A DNA stretch of 57,827 nucleotides. Source: Capnocytophaga sp. oral taxon 863 str. F0517. GTDB taxonomy: Bacteria > Bacteroidota > Bacteroidia > Flavobacteriales > Flavobacteriaceae. The position numbers were made by a program, and so were the translations under genes. The stretch lies in contig NZ_KE992087.1 of NCBI RefSeq assembly GCF_000466425.1, positions 49,721 through 107,547 of the forward strand, in the 5' to 3' direction. The notes below the pieces were generated by a model. That model worked only from the letters and a program-made list of their open reading frames with translations. It made no database searches and was not told the origin of the DNA. The first letter of the stretch is position 1, and each line of letters begins with the position of its first letter. Shown in pieces: positions 1 to 57,827 of the stretch.

Positions 1-30
1 GGAAGTCCGCGAGAGCGGAGTATGTGAAGG

Positions 31-120
31 GGGGGATGTAATTAGAAATCGTTGATAATGAGACACTTACAACTTTTGTAGATGTATATATTTCTAGTTA
101 TTTAACTATTGATTCGCATT
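31..120 (+). repeat. Dispersed ~90-bp intergenic repeat, copy A
   Basis: This stretch begins GGGGGATGTA and ends TTAACTATTGATTCGCAT. The same start, end and interior (TTGATAATGAG, TTACAACTT) recur at 11324-11412 in the same orientation, and the two ends recur inverted at 11124-11200. It contains no open reading frame of note and lies just before the first gene of the window, followed by a short tract of TTAACCA-type units. It looks like a small non-coding repeat element; the family is not one I can name. Confidence 0.6.
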
Positions 121-154
121 GACAATTAACCATTAACCATTAATCATTATAAAA

Positions 155-565
155 ATGCTTCTTATTTCCCTACCTGAAAACGCCCTACAAACAGCCGACA
201 GCCGAGCGCTACAGTTGCTCTGTAGTGCAGCCGAAACCTTAGGAGCTTCACTCTCCTACAACCAACCCTATCCCGAGAAAGAAGAGCCTACCGGCTCCAA
301 TGAGTCACTTGCGGAACTCCTCAAGCAAGTACAACAAACCACCGGTCTCTCTCTCGAAGAGATGGTCTTGCCCAAGCGCACCGCCAAATGGGTCTATGCC
401 CGCCTGCTATTTGCTCACTTAGCCTCGCAAAAAGGATACTCCATAGAGGACATCGCCTCCCTGCTACAACGCTCCGGAGCCTCCGTATATAGGCTTTTAC
501 AACAATATCGTGACCAAATTAAGTTCAACCCCGAATTTAAAAGACTAATAGTGAAAAGTCTTTAA
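155..565 (+). CDS. Small protein with DnaA-domain-IV-like helix-turn-helix C-terminus
   Basis: This 136-residue protein has a variable N-terminal half and a basic, helical C-terminal half (about residues 73-130). That half has the look of the DNA-binding domain IV of DnaA: an Ala-rich helix (ARLLFAHLASQKGYS), a second helix (IEDIASLLQRS) and a recognition-like helix (ASVYRLLQQYRD). There is no AAA+ ATPase domain, so it is not DnaA itself. It could be a stand-alone DNA-binding protein or a decayed paralogue. It is preceded by a repeat element and followed by the tetR promoter, so it appears to be monocistronic. The family assignment rests on pattern resemblance only. Confidence 0.55.
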   Translation: MLLISLPENALQTADSRALQLLCSAAETLGASLSYNQPYPEKEEPTGSNESLAELLKQVQQTTGLSLEEMVLPKRTAKWVYARLLFAHLASQKGYSIEDIASLLQRSGASVYRLLQQYRDQIKFNPEFKRLIVKSL

Positions 566-580
566 TCATCCACCACTAAA

Positions 581-632
581 CAAAAAACTTGGAAACTTTT
601 TTTGTTTATTAAGTTTTTTTGTTTTACCTTTG
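581..632 (+). promoter_or_regulatory. Promoter of the tetR-tolC pair with a candidate operator
   Basis: A -33 TTTG at 601-604 and a -7 TACCTTTG at 625-632 are separated by 20 nt, the Bacteroidota spacing. An imperfect inverted repeat, CAAAAAACTT at 581-590 and AAGTTTTTTTG at 611-621, brackets the -33 element and could be the site where the TetR protein represses itself. The operator is inference. Confidence 0.55.
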
Positions 633-744
633 CCCCCGAAAAAAGAAGTAAAGAACAAAGAGTTAAAAGTGAAGAATAGTTCTATTCTCTTACCACATAT
701 TTGGCTAACTCTCTCGCTTTACTTTTTACTTTTTATCTTATAGA

Positions 745-1353
745 ATGAAGAAAGACATTACTCAAAAGGCCTTATTTTACTTTATGCAGTATGGCTTCAA
801 ATCTTTTACTATGGACGACTTGGCCAACAACCTTGGCATCTCCAAAAAAAGCCTTTATGAGCAGTTCTCCTCCAAAAGCGAACTGGTAGAGGCCACTTTG
901 GACTATGCCTTGGAAATGAGTTGTCACCAAGTAGACAAATTCGTTTTAGGAGAAGGCTCCGTTATTGAAAATGTATTTCGCAATCAAAAAGAAGTACAAA
1001 ATCTCTTTAACCTCATTAGTACCAAACCTATTTGGGAACTCAAAAAATATTTCCCTAAAACCTATGAGCGTATGGAGATAGAATTTACTAAGTCCGATGC
1101 GCTTTTTATTGACAAACTCCTGGAGAAAGGCTGGCAAGAAGGACTCTTCAGAAAGAATATCAATGTATCTTTTTATAAGGTCTTCTACAGCAGTGTGCAG
1201 CGCCTACGTACTTTCAGCGATACTTTTGATGAGCGAGAATTTCCTTTTTGGGACACGATATATACCCTTATGGAATATTTCTTTAGAATCATTGTCAATG
1301 AAAAAGGCCTCCAAGAACTTGAAAATGTCTTAAAAAAAGTAAAAAGTCAGTAA
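745..1353 (+). CDS. TetR/AcrR family transcriptional regulator
   Basis: A 202-residue protein with the typical TetR N-terminal helix-turn-helix (residues about 5-52: ALFYFMQYGFKSFTMDDLA, then LGISKKSLYEQFSSKSELV), followed by a divergent all-helical ligand-binding domain. It starts at an ATG about 110 nt after a good promoter. The next gene on the same strand, 99 bp on, encodes a TolC-type channel. This pairing is the usual start of a Bacteroidota RND efflux operon, where the regulator represses the pump and responds to a substrate. Here the membrane fusion and RND pump genes are missing. The ligand is unknown. Confidence 0.9.
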   Translation: MKKDITQKALFYFMQYGFKSFTMDDLANNLGISKKSLYEQFSSKSELVEATLDYALEMSCHQVDKFVLGEGSVIENVFRNQKEVQNLFNLISTKPIWELKKYFPKTYERMEIEFTKSDALFIDKLLEKGWQEGLFRKNINVSFYKVFYSSVQRLRTFSDTFDEREFPFWDTIYTLMEYFFRIIVNEKGLQELENVLKKVKSQ

Positions 1354-1452
1354 TCAGATGCCAGCAACTATCAAACTAAAACCTTATAATCCTTGAACTC
1401 TATAAGAATTGATCATTAATAATTAACCATTAATAATTAACCATTAAAAAAG

Positions 1453-2817
1453 ATGTTTCGTATTTTCATCTCAATACTTACCCTTTGCGCCTCTACAAGT
1501 CTTTGGGCGCAACAAACCAGCGAACTTACCCTCGCCCAAGCGATTGATTATGCGCTCAAGAGCAAGGCCGATGCCCAAAAAGCACGCTTAGAAATCAAAA
1601 AAAGCGAGTATAAAATCCAAGAGGCGCGCGCCAATGCGCTGCCTACTATCGCCGGCTCAGCTGGCATGAGCTACAACCCCAAGCTACAGGCTACCTATAT
1701 CGATGCCAGCACTTTCGCTATGCCTGGGATGCCGCCTGGTGTGTTACCCGACGAACCTATCAAAATGGAGATGGGACAAAAATGGAACTCCAATGCCGAG
1801 CTGAAGCTCACCCAGGTGATCTTCAATCAGGCTGTATTTATCGGCCTTAAGGCAGCTCGTACCACCCGTGAGTTCTATCTGATCAATGAACAACTGACCC
1901 AAAACGGGATTATCGAGAAAGTTGCCCAGGCTTATTGGCAAGTGTATCAGGGACAACAAGCCCTCGAGAATATACAGGCCAACCGCACCCTGACTGAAAA
2001 AACAGCCGAGGTGGTGGAAGGCTCCTTCAAGGCGGGCTTGGCTAAGAAAATCGACCTCGACCGCGTGACCGTGGCGCTGAACAACCTCAAATCAGCCGAG
2101 CAGCAGGCCTCCAGCAGACTTGCCTTGGCCAAGCATGCACTGAAGTATCTCATGGGAATGCCTATTACCGAACCTATCTCCCTGCCTAAGGATGCTTTCA
2201 AGGCGGATTTCCGTCTCGCTTTCGAAAAAGGGGATGCCTCCAACCGTGTGGAGATCAAAGCCCTTGAAAAACAAAAGGAACTCCTCTCCCTCAGCGCTCA
2301 GGCAACCCGCGGTAGCCTCTACCCTTCCCTCGCCCTACAGGCAACCTATGGCTACCTACGTATGGGGCCTAAAATTCCGCTCTTCTACGGAAAAAAAGAT
2401 AAGGTATATGGCTCTGATTATTCGTCTATTGGCTTGGGGTTGAAGATCCCTATTTTCTCCGGTTTCGGCTCTCGTGCCAAGGTACAACAGGCCTTGATTG
2501 AGATCGAGACTATCGAGCAAACACTCAAGGATACCCGCTTGGCGATGGACTTAGCGCAGGAAAATGCACAAACCCAGTTGGCTAACAACCTGCTCACCAT
2601 CCAAACCCAAGAGGAAAACGTGAAGCTCGCTCAGGAGGTGCTCACCAATACTCAAAATAACTACCAACAGGGATTGGCTTCGCTCAACGACCTACTCGAG
2701 TCCGAACGTGCCCTCTCCGATGCTAAAAATAGCTATACCAACGCCTTACTCTCTTACAAATTGGCCGAAATCGACCTTCTTAAGGCGCAGGGCAGGTTGG
2801 ATGTTCTAAAGAACTAA
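1453..2817 (+). CDS. TolC family outer membrane efflux protein
   Basis: A 454-residue outer membrane channel. The first 19 residues form a signal peptide ending near LWAQQ. Two repeated outer membrane efflux (OEP) halves follow: LTLAQAIDYALKSKADAQKARLEIKKSEYKIQEA near the N-terminus, and a second set of long amphipathic helices in the C-terminal 130 residues (NYQQGLASLNDLLESERALSDAKNSY region). Such proteins form the trimeric beta-barrel and alpha-tunnel that exports drugs or metabolites with an inner membrane pump. Its pump partners are not adjacent, so it may serve a pump encoded elsewhere. Its stop codon overlaps that of the convergent PAP2 gene by 4 bp. Confidence 0.92.
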   Translation: MFRIFISILTLCASTSLWAQQTSELTLAQAIDYALKSKADAQKARLEIKKSEYKIQEARANALPTIAGSAGMSYNPKLQATYIDASTFAMPGMPPGVLPDEPIKMEMGQKWNSNAELKLTQVIFNQAVFIGLKAARTTREFYLINEQLTQNGIIEKVAQAYWQVYQGQQALENIQANRTLTEKTAEVVEGSFKAGLAKKIDLDRVTVALNNLKSAEQQASSRLALAKHALKYLMGMPITEPISLPKDAFKADFRLAFEKGDASNRVEIKALEKQKELLSLSAQATRGSLYPSLALQATYGYLRMGPKIPLFYGKKDKVYGSDYSSIGLGLKIPIFSGFGSRAKVQQALIEIETIEQTLKDTRLAMDLAQENAQTQLANNLLTIQTQEENVKLAQEVLTNTQNNYQQGLASLNDLLESERALSDAKNSYTNALLSYKLAEIDLLKAQGRLDVLKN

Positions 2818-3632
2818 AACGAAACAACCACTCCCATTCCTACCCCTCGTGTAGTAGCATCATAGGTAGGAAAGGCCATCATACCCAGAGAGGATACGCT
2901 GCCCGCTGTCCTCTCTTTTTTTCGGTGTAGGAGCTTGGAGGTATAGGGAAAAAGCAAATAGGAGAGCTTGGCCGAGAGGATTCCGATACCGGCTCCTGCG
3001 GTGACATCCGATGCCCAGTGCCGATTGTTATAGATACGCAAGAGCCCCACTCCTGTGGCCACGATATAGCCCGTAATCCCTACCCAAGGCGCACTGTGCT
3101 TGTACTCCTGGTAGAGCATCTCCACTCCAGTAAATACGGTAGCGGTATGCCCCGATGGAAACGAATTATGCGCACTATTATCCGGCCTAAGCTGCCGAAC
3201 GGTATATTTTATCGAATTGACAAAAACGGCCGTCATCGCATAGGCCGCCCCCCCGATAAGCACTCGTTCCTTAAGCGTATGAGCGGGCTCTATTCCGATA
3301 TTGGGCAATAAAAATACCCCCGCGATAGGTAGGTATTGCAAGTGGTCATCGATCCGTAGTTTTCCCTTTACATTGTCCGTCACATAGCGCTGCAATTTGT
3401 GGTCAAATCGCGAATCGATGGACAAAGCGCCACGCGCAATAAGTACCGCAGGGATTGCCAGCGACCAAGGCTTTATAGAAGAACGATTCATTATCGTATC
3501 TCGTACCTCTGCTCCCTGTACCTGCGTATCTGGCACCACTTCACTAAGTGTTAGGGTATCCCTTACCATCTCTTGTGCCTGTATGCCATGGCTAAAAAAG
3601 CCTAATATGATAAGCAAACATATATTTTTCAT
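2814..3632 (-). CDS. PAP2 superfamily phosphatase with signal peptide
   Basis: A 272-residue protein of the PAP2/acid phosphatase type. A signal peptide (residues 1-20, ending GIQAQ) is followed by a hydrophobic helical core with the three phosphatase motifs: K142-x6-R149-P150, P159-S160-G161-H162, and R199-x5-H205 (the usual serine before R is leucine). Relatives dephosphorylate lipid phosphates such as undecaprenyl pyrophosphate, phosphatidate or lipid A on the periplasmic side; the substrate here is not decided by the sequence. The gene lies downstream of rpoB on the same strand but beyond a strong terminator, so it is probably transcribed separately. Confidence 0.88.
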   Translation of the reverse strand: MKNICLLIILGFFSHGIQAQEMVRDTLTLSEVVPDTQVQGAEVRDTIMNRSSIKPWSLAIPAVLIARGALSIDSRFDHKLQRYVTDNVKGKLRIDDHLQYLPIAGVFLLPNIGIEPAHTLKERVLIGGAAYAMTAVFVNSIKYTVRQLRPDNSAHNSFPSGHTATVFTGVEMLYQEYKHSAPWVGITGYIVATGVGLLRIYNNRHWASDVTAGAGIGILSAKLSYLLFPYTSKLLHRKKERTAGSVSSLGMMAFPTYDATTRGVGMGVVVSF

Positions 3633-3657
3633 GTTCTTTTATTTTTCTTACAAAAGA

Positions 3658-3695
3658 AAATTCCAAACTATTGAATACTCAGTAGTTTGGAATTT
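3658..3695 (-). terminator. rho-independent terminator of rpoB
   Basis: A perfect 13-bp stem (3658-3670 paired with 3683-3695, AAATTCCAAACTA and its complement) with a 12-nt loop. On the minus strand it is followed by a T-rich run. It ends the rpoB transcript before the PAP2 gene. A second, weaker GC-rich fold lies between it and the rpoB stop (about 3699-3738). Confidence 0.85.
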
Positions 3696-3744
3696 CTGTA
3701 GGGGCAAAGTCGCATAAGCGAGTATATGAGGCGATTCCCCTATT

Positions 3745-6700
3745 TTACTCTTCTAATCTGATATCCAAGCCCAATCCCTTAAGCTCGTGCATAAGTACGT
3801 TGAAGGATTCTGGTAAGCCTGGTTCTGGCATGGTATCTCCATGAACGATCGCCTCATAAGTACGGGCACGACCGATTACGTCGTCGGACTTCACTGTCAA
3901 GATTTCACGCAAAGTGCTGGATGCACCATAAGCCTCCAATGCCCATACCTCCATCTCTCCAAAACGCTGACCACCGAACTGGGCTTTACCTCCCAATGGC
4001 TGCTGTGTGATCAGTGAGTAAGGCCCGATAGAGCGCGCGTGCATCTTATCATCAATCATGTGACCGAGCTTAATCATATAGATTACCCCTACGGTCGCTT
4101 TCTGGTCGAAGCGCTCTCCGGTACCTCCATCATAGAGGTAAGTATGTCCAAAGGCTGGCACCCCTGCCTTTTCGGTATATTCTGTAATTTGTTCAAGAGA
4201 TGCCCCATCGAAAATCGGAGTGGCAAACTTCAAGCCGAGCTTCTGTCCTGCCCAGCCCAATACTGTTTCGTAGATCTGACCGATGTTCATACGCGAAGGT
4301 ACCCCCAGCGGGTTAAGAACGATATCCACTGGAGTTCCATCCTCCAAGAATGGCATATCCTCATCACGTACGATACGTGCTACGATACCTTTGTTTCCGT
4401 GGCGACCCGCCATCTTATCCCCTACCTTGAGCTTACGCTTCTTAGCGATATAGATCTTGGCCAATTTCATGATACCTGAAGGAAGTTCGTCCCCTACCGA
4501 TAGGGTGAATTTCTCACGACGAAGCATTCCTTGTAGGTCGTTGAGCTTGATCTTATAGTTGTGGATAAGGTCGTTGATCAGTTCATTGGTATGCTCATCC
4601 GTTGTCCAACCGCCGGATACCAAGTGGGTATAGTCTTCTATCTCTTTAAGTCCTTTTTGAGTATGCTTTCTTCCCTTAGGGATGATTTCCTCTCCTAAGT
4701 CATTGAATACCCCTTGAGAGGTCTTACCATTGACCAAGAAGAAGAGCTTCTCAAGCAGACGATCCTTGAGGGCTTCTGCCTTTGCAATAAAGTCAGCATC
4801 AAGGGCAGCGGCCTCATCTTTCTCTTTGCTGCGTTTTTGGCGTGTTTTCACCGCACGAGCGAAGAGTTTCTTACCGATAACCACTCCTTCGAGGGACGGA
4901 GAGGCTTTCAAGGAAGCATCTTTTACGTCACCAGCCTTATCCCCGAAGATAGCACGAAGCAATTTTTCTTCCGGAGTAGGATCACTTTCTCCCTTAGGAG
5001 TTACCTTACCAATGAGGATATCTCCTGGCTTGATATTGGCTCCGATACGTACGATACCATTTTCGTCCAAGTCCTTGGTAGCATCTTCCGATACGTTAGG
5101 AATATCGTTGGTAAGTTCCTCTACCCCAAGCTTGGTATCACGTACATCAAGGGTATATTCGTCTATATGGATGGAAGTGAAGATATCTTCACGAATCACA
5201 CGCTCGGAGATTACAATCGCATCCTCGAAGTTGTATCCCTTCCATGGCATGAAGGCTACTTTCATATTGCGACCCAAGGCCAATTCTCCATTCTGGGTAG
5301 CATACCCCTCACAGAGTACTTGTCCTTTTTTCACCCTATCCCCCTTGCGTACAATTGGTTTTAGGTTGATACAAGTCCCTTGGTTGGTACGGCGGAACTT
5401 AATAAGGTCATAGGTAGTAAGTTCACTATCAAAAGAAACCAAGATTTCATCTTCCGTTCTATCGTAGCGAATTACAATCTTATTGGCATCTACATATTCT
5501 ACTGTTCCTTCTCTCTCAGCATTCATCAGCACACGAGAGTCGGTAGCCACGCGTTGTTCTAAGCCGGTTCCCACAATAGGAGCCTCAGGGCGCAAGAGCG
5601 GTACTGCCTGGCGCATCATGTTCGAGCCCATCAGCGCACGGTTCGCGTCGTCATGCTCCAAGAAAGGAATTAGCGAAGCCGATATAGAGGCAATCTGGTT
5701 CGGTGCCACGTCTATATAGTCCACTTCCTCACGGGAGATTACAGGGAAGTCTCCATCTTCCTTCACTACCAAGCGCTCTTCAAGGATATTTCCTTCGTCA
5801 TCCACTTGGATATTGGCTTGTGGTATCTTAAGGCCTTCCTCTTCCTCTGCACTCATATAGATGAGTTCGTCGAGCTTAATTTTTCCATTCTCTACCTTGC
5901 GGTAAGGGGTTTCGATAAAGCCCATGGAGTTCACCTTCGCATATACCGCCAAGGAGGAAATAAGCCCGATGTTAGGCCCCTCTGGAGTTTCAATAGGACA
6001 GAGACGGCCATAGTGGGTATAGTGTACGTCACGTACCTCGAAGCCTGCACGCTCACGAGAGAGACCTCCAGGCCCAAGGGCAGAGAGCCTACGCTTGTGA
6101 GTAATCTCGGCCAGCGGATTGGTCTGATCCATGAATTGGGAGAGCTGGCTGGTTCCAAAGAAGGAGTTGATTACCGAAGAAAGCGTCTTAGCATTGATCA
6201 AATCCAATGGGGTAAAGACCTCATTGTCACGTACATTCATACGCTCACGAATGGTACGTGCCATACGGGAAAGCCCCACGCCAAACTGTGCAGAGAGCTG
6301 CTCCCCTACCGTACGCACCCTACGATTGGAAAGGTGGTCGATATCATCCACCTCCGCTTTGGAGTTGATCAGCTCTATGAGGTACTTCACTATCGTGATA
6401 ATATCTTCCTTGGTAAGCACCTGCTTTTCCATTGGAATGTCCAAGGACAATTTCTTGTTCATTCGGTAACGTCCTACATCCCCCAAGTTATAACGTTGGT
6501 CGGAGAAGAAGAGCTTATCGATGATATCGCGTGCTGTTTCCTCATCGGGTGGTTCTGCATTACGCAATTGGCGATAGATGTGCTCTACCGCTTCCTTTTC
6601 GGAGTTGGTAGGGTCTTTCTGCAAGGTATTATGGATAATATTGTAATCTGCCGCATGCTCATCTTCCTTGTGTAGGAGAATGGTCTTTACATTGGCATCC

Positions 6701-7554
6701 ACAATCTCATCTATATGTTCTTTTTCCAAAACCGTATCACGGTCAAGGATGATCTCATTACGTTCTATAGATACTACCTCTCCGGTATCTTCATCCACGA
6801 AGTCCTCATGCCAGGTATTGAGCACACGAGCCGCCAAGCGACGTCCCAAATATTTCTTAAGTCCTGTTTTGGAAACTTTTACCTCTTCTGCCAAATCAAA
6901 TATCTCCAAGATATCCTTATCACGCTCGAAACCGATAGCGCGGAAAAGGGTCGTTACTGGAAGTTTCTTCTTACGGTCTATATAGGCGTACATCACATTG
7001 TTGATGTCCGTGGTAAATTCTATCCAAGAGCCTTTGAAAGGGATAATACGTGCCGAATAGAGCTTGGTTCCATTAGCATGGTAGGACTGCCCGAAGAACA
7101 CCCCTGGAGAGCGGTGTAGCTGAGAGACAATCACACGCTCCGCCCCATTGATCACGAAGGTACCACTGGTGGTCATATAAGGAATTGTCCCTAAGTAGAC
7201 ATCCTGTACGATGGTCTCAAAGTCCTCATGCTCAGGATCTGTACAGAATAATTTCAAACGTGCTTTCAGCGGAACACTGTAGGTCAGCCCTCGCTCTATA
7301 CATTCCTCTACGGAATAGCGAGGCGGATCTATGAAGTAGTCAAGGAACTCAAGAACAAACTGATTCCGGGTGTCGGTAATAGGAAAATTCTCCTTGAAGG
7401 TGCTATACAGCCCTTCATTGCTTCGCGCATCCGACTTGGTCTCCATTTGGAAAAAGTCCTGAAACGACTTTACCTGAATATCCAAAAAATCCGGATAATC
7501 AGGCACATGCTTAGTAGAAGCAAAATTAATTCTGGCAGGTTGGTTAGTAAGCAT
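3745..7554 (-). CDS. rpoB: DNA-directed RNA polymerase subunit beta
   Basis: A 1269-residue beta subunit, full length for Bacteroidota. The rifampicin-resistance region reads [17 protein letters not shown] and [19 protein letters not shown], with the usual Asp, His and Ser of rifampicin-sensitive enzymes. The C-terminal part carries [10 protein letters not shown] and the [19 protein letters not shown] block that meets the beta-prime subunit. The start ATG at 7554 follows a leader of about 150 nt. The odd point is context: rplJ and rplL are not upstream and rpoC is not downstream, although rpoBC adjacency is nearly universal. The gene therefore has its own promoter and terminator here. Confidence 0.99.
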
Positions 7555-7579
7555 CTATTATAATATAAATGGTTAATGA

Positions 7580-7720
7580 AAATGGCTCTCACTATCAGCC
7601 ATTTAGACAAATATATACACTATAACAAAGCCCAGCTACCCAGGATTTCCCTCCTAAGTGCTGGTTCTCAATAACTTATTTTGTTACACTATACATACTT
7701 CTTTCAAGGGGGCAAATTTA
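7580..7720 (-). promoter_or_regulatory. rpoB promoter and structured 5' leader
   Basis: On the minus strand a -7 box TAAATTTG (7713-7720) lies about 160 nt before the rpoB start; no convincing -33 TTTG is seen at the usual spacing. The leader can form a long-range stem (7622-7628 with 7680-7686), enclosing a stem CCAGC/GCTGG (7632-7636 with 7660-7664) with an inner AGGA/TCCT pairing. A separate 8-bp hairpin (7580-7587 with 7597-7604) stands 26 nt before the start codon. Such a leader could carry ribosomal-protein or attenuation control; that is inference. Confidence 0.5.
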
Positions 7721-7772
7721 ATCATTTTATTTGTTATTTCCCTTTTACAACACGTTAATAATTTATTAAATT

Positions 7773-7839
7773 ATCACTCGTCACTTGTAATTAGTCATTA
7801 GTCATTAGTCATTAGTCACTAGTCGTTGGTCATTGGTCA
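7773..7839. repeat. Tandem heptamer-like intergenic tract (GTCATTA/GTCATTG)
   Basis: About nine imperfect copies of a 7-bp unit, GTCATTA with variants GTCACTA, GTCGTTG and GTCATTG, lie between rpoB and the Uma2 gene and run up to the Uma2 stop codon. The unit is the same type seen at 33600-33701. Confidence 0.7.
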
Positions 7840-8433
7840 TTAGTCTCTAAACACTATTTTCGTATCTATTTCCATTTCAGGGAATTTCTTGGAGCGGAAC
7901 ACATCTCCTTCTGAGACAGGTGGCAATCCTATATAGATATCCCCTTCCAGCACATAGCGGTATATAGCCTTGTCATCAGCATCCACGATCCAATACTCCG
8001 GAACCCCTGCCTCTTGGTAGATTTCGTATTTGTCCTTGAGGTCTTTGCGGGAGTTGGAGGGAGAGAGAATCTCCACAACCAAGTCCGGTGCTCCTATACA
8101 GCCCCTCCCATCTATCTTTTCAAGGTCACACACCACACATAAGTCCGGTTGCACTATGGTATATATTTGGTTATCAGCTGTTCCTTTACCTTTCATAGGC
8201 AGGCGCACATCAAAAGGTGCAGAATAGAGCCTACATGTTCGTTCTTTAAAAAAAGTATACAATTCTCCTGAAAGACGCATAGAGACCCGCTGATGAATCT
8301 CTCGTGGTGCCGGAGACATCTTAAAGAGCTTACCCCGCAGCAACTCCACCTGCTCCTTGAATCTCCAAAGCAGGTAATCCGCATAGGTATAAGTCCCATT
8401 TACATCCAACTGATTGATATTGGTTATAACCAT
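7840..8433 (-). CDS. Uma2 family (DUF820) putative endonuclease
   Basis: A 197-residue protein of the Uma2 family, a restriction-endonuclease-like (PD-(D/E)XK) fold. Visible family marks are an early LRGKLFKMSPAPREIHQ, then QPDLCVVCD, GAPDLVVEILSPSN with the acidic pair of the nuclease core, and DLKDKYEIYQEAGVPEYWIVD. Such genes are abundant in cyanobacteria and found as scattered copies in Bacteroidota; their biological role is not known, although nuclease activity is predicted. The gene is alone between two repeat tracts. It starts at an ATG at 8433. Confidence 0.88.
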   Translation of the reverse strand: MVITNINQLDVNGTYTYADYLLWRFKEQVELLRGKLFKMSPAPREIHQRVSMRLSGELYTFFKERTCRLYSAPFDVRLPMKGKGTADNQIYTIVQPDLCVVCDLEKIDGRGCIGAPDLVVEILSPSNSRKDLKDKYEIYQEAGVPEYWIVDADDKAIYRYVLEGDIYIGLPPVSEGDVFRSKKFPEMEIDTKIVFRD

Positions 8434-8489
8434 ATTACATTAGTTTTGAGTTTTGAATTTTGAGTTCTTAGTTTTTAGTTTTAAATCAC

Positions 8490-8596
8490 TGTTCATTCTT
8501 CACTATTCACTATTCACTGTTCACTGTTCACTATTCACTGTTCACTATTCACTGTTCACTATTCATTCTTCACTGTTCATTCTTCACTGTTCACTT
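8490..8596. repeat. Tandem intergenic tract (TTCACTA/TTCACTG)
   Basis: About 14 near-copies of the 7-bp unit TTCACTG, TTCACTA or TTCATTC in a row. The tract ends inside the stop codon of the following minus-strand gene (TGA at 8591-8593), so the repeat supplies that gene's last bases. Before it (8441-8485) lies a different simple repeat of TTTTGAG/TTTTTAG type. Confidence 0.75.
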
Positions 8597-9430
8597 ATTT
8601 GTGACATACTCCATTAATTGTTCTTTATAGTTATCAAAGGTAAAAACGGAATACACATTGAAGAAATTTCCTTTATCGGCACACACCTCATAGAGTTGCT
8701 TGCCCATTTCTACTTTATTACTCTCGAAATCAAGCGCTTGAAGAAGCATCCCTATTTGTGCAGAAGTATAGGAGGTCTGTTTTTGTTGTTTGACAAAGGC
8801 CATTCGCTCGTTATCGAAACGAAGGCGCTTATAGGCCTTATAGAAATTGACAAAAACCTCCTCAGGCATAACCGGGATGCGCGGATCTCCTGCTAAGTGG
8901 CATCCGGCCTGATATGGGTTGTTCCATATTTCATTCCAGTCCCCGCCGTACCATTGCCTATCTACCGGATAGACCGCTAATTCATAGAGCCCATACTGCA
9001 CAAAATAATCCAATACGCTACGGCTATTCTGCTCAGCCATAAGAGTAGTGCGATACACCAAAAAGCCATCTAAGTAGATGGACATAGGTACCGCTCCCGA
9101 AGGCACATCGAAGAAGCGAAACTTCCCTGTAGCGCCACTTATCTGCTGATCGCCAAGGATTACGGTAAAGTAGCCCCTATCGGGAATGCGCAAGAATACC
9201 TCTGAATAACTATAAGGTGTCCTATTCCATTGGTATTGGTCTGGAGCGGTTCTATACTGTCGTAGGTCAGGACGTTTGTTTCTTCCTCCCTGTACATCTA
9301 CCTGTATCCGAACCGAATTGATATCTGAAGCTCGGGCTTCATTCCTTAGCAGCTTCCCTATAGTTCCTGCCTCTTGTGCTCCAACCACAGAACTGAGGAG
9401 CAAAGCCACGAATAGACTAATTGGTTTCAT
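8591..9430 (-). CDS. DUF4476 domain protein, exported
   Basis: A 279-residue protein. Residues 1-18 are a signal peptide (cleavage near VVGAQ). The middle (about 80-150) resembles a beta-sandwich that includes a PEGA-like stretch (GVPMSIYLDGFLVYR-type wording around residue 130). The C-terminal 90 residues match the DUF4476 pattern: FVNFYKAYKRLRFDNERMA, then TSAQIGMLLQALDFESNKVE and a terminal FDNYKEQL. Function is unknown. Its start overlaps the end of pssA by 14 bp, so the two are probably co-transcribed and translationally coupled. Confidence 0.75.
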   Translation of the reverse strand: MKPISLFVALLLSSVVGAQEAGTIGKLLRNEARASDINSVRIQVDVQGGRNKRPDLRQYRTAPDQYQWNRTPYSYSEVFLRIPDRGYFTVILGDQQISGATGKFRFFDVPSGAVPMSIYLDGFLVYRTTLMAEQNSRSVLDYFVQYGLYELAVYPVDRQWYGGDWNEIWNNPYQAGCHLAGDPRIPVMPEEVFVNFYKAYKRLRFDNERMAFVKQQKQTSYTSAQIGMLLQALDFESNKVEMGKQLYEVCADKGNFFNVYSVFTFDNYKEQLMEYVTNK

Positions 9431-10133
9431 CTTTTACTTTGTTTTTAAATAGGTTACTCCCTATCGATAGCAAGATGTATGCCAAAATGATAAGGGCAAA
9501 CGCATTTACTCGAAAACAAAGCAACAGAATCGCACTCAAAAGCAGAAATATATACTTGATAGCATTCTCCTTAAGTGAGAAATTCTTAAACTTCAGGGCA
9601 AAAAGCGGCCAATTACTATTGAGCAGGTAACAGCTCACTCCTGTGATAAGTAGTGCCGCCCATAGGGGCAATACCTTGATGTATTCGGCTTGCTGCACCA
9701 TATAGCCCACCGAAAGGATAAAAAGCGCATTGGCAGGCGTGGGAAGTCCTATAAAAGATTCATGCTGGCGAGTATCTATATTGAACCGAGCTAAACGATA
9801 AGCCGAAGCTAAGGTCACCAAATAGCCCGCAAAGGGCAGATAGAAATGTACCTCATCTCCATAAGAAGCCGTACTATAGCTGATAAGGGCATACATCACC
9901 TGCCCTGGTACCAGCCCCGAGGTCACCATATCGGCCAGCGAGTCCAGCTCTACCCCCAAAGCAGAGCTCACCCCAAGCCAACGAGCAGCAAAGCCATCTA
10001 AGAAATCAAAGACAATCCCCAAGAAAAACCAAAACAAGGCCATATCAAAGGCCTGATCCATCGCATACCGAAGGGCTACTATCCCACAACTGAGATTCAG
10101 CAATGTGATAAAATTAGGGACAAATTTTTTCAT
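9417..10133 (-). CDS. pssA: CDP-diacylglycerol-serine O-phosphatidyltransferase
   Basis: A 238-residue integral membrane enzyme of the CDP-alcohol phosphatidyltransferase family. The full signature DG-x2-AR-x8-G-x3-D-x3-D is present: D46 G47, A50 R51, G60, D64, D68. It transfers phosphatidyl from CDP-diacylglycerol to serine, the first step to phosphatidylethanolamine. Several hydrophobic helices follow the motif. The length matches other Bacteroidota PssA proteins. The next gene overlaps by 14 bp. The head-group is assigned from family resemblance; another acceptor is possible. Confidence 0.88.
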   Translation of the reverse strand: MKKFVPNFITLLNLSCGIVALRYAMDQAFDMALFWFFLGIVFDFLDGFAARWLGVSSALGVELDSLADMVTSGLVPGQVMYALISYSTASYGDEVHFYLPFAGYLVTLASAYRLARFNIDTRQHESFIGLPTPANALFILSVGYMVQQAEYIKVLPLWAALLITGVSCYLLNSNWPLFALKFKNFSLKENAIKYIFLLLSAILLLCFRVNAFALIILAYILLSIGSNLFKNKVKDETN

Positions 10134-10199
10134 TACTTTTCATTTTTTAAATTTGCAGACTGTTTTATTATTGGCATTAATCATTGCCGACATTAATCA

Positions 10200-11012
10200 T
10201 TATCGACAAGGATTCGCATCCAAGTAATCCACTTTGTTATTTCCATTACAGTCTGGGAAAGTGATGGTACCATCCTGATGATGTCGTATCTCCTCTATCG
10301 AGGGAATACCATCTCCATCGTGGTCGTAGCGCTTGGTCTTCACTAAGTTAATCTCAAATAGCAGCGGACTATAGGCAGGAATACTTGTGGTACCTGTATA
10401 GTAAGTAAGCCCCGATGGCATAAAGAAAACGCCTATCCCACTATCGGTAGGATATACCAAGCTACCATCCCTTTCCTCAGTGAGGGAGGTCGAAGCCGAA
10501 GCCTTCAATAGTGCCACAGCCTCACGAAAGCCCACCACGGTACCCCCTCTGTAGGCATTGGCCTCCGCGCCAAGTAGGTCTAACCAATTGCGTTGTGCAA
10601 AATGGCTGCCATCATCGTATACCTTTCCTCCTAACGATTGCACCTTATAGAGTACAAAGGAGTTATCCGCCACGGTAGCCTGCTCTCCGGTACCTTCTCG
10701 TAGGAGTAGGTAGTACATCGTATTTTCTATATAGTTCCCGTGCTGGTCGGGCACTTTAATCACTTTGCGCTTCAGCTCTGGGCTATCCCATAGGGAAGTC
10801 TTGTCGCTATGCCCCTCCATGGAGCCCAAAACCACCTTTCCTTCTCCATCCAACTCACAATAATGGCTCTTCAAGTACGCCTGTATCGCCCTATCGTTCT
10901 CCGGAATTACCTCCGTCATCTCTCGAATCTTCTGTCCTTCATCCTCATCCTTCTTACATGAATACAGGCTTAACAGCGCCAAACTCGCCAATAAAATATG
11001 CTTTTTTATCAT
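10200..11012 (-). CDS. FKBP-type peptidyl-prolyl isomerase lipoprotein
   Basis: A 270-residue lipoprotein: the N-terminus ends in a lipobox (LLSLYSC, Cys19). Residues about 85-230 have the FKBP pattern, with YYLLLREGTGE, a central GGTVVGFREAVALL and the final strand block FFMPSGLTYY then IPAYSPLLFEINLV. The last 40 residues add a calcium-loop-like DHDGDGIPSIEEI as in thrombospondin type 3 repeats. It is likely an outer membrane or periplasmic folding factor; related proteins in Flavobacteria include the gliding protein GldI, but nothing here ties it to gliding. Some active-site aromatics look replaced, so enzymatic activity is uncertain. Confidence 0.8.
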   Translation of the reverse strand: MIKKHILLASLALLSLYSCKKDEDEGQKIREMTEVIPENDRAIQAYLKSHYCELDGEGKVVLGSMEGHSDKTSLWDSPELKRKVIKVPDQHGNYIENTMYYLLLREGTGEQATVADNSFVLYKVQSLGGKVYDDGSHFAQRNWLDLLGAEANAYRGGTVVGFREAVALLKASASTSLTEERDGSLVYPTDSGIGVFFMPSGLTYYTGTTSIPAYSPLLFEINLVKTKRYDHDGDGIPSIEEIRHHQDGTITFPDCNGNNKVDYLDANPCR

Positions 11013-11123
11013 TTGAAAAATAAATACTTTAATTTGGGTGCAAGTTACGAAAAAATCTCGTATTTTTGCATGAAATTTTTCACTTTAATTTTTTAGTGAT
11101 TAATAGTTAGTGGTTAGTTATTA

Positions 11124-11412
11124 ATGCGAATCAATAGTTAAAATAACACACTTTATATAGTAATTCATTGATATTCAATATATTTTTTTCTACATCCCCC
11201 TACCCCCCTCAAGGGGGGAATTGTAGAACGCTGAACTATAATACTGATATTCAGTATATTCAAGTGTGATTATTCTCTATTTTACTTGATGCCACTCTGT
11301 GATTCCCCCCTTGAGGGGGGCTAGGGGGATGTAAAGAAAAAAATATTGATAATGAGCTTTTTACAACTTATTTGGATATTTATGCTTCTATTTTTTAACT
11401 ATTGATTCACAT
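11124..11412. repeat. Composite inverted repeat with G-rich inner palindromes (repeat copies C and B)
   Basis: The 450-bp gap between genes here holds two copies of the dispersed repeat facing each other. Outer ends are ATGCGAATCAATAGTTAAAA (11124-11143) and its near-complement at 11393-11412. Inner ends are TACATCCCCCTA and CCCCCCTCAAGGGGGG (about 11191-11218), matched inverted at 11303-11332. Each inner end is itself a palindrome. The centre (about 11221-11300) is AT-rich and without coding sequence. No transposase is present. It resembles a small non-autonomous element or a cruciform-forming pair. Confidence 0.7.
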
Positions 11413-11465
11413 CATTAATCATTGACCATTAACCATTAACAATTGATAATTAACAATTACAGAAG

Positions 11466-11834
11466 ATGCGTCTCGATAAGTACCTTTGGTGTATCCGTTA
11501 TTACAAAACTCGCAGCATTGCCACCGAGGCCTGCAAGAAAGGCCATATCCGTGTCAATGGGGAGACCGCCAAGCCCTCCAAGGAAGTCTTCCCTCAGGAT
11601 GAAATACAGATAAAAAAAGACCAAATCACCTACCGTATTCAGGTTAATGACCTCCCCGAATCCCGCGTAGGTGCCAAGCTCGTGAGCCTCTATTGTACCG
11701 ACCATACCCCACAAGAAGCCTTCGAGCAAGCCAAGCAGCAACAACAAGCTCAAGAATATTACCGACAAAAAGGCGAAGGACGCCCCACCAAAAAAGACCG
11801 CCGCGAACTCGACGAGTTCCTAATTAACAATTAA
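11466..11834 (+). CDS. hslR: S4-domain RNA-binding protein, Hsp15-like
   Basis: A 122-residue protein. Its first 60 residues form an S4 RNA-binding domain (MRLDKYLWCIRYYKTRSIA, then KKGHIRVNGETAKPS). The rest is a charged helical tail. In E. coli Hsp15 binds stalled 50S subunits carrying nascent chains and helps recycle them. The last codons (LINN) come from a TTAACAATTAACC tract that follows, an example of the intergenic tracts reaching into a gene. It is 18 bp from the phosphoribosyltransferase gene, so co-transcription is likely. Confidence 0.88.
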   Translation: MRLDKYLWCIRYYKTRSIATEACKKGHIRVNGETAKPSKEVFPQDEIQIKKDQITYRIQVNDLPESRVGAKLVSLYCTDHTPQEAFEQAKQQQQAQEYYRQKGEGRPTKKDRRELDEFLINN

Positions 11835-11852
11835 CCATTAATCATTGAACCC

Positions 11853-12341
11853 TTGACTACCATTCTCACCCCCGAACAGATTGCTCACAAGATCCGACGC
11901 ATTGCCTACCAGATCTATGAAGCCAATATACATCAAGAAAAGATCATCCTTGCTGGCATCGAAAGCAACGGATACATCTTTGCCGAAAAATTACATCAGG
12001 AGCTTTCCCAAATCTGCCCTATCCCTGTGGTATTATGCCGAGTGAAGGTCAACAAAACCAATGTCTTAGCTCCAGTAACCACCTCCCTACCTGTGGAGGA
12101 ATACACCCACCAGGCCGTCGTCTTAGTCGATGATGTCCTTAGCAGTGGCGCCACCCTTATCTATGGGGTCAAGCACTTCTTGGAGGTACCCCTCAAGCAG
12201 CTCAAAACCGCCGTACTGGTCAATCGTAATCATAAAAAATTCCCTATCAAGGCCGACTTCAAAGGACTTTCCCTCTCCACCTCCCTACAGGAACATATCG
12301 AAGTGAGCTTTGAAGGAGAACCTCACGCTTATTTACAATAG
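11853..12341 (+). CDS. Phosphoribosyltransferase, PyrR-like
   Basis: A 162-residue type I phosphoribosyltransferase. The PRPP-binding loop reads VVLVDDVLSSGATL at about residues 88-101, and IILAGIESNGYIFAEKL supplies the first substrate loop. The set resembles PyrR and similar uracil or pyrimidine PRTases. The reading frame has no ATG, so it begins at TTG (11853), 18 bp after the S4 gene. The base specificity cannot be read from the sequence. The next gene starts 2 bp after its stop, which suggests coupling. Confidence 0.8.
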   Translation: MTTILTPEQIAHKIRRIAYQIYEANIHQEKIILAGIESNGYIFAEKLHQELSQICPIPVVLCRVKVNKTNVLAPVTTSLPVEEYTHQAVVLVDDVLSSGATLIYGVKHFLEVPLKQLKTAVLVNRNHKKFPIKADFKGLSLSTSLQEHIEVSFEGEPHAYLQ

Positions 12342-12343
12342 TT

Positions 12344-13027
12344 ATGCTAATTGCACTACTGATTATCTTTATCTTTTTCAATACACTCCTCAAGCTCAGC
12401 TTTTGGAGATTGTCTTTCACTGCTTTATGGGCAGGAATCTTGACTGTTTTCCTATGGCTTGGCTACGATTTTGCCTCTGAGCAATCGCAGACCACCCTCA
12501 GCCAGTGGCTTGCCTCACCCAAAATCCTAAGCGACTTGGCCGTATTGGTAACCATCGAATCGGCTATCGGACTACTCTTTTGCTTTGTAGCGCTAAGGGA
12601 CTATTACCAAAACCGACAGAGCAAAGCCCAGCGCATCCTCCGTGCTTTCCCCGGCCTGCTGCTCTTCCCCAGCCTTATCTATGTGCTGGCACAAGCCTTC
12701 TTCTTCTTCCCCGGAGCCGACTTCGCCCAAACCACCCTCTATGCCTGCCTCGCCCTATTCGCCCTTACGCTACTGGGTACTAAGGCCATCGCGTGGCTGC
12801 TACCGGAGAAAGACCTCAGACTGGAAGTACATCTGCTCATCAATATCCTCATCATACTCTTAGGCCTTACCACCACCGCAAGTGCCCAAATCATCTATGT
12901 CCCTAAGAGCGACCCTATCCACTTTGCCCTCCTTGGCAAGGTATTCCTCTTCTTCCTCTGCCTCTTTGCCCTTGGCTTTGCTGCAAACAAAGGCTACTGG
13001 TATCTCAAAGGAAAAAGAAAACTGTAG
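12344..13027 (+). CDS. Multi-pass membrane protein of unknown function
   Basis: A 227-residue hydrophobic protein with six or seven probable transmembrane helices, beginning MLIALLIIFIFFNTLLKLSF and ending in a basic tail (KGKRKL). I do not recognise a family or any catalytic motif. It starts 2 bp after the phosphoribosyltransferase and is the last gene of that three-gene unit. Its stop codon lies in the foot of the terminator hairpin. Confidence 0.8.
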   Translation: MLIALLIIFIFFNTLLKLSFWRLSFTALWAGILTVFLWLGYDFASEQSQTTLSQWLASPKILSDLAVLVTIESAIGLLFCFVALRDYYQNRQSKAQRILRAFPGLLLFPSLIYVLAQAFFFFPGADFAQTTLYACLALFALTLLGTKAIAWLLPEKDLRLEVHLLINILIILLGLTTTASAQIIYVPKSDPIHFALLGKVFLFFLCLFALGFAANKGYWYLKGKRKL

Positions 13028-13050
13028 GGGCGAATGACCATTCGCCCTAC
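13024..13050. terminator. Bidirectional terminator-like hairpin
   Basis: GTAGGGGCGAATG (13024-13036) pairs with CATTCGCCCTAC (13039-13050) with one bulged G, followed by a T-rich run. It separates the plus-strand three-gene unit from the convergent prenyltransferase gene. Confidence 0.7.
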
Positions 13051-13152
13051 TTTTATTTATTTCACACTTCACCCACATACCCTGCTCCAAGTATTCACTG
13101 GCTTTATTTTTCATTATTCATTGGTCATTATTCATTTGTCACTTGTCATTAT

Positions 13153-14025
13153 TTATTGTCGTCTTACCAACACTATACAGAACACCCCCACCACGATAAT
13201 CACCTTGAGCAGATTATAGAGAAAGGCATAATGTAGCTCCGTTTTGCTACGCCATAGAATAGGAGTAAAGACAGCTAATAATACGATTGCCGCCAAGATG
13301 AAATAATACTTCATCGCTCCAGTATCCGGGAAAGAGGTAAGGAAATACACACAGATAAGGGTCAGCCCCACCAGCAAGCTAATGAGCTGCTTCGAACTTC
13401 GCTCCCCATAGTCGGTCGCTATGGTATGATAGCCCAAGGCAAAATCCCCCTTGATATTCTGAAGGTCTTTCACAAAGTCCTTAGCCAGAAGCAGATAGTA
13501 AAGAAAGGCCGCATGTACGAAGATTACCTTCTCAAAATTATGATAATACACGAATATAGCAAAGAAAGGAATGATGGAGAGCACCCCAAAGACAATATTG
13601 CCTACCAGTACCACCTTTTTGATTCGATGCGAGTAGAACCACATCATAAAAATATAGATAGAGAAGAACACCACCGCCCGGAAGGACACATAGCTGGCCA
13701 CAAATATCGATAGCAAATTCAATACAAAGTAGAGCGTCAGCTTCGTATTTTGCCCCACCAAGCGCTCAATCATCACCCGTGTAGGCTTGTTGATCATATC
13801 CTTTTCCTTATCATAGAACGCATTGATGATATAGCCCCCCGCCACAGCCAAAGCCCCAGAGAGCACGATGGCAAAGAGCCGCCCATCCAGCAGCACCTCC
13901 CTTATGGGTGCCTGCGAGAGCATAAAAATAGCCGTCAGGTATTGGGCAATACACAGCAGCAGGATATTATACCCCCTTACTACCGAGAAAAGCCCCAAAA
14001 ATTGCTTCTTTTTCACCTGCCACAT
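13153..14025 (-). CDS. UbiA family prenyltransferase (geranylgeranylglycerol-phosphate geranylgeranyltransferase-like)
   Basis: An integral membrane prenyltransferase of 290 residues when started at the ATG at 14025. The first aspartate-rich motif, NAFYDKEKD (N-x3-D-x3-D), and the second, YLLLAKDFVKDLQNIKGD, bind the prenyl diphosphate through magnesium. Homologues in Bacteroidota are annotated as geranylgeranylglycerol-phosphate geranylgeranyltransferases; the true acceptor is not settled. A longer frame opens at 14088, but a well-spaced promoter (TTTG at 14086-14089, TACTTTTG at 14058-14065) lies inside that extension, so the shorter start is preferred. Confidence 0.85.
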   Translation of the reverse strand: MWQVKKKQFLGLFSVVRGYNILLLCIAQYLTAIFMLSQAPIREVLLDGRLFAIVLSGALAVAGGYIINAFYDKEKDMINKPTRVMIERLVGQNTKLTLYFVLNLLSIFVASYVSFRAVVFFSIYIFMMWFYSHRIKKVVLVGNIVFGVLSIIPFFAIFVYYHNFEKVIFVHAAFLYYLLLAKDFVKDLQNIKGDFALGYHTIATDYGERSSKQLISLLVGLTLICVYFLTSFPDTGAMKYYFILAAIVLLAVFTPILWRSKTELHYAFLYNLLKVIIVVGVFCIVLVRRQ

Positions 14026-14057
14026 AGTATAATCGCGTATTTGGTTTTTATTTCCTG

Positions 14058-14089
14058 CAAAAGTAAGCAATTTTTCCAAGAAAAACAAA
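14058..14089 (-). promoter_or_regulatory. Promoter of the UbiA-type gene
   Basis: On the minus strand TTTG (14086-14089), 20 nt, then TACTTTTG (14058-14065). It starts at the very end of the defence operon's last gene and lets the prenyltransferase be transcribed independently of it. The start codon at 14025 is 32 nt downstream. Confidence 0.7.
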
Positions 14090-14761
14090 TTAGCTCATCA
14101 ACTCCAAAAGCTGTTTCCATCTCCGCCAATCTGGCATAAAGGATTCCAATAAACGGTAGAATGCTCCACTATGGTTATAATGTACCAAATGACAGAGTTC
14201 ATGTAATATCACATAGATAATGCAGGATACAGGAGCTTTGATAAGCTCCTCATTTAGAATAATCTTTCCTCCAGTAGTACAACTCCCCCAACGCTTTTCG
14301 ATAGATTTTATAACTAAGGTAGGTTTCTCTAACTGAAATCTATTGAATAAAAAAAACTGTTGCGAGAAAAGTTGACTCAAAACAATCTTTGCTCTTGTGC
14401 GATACCATGTTTGCAATAGTGCTTTTACTTGTTCTGAAGAGGGATTAAGCGTTTTTACTACCAATCGCCCCTGATAGAATTTCACTACCTCTTCTTCAGA
14501 TTCCTCTACTCTTAGCATATATTGCCTACCTAAATACAGAAAAGTCTCCCCTCCCACATATTGGCGAGGAGGGAGCTTAGGTAGATAAGTCTCAAAGATC
14601 GCTTGCTGTTTTTTGATCCATCTGCTTTTAGCTTCCACATGAAGTGCTATCACCTCTAAAGGGGTATCTATAGGAGCAAATACCTTTACTGAAGTATCAG
14701 GATAGACCTTTATACCTAAGGTTTTCCTATCTGTATAAAAAAGTTCGTAGTGAGTGCTCAT
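14090..14761 (-). CDS. YgjP/DUF45 family zinc metallopeptidase
   Basis: A 223-residue protein of the YgjP-type (WLM/DUF45) metallopeptidases. The zinc site H187-E188-L-C-H191 is followed by the third ligand H197 in HYNHSGAFYRLL, and the preceding RWGSCTTGGKIILN is the family hallmark. Such genes often close type I restriction operons, next to hsdR, but their part in restriction is not known. Its start codon overlaps the hsdR stop codon (TAATG), so it is translated from the same mRNA. Confidence 0.88.
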   Translation of the reverse strand: MSTHYELFYTDRKTLGIKVYPDTSVKVFAPIDTPLEVIALHVEAKSRWIKKQQAIFETYLPKLPPRQYVGGETFLYLGRQYMLRVEESEEEVVKFYQGRLVVKTLNPSSEQVKALLQTWYRTRAKIVLSQLFSQQFFLFNRFQLEKPTLVIKSIEKRWGSCTTGGKIILNEELIKAPVSCIIYVILHELCHLVHYNHSGAFYRLLESFMPDWRRWKQLLELMS

Positions 14762-17700
14762 TATCCTATTTGTTTACTTACTTTTACGATTTCTTCTATA
14801 ATGGTATCTACTATATCAAAAGAGATTTCTACACCCTGCTGTTGTTTTAGCTGGTAGAAAAAATCGTCTATAGTTTGTGCTATTTCGCTTACCAATAAAC
14901 TGTTTTGTTGCCAATCTACAATAGGGGTACCCTCTTCGTAGATAATGTGGTTGATAAGCAAATCTAACTGCAAAGCCCATTCTACCTTTTGAACAGTATT
15001 AGGCAAGGTATCAAGAGTTTTAAGATGTTCGCCTAAGAGGTTATAGAAAGCAGTAGCTTTTTTATTTCCTATCAAAGCTTCTGGTAAATCGGATTGTGTT
15101 CCTTCAAAAAACTGTTTTTCATAATCTCTCACCCTGTTGAAATACTCCAATTCGTCTATGCGTTTTTGCCGATAAGCTTCAATGGTTTGCCTGATAAGGG
15201 TAGAGAGTTTTTGATAAAAAACAGGGTCTTCATCCATCTTTATACTGATAGCCTTCTCGGTACGCGAAGCGATATGGTCGGCTTTGGAGGCATGCCCTTT
15301 AATTTCTTCTAAAGCTTTGTCTCGCGCTTCTTTGTCAAACAAATCTATCTTTTCAGTGATTTGTAAAAAATCCCCATCGGTAATGATATGTTTATCAATC
15401 AGTTTCTTTATTTGCTTTTCGTATTCGGTATAATCAATCGTGTCAAAATAACGACGTGCTACATCGGTGCGCAAGGAGAGGAAGAACTTCAAATCTTTTT
15501 GATAACGCTCTATAGTAGGTGCATTCTCAGGTGTACCAAACTCCACTAACGAAAAGGCTAACTTCAGCATACGTGCAAAAAGGGAAAACCGTTCATAAAA
15601 TGTTTCTCTTTTTTCTTTGTCTGATAATAGTTCCGCGTATGCTTCGGTATCGTATTTATTTTTTATGGTTTTGAAAATATCCCACAACTGCGAGTGTAGT
15701 TGCGGTAGCTTTTCAATTTCTTTAGCAGCATTGGTAACAGTTCCCTTGAGATCGTCTGCCTCAAAATCTTCCCAAGAACCATACATTTCAATGGCTTTAT
15801 CAAGGTTTTCCAAGTTGCCATAATAATCTACTATAAGTCCATAATCCTTACCCTCTTTCACACGGTTTACACGTGCAATCGCTTGCAAAAGGGTATGCTC
15901 TTTGAGACCACGGGTCAGATACATGACCTTTACAATAGGAGCATCAAAACCTGTGAGGAGTTTATCTACCACAATCAATAATTCAGGCTCTTCTCGATCT
16001 CTAAATCCATTGATAAGGCTATCTTCATATTTTTGCGGAGAGCCATAGATGTCCATCATAGCTTTGTAAAAAGAGCCTACTTTATAATCATCTTCTTCTA
16101 AGAGATCGTCATTATTCTCTCTCATATCAGGGGCAGAAATCAGCACTTCACAATTAAGTTTGCATTCTTTCTCTAGATAGTATTGGTATCTTATGGCTGC
16201 GGTTTTACTGAGGGTTACTAGCATTGCTTTAAAACCTTCATTTTGTACATTGTTTTTAAAGTGTTCTGCTATATCCCAAGCACGCGCCTGAATAATCTGG
16301 TCGGCATCATTGAGCTGGGCAATACTGTTTACCTTGCGTTTTAAGCTTGCTTTGCCATAATCATTAAGAGGATCAGAGACACGATTAAAATAGTTGTCTA
16401 AGGGTTTTTCATTCAGATCATATTGGTTGTGCCTACCTTCATAGAGGATCGGTACTATTGCTCCATCGGCCACCGCATCGGTAATCGTATAGGGGGTACC
16501 AATAATACCTCCGAACTTAGCCGCTGTGTTTTTCTCTTTTTTCATCAGGGGGGTACCTGTGAAAGCAATAAAGCAAGCCTTGGGGAATACTTGTTGCATT
16601 TTTATTCCTAAACTGCCATATTGGGTACGATGAGCTTCGTCTATCAGTACAAATATCTCCGATGAGGTAAGCGCTTTTTTTAATTGATTTACTACAGTTT
16701 CAAACTTGTGAATGGTCGTAGTAATCACTCTATCTGTACGTTCTCTTAGCAGTTCTGTAAGGTTAGTGCCTGTAGAGGCTTTCACCACAGGTAGGTTACA
16801 TTTTTTGAAGGTCTCACTTATTTGTTTATCAAGATCCGTGCGATCCGTTACTAATAACAATTTAGGGTGCTTAATGTTCTTATCCACAGCCAAAAGTTGT
16901 GCCAGCATGACCATAGTTAGTGATTTACCACTCCCCTGAGTATGCCAGATAACCCCTCCTGTACGCTTACCATTTTCTATATGCTTTACCCTTGCTAAGG
17001 TGTCCTCCACGGCAAAAAACTGTTGATAACGAGCTATCTTCTTGATATGATTATCAAAAATAGTATAGTACTGCATAAGGCGCAACAAACGGTCTTTGCG
17101 ACAAAGGTAATAAAGCAAAAGGTCTTGCTCGACAAGTAGCACCTCCTCCTGTGCTCTTTGATGAAAAAAATCTTGAATTTCCTTGTTGTGTTTTGCAAAA
17201 AGAGCCTCCTGTTCCTTTCTAGGCAGAGGTTTATTTTTAAGCTCCTTCAGTTGCTCCATTACTTGTGCTTGCACTTCTTGGCTACCAAAGAGTTCACGCC
17301 ATACTTGCCAGTATTTTAGGGGGGTCGCTGTAGTAGCATAACGAGCTTCATTCACTGACAAAGCCAACAGTAGCTGTGAATATTGGTACAGCTCGCGTAT
17401 GCCATCGTCTTTCTGGTTGCGCAAGTGCTGCGAAATGGCCTCTGTGATAGGATTTTTTATCACATTGCTTTTACACTCTATGACTACTATAGGAATACCA
17501 TTGATAAAAAGTACAATATCAGGTCGGTAATAATCATTACGGGCAGTACGTGTTACCTGAAATTCTTCACTTACATGAAAGACATTGTTCTCTGGGACTT
17601 CCCAATCTATATACCGAAAAGAATAACTTTTCTTGCTACCACCGATAGTTTGCTCAAAGGATTTACCAAGGGTAAGCAGATCATACACTTGTTGACTTAC

Positions 17701-17967
17701 CGCCATAAAGCCCTCCTGAGTGGGGAGTTCTTTGAGAGCTGCCACTGCCGCATGGATATTCTCTGCTGAAAAATCATAGTCTTTCCCGCGGTAGTGAATA
17801 CGGTTTATCTTGGTAAGTTGCGCCTTGAGGATAGGTTCCAGCAGTACATTACTATACTTATTAGCCCGCATAGCCAAAGCTTCTTCGGGCGACAGGTATT
17901 GATAGCCCATATTTATTAGGAGTTGCAGAGCGGGTATTTGCGATATGATTTCTTCTCGGTAGTGCAT
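14761..17967 (-). CDS. hsdR: Type I restriction enzyme, R subunit
   Basis: A 1068-residue motor and nuclease subunit. The N-terminal nuclease motif is complete (D150 in YRPDIVLF, then E164-C-K166). The SF2 translocase follows: Walker A TQGSGKSL (343-350), the DRTDLD block, DEAH (443-446), and later helicase motifs (LLTGFDAP, ARVNRVKEGKDYG). The C-terminal helical region binds HsdM. It cuts unmodified DNA after translocation, with HsdM and HsdS. It is 12 bp from the SIR2 gene and overlaps the metallopeptidase gene. No frameshift is seen, so restriction should be active. Confidence 0.96.
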   Translation of the reverse strand: MHYREEIISQIPALQLLINMGYQYLSPEEALAMRANKYSNVLLEPILKAQLTKINRIHYRGKDYDFSAENIHAAVAALKELPTQEGFMAVSQQVYDLLTLGKSFEQTIGGSKKSYSFRYIDWEVPENNVFHVSEEFQVTRTARNDYYRPDIVLFINGIPIVVIECKSNVIKNPITEAISQHLRNQKDDGIRELYQYSQLLLALSVNEARYATTATPLKYWQVWRELFGSQEVQAQVMEQLKELKNKPLPRKEQEALFAKHNKEIQDFFHQRAQEEVLLVEQDLLLYYLCRKDRLLRLMQYYTIFDNHIKKIARYQQFFAVEDTLARVKHIENGKRTGGVIWHTQGSGKSLTMVMLAQLLAVDKNIKHPKLLLVTDRTDLDKQISETFKKCNLPVVKASTGTNLTELLRERTDRVITTTIHKFETVVNQLKKALTSSEIFVLIDEAHRTQYGSLGIKMQQVFPKACFIAFTGTPLMKKEKNTAAKFGGIIGTPYTITDAVADGAIVPILYEGRHNQYDLNEKPLDNYFNRVSDPLNDYGKASLKRKVNSIAQLNDADQIIQARAWDIAEHFKNNVQNEGFKAMLVTLSKTAAIRYQYYLEKECKLNCEVLISAPDMRENNDDLLEEDDYKVGSFYKAMMDIYGSPQKYEDSLINGFRDREEPELLIVVDKLLTGFDAPIVKVMYLTRGLKEHTLLQAIARVNRVKEGKDYGLIVDYYGNLENLDKAIEMYGSWEDFEADDLKGTVTNAAKEIEKLPQLHSQLWDIFKTIKNKYDTEAYAELLSDKEKRETFYERFSLFARMLKLAFSLVEFGTPENAPTIERYQKDLKFFLSLRTDVARRYFDTIDYTEYEKQIKKLIDKHIITDGDFLQITEKIDLFDKEARDKALEEIKGHASKADHIASRTEKAISIKMDEDPVFYQKLSTLIRQTIEAYRQKRIDELEYFNRVRDYEKQFFEGTQSDLPEALIGNKKATAFYNLLGEHLKTLDTLPNTVQKVEWALQLDLLINHIIYEEGTPIVDWQQNSLLVSEIAQTIDDFFYQLKQQQGVEISFDIVDTIIEEIVKVSKQIG

Positions 17968-17979
17968 AAAGATTAAATT

Positions 17980-19314
17980 TTAGCTGTTGAGTAGTTTGTC
18001 TATATCTATATCAGTAGCTATTGCTTTAATAAGTCTGATATTATTTTTTTTTAAAGCTTCTTTTCCCTGTACAAGAACTCTGTCAAACTGATTTGCAGGG
18101 ATTTCAAATATTTTTTCTATTCTACTTTTAAAGTACTCAGTAGTAGCTTCTGGAACTATGATGTCTATTTTCTTGTTAAAATGCAGATTTCTTAAAATAT
18201 CATTGAAATGTTCGTCAGCACTATTGAAAGAATAGCCCACAATAACTATGTGTTCAGCCTCTTGAACCCATTCTGAAGCTTTAGCCCAGAGCTCAATGTA
18301 TTTGTAAGAGAGTATGGGTTTTAGTCTCAAAGGCGGAACTAAAGAAGGAATGATATGTATTTGTTCTTCAATATTATTGTTGGTTACATCAATAGAAGGT
18401 TTGATAGTGGAGTGTAAAAACTCACTCACATTTAAGTGGTTTAGATCCTCTATTGGCAATAGATTTCTCGTATCCATTCTTACATATTCAGCAAGTCCTC
18501 CATGAAAATAGATAACATTTTCCTTGCCTAATTGATTCTCTAAAAAGGAAGTATAGTTGAGAGTGATAGCTCTTAAAGATGTTGGTAATTTTCCATAGAA
18601 AGGCATTTTAGCATTCCTTTTCTTGGAAAGTGCCTCTAGTACTTCTTTCTGCTTAAATACAAGATAAGCCCACAGTACCCAAGAAATATATATGTAGCTC
18701 TTAATATCAGCACTTTTATTGTTATAGAAACCTAAGAATTTTTCTATTAAAAGAAGTTCAATATTTAGCATTTCTGCCCCTAAAGCTTCTGCTACAGCGT
18801 GAGATTTACCTTCAAGGCCTAATCTTAGTGTAATTTTAAGAATTTCTTTAAAAGTATCAGATAATGAAAGCTTGTGAATGTCTAAGATAGAATCACTATC
18901 AATCAAATCATCAGCTTTGTTAGGAAAAACTTCACGAATTAAATTCTCAATTTCCTCATCTAAATTGCTGTTTTCAGCAATAGTAACTAATTTGTTAAAA
19001 AGCCTAATGATTAGCATTCCGTGCTTGTAGATTCTATCATCTTCACTTAATCCTTTTATAGCCTCTTGAACACGTTTAACCATTTTCCTTTGTTCGTCTG
19101 GCTCTCTGGTTACAATTTTATCAACAGCTGTCTTTATCATACTGTTGAAGCTAAATCTCATATTAGGAAGCATTTCTCTTAATACTTCATCAATACGTTT
19201 TCCTTCTTCTGTCTTTAGAAAACCAGTTATTCCGCCTAACAAAGTGTTTGCTAAGGGAAAATCAATACCTTTGGAGCGGTCAACTCCTGCTCCTGTAATT
19301 AATAAATGCTTCAT
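17980..19314 (-). CDS. SIR2-family putative NADase inside the type I restriction operon
   Basis: A 444-residue protein with a split SIR2 fold. The N-terminus has the NAD-binding GAG loop (ITGAGVDRSKGIDFP, residues 6-20). A helical insert (about 30-240) follows. Then comes L-N253-Y254, H271 in YFHGGL as candidate catalytic Asn and His, and VGYSFNSADEHF (359-370) as the ribose-binding loop. SIR2 proteins of this type act as NAD-degrading effectors in several anti-phage systems. It sits between hsdS and hsdR with gaps of 8 and 12 bp on the same strand, so it should be made with the restriction enzyme. No transmembrane helix or sensor domain is visible. Confidence 0.8.
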   Translation of the reverse strand: MKHLLITGAGVDRSKGIDFPLANTLLGGITGFLKTEEGKRIDEVLREMLPNMRFSFNSMIKTAVDKIVTREPDEQRKMVKRVQEAIKGLSEDDRIYKHGMLIIRLFNKLVTIAENSNLDEEIENLIREVFPNKADDLIDSDSILDIHKLSLSDTFKEILKITLRLGLEGKSHAVAEALGAEMLNIELLLIEKFLGFYNNKSADIKSYIYISWVLWAYLVFKQKEVLEALSKKRNAKMPFYGKLPTSLRAITLNYTSFLENQLGKENVIYFHGGLAEYVRMDTRNLLPIEDLNHLNVSEFLHSTIKPSIDVTNNNIEEQIHIIPSLVPPLRLKPILSYKYIELWAKASEWVQEAEHIVIVGYSFNSADEHFNDILRNLHFNKKIDIIVPEATTEYFKSRIEKIFEIPANQFDRVLVQGKEALKKNNIRLIKAIATDIDIDKLLNS

Positions 19315-19322
19315 ATTTCTTT

Positions 19323-20495
19323 TTATTTTATTGTTAAAACTTCTCCAGTAAGCAACTTTTGCATCAGTGTTTTCTTTTGAGCTTGCAAGAGTTGTAGTTT
19401 TTGTTCGTATAGCTTGAGCTCTTGATGGGCAGTATCAAGAATTTTTGTAATTTTTTTTTGTTTTTCGATATTAGGAATAAAAAATTCCATTTCAGAAAGA
19501 GCTTTAAAAGACAATGTATCTCTTACACTTCCTTGTACATATGTAGGTATACGAACTAAAAAACTATTTGATTTTAGATGATAGTATAAGAATTTAGATG
19601 ATAAATAGTCTTTTTTAGTTTCAAAAACTATGTACATAGGGCTTAATATGCCTATTTCTGAATCTTGTAGTAAATCTATAGAGCCTACATTTACTCTTGA
19701 AGGATTGTATGCAAATTGTCCTTTACTTACTATTTTATAATTAGAAACATCAGAACTAGCTAATTCCCTTCCAAATTGCTCAAATTGATTAATAAAACCT
19801 TTGCTATTTGTAACAGATAGTACTTTTTTTACTTGGAGATTAGAATTTCTATTGGATATTTCTTTTATATATTTCCCAATAGTTTTATAATTACTTTTCT
19901 CTCCCGTTAGCAACTGTTGGGCAAGCCCTTGGTTGCGCTGTTTTAGCTGGGTGATAATTTGGGTGGTAAGGCGAATAGCTTTATCACAAGTAAGTAGTAT
20001 CTCGGCTATCTTTTCTTGCTCTTTTAATGGGGGAAGAGGAAGTTTTAGCATTTCTAATTGAGATGAATATATATGAACTACCGAATGTCCTTGTCCCATA
20101 CTAAACTTTTGTTTTTTGGCAATATCAGAATTTAATAGATAAGACATTACAATTGGGTTTTGTTCGGTTCTAAACACTATAATATCTCCTCCTGCATATC
20201 CTATTTCATCATCAATAAAAGTAGCACACTTCCCAATGTCTTCTAAGGTTTCGCCAGAGCCTGCAAAACAAATATCTCCATATCTTATTTCTTGACTTAT
20301 AAGAGCTGTTTCTTTATCAATGAATGATTTTACACCTTCTATTACAAAATTGTACTTAGTATATAAGTCTCCATAAGTTAAACATTTGAAACCTGTATCT
20401 GTAATTTTATTTTTGGGTACACCTTTCCCTTTAAAGAAAATACCTATCTCTCCTAACTTCTTTATTTTCCAATGTTTGGGTATATTTGTTATCAT
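19323..20495 (-). CDS. hsdS: Type I restriction enzyme, S subunit (two target domains)
   Basis: A 390-residue specificity subunit with two target recognition domains. Each is followed by a helical spacer: EKIAEILLTCDKAIRLTTQIITQLKQR ends the first, KKITKILDTAHQELKLYEQKLQLL the second. The motif LLTGE occurs at the end of both spacers (about residues 193-197 and 382-386), the usual conserved repeats. It determines the bipartite DNA target of the HsdM and HsdR subunits. The start overlaps the Fic stop by 4 bp (ATGA). The recognition sequence cannot be read from the protein. Confidence 0.92.
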   Translation of the reverse strand: MITNIPKHWKIKKLGEIGIFFKGKGVPKNKITDTGFKCLTYGDLYTKYNFVIEGVKSFIDKETALISQEIRYGDICFAGSGETLEDIGKCATFIDDEIGYAGGDIIVFRTEQNPIVMSYLLNSDIAKKQKFSMGQGHSVVHIYSSQLEMLKLPLPPLKEQEKIAEILLTCDKAIRLTTQIITQLKQRNQGLAQQLLTGEKSNYKTIGKYIKEISNRNSNLQVKKVLSVTNSKGFINQFEQFGRELASSDVSNYKIVSKGQFAYNPSRVNVGSIDLLQDSEIGILSPMYIVFETKKDYLSSKFLYYHLKSNSFLVRIPTYVQGSVRDTLSFKALSEMEFFIPNIEKQKKITKILDTAHQELKLYEQKLQLLQAQKKTLMQKLLTGEVLTIK

Positions 20496-21778
20496 ACTTC
20501 TTTTACTTTTGCTAATAGTTTCTTGCCTAATTGTTGGGGTAAAATGCTTATACGCTCATCATCTGGAAAAGTGCCATAAGGATAGCTCTCTTTAAAAAGC
20601 TCACTGTCTACTATTTTTATACTTAACTCATAATGTTTTTCTTGAAACTGTATTTCTATAGTAGTCTTAAAAAGAGTATCATTTTCTATATAATATCTTT
20701 GGTTTAAACAATACTCATATGTAAGAGAATCCACCTCTTTAGGCAGTTCAATCAAAGTGCTGAAATCAACTTGAATATCATTAAGGCATTCTATTTTTTT
20801 CTTCTCCTGAAATAGTTTGTCAAACTTTTGCAATACAGCTTCACAAGGGGCTATGAGCTTTTGCTGTGCCCATTGAAAAACGTTTAGCACTTGTTGAGGG
20901 GTTTTGTAAGCCTCTTGGTGTTGTAGCTGTCGAGCAAGGAGTGCAATTTCTTTGTCTAAATCATCAGGCTCTTCTATACTTTCGCCTTTAGCTGCTTTGA
21001 TTGCCATTTCCAAGCTACTCACTACTTGTTCTGCTATATAGCGTATAAAGGATTCGTATTGTCCTGTATCAGCTAAGTGGAGTGCGTGCAAATAGTTCTG
21101 TTTGTCACTTGATTTGATAACCACTGGGGGCAACTTATGTGCTAAAAGTACGTAATTCATTAGCAAACGCGATACGCGTCCGTTACCATCGTCAAAAGGA
21201 TGAATACACACAAATTTGTAATGAAACATAGCCGCAAGGGTTACAGGGTGCAAAGCGGTTTGCTCATCGCGATACCACTCCATAAGTTCTTGCATCTGTA
21301 TAGGTACTTCTTGTGGAGCGGTGTATTCAAACAGCTCTCCATTGGGCAAGCGTACCGAATTGGGTTGGGTCTTATAGCTCCCTACCATTATTTGCCGGCG
21401 GGTGGGGTGCCCATCGGGGGTAATAGCGTTTTTCCAAAAAGGCTGTACGAGAATAATTTGATTAAGCTCCCTAATATCCTTTTCCGTAAGAGGCATCTGT
21501 GTGTCAGCTGCCCATTCTTTTATTTTCTGAAAGGCTACATCGTGGGCTTTCATTTCTTCATAGTCTCTCATGGGGTGGCTCCCATGGGTTTCATCAAAGA
21601 GTAATAGCAATTGAGTATCTCCATAAGTAAGCGTATTTCCCTCTATATGGTTAGAATTATAATTGTACTCCAACCGTACTTTTTTATCCCATCGGCGCTG
21701 GTTCTCAGGGCTCATAGGAAGTAGGCTATGGTAGGTAGCCGAAAGTTGGTCTATATAGTTTAAAATATCTGTTGTCAT
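20492..21778 (-). CDS. Fic domain protein with N-terminal inhibitory motif
   Basis: A 428-residue Fic protein. The catalytic loop HPFDDGNGR (193-201) is complete, with His193 as the base. An inhibitory helix motif S42-x3-E46-G47 in NSNHIEGN lies near the N-terminus, typical of self-inhibited class II Fic enzymes. The C-terminal part (about 290-428) is likely a target-binding or winged-helix region. Fic enzymes attach AMP or other nucleotides to proteins. The gene overlaps hsdM at its start (TAATG) and hsdS at its end, so it belongs to the operon. Fic genes inside type I operons recur in other bacteria; whether it acts on the Hsd proteins is unknown. Confidence 0.9.
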   Translation of the reverse strand: MTTDILNYIDQLSATYHSLLPMSPENQRRWDKKVRLEYNYNSNHIEGNTLTYGDTQLLLLFDETHGSHPMRDYEEMKAHDVAFQKIKEWAADTQMPLTEKDIRELNQIILVQPFWKNAITPDGHPTRRQIMVGSYKTQPNSVRLPNGELFEYTAPQEVPIQMQELMEWYRDEQTALHPVTLAAMFHYKFVCIHPFDDGNGRVSRLLMNYVLLAHKLPPVVIKSSDKQNYLHALHLADTGQYESFIRYIAEQVVSSLEMAIKAAKGESIEEPDDLDKEIALLARQLQHQEAYKTPQQVLNVFQWAQQKLIAPCEAVLQKFDKLFQEKKKIECLNDIQVDFSTLIELPKEVDSLTYEYCLNQRYYIENDTLFKTTIEIQFQEKHYELSIKIVDSELFKESYPYGTFPDDERISILPQQLGKKLLAKVKEV

Positions 21779-23310
21779 TACACAAGGTTTAATTCTTTTA
21801 AATATTGTTCTATTTGTTGCTCTACTTGGCTGAGCTCTTGTTTTAGTTGTCCCAGCTCACTATGTACAGTAGCTATGTCTACCAAAGTTTCTGGCTCAAA
21901 AGTATCTACATAGCGTGGAATGTTTAGGTTGTAGTCATTAGTTTGTATCTCTGCTAAAGTAGCTCGATAGGCAAAACGTTCTTCTATTACACTGCCTTTT
22001 TTACCGTTAATGGGCTTAGCTTTTTTGTAGTTCTGATATACCGAAACAATATGGCTAATGTCCTCATCACGCAAATGGTTTTGATTTTTGCCACTTTCAT
22101 AAGCCTTGCTCGCATCTATAAAAAGTACATCAGTATTAGCTCCTTTTGCTCGGTTGAAAATCAGGATAGCCGCCGGAATACTGGTGCCGTAGAATAGGTT
22201 GGCAGGCAAGCCTATTACCGCTTCTAACAGGTTCTCCTCTATGAGTTGTTGCCTAATAATTTTCTCGGAGCTACCACGAAAGAGTACCCCGTGAGGCACA
22301 ATCACTCCCACCCGTCCGTTAGTCTCGTGGGTGGTCTCAATCATATGGCTAATAAAGGCATAATCTCCTTTAGTTTTAGGAGGGATGCCGCGATGAAAAC
22401 GTTGGTAAGGATCAGCAGCTGCATTTTCAGCCCCCCATTTATCTAACGAAAAAGGAGGATTGGCTACCACCACATCAAATTTCATCAGCGCATCATTTTC
22501 TATCAATTGGGGGTGATTCAGGGTGTCGCCCCAAGTGATGGTTGCCGCATCTTGTTCATGCAAGAACATATTCATCAGGCATAGTGCCCAAGTACTACCG
22601 TTATTTTCCTGCCCGTAAAGTGAATAGTTTTTGCCTTGTACTTCTTTAGCTACTTTTATCAGGAGTGAACCCGAACCACAAGCGGGGTCGGCAATGCGGT
22701 CGCCTGCCTTAGGAACTACCAATTTAGCCAAGAGGGTACTCACCTCTGAAGGAGTATAGAACTCGCCAGCCTTTTTACCCGCTTCACCAGCAAAGTGAGC
22801 GATGAGGTATTCGTAACTATCACCTATCACATCGTTACCTGCAAGATGTGAGGGTTTAAGGTCTAAATTGAGGAAGTCAGTAAGGAGTTTTTTGAGTATC
22901 TCGTTGCGTTGCTTGGTAGGGCCAAAAACAGCTTCTGAATTGAAAGAGATACTGCGGAATACATTGGTTAGCTTGCTGCGATTGGCTTCTTCCAAAGCGG
23001 TAAGCCCTATATCTATCACTTCGCCTAAATTGGACTCGTTACGATGGTCGTACAAATAGTCAAAAGTACTTTTTTCAGGAATGACAAAACGGTCTTTCTG
23101 TAACTGCCTATCTATCATGGTCTCATTCCCTTTGTATCTTTCCTTATAAAGAGCCTCCTTTTCCTTACGTACATCCGAGAGGTATTTTACAAAAAGTAAG
23201 GTAAGGATATAATCCTTATACTGACCACTTCCCATGACAGGGCGCAGCGTATCACATGCTTTCCATACTATACTGTTAATAATGTCCCTCGTTATCTTGT
23301 TATCTTCCAT
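21778..23310 (-). CDS. hsdM: Type I restriction-modification, M subunit
   Basis: A 510-residue N6-adenine methyltransferase. The N-terminal helical HsdM domain (about 10-160) is followed by the Rossmann core: FYTP (184-187), AdoMet motif ADPACGSGSLL (207-217), and catalytic NPPF (284-287). It methylates the target named by HsdS and is also part of the restriction complex. It starts 4 bp after the half-HsdS gene and overlaps the Fic start by 1 base. Length is normal for the family. Confidence 0.96.
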   Translation of the reverse strand: MEDNKITRDIINSIVWKACDTLRPVMGSGQYKDYILTLLFVKYLSDVRKEKEALYKERYKGNETMIDRQLQKDRFVIPEKSTFDYLYDHRNESNLGEVIDIGLTALEEANRSKLTNVFRSISFNSEAVFGPTKQRNEILKKLLTDFLNLDLKPSHLAGNDVIGDSYEYLIAHFAGEAGKKAGEFYTPSEVSTLLAKLVVPKAGDRIADPACGSGSLLIKVAKEVQGKNYSLYGQENNGSTWALCLMNMFLHEQDAATITWGDTLNHPQLIENDALMKFDVVVANPPFSLDKWGAENAAADPYQRFHRGIPPKTKGDYAFISHMIETTHETNGRVGVIVPHGVLFRGSSEKIIRQQLIEENLLEAVIGLPANLFYGTSIPAAILIFNRAKGANTDVLFIDASKAYESGKNQNHLRDEDISHIVSVYQNYKKAKPINGKKGSVIEERFAYRATLAEIQTNDYNLNIPRYVDTFEPETLVDIATVHSELGQLKQELSQVEQQIEQYLKELNLV

Positions 23311-23314
23311 TGTA

Positions 23315-23869
23315 TTATGATATTAATTTATGAATAATAGATTGATATAATTGTCGTTCTTTTTGTATCATCTGTTGTCTTAAAATATTTTTTTGCTGAA
23401 ACAACAGATTTAAATCACTTATTTGTTGTTGTATTTTAGGAGGAGGTAAGGGTATTGGCAAGTCCTCTAACTCCTTTTTCCTTAGTGAAAAAATATTACT
23501 ACCTCCTCCCATTTGCCATAATTGTTGCTGGTATTGAGGCAAATTGAGAATAGTAGCCAAATAAGCAGGCAATACAATTGCTCTGTCGACTCTCAATACA
23601 TAAAAAATAGAGGAAGCCACAGCTTTACCCCATTGCGCTCGAAACAAAGTAGCAAAAATTCGGGTACCTTTAGAGGGTAATAAAATATCGTCCTCCAAAA
23701 GAAGATTTTTGTTATACTTCTCATCTTCCTCTACAAAGGCATCCACATTTGCCAAAAATTGATTATTTTCGTCAAAATTTTTGAGTTGTAGGTACAAAAT
23801 TTCTCCTTTGGAGAGCGCACTATCATAACAGCCAAAGTCTATTCTACTTAATTCTTTTAAAGGTTTCAT
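23315..23869 (-). CDS. Half-length HsdS-like protein (single target domain)
   Basis: A 184-residue protein that resembles one half of an HsdS: one target recognition domain and one terminal helix. The domain reads DDILLPSKGTRIFATLF, IFYVLRVD, AYLATILNLP, and PIPLPPPKIQQQISDLNLLFQQKN at the start of the coiled spacer. It is the first gene of the operon, 4 bp before hsdM and directly after the promoter. Half-S proteins can pair with themselves to recognise symmetric sites, or could act as an alternative specificity. A relic of a recombined hsdS is also possible, but the frame is intact and well placed. Confidence 0.7.
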   Translation of the reverse strand: MKPLKELSRIDFGCYDSALSKGEILYLQLKNFDENNQFLANVDAFVEEDEKYNKNLLLEDDILLPSKGTRIFATLFRAQWGKAVASSIFYVLRVDRAIVLPAYLATILNLPQYQQQLWQMGGGSNIFSLRKKELEDLPIPLPPPKIQQQISDLNLLFQQKNILRQQMIQKERQLYQSIIHKLIS

Positions 23870-23909
23870 GGTGTTTTTTGAAAATCTCTACAATTATATT
23901 TTCAGATTG

Positions 23910-23941
23910 CAAAGTAACAACAAATAATTTAATTGTGCAAA
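23910..23941 (-). promoter_or_regulatory. Promoter of the half-S/hsdM/Fic/hsdS/SIR2/hsdR operon
   Basis: On the minus strand TTTG (23938-23941), 20 nt, then TTACTTTG (23910-23917), seven of eight consensus bases. The first start codon follows 41 nt downstream. No other internal promoter of equal quality was seen in the operon. Confidence 0.6.
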
Positions 23942-24225
23942 TTTTTATTGTAGATTTTTTCAAAAAATAGTTTTCCGCAAAAACCCTGATTATCAAATGG
24001 TAAAAGTTTTTCACCCATTACAATCATTGATTATTAAGCGAATCAACTTTAACAAATCGCACTATTACAAACTATTAAAATTCAATCCAGTCAATCTACT
24101 TGAGTACAAAAACCAACCGCTAAAAATTCTCAACACTTGTTAAACTTTTGTATATCTCCCCTAAACCAGTTTATATATACCAGTTTTTTACTACTTTTAC
24201 GCTCATTTTCTAACTTGCCCAAAAA
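23942..24225. other. AT-rich intergenic gap between the defence operon and ftsX
   Basis: No coding sequence or stable RNA is evident. It contains a fragment AAGCGAATCAACTTTAAC near 24037 that recalls the end of the dispersed repeat, and two copies of ACCAGTTT about 24164 and 24180. A promoter for ftsX should lie here, but none matches the consensus well. Confidence 0.5.
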
Positions 24226-25104
24226 GTGCATACGCGAACCGAACGATACAACCGCAGGAAGCTCATCTCTTCCTATTTCTCCGTTACCCTGAGTATTACT
24301 CTGGTGCTCTTCCTATTGGGGTTATTGGGATTTTTGCTGGTCAATGCGAAAAACTTTACCGATAGCTATAAGGAAAACCTGATCATGTCTGTTTTCCTCA
24401 AGGATACCGCCAAGCAAGCCGACATACAGCAGCTCCACAAAACGCTCTCTATGGCTGGCTATACCAAAAAAGTACAGTTTATCTCCAAGGAGCAGGCCGC
24501 ACAGTCCTTTATCGATGAATTGGGGGAGGACTTTATCGCTACCATCGGAGATAACCCCTTGAAAAACTCCTTCGACCTTACCCTTAAGGCCGACTATGTA
24601 GCTCCTGAAAAAATGGAGGAAATAAAGGAAACTATCCTGCAGAACGCCTCCGTCAAAGAAGTGGTCTATGACCGTGCTTCAGTAGAGAAAGTCCATGCCA
24701 ACCTCCAACAGATTTCCATCGTGATCCTCTCTATTTCAGCGATCTTCACCTTGGTGGCTATGCTCCTGATCAACTCCTCCATACGCCTCTCGGTATATTC
24801 CAAGCGGTTTATTATCAAAACCATGCAGCTGGTGGGGGCCACCAAGGCCTTTATCCGCAAGCCGTTTATTATCACCAATATTGCCTTAGGCCTGCTCAGT
24901 GCCCTACTGGCCTGTATCGCCCTAAGCCTATGCCTATACTACCTCAACCAATCCTGGCCTGAATGGGGGCTTTTAGATCACTTCAGCGCTTCGCTATGGA
25001 TCTTTGCCGCCCTATTCGTTATCGGAGCCTTTATCAGCTGGATCAGTACCTATTTCGCTGCACAGCGCTTCCTCAACCTCCATACCGACGAACTCTATTA
25101 CTAA
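24226..25104 (+). CDS. ftsX: Cell division protein FtsX
   Basis: A 292-residue FtsX permease-type protein. It has an N-terminal cytoplasmic stretch, a first membrane helix (ITLVLFLLGLLGFLLV, about 22-38), a periplasmic loop with MSVFLKDTAKQADIQQL, and three C-terminal helices. Together with FtsE it activates cell wall hydrolases at the septum; the ftsE gene is not here. The frame has no good ATG, so GTG at 24226 is the likely start. It is alone on the plus strand and is ended by a strong hairpin. Confidence 0.9.
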   Translation: MHTRTERYNRRKLISSYFSVTLSITLVLFLLGLLGFLLVNAKNFTDSYKENLIMSVFLKDTAKQADIQQLHKTLSMAGYTKKVQFISKEQAAQSFIDELGEDFIATIGDNPLKNSFDLTLKADYVAPEKMEEIKETILQNASVKEVVYDRASVEKVHANLQQISIVILSISAIFTLVAMLLINSSIRLSVYSKRFIIKTMQLVGATKAFIRKPFIITNIALGLLSALLACIALSLCLYYLNQSWPEWGLLDHFSASLWIFAALFVIGAFISWISTYFAAQRFLNLHTDELYY

Positions 25105-25163
25105 ACTTTTAAGGTTATAGGATTTCAGTGCTAAAGAACCTAACTCATTGTTATTCAATACAA

Positions 25164-25191
25164 AACCCCTGCTCACTTCTAAGCAGGGGTT
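25164..25191. terminator. Terminator between ftsX and murG
   Basis: AACCCCTGCT (25164-25173) and AGCAGGGGTT (25182-25191) form a perfect 10-bp stem with an 8-nt loop. It stands between two convergent genes and may end both transcripts. Confidence 0.8.
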
Positions 25192-25232
25192 CTATATAAG
25201 TACTCAAAAAGTCTCCTATACTTCTCAAGAAT

Positions 25233-26306
25233 TTAACTCTTAATCATCAGATCCACAATCTCTTCTGTAGCACGGGGACGGGCTAACTGCTTGAAGTTTT
25301 GGGAAAGGGTTTGTCTTAGGGAGGCATCTTCCAATAGGGAGGCAAACATAGGGGCAAAGTCCATCGCTATAGCCGTTTCCTTGAGCAAAAGAGCTGCCTT
25401 AAGGTCGGCTATAGCCTGTGCATTCTTGGTTTGGTGATCTTCCGCTACATTGGGGGAGGGAACAAAGATAACCGGCTTGCCTACCACGGCCAATTCACTT
25501 ACGGAGCTGGCTCCTGCCCGAGAGATAATCACATCGGCTACCGAGTAGGCGGCCTTCATATCCTCGACAAAGGGAACCACCCGTACCGTATCACTCTCAT
25601 AGGAGCGGTATTCGGGATAATAGTACGCCCCACATTGCCATAATACCTGTACCTTCTTCTCTTGGAATAGGGGCAAATGTGTCTTGACCAACTCATTGAT
25701 CTTTCTCGCTCCAAGGCTTCCTCCTATTACTAGTAGGGTAAAGACCTGTGGGTCAAGCCCCAAGGAGGCAAAAGCCTGGGGTGCTTTGTCGGTGAGCTCC
25801 ACCAAGTCCTTTCGGATAGGATTGCCGGTAAGGTACAGGGGGGTATGGGGAAAATAGCGCTCCATATGGGCATAGGCGACAAAGAGGCCTTGAGCTCCTC
25901 GGGCTACCCATTTGTTGGTGATGCCGGCATAGGAGTTCTGTTCCTGAATGAAGTAGGGTATCCCCAGCCATTGGGCAGCCTTTAGGGTCGGCGCAGAGGC
26001 ATACCCTCCGGTACCGATGACCATATCTGGGCGAAATTCCTTGAGTATCTTATAGGCCTTCCATAAGCTATAGGCTACCCTAAAGGGAAAGGCTAAGGTC
26101 GAGAGGCTTAGCTTGCGCTGTAGGCCACGGATCGGAAGCCCTACAATGGGGTAACCTGCCTGAGGAACCCGCTGCATCTCCATCTTGCCTTCGGCGCCTA
26201 CAAAGAGGATCTCGGCCGAGGTAAAACGCTTTTTGACCTCATCAGCTATGGCCAATGCTGGAAAAATGTGGCCGCCTGTGCCGCCACCGGAGAGTATAAT
26301 TCGCAT
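25233..26306 (-). CDS. murG: UDP-N-acetylglucosamine transferase of peptidoglycan synthesis
   Basis: A 357-residue glycosyltransferase. The N-terminal GGGTGGHIFPALAIADE is the MurG nucleotide/lipid loop. IGGSLGARKINELV, and the UDP-binding block DVIISRAGASSVSELAVVGKPVIFVP, complete the family marks. It adds GlcNAc to undecaprenyl-PP-MurNAc-pentapeptide on the inner membrane to give lipid II. In most bacteria murG follows ftsW; here it is on the other strand, 16 kb away from ftsW and next to a tRNA gene. Confidence 0.96.
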   Translation of the reverse strand: MRIILSGGGTGGHIFPALAIADEVKKRFTSAEILFVGAEGKMEMQRVPQAGYPIVGLPIRGLQRKLSLSTLAFPFRVAYSLWKAYKILKEFRPDMVIGTGGYASAPTLKAAQWLGIPYFIQEQNSYAGITNKWVARGAQGLFVAYAHMERYFPHTPLYLTGNPIRKDLVELTDKAPQAFASLGLDPQVFTLLVIGGSLGARKINELVKTHLPLFQEKKVQVLWQCGAYYYPEYRSYESDTVRVVPFVEDMKAAYSVADVIISRAGASSVSELAVVGKPVIFVPSPNVAEDHQTKNAQAIADLKAALLLKETAIAMDFAPMFASLLEDASLRQTLSQNFKQLARPRATEEIVDLMIKS

Positions 26307-26386
26307 AAGTACTCCTATATAATTGTAAAAAAAAGAACTATCTCTGGAGGGAGATAGTTCCTAAAAGTAAAATCATGTCTTTCAAA

Positions 26387-26462
26387 TGGTGGTGCCTCCA
26401 GGAATCGAACCAGGGACACAAGGATTTTCAGTCCTTTGCTCTACCAACTGAGCTAAGGCACC
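26387..26462 (-). tRNA. tRNA-Phe (GAA)
   Basis: On the minus strand a complete 76-nt cloverleaf: acceptor GGTGCCT/AGGCACC, D-arm with AGCTCAGTTGGTAGAGC, anticodon stem AAGGA/TCCTT with loop CTGAAAA (anticodon GAA), T-arm around GGTTCGATTCC, discriminator A and an encoded CCA end (26387-26389). Confidence 0.96.
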
Positions 26463-26688
26463 ATTGGTGTTTTAATTCGGGTGCAAAGGTACAACTTTTT
26501 TCCGAACCTACAAGCAAAAATCCATATTTTTTTTGAAAAAATGTAATTATTTTTTTATTCGACTGTTTTTCAATGTATTAAGCAATTCATTTTTTATTGA
26601 AGGAAAATTTTAACAAGTCCATTTTATTTTTTTCTTGTATAAAAGCCAAAAAAGTTGGATATTTGCAAGCTGTAATAATAACGACTTT

Positions 26689-27936
26689 ATGAGGTTAGCT
26701 GTAGTATTTGCCTTGTGCTTTTGCTCTTTTGTTTATGCACAGAAGGGTACCAATTCTCCCTTTTCTTATTACGGACTGGGTGAGAAGCGTTTTGAAGGAA
26801 ATACAGAAAATGCCCTTATGGGAGGGATGAATGCTTTTGTAGATTCTACACGTGTAGATGTACGCAATCCTGCTTCCCTTGGCAGGCTCGCTCGTACCAC
26901 CTTTTCGCTATCGACCTCTTATGATATGCGTGAGATGAGCACCCCTGCAAGTAGCTACAATGAGCGTACCTTCTTCTTGGACTATCTTAGCCTTTCCTTC
27001 CCTGTCTATAAGCAGGTAGGGGTTTCAGTGGGGCTACGCCCTTATAGCTCCATAGGCTACAAGCTACAGAGCCAAGAACAGATAAGTGGCCGCGAGCAAT
27101 ATTTCGCCTATGAGGGAAGCGGCGGGGTCAATCAGGCTTACCTTTCCGTCGGTTATGAGTTCCTTCAAGGGTTAAGAGTGGGACTCTCCGGAGGGTTCAA
27201 CTTTGGAAAGTCCGAGTTCGACAACTATTACAGCTCGCCGTCCTTCTTGTACATCTCCCGTGAGCAGAGTCAGTCGCTCTATAGGGGCGGTAGCTATGCC
27301 TTAGGCTTACAGTACGACCGTAATTTGGGCAAGGAATATGCCTTTTCCGCAGGTCTTAGCTATGTACCTGAAGCTAAATTGAACGCTACCAATACACTCA
27401 CCCTGTACTCTTTAAGACCTCATAATGGAAATTTCTTGGTCAAGGATAGCCGCACCATCACCGACCCTAACTTGGTGAACACAAAGCTGACACTCCCCTC
27501 CTCTTTCGAGCTTTCTGCAGGAGGAGGTAAGCCTTCCCAATGGTTCGTAGGCGCTAGCTTGCACTATACCCAAATGAGCGCCTTTTCCAATCCTTTTGTG
27601 ACCTCCTCTATCGTTACCTATGAAAACGCTTATCGGTTTGCCTTGGGTGGATTTTTCTTACCACACAATACCGCTTATACAAAATACTGGAAACGTGTAA
27701 CTTACCGAGCCGGCTTCTATTATGAGCATACCGGAATTACGCTAAAGGAGCAGCCTATCAACGACTTTGGCATAACTTTTGGTGTAAGTCTCCCTATACA
27801 AGGGCTTTCCAATGCTACCATAGGAGGGGCTTGGGGACAAAAAGGCGACAAGACTCTACTGAAGGAAAACTATTTCACCCTGAAAGTAGCCCTAACCCTT
27901 AGTGATAAGTGGTTCCAAAGAACAAAATACCATTAA
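26689..27936 (+). CDS. Putative outer membrane beta-barrel protein
   Basis: From the ATG at 26689 the protein has 415 residues. It begins with a signal peptide (MRLAVVFALCFCSFVYAQ) and continues with GTNSPFSYYGLGEKRFEG and a pattern of alternating polar and aromatic residues typical of outer membrane barrels. A longer frame opens at a TTG (26635), but a promoter-like GATATTTG with a TTG 20 nt upstream falls inside it, so the ATG is preferred. In Flavobacteria this gene is usually followed by the TPR and LptC genes, as here. Function is unknown. Confidence 0.8.
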   Translation: MRLAVVFALCFCSFVYAQKGTNSPFSYYGLGEKRFEGNTENALMGGMNAFVDSTRVDVRNPASLGRLARTTFSLSTSYDMREMSTPASSYNERTFFLDYLSLSFPVYKQVGVSVGLRPYSSIGYKLQSQEQISGREQYFAYEGSGGVNQAYLSVGYEFLQGLRVGLSGGFNFGKSEFDNYYSSPSFLYISREQSQSLYRGGSYALGLQYDRNLGKEYAFSAGLSYVPEAKLNATNTLTLYSLRPHNGNFLVKDSRTITDPNLVNTKLTLPSSFELSAGGGKPSQWFVGASLHYTQMSAFSNPFVTSSIVTYENAYRFALGGFFLPHNTAYTKYWKRVTYRAGFYYEHTGITLKEQPINDFGITFGVSLPIQGLSNATIGGAWGQKGDKTLLKENYFTLKVALTLSDKWFQRTKYH

Positions 27937-28005
27937 TAGTGACTAATTACTAGTGACAAGTGACTAATCTCTAACAACTAACAACTAATAGCTAACTATA
28001 ACTTA
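27936..28005. repeat. Short tandem tract (GTGACTA/AACTAAC)
   Basis: Seven-base-like units AATAGTGACTAATTACTAG, then CTAACAACTAACAACTAATAG, fill most of the gap between the outer membrane protein and the TPR gene. It is the same kind of low-complexity tract as elsewhere in the window. Confidence 0.6.
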
Positions 28006-28013
28006 GATAAAAA

Positions 28014-29333
28014 ATGAAGAAGAAAACTTTTATCCCTTTACTTTTCTTGGCTGGAACCTTAGGGGTCTTTGCCCAAAAAGAGGAGTGCCAGCTCAAGGCC
28101 TCCGTATATGTAGAAGCTGCTAAGCTCAAAAACTATGACAACGCTTATGAGCCTTGGAAATATGTCTACGAACACTGTCCCGAACTCTACCAATCTACCT
28201 TCCAGTATGGGGAGCGTATCCTAAGAGACAAGATTGCCAAAGGGGCTGATAAGGATAAGTATATCAAGGATCTACAGGATCTCTATGAGAATTATTATAA
28301 GTATTTCCCACAGAAGTTCTCCTTAGCGGATAAGAATATCCGCCAGGCCTTCCTCTTGGTCGAGCAGAACAAAGGAACACGCGATCAGCTCTTCGAACTC
28401 CTTGACCAAACCTATAAGATCGATAAGGATGCCTTCTCGGATGATACCCTTATCTATCAGTACTTTGCCGCTGCTCTTGACTTATACAAGCAGAACAAAA
28501 AACCTGTTCAGGAGATTTTCGATATCTATGACAATGTATCCGAAATTATAGAGAACGAGGACGGAAAGCTCTCTGCTCTTATCAACGAGCTCCTCCCTAA
28601 GGAAGAGTCCAATAGCCTCAATGACAGGGAAAAAGCTCAGTTACAGGTAGCACGTACCCGTTTGGAAAATCTCAAAAACATCACCCAAAGTGTCGATTCA
28701 GCCTTAGGACAATTGGCCGATTGTGCCAACCTTATTCCGCTGTATCAGAAGAACTATGAGGCCAACAAGGACAATGCCGAATGGTTACGCCGTGCTGCCG
28801 CCAGAATGTCCGACAAGGAATGTACTGCCGACCCGCTCTTTGCCAAATTAGTCGAACGCCTCTATCAGCTCACCCCCTCTGCCTCCTCTGCCCTATACCT
28901 TGGTATCATGAAGGAAAAACAGAAAAATACCTCTGAAGCAATCAAATACTTCAACCAAGCTGTAGAACTAGAGAAGGATAACTTTAAGAAATCGATCTAT
29001 TTAGTCAAGATAGCCTCCAAATACTCCGGAAGTACTGCCGTAAGCTATGCACAGAAGGCCTTGTCCTACAACCCTTCCAATACCTCCGCTTACCAGATTA
29101 TGGCACAAGCCTATGCCAATGCGGCCAATGAGTGTGGCTCCACTACTTTCGAAAAACGTGCTGTGTATTGGCTGGCTGCCGAGACCGCTCGCAAAGGTGG
29201 ATTGGAGAACTTAGCTAGCCGCTATGACAAGCTGGCCCCTTCTCGCGCGGATATCTTTAGCTCTGGCTTGGCTGGAAAAACTATCACTTTCAAGTGTTGG
29301 ATCGGAAAATCGGTTAAGGTACCTCAATTATAA
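28014..29333 (+). CDS. Tetratricopeptide-repeat exported protein
   Basis: A 439-residue protein with a signal peptide (cleavage near GVFAQ) and several helical repeat units of TPR type, e.g. SSALYLGIMKEKQKNTSEA then AIKYFNQAVELEKDN (about 290-325). It is probably periplasmic and a scaffold for an envelope complex. The lptC start overlaps its stop, so the two are coupled. Confidence 0.82.
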   Translation: MKKKTFIPLLFLAGTLGVFAQKEECQLKASVYVEAAKLKNYDNAYEPWKYVYEHCPELYQSTFQYGERILRDKIAKGADKDKYIKDLQDLYENYYKYFPQKFSLADKNIRQAFLLVEQNKGTRDQLFELLDQTYKIDKDAFSDDTLIYQYFAAALDLYKQNKKPVQEIFDIYDNVSEIIENEDGKLSALINELLPKEESNSLNDREKAQLQVARTRLENLKNITQSVDSALGQLADCANLIPLYQKNYEANKDNAEWLRRAAARMSDKECTADPLFAKLVERLYQLTPSASSALYLGIMKEKQKNTSEAIKYFNQAVELEKDNFKKSIYLVKIASKYSGSTAVSYAQKALSYNPSNTSAYQIMAQAYANAANECGSTTFEKRAVYWLAAETARKGGLENLASRYDKLAPSRADIFSSGLAGKTITFKCWIGKSVKVPQL

Positions 29334-29896
29334 TGAGAAAGTCTAACTTAAGAAATATATTTTCCTTAAAGAACATTGTAGGGGCCTGTTCCCTTACAAT
29401 GTTTTTCTCGTGTGATACCCCTCCTGAAAAAAGACAAGCCTCCACAGAGAAAATCCCCAACGGAGAAACTTATGATTTCCAACTCATCTATACCGATTCG
29501 GCTAAGGTGAAAACCATCTTGGAAAGCTCCCTGAATAAGGACTTTTCCAACCAACAATTCCCCTATACCGAATTCCCTGAGGGACTGACCCTTAGGCTCT
29601 ATGACGAACAAGGACATGAGAATATCGTTCGGGGCAGGTATGCGATTTATTACTTAGCTACTCAAATGGTGGAACTACGCGATAGCGTATCGCTCAAAAC
29701 CTACGAAGGCAAACAGCTCAAAACCTCCCAACTCTTTTGGCAGGCTACCTCTGATTGGGTATTCACCGAACGCCCTTTCGAATACATCGACTCCCTACAG
29801 GGAACCATTACCAAGGGAATAGGTATGGATTTCGACAAACGTTTTACCCATCTCAAAGCGCACAAAATTACCGGCATCATCCCTATTAAAGAATAA
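29333..29896 (+). CDS. lptC: LPS export periplasmic protein LptC
   Basis: A 187-residue protein with an N-terminal hydrophobic segment ending in a lipobox-like LTMFFSC. The rest is a beta-rich OstA/LptC fold (FPEGLTLRLYDEQGHENIVRGRYAIYY, then the C-terminal GIGMDFDKRFTHLKAHKITG). LptC bridges the inner membrane LptBFG ATPase to LptA for lipopolysaccharide transport. The start codon is the ATG of TAATG, overlapping the TPR gene's stop. A lipoprotein form of LptC is usual for Bacteroidota but differs from the E. coli single-helix anchor. Confidence 0.85.
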   Translation: MRKSNLRNIFSLKNIVGACSLTMFFSCDTPPEKRQASTEKIPNGETYDFQLIYTDSAKVKTILESSLNKDFSNQQFPYTEFPEGLTLRLYDEQGHENIVRGRYAIYYLATQMVELRDSVSLKTYEGKQLKTSQLFWQATSDWVFTERPFEYIDSLQGTITKGIGMDFDKRFTHLKAHKITGIIPIKE

Positions 29897-29946
29897 TTTT
29901 AGTGATTAGTTATTAGTCACTTGTTACTCGTCATTAGTCATTAATT

Positions 29947-31191
29947 ATGGCCTCATCACTGATTATCATTACCATACTACTACTGCTCTCCGCCTACTTC
30001 TCGGGGATGGAGATCGCTTATGTCTCCTCCAATAAGGTGCTCTTAGAGATTGAGAAAAAACAAGGCGGAGTCATAGGTCGTATCTTGGAGAAACTCACCC
30101 ATAAGCCCTCCAAGTTTATCGCTACCATGCTCGTAGGCAACAATATCACCTTAGTAATCTATGGAATCGAAATGGGAAAATTGGTCGTAGCCCAGCTACC
30201 AGAATCTTTCCATAATGTCCTTTGGCAGACGGTCATCTCCACCTTAGTGATCGTCATCACTGGAGAGTTCCTCCCCAAGGTCTTCTTCCAGATTTATTCC
30301 AATACCCTCCTTAGGGTACTAAGCCCTATTACTTATTTCTTTTATGTGATCTTCTCCCCGATCTCTACCTTCATCATGTGGTTGTCGGACAACATCTTAC
30401 ACGTGTTTTTCAACACTCAGGGCGATGTCACTCGGCTGACTTTCTCCAAGGAGGAGTTAGAGAACTATATCTCCGAACAAATGGAGAACATGCCCCAGGA
30501 CAAGCCCGTGGATAGTGAGGTACAGATATTTCAAAATGCCTTGGGCTTCTCTCAGGTGAAGGCACGCGAGATCATGAGACCCCGCACCGAGATTATAGCC
30601 ATCAGTATCAATGAATCCGTGGATGCCCTTCGTGACCTTTTCGTTCAGTCCAACTATTCCAAAGTATTAGTCTATCAGGAGAATATCGACGAGGTAATCG
30701 GCTATGTCCATGCCTTTGACCTCTTCAAGCACCCCAAGACCATCCGCGAGTTCTTGCGACCCATCACTTTCGTCCCCGAAACGATCTATATCTCCAAACT
30801 CTTAGACACCCTGATCAAAAAACACCAAAGTATGGCTATCGTCTTCGATGAATACGGCGGTACCTCCGGACTGATTACCCTAGAGGATATCATAGAGGAA
30901 CTCTTCGGTGAAATTGAGGACGAACATGACCAAAATTTCAAAAAAGAATTGCAAATCTCCGACAAAGAATACGTCTTCTCCGCTCGCTTGGAAGTCGATT
31001 ACCTCAACGAAAAGTACAAGCTTGACCTCCCCGAAAGCGAAAACTATGAGACCTTAGGGGGCTTGGTAGTTGCCATTCATGAGTCCATCCCTCACAAAAA
31101 TGAGGAAGTCACCACCGAAAACTATCGCTTCTTGGTCGAAGAAGTTACGGACAACAAAGTGGTTACCGTAAGGGTGCTTATTAATGATTAG
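29947..31191 (+). CDS. CNNM/HlyC-CorC family membrane protein
   Basis: A 414-residue protein: a CNNM transmembrane domain (about 1-140, SAYFSGMEIAYVSSNKVLLE is typical), two CBS domains (about 195-315, with MRPRTEIIAISINES and MAIVFDEYGGTSGLITLEDIIEELFGEIEDEHD) and a C-terminal CorC/HlyC domain. The family includes magnesium or cobalt efflux proteins and the gliding gene gldE; the sequence does not choose between them. Its last codons (LIND) and stop run into an AT-rich tract. It is separated from lptC by a short tract and so may have its own start. Confidence 0.85.
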   Translation: MASSLIIITILLLLSAYFSGMEIAYVSSNKVLLEIEKKQGGVIGRILEKLTHKPSKFIATMLVGNNITLVIYGIEMGKLVVAQLPESFHNVLWQTVISTLVIVITGEFLPKVFFQIYSNTLLRVLSPITYFFYVIFSPISTFIMWLSDNILHVFFNTQGDVTRLTFSKEELENYISEQMENMPQDKPVDSEVQIFQNALGFSQVKAREIMRPRTEIIAISINESVDALRDLFVQSNYSKVLVYQENIDEVIGYVHAFDLFKHPKTIREFLRPITFVPETIYISKLLDTLIKKHQSMAIVFDEYGGTSGLITLEDIIEELFGEIEDEHDQNFKKELQISDKEYVFSARLEVDYLNEKYKLDLPESENYETLGGLVVAIHESIPHKNEEVTTENYRFLVEEVTDNKVVTVRVLIND

Positions 31192-31256
31192 AGGTTAGGA
31201 ATTAGCTACTAACCACTAATCACTAAAAACTAACCACTAAAAACTTAAAAACCAAC
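31190..31256. repeat. Short tandem tract (ACTAACCACTAATCA)
   Basis: Units of ACTAACC/ACTAATC/ACTAAAA type fill the gap after the CNNM gene and run directly from its stop codon. A TAATTTCG near 31317 is a weak -7 candidate for the next gene. Confidence 0.6.
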
Positions 31257-31381
31257 CATTTACATCGTTGTTAAAAAATATCACTAACATTTTTTTCTAA
31301 TTTCATAGAAAATTTGTAATTTCGCACCTTGATTAGTCTCTATGGACTCATCCTTAAAAACTAAGAACTAAAAACTATAAA

Positions 31382-33505
31382 ATGGCCGTTTTAGAAAAAA
31401 TCAGAAAAAGAACTGTATTCCTAATCCTCGTGATAGGATTAGCACTTTTTGCCTTTGTGATCTCTGGCATCTTCAATAGTCCTACCACTCGTGACCAATT
31501 GGTTATCGGAAGTGTCAATGGGGACAAAATCTCCTATATGGACTTCTCCACCCAGGTGGAAAATACGATGCGCAATATGGGCGGCAACATTAGCCAAGGG
31601 TATATCGTCAATGCTCTTTGGGAACAAGCCGTACAGAGCCGTATCATTGACCAACAGTTCGAGAAATTGGGTATCTCCATAAGCAAAGAACAGGTGATCG
31701 ACATGATCTCCAAAGTGCCCAGCTATGCGCAAAACCCTCAGTTCCAAGATGAAAAAGGTGCCTTCTCCGCACCAAAGTTCGCCCAATTCATCTCCGAACT
31801 CAAAACCATGAACCCTACCGTGTATAAGCAATGGCAAGCCGAGGAGAAATCCTATATCGACAATGCCAAGCGTGAAACCTACCTCAACCTTATCCGCTCC
31901 GCACTGGGCGTTACCTTCAAGGATGGTGAAAATGAATATCACAAACAGTCCGACCAGGTGAGCCTCAAGTATGTAGCAGTACCTTACGCCTCTATCGCTG
32001 ATAGCTTGGTGAAAGTATCTGACAAGGAGATTGAGGACTATATCAAAGCTCACAAAAAGCAATTCGAACAAAAGCAAATGCGCAACCTACAGTTCGTCTT
32101 GGCTTCCAATACCGCTTCTGCTGAGGATATCAAGGGAATAGAAGAGGCTCTTAAGGCCTTGGATGCGCCTAAAATCCTCTATAATGCGAACACTGGGAAG
32201 AACGATACACTCCCTGGCTTTGCTACCATGCCTAAAAAAGAGGTGCCTGACTTTGTCAATGATAACTCCGATGTACCTTTTGATAGCCTCTACGTAAGTC
32301 GTGAAAAGCTATTCGGAGAATATGCGGAAGCACTCTACAACTTGGAAGTAGGACAACTCTATGGCCCTTACAAAGAAGACAATGCCTACAAATATAGCCG
32401 CATGCTCGCCAAAAAGCCCAATGCTGAAGTAAGAGCCAGCCATATCCTAATCGCTTACAAAGGTTCTATGGCAAGCAAAGAAAACACTACCCTTACCAAA
32501 GAAGAAGCCAAAGCAAAAGCAGAAGGCCTATTGGCTCGTATCAAAGCCGGAGAAGACTTCGCTACCTTAGCTCAAGCCAATTCCGACGATAGTTCCAACG
32601 CTCCTAACGGGGGTGACCTGAACTTCTTCACTCCTGGCACAATGGTTCCTGCCTTCAACGACTATGTGTTCTCCGCTAAAGTAGGAGATGTAGGCTTGGT
32701 GGAAACTGACTTCGGCTTCCATGTCGTTAAGATTACCGACCAAAAAGCAGGGGTACAGCTCGCTACCATTGTACGCAATATAGCGCCTTCTTCCGCTACA
32801 ATCAATCAGGTATATACCAATATTACTGCCTTCAACGAGGCTGCACTCAAAAATCCTAAGGACTTCGCCGCCATCGCAACCAAACAAGGATATAGCGTAT
32901 TGCCTGCCAATAACTTGGAAGCGCTCGCCGAAGATATCCCCGGATTAGGCAGCAACCGACAAGTTGTCAAATGGGCTTTCGAAGAAGATACCAAAGTGGG
33001 TGATATCCACCGCTTCGATGTCAAAGATGGCTATGTAGTGGCTCAGCTTACCAAGAAAATCAAAGAAGGACTTGCCGCTCCCGACGATGTCAGAGCCATT
33101 GTGGAACCTATCCTTATCAAAGAGAAAAAGGTAAAACAAATTACTGAAAAAATGAAGGGAACAAGCCTTGAGCAGATCGCCCAAGCTACCGGACAAACCA
33201 ACAATATTCAGCTAAGTGAGAACGTAACCCTCGCCAGCCCTATCATTGCCGGACAAGGCAACGAACCCAGCGTAGTAGGGGTAGCCTTCGTCCTTCCTGA
33301 AAACAAACTTAGCAAACCCATCGCCGGTAACAATGGAGTGTATGTGATAGAAGTCACCCAAAAGACCATAGCGCCTGCTATCAACAACTACACTACTTAC
33401 TCCAATAACCTAAGAACCCAAAAGATAAACCGCGCTTCACAAGACCTTTCCGCTGCCCTACAAAGCACCGCTAAGATAGTTGACGATCGCGCTAAATACT
33501 ATTAA
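31382..33505 (+). CDS. ppiD: PpiD/SurA-like peptidyl-prolyl isomerase
   Basis: A 707-residue foldase. An N-terminal membrane helix (VFLILVIGLALFAFVISG, about 12-29) anchors it; then comes a SurA-N-like chaperone region and a parvulin domain at about 345-455 (VRASHILIAYKG, LAQANSDDSSNAPNGGDLNFF, VETDFGFHVVKI). A second, poorer parvulin-like region follows to the C-terminus. Such proteins help outer membrane proteins fold in the periplasm. It is followed by a strong terminator and is the last gene of the envelope block. Confidence 0.88.
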   Translation: MAVLEKIRKRTVFLILVIGLALFAFVISGIFNSPTTRDQLVIGSVNGDKISYMDFSTQVENTMRNMGGNISQGYIVNALWEQAVQSRIIDQQFEKLGISISKEQVIDMISKVPSYAQNPQFQDEKGAFSAPKFAQFISELKTMNPTVYKQWQAEEKSYIDNAKRETYLNLIRSALGVTFKDGENEYHKQSDQVSLKYVAVPYASIADSLVKVSDKEIEDYIKAHKKQFEQKQMRNLQFVLASNTASAEDIKGIEEALKALDAPKILYNANTGKNDTLPGFATMPKKEVPDFVNDNSDVPFDSLYVSREKLFGEYAEALYNLEVGQLYGPYKEDNAYKYSRMLAKKPNAEVRASHILIAYKGSMASKENTTLTKEEAKAKAEGLLARIKAGEDFATLAQANSDDSSNAPNGGDLNFFTPGTMVPAFNDYVFSAKVGDVGLVETDFGFHVVKITDQKAGVQLATIVRNIAPSSATINQVYTNITAFNEAALKNPKDFAAIATKQGYSVLPANNLEALAEDIPGLGSNRQVVKWAFEEDTKVGDIHRFDVKDGYVVAQLTKKIKEGLAAPDDVRAIVEPILIKEKKVKQITEKMKGTSLEQIAQATGQTNNIQLSENVTLASPIIAGQGNEPSVVGVAFVLPENKLSKPIAGNNGVYVIEVTQKTIAPAINNYTTYSNNLRTQKINRASQDLSAALQSTAKIVDDRAKYY

Positions 33506-33557
33506 TATAATGGTTAATGATTAATGGTTAATGGTTAATCACTGATTATCAAAAATA

Positions 33558-33591
33558 GAATAAGCCTTCCCACATTTGGGAAGGCTTATTC
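33558..33591 (+). terminator. Terminator after ppiD
   Basis: GAATAAGCCTTCCC (33558-33571) and GGGAAGGCTTATTC (33578-33591) form a perfect 14-bp stem with a 6-nt loop, followed by a pyrimidine-rich run. Confidence 0.85.
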
Positions 33592-33599
33592 CTTTCTCT

Positions 33600-33701
33600 C
33601 TCACTGCTCACTCATCATTGGTCACTGGTCATTGGTCACTCACCATTAGTCATTGGTCATTGGTCACTCGTCATTGGTCATTGGTCATTGGTCATTAGTC
33701 G
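33600..33701. repeat. Tandem heptamer tract (GGTCATT), ~14 units
   Basis: GGTCATT and its variants GGTCACT, AGTCATT and CGTCATT follow one another for about 100 bp between the ppiD terminator and the mraZ promoter. Unit length is seven, with no conserved spacers, so it is not a CRISPR array. Confidence 0.75.
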
Positions 33702-33722
33702 TTTCCTCTGTTAATAAAAAAA

Positions 33723-33765
33723 GTGGGAAAAAGTGGGAGGAAGTGGGAAAAAGTTTGTATCTTTG
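33723..33765 (+). promoter_or_regulatory. MraZ operator and promoter of the division/cell wall cluster
   Basis: Three direct repeats of GTGGGA occur at 33723-33728, 33733-33738 and 33743-33748, exactly 10 bp apart, the layout of the MraZ-binding site known from other bacteria. The -7 box TATCTTTG lies at 33758-33765, and the usual -33 place is taken by the second repeat. MraZ binding would therefore cover the promoter and shut off its own operon. Confidence 0.85.
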
Positions 33766-33785
33766 ACCCGATAATAAAAAGGTTC

Positions 33786-34250
33786 ATGATCCATTCATCC
33801 GTAACATATGAGTGCAAGGCTGACTCGAAGGGGCGTATTACCATCCCTTCGGGGCTTAAGTGCTTATTGGACAAAGAGTTGGAAAGAGGATTTGTACTGA
33901 AGCCTTCCGTATTCAATCGCTGTATCGAGCTGTATCCTCAGGGGGAATGGCAGGAGATTATGGAGAAGCTACGCACCAAATTGAACCTTTTTTCTAAGCA
34001 ACACTTGGACTATTTGCGCAAATTCACCGCAGGGGTCAAGGAAGTAGAAGTGGATGCCGCCGCGCGTTTTCTCATCCCTAAATCCTTGGTTGAATACGCT
34101 CATATCGACAAAGAAGTAGTCCTTGTCCCCCTGATCAATTTCATTGAGATATGGGACAAAGAGGCCTTCGAGGCACAGAATAATAGTATAGACGAGGTCA
34201 CCTTCATGCAGATGACCGAAAAGATAATGGGAGAAGATGGACGGGAATAG
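33786..34250 (+). CDS. mraZ: Transcriptional regulator MraZ
   Basis: A 154-residue protein with the two AbrB-like MraZ halves: YECKADSKGRITIPSGLK near the start, and VDAAARFLIPKSLVEYAHIDKEVVLV in the second half. It is a DNA-binding repressor of the dcw cluster. The frame is open further upstream to 33723, but that stretch holds the operator and the -7 box, so the ATG at 33786, about 20 nt after the -7 box, is the real start. rsmH begins inside its end with a 14-bp overlap. Confidence 0.92.
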   Translation: MIHSSVTYECKADSKGRITIPSGLKCLLDKELERGFVLKPSVFNRCIELYPQGEWQEIMEKLRTKLNLFSKQHLDYLRKFTAGVKEVEVDAAARFLIPKSLVEYAHIDKEVVLVPLINFIEIWDKEAFEAQNNSIDEVTFMQMTEKIMGEDGRE

Positions 34251-35163
34251 TTATCACATACCGGTTTTGCTCCAAGAGAGCATAGAGGGGCTTGCCATAG
34301 TCCCTGATGGCATATATGTGGATGCCACCTTCGGAGGAGGCGGACACTCCCGCGCCCTCTTGGCTCACTTAGGCCCCCAGGGGCGTTTGTTGGCCTTTGA
34401 CCAAGACCCTGCCGCCGCACAAAACCGTATTGACGATGAGCGCTTTACCCTTATTCCGGAGAACTTCAGGTACTTGAAGCGCTTCTTGCGCTTCCACGGG
34501 GTACGACAGGTCGATGGGGTCTTGGCCGACTTTGGTGTGTCCTCCCACCAGTTCGATACCCCCGAGCGTGGCTTCTCCACCCGATTTGAAGCGGCTTTGG
34601 ATATGCGGATGAATCCTTCTGCTACTCGTTCCGCCTTTCAGGTGGTCAATGAGTATAGCCAGCAGGAACTCGCTCATTTGCTATTCCTCTACGGTGAGCT
34701 CTCCCAAGCGCGCTCCATGGCGCAGGCGATCGTCTCCCAGCGCAGCACAGCTCCTATCGAAACCACCGAACAGCTCAAAAAGGTCGTTCTGCCTTTCCTG
34801 CCCAAGGGAAAGGAAAACAAGGTGTTAGCCCAGCTATATCAGGCCATCCGTATAGAGGTCAATCAGGAAATCGATGCCCTCGAGGAGTTCCTGCTACAGC
34901 TAACAGAAATCGTCAAGCCTGGCGGACGAATAGCACTCATCAGCTACCATTCCTTAGAGGATAGAGCCGTAAAACGTTTTATCCGCGACGGACAATTCTC
35001 CGGAGAAGCCCAAAAGGACTTCTATGGAAACCTACTGACCCCTTTCAGAAAAGTAGGAAAGGCCATCAGAGCCTCACAAGCCGAAGTACAATCCAATAAT
35101 CGTGCCCGAAGCGCCTCCTTGAGAGTGGCCGAACGTGTGAAAAATGAAAATGATGACCAATAG
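34237..35163 (+). CDS. rsmH: 16S rRNA (cytosine(1402)-N(4))-methyltransferase
   Basis: A 308-residue AdoMet-dependent methyltransferase. HIPVLLQESIEGL starts it, YVDATFGGGGHSRALL is the AdoMet site, and the RsmH-specific GVLADFGVSSHQFD and ALISYHSLEDRAVKRF follow. It methylates C1402 of 16S rRNA. It is the second gene of the dcw operon, overlapping mraZ by 14 bp and ftsL by 20 bp. Confidence 0.96.
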   Translation: MDGNSYHIPVLLQESIEGLAIVPDGIYVDATFGGGGHSRALLAHLGPQGRLLAFDQDPAAAQNRIDDERFTLIPENFRYLKRFLRFHGVRQVDGVLADFGVSSHQFDTPERGFSTRFEAALDMRMNPSATRSAFQVVNEYSQQELAHLLFLYGELSQARSMAQAIVSQRSTAPIETTEQLKKVVLPFLPKGKENKVLAQLYQAIRIEVNQEIDALEEFLLQLTEIVKPGGRIALISYHSLEDRAVKRFIRDGQFSGEAQKDFYGNLLTPFRKVGKAIRASQAEVQSNNRARSASLRVAERVKNENDDQ

Positions 35164-35485
35164 GATTAAAGAACGATTCGTAAATGTATTCAAGGCCGAG
35201 TTCTTAGTAGGTAAAGGCTCCTACCAAAACTGGATGATTATCTCCTTGGTACTATTGCTGGGGATTATTATGATCTATAGCGGACACCTTATTGATTACA
35301 AGGTATATACCATCGGCCGATTGGAAGCCGAAGTCAAGGATCTTAGAAGTGAGTTTGTCGAAGTTCGTTCCCGCTTGCAGCAGGTCAAGCTTGAGTCCTC
35401 CATCCTCGGAGCGCTCAAGGATAGCGGACTGAAACAGTCCCATACCCCACCCAACAAAATAAAGGTTATTGTCAAAGATGAGTAA
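35144..35485 (+). CDS. ftsL: FtsL-like division protein
   Basis: A 113-residue protein with one membrane helix (MIISLVLLLGIIMIYSGHL, about 31-49) and a periplasmic coiled coil (IGRLEAEVKDLRSEFVEVRS, then LQQVKLES). This layout and the position between rsmH and ftsI are those of FtsL, which recruits the FtsB/FtsQ complex and activates FtsW-FtsI. Sequence resemblance alone would be weak. It overlaps rsmH by 20 bp and ftsI by 17 bp. Confidence 0.85.
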   Translation: MKMMTNRIKERFVNVFKAEFLVGKGSYQNWMIISLVLLLGIIMIYSGHLIDYKVYTIGRLEAEVKDLRSEFVEVRSRLQQVKLESSILGALKDSGLKQSHTPPNKIKVIVKDE

Positions 35486-37481
35486 TGAAATGCCCAAAGA
35501 TAGAATTGTGAACCTGCGCACCATCATGGTGGCGATAGGCCTCTTCCTCTTTGCCTTAGCGATCTCATATAAGCTCATCAGCCTCTATTTCAATGGGGAT
35601 AAATACGAGCAACTCATTGCCCAATATACCATAAAAGAGTTCGTTATTGAGGCCAACCGTGGAGACCTCTATTCTGATGATGGAAGCCTACTGGCTACCT
35701 CCATCACCCGTTACGACATCCACTTTGACGCCCTATCCCCCTCCGGAAAGAACTTCAATGAGCACTTGCCTGCCTTGTGCGATTCCTTGGGAAAGTTCTT
35801 CAACCGACCCGCCTCTTACTATAAGAAAGCTCTTACCGAAGCGCGCAAGCAAAAAAACAAGTATTTCCTCATCACCAAGGGAATAGGTTACGATGAGTGT
35901 GCGCGCATCCGTAAGTTTCCCTTATTTTCCTTGGGAGCTTACAAAGGGGGTATCGTGGTAGAAGGCAAGACCTCTCGCGAATATCCCTTGGGGGCTATCG
36001 CTCACCGTATTGTGGGTTACGAACGTACCGACGGACAAGGAAATGTATTCAAAGTGGGACTCGAAGGGGCTTTTAGCAAATACCTCTCCGGAGTGGAGGG
36101 ACGACATCTGAAACAGAAAATTGCCCAAGGCCAGTGGAAACCTATCGATGATAGCAATGAAATAGAACCTAAGGATGGCTACGATGTAGTCTCCACGATC
36201 AATATCAATATTCAGGACATCGCTCACCACGCCCTGCTCAAGCAGCTGGAAACCTATCAGGCCGATCATGGCTGTACCGTGGTGATGGAAGTGGCTACCG
36301 GAGAGATCAAGGCCATCTCCAACCTCGGCCGTACCAAAGACGGTACCTATGCCGAACGATTTAACTATGCGGTAGGGGAAACCTACGAGCCGGGTTCCGT
36401 ATTCAAAACCGTCTCCTTGGTCACCGCTTTGGAAGAAGCCAAGATTGATACGACCTATACCGTCGATACCAAAAAAGGGGTTATCTCCTTCTATGGCAGG
36501 CAGGTATGGGACTCCAACCGAAAAGGATATGGAGTGATCAACCTCTCCAAGGCCATGCAGCTTTCCTCCAATACCGCTATTGTCCAGATGGTACACGACC
36601 TCTTCGGGAAAAACCCTAAGAAGTTTGTCGATAAAATCAACAAAATGCACCTCAACCGAAAGTTAGGGCTTTCTATATCTGGGGAAGGGGAACCCTTCGT
36701 CCCACAGCCTCACCAACGTGGATGGAGTGGTATCGCCTTAGAGTGGATGGCCTTCGGCTATGGTGTGGAAATGACTCCCCTACAGGTGCTCACTTTTTAC
36801 AATGCTATTGCCAACAATGGGGTGATGCTCAAGCCGCGTATGATCCGAGAGGTCAAGCACTGGAATAAGTCCATCCAGAAATTCGACATAGAGGTGCTCA
36901 ACAGCACCCTATGCAGCGAACAAACCGCCACCGTTGTCAAGAAGGTCTTGGAGAATACCGTCAAGTATGGTACCGGAAAAAGCCTATATACCCCCCATTT
37001 CTCTATGGCTGGGAAAACAGGTACCGCACAGAAGGACTATAAGGATAAGTCCAAGCTCGGATATATTTCCTCCTTCGCTGGGTTTTTCCCTGCCGATAAT
37101 CCTAAGTACTCTTGTATCGTGGTAATTCATAATCCTGACAAGAAGATAGGTTACTACGGCGCCGATGTTTCCGGCCCTGTGTTCAAGAGTATTGCCCAGA
37201 AGATCTATACCAGCTCCCTATTGATTGACACCATTGAGGATATCGACTCCTCTACGGTGGAAGTGGAAAAGAAGTATGCAAAATATGATCAGATCCTTGA
37301 CAAATACAAAACCATCGTCCCCAACGTCATCGGTATGGATGCCATGGATGCCATCGCTATCATGGAGAACCTCGGGCTTACCGTCAAGATCTCAGGCAGT
37401 GCCCCCAAGGTTTCTGCCCAATCTATCACTGGCGGAGAATATATAGGAGGTAGAAAAACAATCAAACTGGATTTTAACTAA
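35469..37481 (+). CDS. ftsI: Division transpeptidase FtsI (PBP3) with C-terminal PASTA-like domain
   Basis: A 670-residue class B penicillin-binding protein. An N-terminal membrane helix (about 19-40), the dimerisation region, then the transpeptidase domain with S310-x2-K313 (PGSVFK), S366-S-N368 and K516-T-G518 (KTGTAQ). Residues about 610-670 resemble a single PASTA domain (TIVPNVIGMDAMDAIAIMEN then GLTVKISGS). It cross-links septal peptidoglycan with FtsW. The start codon lies within the ftsL end by 17 bp; murE follows 3 bp after its stop. Confidence 0.95.
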   Translation: MSKMSNEMPKDRIVNLRTIMVAIGLFLFALAISYKLISLYFNGDKYEQLIAQYTIKEFVIEANRGDLYSDDGSLLATSITRYDIHFDALSPSGKNFNEHLPALCDSLGKFFNRPASYYKKALTEARKQKNKYFLITKGIGYDECARIRKFPLFSLGAYKGGIVVEGKTSREYPLGAIAHRIVGYERTDGQGNVFKVGLEGAFSKYLSGVEGRHLKQKIAQGQWKPIDDSNEIEPKDGYDVVSTININIQDIAHHALLKQLETYQADHGCTVVMEVATGEIKAISNLGRTKDGTYAERFNYAVGETYEPGSVFKTVSLVTALEEAKIDTTYTVDTKKGVISFYGRQVWDSNRKGYGVINLSKAMQLSSNTAIVQMVHDLFGKNPKKFVDKINKMHLNRKLGLSISGEGEPFVPQPHQRGWSGIALEWMAFGYGVEMTPLQVLTFYNAIANNGVMLKPRMIREVKHWNKSIQKFDIEVLNSTLCSEQTATVVKKVLENTVKYGTGKSLYTPHFSMAGKTGTAQKDYKDKSKLGYISSFAGFFPADNPKYSCIVVIHNPDKKIGYYGADVSGPVFKSIAQKIYTSSLLIDTIEDIDSSTVEVEKKYAKYDQILDKYKTIVPNVIGMDAMDAIAIMENLGLTVKISGSAPKVSAQSITGGEYIGGRKTIKLDFN

Positions 37482-37484
37482 GCT

Positions 37485-38939
37485 ATGACACTAAAAGAGC
37501 TCCTAAAAGAAGTAAACACCATACAAATAATCGGAAACGATCAGGTAGAGGTGACAAATCTCACCCAGGATTCACGAAAAATATCCGATAACACGCTGTT
37601 TTTTGCCATAAAAGGAGCAAAAACAGATGGGCACTCTTTTATAAGTCAAGTAGTAGTAGAAAAAGTAAAGGTCGTTGTCTGTGAGGTATTACCCACAACA
37701 CTACCACAGGAGGTAACATTCGTAAAAGTAGCCGACACCACCATAGCTATGGGGAAGATAGCGGCCAATTTTTACGGAAATCCTTCTAAAAAACTAAAAT
37801 TAGTAGGGGTAACCGGAACCAATGGAAAGACTACCATCGCTACCCTACTCTACCAGCTCTTTGGGCTATTAGGTCACAAGGTTGGCCTTATATCTACCAT
37901 TGCGATCTATATAGACCAACAGCGAATGGAGACGAAAAACACCACACCGGACGTGCTCACCCTCAATGAGGTTATGCACCGCATGGTCGAGCAGGGGGTA
38001 ACTCATTGCTTTATGGAAGTAAGCTCACACGGAGTAGCACTCCATCGCATCGAAGGACTGCACTTCTCAGGTGGGGTCTTTACCAACCTTACCCAAGACC
38101 ATTTGGACTTCCATAATACCCTGGCCGACTATCGGGATACTAAGAAAAAGTTCTTTGACTCGCTGAGCAAAACCGCTTTTGCCCTGACCAACATAGATGA
38201 TAAGAATGGAAGTTACATGTTGCAGAACACCCCTGCCAAGCGATACTCCTATGCCCTTAAGACCATGGCCGATTTTAGGCTCTCCGTCTTGGAAAATACC
38301 TTCTCAGGTATGCTCCTGCGTATCGAAACGCAAGAGCTATGGGTATCACTCATCGGGAAGTTCAACGCCTACAACCTCTTGGCCATCTATGCCACCGCGA
38401 AGCTCTTAGGAGTGGACACCCTACAAGCCCTCTTGGCCTTAAGCAGGCTCACTCCGGTAGCCGGGCGCTTCCAGTATTTTGTGGCTCCTGACAAGCGTAC
38501 CCTCATCGTAGATTACGCCCATACCCCCGATGCCTTGGAGAACGTCTTGGAAACCATCCGAAGCATCAAGCAAGCAGGCCAACAGCTCATCACCTTAGTA
38601 GGCTGCGGAGGCAATAGGGATAAGGGAAAACGACCCATCATGGCACACATCGCCACCTCCCTAAGCGACAAGGTCATACTCACCTCCGACAATCCCCGTG
38701 AGGAAGACCCCGAGGCCATCCTCCAGGAGATGGAAGCAGGCATCAGAGGCGAAAACCAACATAAATATATGACCATCACCGACCGCCGACAAGCCATCAA
38801 AGTAGCCTGTCACCTCGCTCATCCAGGAGACATCATCCTACTGGCCGGCAAAGGACACGAAACCTACCAAGAAATCAAAGGAGTAAAAACCCATTTCGAC
38901 GACTTAGAGGAAGGGAAAAAAGTGATGAGTGAAAAGTGA
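37485..38939 (+). CDS. murE: UDP-MurNAc-tripeptide ligase
   Basis: A 484-residue Mur ligase. The ATP-binding loop is GVTGTNGKTT (about residues 107-116), and the ligase domain has LIVDYAHTPDALENVL and TSDNPREEDP, the latter the meso-diaminopimelate-type loop DNPR. It adds the third amino acid to UDP-MurNAc-L-Ala-D-Glu. The last residues (VMSEK and stop) run into a GTGATGAGTGAAAA direct repeat. In most species mraY follows; here a small inserted gene comes first. Confidence 0.96.
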   Translation: MTLKELLKEVNTIQIIGNDQVEVTNLTQDSRKISDNTLFFAIKGAKTDGHSFISQVVVEKVKVVVCEVLPTTLPQEVTFVKVADTTIAMGKIAANFYGNPSKKLKLVGVTGTNGKTTIATLLYQLFGLLGHKVGLISTIAIYIDQQRMETKNTTPDVLTLNEVMHRMVEQGVTHCFMEVSSHGVALHRIEGLHFSGGVFTNLTQDHLDFHNTLADYRDTKKKFFDSLSKTAFALTNIDDKNGSYMLQNTPAKRYSYALKTMADFRLSVLENTFSGMLLRIETQELWVSLIGKFNAYNLLAIYATAKLLGVDTLQALLALSRLTPVAGRFQYFVAPDKRTLIVDYAHTPDALENVLETIRSIKQAGQQLITLVGCGGNRDKGKRPIMAHIATSLSDKVILTSDNPREEDPEAILQEMEAGIRGENQHKYMTITDRRQAIKVACHLAHPGDIILLAGKGHETYQEIKGVKTHFDDLEEGKKVMSEK

Positions 38940-39005
38940 TGAGTGAAAAATGGAGCTAACAAATACTTGGAGTTGAAACACAAAAATAGAATACTAAGTA
39001 TATAA

Positions 39006-39401
39006 ATGATAATAAATAATGACAGAAAAGGTACTTTACTTACAAAAAGCTATAATTTTGCCGTTAGAATAGTAAAACTCTCAAAATTTCTAAGAGAAAA
39101 CAACGAATATATATTAAGTAATCAAGTTTTGAGAAGTGGCACAGCCATAGGAGCTTTAGTAAGAGAAGGAACATATGCTCAGAGTACTGCTGATTTCATT
39201 TCTAAGCTCTCTATAGCCCTAAAAGAGGCCAATGAGACAGACTATTGGATTTCTCTTTTATATGACACCAATTATTTAGATAAAAAAATAAAAGATAGCT
39301 TTGAAAAAGAATGTAATGAACTTATCGCAATTCTCATTGCCTCTATAAAAACAACAAAAAAACACCTATCTGAAAATAAGGAAAACAAAAAAGAAAAGTA
39401 A
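39006..39401 (+). CDS. Four-helix bundle protein (bIVP/S23 type)
   Basis: A 131-residue helical protein with the pattern of the Bacteroidota four-helix bundle family (related to the open frames in 23S rRNA intervening sequences): SYNFAVRIVKLSKFLREN, LSNQVLRSGTAIGALVREG, AQSTADFISKLSIALKEANE. Its function is unknown. It is very A-rich compared with murE and mraY on either side, which suggests it was inserted between them. It has its own start and its C-terminal tail (NKKEK) runs into an A-rich stretch. Confidence 0.85.
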   Translation: MIINNDRKGTLLTKSYNFAVRIVKLSKFLRENNEYILSNQVLRSGTAIGALVREGTYAQSTADFISKLSIALKEANETDYWISLLYDTNYLDKKIKDSFEKECNELIAILIASIKTTKKHLSENKENKKEK

Positions 39402-39495
39402 AAATAGAAAGATAAAAACAAAAAAGGATAGAAATATAGAAAAATAAAGAAGACAGAAAAACAAAAGTAAAAAGGAATAAACAGCAAGACTGTTC
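39402..39495. other. A-rich intergenic stretch
   Basis: Nearly all purine on the plus strand (runs of AAAAATAGAAAG type) following the four-helix gene. No promoter consensus or stem is visible. It may be decayed sequence carried with the inserted gene. Confidence 0.4.
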
Positions 39496-39563
39496 ATTTT
39501 TCACTGTTCACTGTTCACTTTTCACTTTTCACTTTTCACTATTCACTGTTCACTGTTCACTAA
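39496..39563. repeat. Tandem tract (TTCACTG/TTCACTT)
   Basis: About nine near-identical units TTCACTG, TTCACTT and TTCACTA lead straight to the mraY start codon at 39566. No mraY promoter is visible apart from it. Confidence 0.7.
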
Positions 39564-39565
39564 TT

Positions 39566-40792
39566 ATGTTATACTATTTATTTGATTACCTACATACAGC
39601 CTACAATGTCCCTGGTGCGGGTGCTTTCCAGTACATCTCTTTTCGGGCGGGTTTAGCGGCTATATTATCACTACTGATTGCCACCATCAGTGGGAAGCAC
39701 ATCATCAATATGTTGTATAAGCGACAGATTGGCGAGTCGGTGCGTGACTTAGGCTTAGCCGGACAGAAGGAAAAAGCAGGCACACCCACCATGGGAGGGA
39801 TTATCATTATTTTAGCCCTCTTAATACCTTCCCTCTTGCTAACCAAGTTGGACAATATATATGTGATTCTGCTACTGATCACCACCGTATGGATGGGGAT
39901 CATTGGCTTTTTGGATGATTATATCAAGGTCTTTAGAAAGAACAAAGACGGCCTCAAGGGGCGTTTCAAGGTCTTAGGGCAGATCTCTTTAGGGATTATA
40001 GTAGGAGCCACCTTATATTTCCACCCTGGGGTGACCGTCAAGAATGAAAATGCGCAAGCCTCTCGCATGAGCCAGGTAGAGCGACGTTCCTTACCAAGTA
40101 TGGCCGAGGTGAAATCCACCAAAACGACCATCCCTTTTATGAAAAACAATGAGTTCGACTATGCCTCTCTCATCAAGTGGGTAGGCAAGGGATACAAGAA
40201 CTGGGTATGGCTTATCTTCATACCCGTGGTGATCTTTATCATCACCGCCGTATCCAATGGAGCCAACCTCACCGATGGCATTGATGGCCTGGCAGCAGGC
40301 TCCTCGGCTATCATTGTCTTCACCCTCGGTATCTTTGCTTGGATATCGGGCAATAGCATCTTTTCTGAATACCTAAACATCATGTATATCCCCCACGTAG
40401 GAGAAGTCACGATCTTCATCGCCGCCTTGGTAGGTGCTCTTATTGGTTTTTTGTGGTACAACACCTATCCTGCTCAGGTATTCATGGGAGACACCGGCAG
40501 CCTTACCATAGGAGGCATCATAGCCGTATTGGCCATCATGGTACGCAAGGAATTGCTCATTCCCGTACTCTGTGGGATATTTCTGATGGAAAACCTATCG
40601 GTCATCTTGCAGGTAGGCTATTTCAAATACACTAAGAAGAAATTTGGTGAAGGACGCCGGATATTCCTCATGTCCCCCCTCCATCACCACTACCAAAAGA
40701 AAGGCTACCACGAGAGTAAAATCGTCATGCGATTCTTGATTGTAGGGATTATTTTGGCATTAGTATCTTTTATCACGCTGAAGATAAGATAG
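39566..40792 (+). CDS. mraY: Phospho-N-acetylmuramoyl-pentapeptide transferase
   Basis: A 408-residue, ten-helix membrane enzyme. The signatures [10 protein letters not shown] (about 69-78), [13 protein letters not shown] in the middle and [12 protein letters not shown] near the C-terminus are complete. It makes lipid I from UDP-MurNAc-pentapeptide and undecaprenyl phosphate. It follows the four-helix gene and a tandem tract instead of touching murE, so cotranscription with murE may be broken. Confidence 0.96.
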
Positions 40793-40863
40793 GAGATAAT
40801 GATTATATAGTATAAATCTATAACCCTTAGAACTCAAAATTTGAAATTCAAAACTAATAAGAG

Positions 40864-42207
40864 ATGAAATTAGTAATCCTTGGAGGCGGAGAGAGTGGCA
40901 CTGGTGCTGCCATTCTTGGGAAAAAACAAGGTTGGGAGGTATTCCTCTCCGACAAGTCCCCCCTGAAAGACACTTACAAAGCCGAACTCTCCCAAGCTGC
41001 CATACGCTGGGAAGAAGGCCAACATACAGAAAGTGAGATCCTCTCGGCCGATTGTATTATCAAGAGCCCTGGCATACCACACAAGGTGCCCATCATCCAA
41101 AAGGCCAAGGACAAAGGTATCGAGATTATCTCCGAGATCGAGTTCGCCTCCCGCTATACCCAGGCCAAGATTATCGCCATCACCGGAAGCAATGGGAAGA
41201 CAACCACCACCAGCCTCATCTATCACCTGCTACAACAGGCAGGCCTCTCCGTAGGGGTAGGAGGCAATATAGGCCATAGCTTTGCCCGTATGGTCGCCCA
41301 AGAGCCAAAGGAATATTATGTACTGGAGATCAGCAGCTTTCAGCTGGACGACATCACCTCCTTCCGACCCCATATCGCCTTATTGCTCAACATCACCCCT
41401 GACCACTTGGACAGGTACAACTATCAGTTCCAAAACTATATCGATGCCAAGCTGCGTATCTCCGCTTTCCAACAAGCCGATGACCTGCTGATCTACGATG
41501 CCGATGACCCTGTCCTACAGCAGGAACTCGCCAAAAGAAAGGACATTCGCCCACAGCTGATCCCTTTCTCCTTAGAAAAAGAATGCATACCAGGGGCCTA
41601 TTGCCTCGATGAAAAAAATATTTATATCAACTATAATCAAAACCTTTTCGAAATGCCTACAAAAGACTTAACCATCAAAGGAAAACACAACTTGAAAAAC
41701 GCTATGGGAGCTTCCTTAGTGTCCAAAATGCTCAATATCCGCAATGAGAATATCCGCAACAGCCTGATGACCTTCCAGGGCGTTCCCCACCGCTTGGAGT
41801 TCATTCGCAAGGTAGAGGGCGTAAAGTATATCAACGACTCCAAGGCTACCAATGTCAATTCCGTATATTATGCCTTGGACTCCATGGAGGATACCCTCGT
41901 TTGGATCGTCGGCGGACAAGATAAGGGGAACGACTATAGCCCTCTGATTCCTTATGTAAGCAAAAAAGTAAGAGCCATCGTATGCTTAGGGCTTGATAAC
42001 AACAAGATTATCCAAACCTTCCAAAGCATCGTCCCTACCATCATCGAAACCCATTCTATGGAAGATGCCGTACAGGTAGGACGTGGCTTAGCGCAAGAAG
42101 GAGATACCGTACTACTCTCCCCTGCCTGCGCCAGCTTTGACCTCTTCCAAAGCTATGAGGACAGAGGTAACCAATTCAAACACTATGTAAACATGATCAA
42201 AGAATAA
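40864..42207 (+). CDS. murD: UDP-MurNAc-L-alanine:D-glutamate ligase
   Basis: A 447-residue Mur ligase. ATP loop AITGSNGKTTTTSL (about residues 109-122), LNITPDHLDRY, and INDSKATNVNSVYYAL near the middle fit MurD. The C-terminal domain ends with SPACASFDLFQSYEDRGNQF. It adds D-glutamate to UDP-MurNAc-L-Ala. ftsW starts 6 bp on, so the two are an operon. Confidence 0.96.
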   Translation: MKLVILGGGESGTGAAILGKKQGWEVFLSDKSPLKDTYKAELSQAAIRWEEGQHTESEILSADCIIKSPGIPHKVPIIQKAKDKGIEIISEIEFASRYTQAKIIAITGSNGKTTTTSLIYHLLQQAGLSVGVGGNIGHSFARMVAQEPKEYYVLEISSFQLDDITSFRPHIALLLNITPDHLDRYNYQFQNYIDAKLRISAFQQADDLLIYDADDPVLQQELAKRKDIRPQLIPFSLEKECIPGAYCLDEKNIYINYNQNLFEMPTKDLTIKGKHNLKNAMGASLVSKMLNIRNENIRNSLMTFQGVPHRLEFIRKVEGVKYINDSKATNVNSVYYALDSMEDTLVWIVGGQDKGNDYSPLIPYVSKKVRAIVCLGLDNNKIIQTFQSIVPTIIETHSMEDAVQVGRGLAQEGDTVLLSPACASFDLFQSYEDRGNQFKHYVNMIKE

Positions 42208-42213
42208 CCCCTC

Positions 42214-43368
42214 ATGGAACGTTTCAGGCAATACCTCAAGGGAGACATCTCCCTTTGGGGAGTTATTCTATTCTTTGCAATGCTCTCTTTCTTGCCGGTA
42301 TATAGCTCCAGTAGCAACTTAGTTTATATCGAGCGAACAGGCATCAGCACTTGGGGATACCTTATCCGCCATTTAGCACTAATAGCCGCGGGATTATTTA
42401 TTATTTACCTCATACATATCTTCCCCTACCGCTATTTCAGGCCTATGGCGCGCTTAGGGCTGCTATTGGCGTGGATACTGTTGCTCTTCGCCTTGCTCAA
42501 GGGAAGCACGATCGAGGGTGCCAACGCCAGCCGTTGGATCTACCTCTTTGGGGTTATCTCTTTCCAGCCTTCGGCCTTTGCCATGATCATCCTGCTGATG
42601 TATGTGGCCTCCTACTTGGCCGAAACCTATGGTACCAAGGTAACCTTTGTCGATAGCATCCTCCCCCTATGGACTCCTGTGGCCATCACTGTAGGCTTGG
42701 TTACCTTGCCTAACTTCTCCACAGGGGCTATTATGTATGTCATGGTTCTGATGCTCCTTTTTATAGGGCGCTACCCCATCAAGCATATCTTGCTCAGTAT
42801 GGTCTTTGCCATCATGCTCTCTGGACTCTTCTTCCTCTTTATCAAGGCCTTCCCCGATGCCTTCCCACACCGTGCCGATACCTGGAAAAGCCGTATCGAG
42901 TCCTTTCTAAGCAAGGATAAGGAGGAAAACTACCAATCCGAGCGAGCCAAGATGGCCATCGTTTCGGGTGGTTTTTGGGGCAAAGGAGCCGGCAAAAGTG
43001 TGATGAAGAACCTCCTCCCACAGGGCTCGTCCGACTTTATCTTTGCCATCGTCGTGGAAGAATACGGCCTATGGGGGGGCGCAAGCCTCATCCTGCTCTT
43101 TATGATTATGCTCGTACGCTTTGTGGTCATCTCACTGAAGGCTACCTCTATCTTTGGCAAGCTCTTAGTCCTGGGCGTGGGCATCCCTATAGTCTTCCAA
43201 GCCTTTATCAATATGGGAGTTTCCGTTGGCCTCCTTCCAGTAACCGGACAGAACCTACCTTTCTTTACCACCGGGGGTACTTCCATCTGGATGACCTGCA
43301 TCGCTCTGGGTATCGTCCTTTCGGTAAGTGCTCGAACCTCCTCAACGAACGAAACCCCCGCTCAATAA
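42214..43368 (+). CDS. ftsW: Septal peptidoglycan polymerase FtsW (SEDS family)
   Basis: A 384-residue, ten-helix SEDS protein. FGVISFQPSAFAMIIL, GGFWGKGAGKSVMKN and the C-terminal PFFTTGGTSIWMTCI are characteristic. It polymerises glycan strands from lipid II with FtsI. RodA is an alternative from sequence alone; the dcw position favours FtsW. Beyond it the cluster stops: murG, murC, ftsQ, ftsA and ftsZ are absent, and lpxH follows. Confidence 0.9.
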   Translation: MERFRQYLKGDISLWGVILFFAMLSFLPVYSSSSNLVYIERTGISTWGYLIRHLALIAAGLFIIYLIHIFPYRYFRPMARLGLLLAWILLLFALLKGSTIEGANASRWIYLFGVISFQPSAFAMIILLMYVASYLAETYGTKVTFVDSILPLWTPVAITVGLVTLPNFSTGAIMYVMVLMLLFIGRYPIKHILLSMVFAIMLSGLFFLFIKAFPDAFPHRADTWKSRIESFLSKDKEENYQSERAKMAIVSGGFWGKGAGKSVMKNLLPQGSSDFIFAIVVEEYGLWGGASLILLFMIMLVRFVVISLKATSIFGKLLVLGVGIPIVFQAFINMGVSVGLLPVTGQNLPFFTTGGTSIWMTCIALGIVLSVSARTSSTNETPAQ

Positions 43369-43379
43369 TGATTATTGAT

Positions 43380-43427
43380 TAGGAGTTTATACCTATGCTT
43401 CTTTTAACTATTGACAAGCATTGGAAA
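43380..43427 (+). repeat. Partial copy of the dispersed repeat
   Basis: TATGCTTCTTTTAACTATTG followed by ACAAGCAT matches the last third of the element at 11380-11412 (TATGCTTCTATTTTTTAACTATTGATTCACAT, split here as its end only). The G-rich beginning is missing. Confidence 0.45.
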
Positions 43428-43472
43428 TAAAACCCCATCAGCAAGTAGAGTATGGAGGCACTAAGCCGGTAA

Positions 43473-44270
43473 GTGGATAATAGTCAAAATAAGAAACCAA
43501 TAACTATGATTCAAATAGAATTAGATAACAACAAAAAGCTCTATTTCGCCTCCGACAATCACCTCGGTGCCCCTACCTCTGCCCAAAGCCGCCCCCGCGA
43601 ACTCAAGTTCGTCCATTGGCTCGATACCATCAAAACCGATGCCGGCGCCCTCTTCCTCTTAGGCGATCTCTTTGATTTTTGGTTTGAGTACCGTACAGTA
43701 GTCCCCAAGGGCTTCGTTCGTGTATTGGGCAAGCTGGCCGAACTCCGTGACAGTGGCCTGCCAATCTTCTTCTTCGTGGGCAACCACGACCTATGGATGA
43801 GTGATTATTTTGAGCAAGAACTGGACATCCCCGTCTATCACCGCCCCCAAGCATTTCTCTGCAACGGAAAGCGCTTCCTTATCGGCCATGGCGATGGCCT
43901 CGGCCCTGGAGACAAGGGCTACAAGCGCATGAAAAAAATCTTTACCAATCCTCTCTGTAAGTGGCTCTTCCGTTGGCTCCATCCTGATATTGGGGTACGC
44001 CTGGCACAATACCTCTCGGTGAAGAACAAGCTCATCTCAGGAGCGGAGGATGTGCATTTCTTGGGGGAAGACAACGAATGGTTGGTGCAGTACTGCCGTC
44101 GCAAATTACAGACCCAGCACTACGACTACTTCCTCTTCGGACACCGCCACCTGCCTATGACCATCGACCTCGGTGGAGAAGCTACCTATATCAATACCGG
44201 CGACTGGATACACTATTATACTTACGCCGTCTTTGATGGGGAGGTTTGCCAGTTAGTTGTTAGTGATTAG
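43473..44270 (+). CDS. lpxH: UDP-2,3-diacylglucosamine diphosphatase (LpxH-like)
   Basis: A 265-residue calcineurin-like metallophosphoesterase. Metal sites are SDNHLG, GDLFDFWFEY, GNHDLWM and GHGDGLGPGDKGY; FGHRHLP completes the set. It fits the LpxH group that removes UMP in lipid A synthesis. The frame also offers an ATG at 43506 (MIQIELDNN), which sits closer to the conserved SDNHLG and may be the true start. The last residues (QLVVSD, stop) come from a GTTAGTTGTTAGTGATTAG tract. Confidence 0.85.
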   Translation: MDNSQNKKPITMIQIELDNNKKLYFASDNHLGAPTSAQSRPRELKFVHWLDTIKTDAGALFLLGDLFDFWFEYRTVVPKGFVRVLGKLAELRDSGLPIFFFVGNHDLWMSDYFEQELDIPVYHRPQAFLCNGKRFLIGHGDGLGPGDKGYKRMKKIFTNPLCKWLFRWLHPDIGVRLAQYLSVKNKLISGAEDVHFLGEDNEWLVQYCRRKLQTQHYDYFLFGHRHLPMTIDLGGEATYINTGDWIHYYTYAVFDGEVCQLVVSD

Positions 44271-44294
44271 TAATAAGACTTCCATTGGTTAGTA

Positions 44295-44642
44295 CTATAA
44301 TGGGAGAATATTATGTCTCCATGGTAAAACTGCAACGCAGCGTTGCAGTTTTGTATCTGCTTGATAATAACGTTCATAGAAGCGTTTCATATACCAAAGA
44401 TTACGAGGTGAGAGTCCCATATCGGGAAATTCTCTCTTTAGATCAACAGAGAGTTGTTTTACAACTCCGCTACCATATCCTTCTTCTAAATGCCGATCAA
44501 AAAGGAGCTTCCCTATATTCCAATATACAGAACTGATAGTAGAACTTATTTGTTTGGCGAGATAATTACGTCCATCTCGGATATGATTAATGGCTTGTAG
44601 AAGCATCTCTTCATAATCAAAATTAGGAGTTAATGTACTCAT
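44295..44642 (-). pseudogene. Truncated YhcG-type (DUF1016) nuclease gene, N-terminal part
   Basis: This 115-codon frame holds only the helical DUF1016 N-terminal domain (ISSTISSVYWNIGKLLFDRH, FPDMGLSPRNLWYMKRFYE) and stops where other members continue after LPWRHNIL. The C-terminal PD-(D/E)XK nuclease domain is absent; lpxH begins its end on the other side. It is a 3'-truncated relative of the complete gene at 45042-46082 and probably not functional as a nuclease. The promoter at 44719-44760 still faces it. Confidence 0.8.
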
Positions 44643-44718
44643 TGTGTTGATTTTTTACCTTACAAAAAAGACAGATACATTTATTTTTTAATCCTCTCGA
44701 ATTCGAGAAGTTATGAAA

Positions 44719-44760
44719 TACAAAGATAAGGAAAATTCATCAATTATCCTTATCTTTGTA
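44719..44760. promoter_or_regulatory. Palindromic divergent promoter
   Basis: TACAAAGATAAGG (44719-44731) and its exact complement CCTTATCTTTGTA (44748-44760) form mirrored arms with a 16-nt centre. Each arm carries a -7 box, TATCTTTG, one on each strand (44721-44728 minus, 44751-44758 plus). The left serves the truncated YhcG gene, the right the hydrolase remnant. Its symmetry could also be a binding site. Confidence 0.6.
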
Positions 44761-44794
44761 GCTTGAAAACAGAACTTTCTCACTGTATTAGTCA

Positions 44795-44998
44795 ATGAAA
44801 AAGAAAATAATTTATATCCTTATAACCTTACTGTTATTCTTGCTTGGGAGAGGGGCTTATTATATATTCCGCCCTGCGCTTTTTGCAAAGCCTACAGGCA
44901 AATATGCTATTGGTACGGTGAGCTACTGGGTAACGGATCCTGATTAGGTGTTACATGCTACAGTTGATAAATTCGTCAATTGGAGCATTCAGAAATAA
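44795..44998 (+). pseudogene. Alpha/beta hydrolase remnant with internal deletion
   Basis: An ATG at 44795 opens 50 codons (MKKKIIYILITLLLFLLG, then KPTGKYAIGTVSYWVTDPD) that look like the start of an exported lipase or acetylhydrolase. A TAG at 44945-44947 ends it. In the same frame 16 more codons follow (TVDKFVNWSIQK and stop at 44996-44998), the likely C-terminus. Everything between, including the catalytic triad, is gone, so the two ends of one gene seem to have been joined by a large deletion. Confidence 0.65.
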
Positions 44999-45001
44999 GT
45001 G

Positions 45002-45020
45002 AATTATCCTTATCTTTGTA
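45002..45020 (+). promoter_or_regulatory. Promoter of the complete YhcG-type gene
   Basis: AATTATCCTTATCTTTGTA repeats exactly the sequence at 44742-44760. The -7 box TATCTTTG is at 45011-45018, 23 nt before the ATG at 45042. Confidence 0.65.
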
Positions 45021-45041
45021 CCTTCTTAGAGAACACAAAAG

Positions 45042-46082
45042 ATGAATGCCATTATCAATACTACAGCCTACAGAGAATGGTTAGAAGCTCTTAAAGCAAA
45101 TATTCAACAAAGCCAAATCAAAGCAGCTATACAAGTAAATAGTGAGCTGTTGCACCTTTATTGGCGAATAGGGAAGGATATAGTTCAAAAGCAAGAACAA
45201 ACCCAATGGGGTGATGGTTTTCTGCAAACCCTGAGCCGAGACCTACAAGAAGCCTTTCCTACTATGAAAGGGTTTTCTTATCGGAATTTAAAATATATAA
45301 GGCAGTGGTATCTGTTTTATAATCAAGGAAATATAATTGGGAAACAAGTTGTTTCCCAATTAGAAATGACGCTATTCAATATCCCTTGGGGGCATCATAT
45401 AATGATTATACAGCGTTGTAAGAACATATCAGAAGCCCTTTTCTATGTCAATAAAACCATAGAAAACCACTGGAGTCGCTCGGTGTTAGAACATCAGTTG
45501 GGCTTAAATCTCTATGATAGAGAGGGAAAAGCTATTACAAATTTCAAGCAGCAACTTCCTGCTATACAATCCGATTTGGCACAACAACTCACCAAAGACC
45601 CTTATATATTTGATTTTCTTACCTTAACGAAACCCTATACAGAGAAAGAACTTCAAAATTATTTAGAAGAAAATATGACTAAGTTCCTTTTAGAACTTGG
45701 TAAAGGATTCTGTTTTTATGGCAAACAAGTACATATAGATGTGGGTGGTGATGACTTCTATATTGATTTACTTTTCTATAATGTGCGCCTTCATTGTTAT
45801 GTAGTAGTAGAACTTAAGTCTGTGAAATTCAAGCCAGAACACGTAGGACAACTCAAGTTCTATGTTACCGCTGTAGATAAACAGATGCGTACCGAAATAG
45901 ATAATCCTACTATTGGTCTGCTTATTTGTAAAGATAAGAATGATATAGTGGCTGAATATACACTTTCAGATGTAAATAGTCCTATTGGGATTTCTTCCTA
46001 TCAACTATATGAACAACTATCAGAAGGATATAGGTCTTCTCTCCCCAGCATTGAAGAGATAGAAGAGCAACTCAAAAATTAG
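45042..46082 (+). CDS. YhcG family PD-(D/E)XK nuclease (DUF1016)
   Basis: A 346-residue protein with an N-terminal DUF1016 helical domain (LLHLYWRIGKDIVQKQEQ, GFSYRNLKYIRQWYLFYNQ) and a C-terminal nuclease-type domain with D-x-E-L-K (FYIDLLFYNVRLHCYVVVELK; residues about 230-260) and FKPEHVGQLKFYV. The family is linked to DNA processing and to defence islands, but its role is unsettled. It lies beside a truncated copy on the other strand, which suggests local gene turnover. Confidence 0.88.
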   Translation: MNAIINTTAYREWLEALKANIQQSQIKAAIQVNSELLHLYWRIGKDIVQKQEQTQWGDGFLQTLSRDLQEAFPTMKGFSYRNLKYIRQWYLFYNQGNIIGKQVVSQLEMTLFNIPWGHHIMIIQRCKNISEALFYVNKTIENHWSRSVLEHQLGLNLYDREGKAITNFKQQLPAIQSDLAQQLTKDPYIFDFLTLTKPYTEKELQNYLEENMTKFLLELGKGFCFYGKQVHIDVGGDDFYIDLLFYNVRLHCYVVVELKSVKFKPEHVGQLKFYVTAVDKQMRTEIDNPTIGLLICKDKNDIVAEYTLSDVNSPIGISSYQLYEQLSEGYRSSLPSIEEIEEQLKN

Positions 46083-46093
46083 CAAATTATCAC

Positions 46094-46101
46094 TATCTTT
46101 G
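46094..46101 (+). promoter_or_regulatory. -7 box before the DUF302 gene
   Basis: TATCTTTG lies 79 nt before the DUF302 start and is preceded by AAATTATCAC, like the boxes at 44742 and 45002. Confidence 0.5.
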
Positions 46102-46180
46102 CACCCTAAAACCAAGAAACATTTATCAATAAAAAAAGCCATTTCTATGCTTACCATTCAGCTCAATAAATAAAAACGAC

Positions 46181-46645
46181 ATGAAACACTTCATTACATT
46201 CCTACTATTCCCGTTCTTAGCAGCCGCACATCCTATTATTAGCTGTACTGATGTGATAAAACCTTATGCTGATTTTGAGAGTCCATTGGCTTTTGAAGAG
46301 ACTGTAGCGGCACTTCAGAAAACACTGAACAGCAAAGGCATTACCATTTTTGCTACTATCGAACACCACAAGGCAGCCGAGGCAGTAGGCGAAAATATGC
46401 ACCCCGCGACTGTACTTATAGTGGGCAACCCCAAAGTAGGGACTGCCCTAATGCAGGAAAACCTTAGCTTTGCTATTGAACTCCCTTTGAAAATCCTCAT
46501 CTACAAGGAGGAAAAAATTGTACGCATACGCTACGAGAAAATTGCTGCTATCGCCGAAAAATACCATATCAAGCAAAACTTCAGCACAGCGGAAAAGATA
46601 GATGCCGTAATGTTGCAACTCATAAAATCGTCAATTGGAAAATAG
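46181..46645 (+). CDS. DUF302 domain protein, exported
   Basis: A 154-residue protein with a signal peptide (cleavage near LAAAHP). It carries the DUF302 fold: FEETVAALQKTLNSKGITIFATIEHHKAAE, then ATVLIVGNPKVGTALM and ELPLKILIYKEE. Family function is unknown; copies occur near metal and stress genes. A complete terminator follows 30 bp after the stop. Confidence 0.88.
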   Translation: MKHFITFLLFPFLAAAHPIISCTDVIKPYADFESPLAFEETVAALQKTLNSKGITIFATIEHHKAAEAVGENMHPATVLIVGNPKVGTALMQENLSFAIELPLKILIYKEEKIVRIRYEKIAAIAEKYHIKQNFSTAEKIDAVMLQLIKSSIGK

Positions 46646-46675
46646 GAAATTAAGTCGTAGTACGATAGGTAATAA

Positions 46676-46723
46676 AACTCCCCATGATGCAAACAGCCTT
46701 TATGGCTCGCATCACGGGGAGTT
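46676..46723. terminator. Terminator between DUF302 and CPBP genes
   Basis: AACTCCCC (46676-46683) pairs with GGGGAGTT (46716-46723), continued by ATGATGC/GCATCAC-type pairing and an AGCC/GGCT top. It lies between two convergent genes. Confidence 0.75.
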
Positions 46724-46724
46724 G

Positions 46725-47573
46725 TCATTCGTAACTTGTCATTCGTAATTTCCTCAGCCATAGACCTACGCCGAGATACAGCAGACAAGGGATAATCCCC
46801 GAAACGGGCGAAATGAGTATCTCTCTACCTGTTTCAATGAGAATATGCTTATCGTATATCAAACTGTTGATGGTCGTATCCTCAATAGCGTGCATCCACA
46901 CCCCAGGCCATATCGACTTGGTAAGGCGGAAAAGTTCTGTGTACATTACCGTCCACGAGGTGCAGCACACCAGTGCCATGAGGCAAAAAGTAACCTTATC
47001 ATAAGGGAATATAGCAAATAGCTGTTCTGGTTTTACAAAATAAAAGAAGTAAGGCCAATGCCACGAGCACCACACTGCCCCTACGATGAGATAAAGCCAC
47101 ACATCTTTAATCTTCAAACTGAGCAAACGAGCCGTAAGATACCCCCGCCACGCCGATTCTTCAAAGAAATTCTTTACAAATTCGGCTACTACAAAAATAC
47201 CAAAGCCCGCAAAATAGTCCGTCCAACGGATTTGTACATCTATCCAGCCTAACAGCTCCCCTATAAGCAGGGTAACGGCAATCACCGCAGGGTAAATAAG
47301 GGTTGCCACCCCATACCATCGCAGGTTTTTCTTGATAAGCGGACGCAACCCTGCATCGCGCCAACCATCACCCATAAAAGCGCGCAACAAGAGCCAAGTA
47401 AGCAGAGGGGCAATTATAAAAATACCCATTCCACTAGTACCATTGCTAGCTTCGCCAAAATCACCTATCGTTTCGCCGGTAAGAGCATCTACCCATACGC
47501 CTACCCAGCCACAACTGAGGGCTACGAAAATAAAAACACATAAATTCCTAATGGTTCGTGATTTATTCTTCAT
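46725..47573 (-). CDS. CPBP family intramembrane protease (CAAX/Abi type)
   Basis: A 282-residue, multi-pass membrane protein. Glutamates E138-E139 and R143 in FFEESAWRGYL form the first motif (EExxxR). H172 in CSWHWPYFF and H228 in MHAIEDTTIN are the other site residues. The family processes prenylated or other membrane proteins and includes bacteriocin immunity proteins; the target here is unknown. It stands alone on the minus strand. Confidence 0.88.
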   Translation of the reverse strand: MKNKSRTIRNLCVFIFVALSCGWVGVWVDALTGETIGDFGEASNGTSGMGIFIIAPLLTWLLLRAFMGDGWRDAGLRPLIKKNLRWYGVATLIYPAVIAVTLLIGELLGWIDVQIRWTDYFAGFGIFVVAEFVKNFFEESAWRGYLTARLLSLKIKDVWLYLIVGAVWCSWHWPYFFYFVKPEQLFAIFPYDKVTFCLMALVCCTSWTVMYTELFRLTKSIWPGVWMHAIEDTTINSLIYDKHILIETGREILISPVSGIIPCLLYLGVGLWLRKLRMTSYE

Positions 47574-47591
47574 CTTTTAAAAATTTTTGAT

Positions 47592-47599
47592 TATCTTTG
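47592..47599 (+). promoter_or_regulatory. -7 box of the LuxR-type regulator
   Basis: TATCTTTG at 47592-47599, 59 nt before the ATG at 47659. No clear TTTG at -33. Confidence 0.5.
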
Positions 47600-47658
47600 G
47601 GGCAAAATTACGGCGGTGCGCATCACTACACAATACTGAATAATAACCATTTTTAAAG

Positions 47659-48315
47659 ATGACAACCGATAAAAGCATAGAGGAAATAGCACAAGAATAC
47701 ATCACCCACTTAAAAATCTTAGAACAAGCAGGGAGTTTTGCGGTGTTTCTGTTAGATAGATTTGGACATTACTATTATGTAACCGAATATGTAACCGAAT
47801 ATATTCAAGCATCTGATGAGCTCAATATTGAAAAATTGGTGCATCCCGATGATTTAGAAGTGGTAAGACGAATTGATAAAAAAGTATGGGAGTTTTTGGA
47901 CACGCTCCCCGAGGAAGAAAAGCTAACTTACAAATATATCTATGAAATGAGAGTCTTGGATAGAGGAAAGTATGTACGAATGATTTACCAAATGCGTATA
48001 TTGGCATTCAAAGACGATAATTTTCTTGGAATGGGCATCATAGACCTCGCTCCTGAACAATCAGCAAACACTTCTGTCCGTTTTCAAATAAAAAACTGCC
48101 TTACCGATGAAGTGGTACCTTTCGCTATCGAAAGTGCTACCGATACCCTGCTCACCCCACGCGAAAGAGAGGTACTCGCCCTAGCCAAACAAGGAATGTT
48201 CAGCAAAGAAATCTCCGAAAAACTCAACATCAGCATACATACCGTAAACCGCCACCGCCAAAATATCCTCGAAAAACTACAAGTAGATAATATAATTGAA
48301 GCCATAAGGTCGTAA
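47659..48315 (+). CDS. LuxR family regulator with N-terminal PAS-like domain
   Basis: A 218-residue protein. Residues about 20-140 resemble a PAS sensor (FAVFLLDRFGHYYYVTEYV, LVHPDDLEVVRRI, FLGMGIIDLAP). Residues 158-213 form the GerE DNA-binding domain (LTPREREVLALAKQGMFSKE, ISIHTVNRHRQNILEKLQV). There is no receiver domain, so the signal is probably sensed directly. The target genes are unknown. It is followed by a strong terminator. Confidence 0.88.
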   Translation: MTTDKSIEEIAQEYITHLKILEQAGSFAVFLLDRFGHYYYVTEYVTEYIQASDELNIEKLVHPDDLEVVRRIDKKVWEFLDTLPEEEKLTYKYIYEMRVLDRGKYVRMIYQMRILAFKDDNFLGMGIIDLAPEQSANTSVRFQIKNCLTDEVVPFAIESATDTLLTPREREVLALAKQGMFSKEISEKLNISIHTVNRHRQNILEKLQVDNIIEAIRS

Positions 48316-48344
48316 CACAAATCGTAACACGACACGCAATAAGT

Positions 48345-48380
48345 AAAAATCCCTGTGTGGCATACCACACAAGGATTTTT
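48345..48380. terminator. Terminator between the luxR and araC-type genes
   Basis: AAAAATCC and TGTGTGG (48345-48360) pair with CCACACA and GGATTTTT (48365-48380) around a CATA loop; A and T runs flank both sides, so it can work in both directions. Confidence 0.85.
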
Positions 48381-48383
48381 TTA

Positions 48384-49193
48384 TTACTGATAAAATTCAC
48401 TCGGACTTACCCCTAAATGCTGTTGTACAAAGCGAGAGAAATAGGCAGAAGACGAAAAGCCAAAAAGGGCAGTAAGCTCGGTGATAGAGTGTGTTTTCTG
48501 TTGCAATAGTTTACGTATATGTATGGTAGTAAAGCGGTTTATCCAGAAGAGGGCATTGCGCCCACTCACCTGCTTGCATACTTCCGATAGGTGCTTGGGC
48601 GACACAAACAGCTTATCGGCATAATAGCCCACTTCTCGGTGTTGCACGTATTCTTCTTGTTCTAACAATGCCATAAAACGCACCATAAGATCGTTATCCT
48701 GAAAGGTTATTTTCTGCTTCCCAAACAGCGAGGTATGAATATCAAAATAATCTAAAATAAGCATTTGCACCGCACTGTGTAACACTTCCTCTTGAAAAGC
48801 GTGAGTGGTATCGGTCAGTCGGTGTTTTATTTGCTGAAAATCGTATTGCAGTTGGGCAAACTGCTTTTCGGTGAGGGGCATAATAGGATTAGCAAACAGT
48901 GCCAACGCCCCTCGTATGCCATAATTGCTACGCGGGGTACAATATTCAGTATATTTAGGGGTGAGGTAGATACAAGTAGCTCGCAAGTAAGGTGAAGGCA
49001 CTACTGCCTCTATAAACTGCTGATAAGGAATAATCATTGTTTGCTCTGCTTCAAGCACAAAATTCTCTCCGTTGTACTCAAAAGTATACCTGCCCGCCTG
49101 GCACAGCACGTGGGCTATACAATGCCGTAACTCCTCTCCACCCAAGCGGTGAAGATTGTCTTCAATAATGATATTTCCATTATTTTCACTCAT
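48384..49193 (-). CDS. AraC family transcriptional regulator
   Basis: A 269-residue regulator when started at the ATG at 49193. The C-terminal 100 residues form the AraC DNA-binding domain (YYADKLFVSPKHLSEVCKQV, then HSITELTALFGFSSSAYFSR, FVQQHLGVSPSEFYQ). The N-terminal part is a cupin-like effector domain. The frame stays open for 31 further codons, but a -7 box, TATCTTTG at 49201-49208 on this strand, lies only 7 nt before the chosen start, so the longer form cannot be made from it. It is divergent from the hydrolase cluster and shares a 31-bp site with it. Confidence 0.88.
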   Translation of the reverse strand: MSENNGNIIIEDNLHRLGGEELRHCIAHVLCQAGRYTFEYNGENFVLEAEQTMIIPYQQFIEAVVPSPYLRATCIYLTPKYTEYCTPRSNYGIRGALALFANPIMPLTEKQFAQLQYDFQQIKHRLTDTTHAFQEEVLHSAVQMLILDYFDIHTSLFGKQKITFQDNDLMVRFMALLEQEEYVQHREVGYYADKLFVSPKHLSEVCKQVSGRNALFWINRFTTIHIRKLLQQKTHSITELTALFGFSSSAYFSRFVQQHLGVSPSEFYQ

Positions 49194-49200
49194 AGTGCGG

Positions 49201-49273
49201 CAAAGATAAGAAAAAAATGTAAAAACTACCGACTTTTGTGTAACAATCTGTTCAAAATACCGCCCTACCTTTG
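49201..49273. promoter_or_regulatory. Divergent promoter with candidate AraC operator, copy 1
   Basis: A 31-bp sequence at 49218-49248 (TGTAAAAACTACCGAC, then TTTTGTGTAACAATC) recurs unchanged at 51134-51164. It lies 9 nt from the araC -7 box (49201-49208, minus) and 17 nt from the esterase -7 box TACCTTTG (49266-49273, plus). The esterase promoter has no TTTG at the usual -33 place, as expected if an activator is needed. Confidence 0.8.
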
Positions 49274-49296
49274 CCTCGTCAAACAATAAAAATTAA

Positions 49297-50169
49297 ATGA
49301 ATATGAATTTACCTATCCTTATCTTGATGAGTATTACACTTTTTTCTTGCTCTAAAACAGAAGGTACCCCCACTGTTACCAATACCCCCGAATCTATACA
49401 AACTAACAGTAATGGAAGCACTGTGCTACACGATCAAGTAATAAAAAGCAAAATAGTAGGCAGAGATATGTATTACACGGTTTATCTACCAGCTGGTTAC
49501 AGCAATGAGAAAACATACCCTGTACTATACCTATTGCACGGCTATGGTGGCAACCAAAACGATTGGTTTGTGTACGATAAACTCCAAGAACAAGCCGATA
49601 AGGCTATTGCCGATGGCATTATGCCCGAAGCAGTTATCATCACCCCCGATGGCAATACGTGGATGTATTTAGACAATGTAGCAGGACGCTCTATTCGCTA
49701 CGAAAGCTACTTTTTTCAAGAGTTTCTTCCACAAGTAGAAAAACGTTTTCATATCAAAGGGGAACGCCAAAGCCGAATGATAGGAGGCTTCTCGATGGGA
49801 GGCTATGGAGCCCTATATTATGGCATTACCCATCGTGATATGTTTAGCTATATCTATGCAATGAGTGCTGTTATCGAAGGCTATGGTGTACGCAATATTT
49901 ATGAGGTGATACAGCAATATCCACAAAACGAATTGCCTCCTGTCACCCTTGAATTGGGTACATGTGACTTCTTTACCCGTGAAAACCAACGCCTCCATCA
50001 GCAACTCACTGCTGCAAATTACCCTCACGATTATATCTTACGTGAAGGTGGACACGATTGGGAATTCTGGAGTGCTTGCACTCCTAAAATACTTAAAAAA
50101 TTTGGAGAAACTATAAAAAATAAGCCTTATGAAAAATCTCATATCACCACTAATTCTCTTAACTCTTAG
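49297..50169 (+). CDS. Esterase D-type lipoprotein hydrolase
   Basis: A 290-residue alpha/beta hydrolase of the Esterase D/feruloyl esterase group. It begins with a lipobox (SITLFSC, Cys18). The nucleophile motif is GGFSMGGYGA; the acid is likely in ELGTCDFF and the histidine in EGGHDWEFW. It would cleave esters outside the cytoplasm. It starts 24 nt after the -7 box. The next gene starts 41 bp before its end, so the two are coupled. Confidence 0.88.
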   Translation: MNMNLPILILMSITLFSCSKTEGTPTVTNTPESIQTNSNGSTVLHDQVIKSKIVGRDMYYTVYLPAGYSNEKTYPVLYLLHGYGGNQNDWFVYDKLQEQADKAIADGIMPEAVIITPDGNTWMYLDNVAGRSIRYESYFFQEFLPQVEKRFHIKGERQSRMIGGFSMGGYGALYYGITHRDMFSYIYAMSAVIEGYGVRNIYEVIQQYPQNELPPVTLELGTCDFFTRENQRLHQQLTAANYPHDYILREGGHDWEFWSACTPKILKKFGETIKNKPYEKSHITTNSLNS

Positions 50170-51118
50170 CTTTACAAGCTGTGCTCAAAATAAAGACCTT
50201 ATGCCTAACAATCCTCAACCTTCGACAACTACAACCGAACACCTTACAGTTGCACATACCGTACAAGACCTCATCTATCATAAAGCCTTTACAGGCTATG
50301 GCGAACTGCTTTTGCCCTTTGATGAGAATAGCAACTACTACACCCTACCGCTTTCACAAATAGCCCGTACTATGCCCTACCACAGCAATGTGCACCCCAA
50401 TGTAGTACTCAACGCTGTAAACCATCTTATTGATGAAGTAGATAAAGGGCAAACTATCTTCTATAACATTTATACTGACAATGAGAAAAAACAAGATCCT
50501 CGCAAGCAAAACACAGGACTCTTCTTTTTTCGCGGCAAACAAGGGGCTCCGTTTGCTATAATATGCCCTGGAGGTGGTTTCTCGTACATAGGTTCTTTGC
50601 ACGAAGGCTTTCCTCTGGCTAAACGCATTAGCGAACTGGGTTACAATGCCTTTGTGATACGCTACCGCATTGGCAGTGAGCAGTACGCCACCGAAGATTT
50701 AGCCCAAGCTATCGCTTATGTACTGCAAAATTCTAAAACGTTAGGCGTCTCAACAGAAGATTATTCTCTTTGGGGAGGCTCGGCAGGCGCACGTATGGTG
50801 GGCAATATTGCCTACTATGGAGTTAAGAAATTTACTAACGCCCACTTACCCCAACCTGCTACTGCTGTGATTATCTATACAGGACAAAGTCTTTACAGCA
50901 AAGATTTTCCACCTACTTTTCTCGCAGTAGCTTCTAATGATGGCATTGCCTCTGCCGATGGTATGCAACATCGCGCCGAGAACCTCAAACGTGTAGGTGT
51001 ACCCGTAGCCTTTCATCGCTACCAAACTGCTTCGCACGGATTTGGTTTAGGCAATGGCACCGATGCTGAAGGTTGGTTAGATTTGGCTGTAGCGTTCTGG
51101 CAACAATACATAAAATAA
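50129..51118 (+). CDS. Alpha/beta hydrolase lipoprotein, BD-FAE/xylan esterase-like
   Basis: A 329-residue lipoprotein (lipobox LSFTSC, Cys18). Oxyanion loop CPGGGFSYIG, nucleophile GGSAGARM and C-terminal SHGFGLG are in place. The large helical N-terminal part is not matched to a family I can name. It overlaps the preceding hydrolase by 41 bp and is the second gene of the operon that starts at 49297. Confidence 0.85.
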   Translation: MKNLISPLILLTLSFTSCAQNKDLMPNNPQPSTTTTEHLTVAHTVQDLIYHKAFTGYGELLLPFDENSNYYTLPLSQIARTMPYHSNVHPNVVLNAVNHLIDEVDKGQTIFYNIYTDNEKKQDPRKQNTGLFFFRGKQGAPFAIICPGGGFSYIGSLHEGFPLAKRISELGYNAFVIRYRIGSEQYATEDLAQAIAYVLQNSKTLGVSTEDYSLWGGSAGARMVGNIAYYGVKKFTNAHLPQPATAVIIYTGQSLYSKDFPPTFLAVASNDGIASADGMQHRAENLKRVGVPVAFHRYQTASHGFGLGNGTDAEGWLDLAVAFWQQYIK

Positions 51119-51133
51119 GAACTTAGAAAAATT

Positions 51134-51189
51134 TGTAAAAACTACCGACTTTTGTGTAACAATCCTTTGGAAAAAGCATCGTATCTTTG
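51134..51189 (+). promoter_or_regulatory. Promoter with candidate AraC operator, copy 2
   Basis: The 31-bp sequence of 49218-49248 is repeated exactly at 51134-51164. The -7 box TATCTTTG (51182-51189) follows after 17 nt, the same distance as at the first copy. The two promoters thus appear to be under the same regulator. Confidence 0.8.
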
Positions 51190-51231
51190 CCTTGTAATTA
51201 GTTAATGAACAAATAATAAAAACATATAGAA

Positions 51232-52206
51232 ATGAAAAAGATAATAACCCTTTTAACTCTTAATACTATTATGAACCTATCTGCACAACAAATGCACCCC
51301 GTGCAATATACCCGCAATGATGGTATTAGCATTGCCGCTAATGTCTATACTCCTGCTGGGTACGATAACACCAAAAAATACCCTGCTATAGTGGTAGCCC
51401 ACCCTAACGGTGGCGTAAAAGAACAAGTCGCTGGTTTATATGCCGAGCTTTTGGCAAAGCAAGGTTATATTGTGATAGCGCCCGATGCTGCTTATCAAGG
51501 AGCCAGTGGAGGTACCCCTCGTAATGTAGATACCCCTTCCAGCCGTACTGCCGACCTTCACGCTGCTGCCGATTTTATTAGCACCTATGCAGGGGTAGAT
51601 GCCAATCGTATCGGGATACTCGGTATCTGTGGCGGAGGAGGATATACACTCAATGCAGCAAAAACCGATAAGCGATTTAAAGCTGTAGCAACATTAAGTA
51701 TGTTCAACACAGGATTGGTGCGCCGTAATGGTTTTAAAAACTCGCAAGTAGCTACTATCCAACAACGACTTAAAGAGGCTTCTGAAGCCCGCGAAGAAGA
51801 AGCTCGTGGTGGTCAGGTGCGTTATGTGGGCAATATGCCTAAAATGAGCAAAGAAGAGGTTGCTAAAATGCCTTTTGAACTCTATCGCGAAGGTTATGAA
51901 TATTATCTCGAAACCCACGCCCACCCAAACAGCACCTTCCGTTACACCCAAAGCAGTCTTCTGGACTTGATGCGCTTTGATGCTACCGACCAAATAGAGC
52001 TTATCAACCAACCGCTCTTAATGCTTGCCGGTAGTAAAGCCGACACTCGTGATATGACCGAAGATGCCTTTGCTAAAGCCGTCAATGCACAAGCTAAAGA
52101 ACTCTATCTGCTTGAAGGAGCCACCCATATCCAAACCTATTGGAAAGAACCCTACGTAACCCAAGCAGTAAAGAAACTCACAGAGTTTTTTAAAAAGAAT
52201 TTGTAA
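51232..52206 (+). CDS. Alpha/beta hydrolase, dienelactone-hydrolase-like, cysteine nucleophile
   Basis: A 324-residue exported hydrolase with a signal peptide (cleavage near LSAQQ). The nucleophile elbow reads GICGGGGY, G-x-C-x-G, with cysteine instead of serine as in dienelactone hydrolases. The acid is near LMLAGSKADTRD and the histidine in GATHIQTYW. It is related to the gene at 52846 (GICGSGVY). It is first after the second operator copy. Confidence 0.85.
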   Translation: MKKIITLLTLNTIMNLSAQQMHPVQYTRNDGISIAANVYTPAGYDNTKKYPAIVVAHPNGGVKEQVAGLYAELLAKQGYIVIAPDAAYQGASGGTPRNVDTPSSRTADLHAAADFISTYAGVDANRIGILGICGGGGYTLNAAKTDKRFKAVATLSMFNTGLVRRNGFKNSQVATIQQRLKEASEAREEEARGGQVRYVGNMPKMSKEEVAKMPFELYREGYEYYLETHAHPNSTFRYTQSSLLDLMRFDATDQIELINQPLLMLAGSKADTRDMTEDAFAKAVNAQAKELYLLEGATHIQTYWKEPYVTQAVKKLTEFFKKNL

Positions 52207-52246
52207 TAAATAATTAATCAGTCGTCAAGAATACTGACGAAAAAAG

Positions 52247-52804
52247 ATGAATAAAAGCAAATTATTAACACTTGCACTTGCTTTTTTTACTTTAATAGGA
52301 ACGGCAAGTTGCCAAAACAAAGACAAAGAAATAAACAACAAGAAGAATACCCAAAAGATTCTTTTTATCAACGGAAGCCCAAACCCTAACGGCAATACGG
52401 CTCAGTTAGCACAAACATTACTCAAAGGAAAAACATACGAAACACTTAATCTAGTGGAGTATAGAGTCAATCATTACGGACAGACTCTCTCGGGCGACCA
52501 ATTCGATGAAGTATTGACGAAAATTAGAAATGCCGATATCATTGTGCTTGGGTCTCCTGTATATTGGCACAATATAAGTAGCATCGTACGCACCTTGTTA
52601 GAGCGTTTTTACGGGACTATTGCCCCAAATTCGTTTGCTCCTTCTAAACTCTTTTTTTTATATCAAGGTTTAAGTCCTTCCGAGTTTATGATTAATGACG
52701 GAGAATACACTATAAAACGTTTTTGTGAAATGTATGGTTTTAGCTATGAAGGAATGGCTAACAATCAATCACAAGCACAAAAACTCTCCGAAAAACTGAA
52801 ATAA
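52247..52804 (+). CDS. NAD(P)H-dependent flavodoxin-like oxidoreductase, lipoprotein
   Basis: A 185-residue protein. The N-terminus has a lipobox (GTASC). FINGSPNPNGNTAQLAQ is the flavin phosphate loop and LGSPVYWHNISSIVRTLLER the next flavodoxin element. It would reduce quinones or other substrates using FMN. A lipoprotein form is uncommon for such enzymes, which are usually cytoplasmic. It lies between two hydrolase genes of the same operon. Confidence 0.82.
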   Translation: MNKSKLLTLALAFFTLIGTASCQNKDKEINNKKNTQKILFINGSPNPNGNTAQLAQTLLKGKTYETLNLVEYRVNHYGQTLSGDQFDEVLTKIRNADIIVLGSPVYWHNISSIVRTLLERFYGTIAPNSFAPSKLFFLYQGLSPSEFMINDGEYTIKRFCEMYGFSYEGMANNQSQAQKLSEKLK

Positions 52805-52817
52805 TTAAAAGTATTTC

Positions 52818-52825
52818 TATATTTG
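52818..52825 (+). promoter_or_regulatory. Internal -7 box
   Basis: TATATTTG, 20 nt before the ATG of the next hydrolase gene. No 31-bp operator is present here, so it may give separate, regulator-independent expression of the last four genes. Confidence 0.45.
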
Positions 52826-52845
52826 TCATCAAAAAAAATACAATT

Positions 52846-53829
52846 ATGAAAAAGAATACCCCCTTTAAAAGTGTTTTAACTGCGATATGTTTATCTTTGG
52901 TAAGCATAGGAGCATTGGCACAAGAAAATGAGGTTATAGCTCAACCTCCTACCGAAATGGTAAATATTACTCCGGTAGTATTCAAAAACCAGACTTCTGG
53001 TTTTCAATTAGCGGGAGTGATTTATACCCCTATAAAAATGAAGAAGAGCGACCATCTACCTGCGGTAGTAGTACAAGGACCTATGGGAAGTACCAAAGAA
53101 CAAACCGCCAGTCTTTACGCACAACTTTTAGCTGAAAAAGGGTTTGTTACAATGGTGTATGATTATTCTTATCTTGGTTCTAGTGAAGGACAACCTCGCG
53201 CTTATGAAGACCCTACTATAAAGGCTACCGACATCAATAGCGCAGTAGCTTTTATAACGAAATACCCAAATGTAGATAAAAACAAAATCTTTGCTGTAGG
53301 CATCTGTGGTTCAGGGGTGTATTTACCTTACGCTGTTACTTTGGCTAAATCGTCTCCGTTGAAAGCTATTGCAGTAGTCAATCCTTTTGAAATGATCCAC
53401 TTTGTCGCTCCTAATGGTAAGAGTGAAGCACAACTGCTCTCCGAAAAGAAACTGTATGAAGAAAAAGGTATTGTTACACGTGTAAACCTCATCGAAGAAG
53501 GTTCAGAAGGAGCTGAGTATTACTACAACAGCAAACGAGGGGCTACTCCTAATTGGTTGCCATTTGCTTCTTGGTCTGAACTTTCTTGGCGCAAGTTCTT
53601 TCCTGCCCAAGAAGTAAAAAAACTACATACACCTTTCTTGGTAATAGCAGGTGAAAATGCTTTTACTCGCCAAGGAGCTGAACTGATGTACAACAATGCA
53701 GCTACTAATAGTAAGGAGTTTTTTGTAGTTCCTAAGGCTCGCCACTTCGATATGTACGACAAAGAAATCTATATATCAGTTATCATTCCTAAAATCATTA
53801 CATTTTTTAATCAATATTCTAAACAATAG
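52846..53829 (+). CDS. Alpha/beta hydrolase with cysteine nucleophile
   Basis: A 327-residue exported hydrolase with a signal peptide (near GALAQE). The elbow reads GICGSGVY with Cys as nucleophile, TPFLVIAGENAFTR carries the acid and KARHFDMYD the histidine. It is a paralogue of the 51232 gene: both keep STKEQ/KEQVA-type and YxGxSGG/EGxPR blocks. The next gene starts 4 bp after its stop. Confidence 0.85.
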   Translation: MKKNTPFKSVLTAICLSLVSIGALAQENEVIAQPPTEMVNITPVVFKNQTSGFQLAGVIYTPIKMKKSDHLPAVVVQGPMGSTKEQTASLYAQLLAEKGFVTMVYDYSYLGSSEGQPRAYEDPTIKATDINSAVAFITKYPNVDKNKIFAVGICGSGVYLPYAVTLAKSSPLKAIAVVNPFEMIHFVAPNGKSEAQLLSEKKLYEEKGIVTRVNLIEEGSEGAEYYYNSKRGATPNWLPFASWSELSWRKFFPAQEVKKLHTPFLVIAGENAFTRQGAELMYNNAATNSKEFFVVPKARHFDMYDKEIYISVIIPKIITFFNQYSKQ

Positions 53830-53833
53830 CAAG

Positions 53834-54865
53834 ATGAAAAGAATTTTTATTCCCCTTACAGTGATCTTGGCCATAGGCTGTGCTACTCAACACCAAGGAG
53901 ATACTTACACTTCTGACAAGAGTAAAAGCGCTGTGCTTGCTATTAAAGGACAAGGTTTCTTCACCGCAGGAGGTACTGTGCTTAAAACCGATGGTACTTT
54001 CGACCCCATTAAAGGTCAGTACAACCCCGCCGGACAAACTCTCCACGCCGATTATACCAATATCTTCTACCAAGTACCTCAGCCCTACAACCATCACCGT
54101 GTGTACTTCCTACACGGTTTCGGTCAGTCGCGTGTGGGCTGGATGAACACTCCCGATGGGCGCGAAGGGTTCGCCCCTATGTTCCTCCGCAAAGGCTATG
54201 CTACTTACCTCATCGACCAACCTCGCCGCGGGGCAGCAGGGCAACCCTCAGTAGAAGCTACAGTAGCTACCTCAACCTTAGACCAAGCGTGGTTTACCCA
54301 ATTCCGTATGGGATATTATCCTAAATTTTTCAGCAATTCTAAATTTCCCCAAGGAGAAGAAACGCTACATCAGTTTTTCCAGCAAATGACTCCTAACATA
54401 GGTGAGTTTGATATTCCAAAAGTAACGGAGGCTTTAGTCGCTACTTTCGAGAAAGGTGGTGACGGTATCTTTATCACGCACTCACAAGGTGGCATTATCG
54501 GTTGGAATGTTGCGATGCAAACCCCAAAAGTAACAGCTGTTGTGGCCATTGAGCCAGGTACTTTCCCCTTCCCCGAAGGTGAAGTTCCTACCATTACCAA
54601 AGAAAATACTTCTTTCCCCGTAGGAGGTTTTGGTGTACCTAAAGAACAGTTTCTCACCCTCACTAAGCGACCTATCGTTATCTATTTTGGTGACAATATT
54701 CCTGATTTTGATAAGACTGCCGAGCTACCCGCTCAAAACTTCTGGAGTGGTGTACGCGAATTGGCTTACAAATTTGCCGAAGTGATCAATACCAACGGAG
54801 GTGACTGCAAAGTTATCGATTTGCCTAAGGCAGGCATCTCTGGCAATACCCACTTTATGTTTTAA
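53834..54865 (+). CDS. Alpha/beta hydrolase with a premature stop near the end
   Basis: A 343-residue lipoprotein-like hydrolase (lipobox near AIGC). FLHGFGQSRVGW and ITHSQGGIIGW are the oxyanion and nucleophile motifs. The frame ends at TAA (54863-54865) right after HFMF, where the catalytic histidine sits in relatives. The same frame runs on for 22 codons (DLNNQEVFEHIYKWLESKKL) to TAA at 54932-54934. A single base change would restore the longer protein. It could still be active, as the conserved His is kept. Confidence 0.8.
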   Translation: MKRIFIPLTVILAIGCATQHQGDTYTSDKSKSAVLAIKGQGFFTAGGTVLKTDGTFDPIKGQYNPAGQTLHADYTNIFYQVPQPYNHHRVYFLHGFGQSRVGWMNTPDGREGFAPMFLRKGYATYLIDQPRRGAAGQPSVEATVATSTLDQAWFTQFRMGYYPKFFSNSKFPQGEETLHQFFQQMTPNIGEFDIPKVTEALVATFEKGGDGIFITHSQGGIIGWNVAMQTPKVTAVVAIEPGTFPFPEGEVPTITKENTSFPVGGFGVPKEQFLTLTKRPIVIYFGDNIPDFDKTAELPAQNFWSGVRELAYKFAEVINTNGGDCKVIDLPKAGISGNTHFMF

Positions 54866-54940
54866 GACCTCAATAACCAAGAAGTTTTTGAACATATCTA
54901 CAAATGGTTAGAAAGTAAGAAATTAGCAAATTAAAATTGT

Positions 54941-55777
54941 ATGAAAAAAATTATCACCTTTGCAATGGTACTCTTAACAGTAGCGATGAGTGCCCAAGTG
55001 AAACAACAAAATACAATGAAAAAAGAAGCTAAAAAACAAACTGCTGGACGAGACCGCCTCGGCGATTTTGCACCTAAATTCGCTGAACTCAATGATGATG
55101 TTCTTTTTGGGCAAGTGTGGAGTCGTGAAGGGGAACTTTCTCCTCGTGATCGTAGTGTGATAACCATCGCCACCCTAATAGGAAGTGGAGCGCCTGATTT
55201 TACTATTAAGTCGCACCTTACCGAGGGCAAGAAAAACGGCATCAGCAAAGACGAAATAGCCGAGATGATTACCCATATTGCCTTTTATGCAGGATGGCCT
55301 AAGGCGTGGGGAGCTTTCCTTGCTGCTAAGGAAGTCTATGCTAGTGAAATAGCTGCCGACCTTAGCAAAGGCAGTGCAGGATATATCTTTGCCCTTGGCG
55401 AGCCTAATTCCCCCGAAAACAGCAAGCACTTTTCTGGTAAAAGCTATTTAAATGTATTGGTTGCCCCCGATAAGAAAAACAACATATTGGTTGCCAATGT
55501 TACTTTTGAGCCCTCTTGTCGTAATGATTGGCACGTGCATAGTGCCGAACAAATACTCTTGGCTACCGAAGGGACAGGTTGGTATCAAGAGTGGGGCAAG
55601 CCTGCCCAACTGCTGCAAAAAGGCGATGTGGTAGTAGTGCCTGCAGGGGTAAAACACTGGCACGGAGCTACCACTCAAAGTTGGTTTGCTCATTTGGCTA
55701 TAATGGATGTGCAAAAAGCTAAAACCGAATGGAAAGAACCTGTAAGTGAAAAAGAATATACTCAATTAACAAAATAA
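54941..55777 (+). CDS. Carboxymuconolactone decarboxylase-cupin fusion protein
   Basis: A 278-residue exported protein (signal peptide near AMSAQ). Residues about 40-135 are a carboxymuconolactone decarboxylase-type fold (LSPRDRSVITIATLIGSGAP, TEGKKNGISKDEIAEMITHI). The usual CxxC of AhpD-like members is absent. Residues about 150-265 are a cupin (DWHVHSAEQILLATEGTGWY, VVVPAGVKHWHG) with metal-binding histidines. The pair is common beside aldo-keto reductases and hydrolases. The substrate is unknown. Confidence 0.85.
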   Translation: MKKIITFAMVLLTVAMSAQVKQQNTMKKEAKKQTAGRDRLGDFAPKFAELNDDVLFGQVWSREGELSPRDRSVITIATLIGSGAPDFTIKSHLTEGKKNGISKDEIAEMITHIAFYAGWPKAWGAFLAAKEVYASEIAADLSKGSAGYIFALGEPNSPENSKHFSGKSYLNVLVAPDKKNNILVANVTFEPSCRNDWHVHSAEQILLATEGTGWYQEWGKPAQLLQKGDVVVVPAGVKHWHGATTQSWFAHLAIMDVQKAKTEWKEPVSEKEYTQLTK

Positions 55778-55786
55778 GAATTACAA

Positions 55787-56629
55787 ATGAAAAACATCCT
55801 ATTAAACAACGGGGTACAAATGCCCCTATTGGGTTATGGAGTATTCCAAGTAGACCCCGAAGAATGTGAGCGTTGCGTAAGCGATGCTATTTCGGTAGGC
55901 TACCGAATGATTGACACTGCCCAAATCTACAAAAATGAAGAAGGCGTAGGCAACGCTATTAAGAAAAGTGGTATCGACCGCAAAGAGTTCTTTATCGTTA
56001 CCAAAGTGTGGATAAGCAATGCAGGCTATGAAAAAGCTAAAGCCTCTATCGAAACCTCTTTGCATAAACTCCAAACCGATTATATCGATTTGCTACTCAT
56101 TCACCAACCTTTTGGCGATTATTACGGCTCTTATCGCGCTATGGAAGAAGCCTACAAAGAAGGCAAAGTGCGCGCTATTGGGGTGAGCAACTTCTATGCC
56201 GATAGATACCTCGATTTGGCATACCACTGCGAGATAAAACCTGCGGTAAACCAAATGGAAACACACGTATTCTACCAACAGCAAGACCTCCAAGAGCTAA
56301 TGAAGAAATACGATACCAAGCTAATGTCGTGGGGACCTTTTGCTGAAGGTAGAAACGATTTCTTTGCCAATCCTACGCTCAATGCCATTGGTGAAAAGTA
56401 TCACAAAAGTGCTGCCCAAGTAGCCTTGCGCTACCTATTACAACGCGATATTATTTGTATTCCTAAATCGGTACGCAAAGAGCGTATGGAGCAAAACCTT
56501 AATGTATTTGACTTCCAACTATCCCAAGAGGATATGGCAAAAATTCAAGCTCTTGATACCAAGCAACCGCTCTTCTCTTCTCGCCGAGATCCTGCTTTTG
56601 TAGAGATGATACTACAATATGGTAAATAG
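55787..56629 (+). CDS. Aldo-keto reductase
   Basis: A 280-residue AKR of the 2,5-diketo-gluconate reductase group. The tetrad is visible: DTAQIYKNEEGVG supplies Asp and Tyr, VTKVWI the Lys, LLIHQPFGDYYG the His. IPKSVRKERMEQN binds the NADPH phosphate. It reduces aldehydes or ketones. It is the last gene of the cluster; a strong terminator follows. A partial, near-identical copy lies at 57468-57827. Confidence 0.93.
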   Translation: MKNILLNNGVQMPLLGYGVFQVDPEECERCVSDAISVGYRMIDTAQIYKNEEGVGNAIKKSGIDRKEFFIVTKVWISNAGYEKAKASIETSLHKLQTDYIDLLLIHQPFGDYYGSYRAMEEAYKEGKVRAIGVSNFYADRYLDLAYHCEIKPAVNQMETHVFYQQQDLQELMKKYDTKLMSWGPFAEGRNDFFANPTLNAIGEKYHKSAAQVALRYLLQRDIICIPKSVRKERMEQNLNVFDFQLSQEDMAKIQALDTKQPLFSSRRDPAFVEMILQYGK

Positions 56630-56654
56630 CAAATTAGCAAATGTGCTAATTAGT

Positions 56655-56689
56655 AAAATTCCCGTGTGGTAGTACCACACGGGAATTTT
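56655..56689 (+). terminator. Terminator after the aldo-keto reductase
   Basis: AAAATTCCCGTGTGGT (56655-56670), loop AGT, then ACCACACGGGAATTTT (56674-56689) and more T. A perfect 16-bp stem; its core GTGTGG/CCACAC recurs in the terminator at 48345-48380. Confidence 0.88.
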
Positions 56690-56711
56690 TAATAAGACAT
56701 CTAACTTGTAT

Positions 56712-57131
56712 CTATTTGCTAAATTCTACTTCAGCATTTAGTTTAGTTATCTTTTCTTGCAATTTAGTGATGTCTTTTTGCAATTTCTCAATACGGCGAT
56801 TACTTTTGGCTAATTGCTTATTAGCTTTACTAGCTTTGCGCAAAGCTTTTTCAGCTTTGTTCGCTTTTTTAGCACTTGCTGAAGCCGAACTCGCATCACT
56901 AAAAGCATCCGTACGATTGGTAGCTTCTTCATTAGCTTGCGTAGCCTCAGTTTGCAACGACTGATTATTGGTTTGCTCTTGTGTGAGTTTCATTTGCAAT
57001 TCGTTGAGCTCGGTATTGAGTTTCAAGGCTTGTTGTTGTTTTTCCAAGCGTTTCATCTCTGGTGATTTAGCTGTACCACAACCCGCTAACATAAAGGAAG
57101 CTAACACTCCCATTAAAAGTACTTTTTTCAT
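56712..57131 (-). CDS. Small coiled-coil lipoprotein
   Basis: A 139-residue lipoprotein (lipobox LAGC, Cys18) made almost only of heptad-like charged helix: MKRLEKQQQALKLNTELNEL, ALRKASKANKQLAKSNRRIE and KLQKDITKLQEKITKLNAEV. It is probably anchored in a membrane and forms a periplasmic coiled coil, like Lpp-type proteins. Its family is unknown. A -7 box, TACCTTTG on the minus strand (57159-57166), stands 28 nt before the start. Confidence 0.85.
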   Translation of the reverse strand: MKKVLLMGVLASFMLAGCGTAKSPEMKRLEKQQQALKLNTELNELQMKLTQEQTNNQSLQTEATQANEEATNRTDAFSDASSASASAKKANKAEKALRKASKANKQLAKSNRRIEKLQKDITKLQEKITKLNAEVEFSK

Positions 57132-57158
57132 AATTATATTATTAATATTTTAATACCG

Positions 57159-57166
57159 CAAAGGTA
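57159..57166 (-). promoter_or_regulatory. -7 box of the coiled-coil lipoprotein
   Basis: TACCTTTG read on the minus strand, 27 nt upstream of the ATG at 57131. No strong -33. Confidence 0.5.
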
Positions 57167-57229
57167 ATACATAATTGCCTAATATGCAAATTCGCTAATT
57201 TACTAATTTGCTAATTATCAAACTATCAC

Positions 57230-57237
57230 TACCTTTG
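57230..57237 (+). promoter_or_regulatory. -7 box of the chimeric pseudogene
   Basis: TACCTTTG, 32 nt before the ATG at 57270. Confidence 0.5.
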
Positions 57238-57269
57238 CATTTAGAATAACTTAAAAACAATACAATATT

Positions 57270-57827
57270 ATGAGAAAAACTTTTATTATTTTATGCATTT
57301 GGAGCATCATTGTAGGTTGCTCTCAAGAACAAAAAGAAGAGGACACCTCTTCCAAAGAAAAAGAGGAATGAGAATTAGTTTGGGAAGACGATTTCAACCG
57401 CGATGATATTTTCGTTACCGGTATATGGTCTAAAATATGGGGATGCCCTACTTCCAAAGCCGACTGCAAACTACAAACTGATTATATCGATTTGCTGCTC
57501 GTTCACCAACCTTTTGGTGATTATTATGGCTCTTATCGTGCGATGGAAGAAGCCTACAAAGAGGGAAAAGTACGCGCTATTGGCGTGAGCAACTTCTACG
57601 CGGATAGATACCTTGATTTGGCCTGCCACTGTGAGATAAAACCTGCGGTAAACCAAATGGAAACACACGTGTTCAACCAACAGCAAGACCTCCAAGAGCT
57701 GATGAAGAAATACGATACTAAGCTAATGTTGTGGGGACCTTTTGCAGAAGGTAAAAACGATTTCTTTGCCAATCCTACGCTCAACGCCATTGATGAAAAG
57801 TATCACAAAAGTGCTGCCCAAGTAGCC
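57270..57827 (+). pseudogene. Chimeric pseudogene: lipoprotein start fused to a copy of the aldo-keto reductase (runs off the window)
   Basis: An ATG at 57270 opens a 33-codon lipoprotein start (lipobox near IIVGC) ended by TGA at 57369-57371. The same frame continues with ELVWEDDFNRDD and IWSKIW, which resembles the first strands of a family 16 glycoside hydrolase. At 57468 it passes in frame into LQTDYIDLL and then a copy of residues 94-213 of the aldo-keto reductase at 55787. The two 360-bp segments (56066-56425 and 57468-57827) have no gaps and six amino acid differences. It is a product of recombination and probably not expressed as a whole. Confidence 0.75.

Follow-up and report, generated by a model that had tools for sequence, protein, structure and literature searches.

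A portable SIR2-fold gene from a Capnocytophaga type I restriction operon, found also with type III and CRISPR I-C systems: a possible back-up effector of DNA-cutting immunity

The DNA considered here (the window) is a stretch of 57,827 nucleotides from Capnocytophaga sp. oral taxon 863 str. F0517 (contig NZ_KE992087.1), in which seven genes of the minus strand form a type I restriction-modification (R-M) operon. The first of these genes encodes a half-HsdS of 184 aa with a single target-recognition domain (23315..23869; Methylase_S, 34.8 bits), which is also present in the L012 and L038 operons described below. It is followed by HsdM, a type I DNA adenine methyltransferase of 510 aa (21778..23310; Pfam HsdM_N/N6_Mtase, and TIGR00497 above its cut-off), a Fic/DOC-family protein of 428 aa (20492..21778; PF02661, 77 bits), the two-domain specificity subunit HsdS of 390 aa (19323..20495; Pfam Methylase_S and PADLOC), a SIR2-fold protein of 444 aa (17980..19314), which was recognized by its NAD-site motifs and predicted fold, the restriction/translocase subunit HsdR of 1068 aa (14761..17967; HSDR_N/SWI2_SNF2, and TIGR00348 above its cut-off) and, as the last gene, a YgjP-like metallopeptidase of 223 aa (14090..14761; PF01863, 186 bits). 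From half-hsdS to YgjP, the successive junctions are a gap of 4 bases, overlaps of 1 (TAATG) and 4 (ATGA) bases, gaps of 8 and 12 bases and an overlap of 1 base (TAATG); the seven genes and all of their junctions are as described in an initial annotation of this sequence. The SIR2 gene will be referred to as the cassette, whose upstream and downstream edges are the 8-base gap behind hsdS (19315..19322) and the 12-base gap before hsdR (17968..17979), respectively, both on the minus strand. Pfam matches above the cut-off were obtained for six of the seven operon proteins, the exception being SIR2. The GC content is 0.327 for the SIR2 gene, 0.306 for HsdS and 0.425 for HsdM. Promoter-like sites showed no excess over shuffled sequences (33 versus a mean of 31.8), and there were 11 terminator-like sites versus 7.4 in shuffles (sd 2.5).

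The assignment of the cassette protein to SIR2 is weak by sequence and is founded upon a predicted fold and the NAD-site motifs. Its only match in Pfam is AbiH (PF14253), which scored 23 bits against a cut-off of 30.9 and covers only residues 242–378, viz. the C-terminal part of the protein; the PADLOC matches were to SIR2 models and weak (best Aga_SIR2 at 1e-6), and the one NCBIfam match was far below cut-off. A structure model of middling confidence (pLDDT 69.3, pTM 0.59) has a Rossmann-type SIR2 fold, and the top Foldseek rows for this model were SIR2-HerA chains, with no row at E <= 0.001. No relative was found by sequence in the PDB, where the sole match, Trm14 (E 0.084), was rejected as a solved homolog and taken as chance. 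The NAD-site motifs consist of GAGVDR at residues 8–13, LNYT with Asn253 and FHGG with His271. G8, A9, G10, N253 and H271, which we take to be the catalytic residues, are invariant in 15 aligned sequences including that from the window (L015, with a cut N-terminus, was scored only at the positions present), and the Asn253/His271 pair and NAD loops noted in the initial annotation are indeed retained. The absence of a sensor domain, as stated there, should be treated with caution: from the GAG loop to the LNYT motif, the protein has a largely helical region (about residues 40–235) whose conservation is similar to that of the remaining sequence and which is perhaps a candidate sensing region. A zinc-dependent sirtuin with a Cys4 module was also considered and rejected, as the proteins from the window and L012 have zero cysteines. 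Comparison by hhalign of the family profile A2 with two other SIR2 proteins (L049 and L041) gave no confident match.

Relatives of this protein were identified by searches none of which made use of neighboring genes. When six short peptides from the SIR2 protein of the window were used as queries against genome_contigs (84,980 species), 14 distinct loci of 48–91% identity were obtained, 11 of them from Pseudomonadota; a plasmid search (one of 72,556 records) and the sampled genomes each added one further locus. Together with the window, the full-length family comprises 17 places, which are 38–91% identical to the window protein and in most cases 63–66% identical. This count leaves out L016 (L012 again), L019–L031 (repeats of L002–L011 and L013–L015), L001 and L052 (repeats of the window), L053 (a repeat of L054) and also L017, which was too weak (E 4.5e-4, 58 residues). 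The family is rare in the sampled genomes: among 395 Bacteroidota it was present only in the window's own genome, among 399 genomes from the order of G104 in two (neither of them new, and one being the centre), among 369 from the class of G107 in one (the centre) and among 297 from the phylum of G109 in two (one of them the centre). A phage-borne origin was rejected because 50,697 phage records contained no match; among viral contigs, a pattern was fitted by 24 stretches, none of which was related, and one DNA-level search of E. coli with the L003 SIR2 gene gave no match. In a phylogenetic tree, the four type III loci formed one clade (96/99), the other loci formed pairs, and L014 was on a very long branch; only 4 of the 13 inner branches were well supported. 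The dN/dS values, calculated like the synonymous divergences below by a custom Nei-Gojobori script, were 0.22 between the window and L012 and 0.034–0.055 for the three pairwise comparisons of L004, L006 and L013, in agreement with purifying selection on the SIR2 gene. An in-frame stop is present in the SIR2 gene of L005 and L010, and the L015 copy is cut. As the R-M genes beside the two broken copies have open ORFs, the SIR2 gene is dispensable.

At 15 of the 17 loci, the SIR2 gene adjoins or sits inside a DNA-targeting immune operon, which exceeds chance; as several of the loci are related, those of type III forming a single clade, the independent associations are estimated at about eight. 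At 13 loci, S or Res is the gene immediately preceding SIR2, in the same orientation, and at one locus SIR2 lies inside a cas operon. The spacing at these 13 loci includes nine gaps of 2–29 bases, overlaps in L010 and L015, and wider S-to-SIR2 gaps of 121 bases in L018 and 340 bases in L054. Ten loci are type I-like, and the possibility raised in the initial annotation, that SIR2 homologs never occur with hsd genes elsewhere, is therefore false. Besides the window and L012, they consist of L003 (HsdM, HsdS, SIR2, RhuM-Fic, HsdR), L005 (Fic, HsdM, HsdS, SIR2 with stop, Zeta-toxin-like, HsdR, YgjP), L007 (Mrr, M with HSDR_N_2, S, SIR2), L009 (HsdR, HsdS, PrrC, HsdM, unknown, SIR2), L010 (M, S detected by PADLOC only, SIR2 with stop), L011 (Fic, ThsB-like TIR, DUF2726, M, S, SIR2), L018 from a Methylococcus plasmid (HsdR-like helicase, M, S, SIR2) and L054 (HsdR-type helicase, KilA-N, M-S fusion, SIR2). 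The ThsB-like TIR gene was seen in L011 only, two genes before the M gene. Three of these loci (L007, L010 and L011) had recognizable M and S genes and no recognizable classical HsdR. Outside Capnocytophaga, the HsdM, HsdS and HsdR partners are only 22–40% alike to those of the window. The four type III loci are L006 (Mod, Res, SIR2) and L004, L013 and L015, where part of Res is followed by SIR2; L013 is at a contig edge, with only about 48 codons of the upstream Res frame visible, and the L015 frames are cut. The CRISPR I-C locus (L014), from Cardiobacterium valvarum, has the order cas3, SIR2, cas5c, cas8c, cas7c, cas4, two unknown genes, cas1 and cas2. A search of two stretches near it, 5.8 and 9.5 kb long, revealed no CRISPR array, the second stretch containing only protein-coding-type repeats. 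No R-M was recognized adjoining SIR2 in the other two loci, where the gene faces QatABCD (L002) or lies beside what is presumably an integrase remnant (L008).

Another SIR2 family, SIR2_2, served as a control and was found at 11 loci in 7 of 16 genomes. Six of these loci (L041–L045 and L049) were assessed, the other five (L046, L047, L048, L050 and L051) being omitted for ambiguous reading frames. Two of the six had HerA, one a ThsB-type TIR, two neither of these, and one (L043) had HsdS directly upstream. A position behind hsdS was thus observed for one of six loci in this small control and is not exclusive to the window family, in which 13 of 17 loci have SIR2 behind S or Res.

Within Capnocytophaga, 20 genomes were searched for HsdR (E <= 1e-30) and matches were found in six, three of them close with 88–100% identity, viz. 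the window's own, G013 (locus L012, also in a C. periodontitidis record at the same coordinates) and G014 (locus L038). The operon of G014 is without the SIR2 gene and otherwise complete, Fic included, with a 34-base spacer that takes hsdS straight to hsdR where L012 has SIR2. The flanks of L038 and L012 are the same (88–96% identity in the aligned flanking blocks), and their proteins are 99.5% (half-HsdS), 99.0% (HsdM), 97.1% (Fic), 96.9% (HsdS), 96.8% (HsdR) and 95.5% (YgjP) identical. Based upon this comparison, the operon is retained without SIR2 and with its specificity subunit nearly unchanged. As the more distant window operon carries SIR2, a gain of the gene in L012 is no more probable than its loss in G014. 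The SIR2 gene is therefore a removable and exchangeable cassette. The initial annotation, in which it was described as built into an R-M operon, was correct in that the gene belongs to such an operon but not in that it is a fixed part, since it is removable and crosses type I, type III and CRISPR I-C systems. Between the window and L012, the synonymous divergence was 0.22 for SIR2 versus 0.84 for HsdR, 0.57 for HsdM, 0.52 for Fic and 1.65 for YgjP; these values, with that of SIR2 far below the others, are suggestive of a more recent exchange of SIR2, an indication limited by the mosaic identity along the operon, where hsdM and fic stretches match the high level of SIR2. The entire operon also appears to have been inserted between UbiA and FtsX, which flank it in the window and are directly adjacent in 2 of the 19 other Capnocytophaga genomes (G003 and G012, with FtsX turned in G012); in the other 17, the short flank examined showed no FtsX.

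We suggest that the SIR2 protein may be a portable second-line effector, carried as a one-gene cassette that would mostly be placed right behind a specificity or restriction gene and be co-expressed with its host immune operon. The protein would probably be an NAD+-consuming, growth-arresting enzyme, which would be off in healthy cells and would fire in infections that the first line engaged but failed to stop. It would sense its trigger largely alone, perhaps by means of the conserved helical region, and the simplest guess for a trigger common to all of these systems would be the DNA ends or fragments arising from nuclease-translocases, or a phage inhibitor of those enzymes. To this reading as a whole, a self-sensing and portable NADase acting as a back-up, we assign a probability of about 0.5. 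Self-contained sensing of a common signal is favored over a latch formed by a subunit because the partners (HsdS, Res and Cas3) are unrelated while SIR2 mostly keeps 63–66% identity to the window protein, and also because the Hsd proteins barely differ with or without SIR2. The occurrence of the gene in operons of type I, type III and CRISPR I-C systems likewise makes a latch specific to the window's Hsd subunits less likely than a common signal. A broader and more tentative proposal, which we regard as possible but on balance not probable, is that the family provides DNA-cutting immunity with a general fail-safe: one signal shared by type I, type III and I-C operons, for example a blocked SF2 translocase (HsdR, Res, Cas3) or DNA breakage, would be sensed and lead to loss of NAD+.

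Among the rival explanations, the leading one is a PrrC-like latch, in which the Hsd complex (or Mod-Res, or Cascade/Cas3) would bind and silence SIR2 until its inhibition by a phage sets SIR2 free; this is also the form that the idea takes in the initial annotation and in the coupling hypothesis of 2012. The slot of the SIR2 gene, which is like that of prrC in the EcoprrI hsd operon, the presence of PrrC and SIR2 together in L009 and the tight spacing behind S or Res (9 of 13 gaps being 2–29 bases, with two overlaps, and L018 and L054 at 121 and 340) are all consistent with such a latch. However, the partners outside Capnocytophaga are non-homologous or only 22–40% alike, yet SIR2 remains mostly 63–66% identical; the Hsd proteins of L012 and L038, at 97–99% identity, show no large change with the presence or absence of SIR2; and no R-M was recognized next to the L002 and L008 copies. 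We consider a latch of this kind doubtful. Next among the rivals, the linkage to immune operons could be mere clustering in defense islands, the SIR2 gene being an independent abortive-infection gene that borrows the expression of the operon and is functionally uncoupled from it. The copies without a recognized R-M neighbor (L002, facing QatABCD, and L008), the presence/absence polymorphism of the gene and the one of six assessed SIR2_2 loci that is also behind hsdS point in this direction, as does the general clustering of defense genes noted in a 2012 publication (PMC3506569). Against this, only 2 of 17 loci are unlinked, and the arrangement is tighter than loose clustering, with SIR2 immediately following S or Res on their strand at 13 of the loci and lying inside a cas operon at one more; uncoupled clustering also seems rather improbable.

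Far less likely is that SIR2 acts as a modifying enzyme, a deacylase or ADP-ribosyltransferase that would tune the restriction enzyme and not be a suicide effector. The SIR2 fold is common to sirtuins, R-M genes are co-resident, and ADP-ribosylation is allowed for such Sir2 proteins in the 2012 publication (PMC3506569), but the four-Cys zinc module is absent, HsdMSR, Mod-Res and Cas3/Cascade would all have to be targets of one protein, and the R-M operon persists without SIR2. Fic was also considered as an antitoxin of SIR2 and rejected, as G014 has Fic and no SIR2; with no Fic recognized near SIR2 at L006, L010, L014 and L018 in a few, non-exhaustive queries, the earlier suggestion that SIR2 is held in check by Fic is unlikely.

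The hypothesis of 2012 that couples immunity to suicide is reportedly that of Makarova and colleagues. The part of the 2012 publication that was available connects enzymes of the Sir2 superfamily with type I R-M, describes toxin-like domains, Sir2 among them, from type I and III R-M loci, and proposes that immune components may hold associated toxins (PMC3506569). Hence, the principle of a Sir2-R-M linkage and of coupling is already known and is not new here. The Sir2 genes in that part of the publication may or may not be those of the window family, and it contains no defined family, no with/without pair and none inside a CRISPR I-C operon (PMC3506569). In the open-access literature (bioRxiv being outside the coverage), one SIR2 family spanning type I, type III and CRISPR I-C was not found; within the literature searched, the cross-system family, the natural with/without pair and the candidate sensing region are new. 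With one protein present in immune systems of three kinds, the coupling hypothesis can now be put to a direct test, for which the Capnocytophaga pair provides a ready natural comparison, and the presence of the same effector in type I, type III R-M and CRISPR I-C lets a common signal be sought. The recurrence of the gene beside other restriction systems, and once in a CRISPR operon, suggests a shared back-up weapon of DNA-cutting immunity. If coupling is true, phages that beat restriction would pay a second price, which bears upon phage-host arms races and the assembly of defense operons.

Of the known systems, AbiH is a stand-alone gene. The likeness of the window protein to it is a weak C-terminal match that differs in lying below the cut-off of PF14253, and AbiH is listed as a Sir2-superfamily Abi component in the 2012 publication (PMC3506569). 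With SIR2-HerA (Nezha/Gao19), DSR1/DSR2 and Thoeris ThsA, the cassette protein shares the predicted SIR2 fold and a defense setting. The NAD site of these proteins has an Asn and a His. Unlike them, the window protein has no large extra domain and its neighbor is a restriction or CRISPR operon; in contrast to SIR2-HerA, none of the seven operon proteins matches HerA/DUF87, and in contrast to ThsA, no SLOG or TIR match is present in the operon. In the EcoprrI type Ic hsd operon, prrC occupies a slot comparable to that of the cassette. PrrC is co-localized with the EcoprrI hsd genes and latent, according to the 2012 publication (PMC3506569). The SIR2 gene resembles it as an accessory gene, presumably of suicide type, inside an hsd operon, dispensable for the presence of the operon (L038), with both genes occurring in L009. 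PrrC differs in being an ABC-NTPase with a tRNA nuclease, whereas the window protein has a predicted SIR2 fold and matched no AAA/ABC or PrrC models in Pfam or PADLOC. Further, unlike EcoprrI PrrC, the window SIR2 family also accompanies type III R-M and CRISPR I-C systems.

The whole operon of the window (window:14026-24225) appears, from the arrangement of its flanking genes, to have been inserted. The UbiA and FtsX genes that flank it adjoin each other in two other Capnocytophaga genomes, G003 and G012 (loci L056 and L057), and in two further ones, G013 and G014, the operon and UbiA are located on different contigs. The first gene of the operon encodes a single-domain HsdS (window:23315-23869, minus strand), which is retained in two other Capnocytophaga (83% identity to that of the window and 99.5% between those two) and which may serve as a spare recognition domain or as a regulator.

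The operon of locus L009 (L009:1530-11311) consists of HsdR, HsdS, PrrC (5772-6905; PADLOC 2.4e-135), HsdM, an unknown 366-aa gene and SIR2, and by its gene content this single restriction-modification operon would hold two suicide-type effectors, PrrC and SIR2. At locus L005, a Zeta-toxin-like kinase gene (L005:11351-11872) sits between SIR2 and hsdR; this kinase is another plug-in occupying the same slot as SIR2.

Genes of the SIR2_2 family were also observed. The genome that carries locus L008, Methylococcus capsulatus Texas (G106), has an HsdS gene directly followed by a touching SIR2_2 gene (L043:1-3416; open frame 1334 aa), whose protein differs from the window-type SIR2. Elsewhere in the window's own genome lies a second SIR2 gene (L041; G000:C92:123196-123558), which belongs to the SIR2_2 family and encodes about 500 aa.

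In Cardiobacterium valvarum, the SIR2 gene is inserted between cas3 and cas5c of a type I-C cas operon (L014:7744-18251). Two ORFs between its cas4 and cas1 are without a Pfam match, and no CRISPR array was found in the stretches searched at this locus. Lastly, the SIR2-bearing operon of locus L011 contains a ThsB-like TIR gene (L011:4594-5550; PADLOC 1.2e-122), two genes upstream of the M gene. The two genes form a Thoeris-like combination of TIR and SIR2 in which no SLOG domain was recognised.
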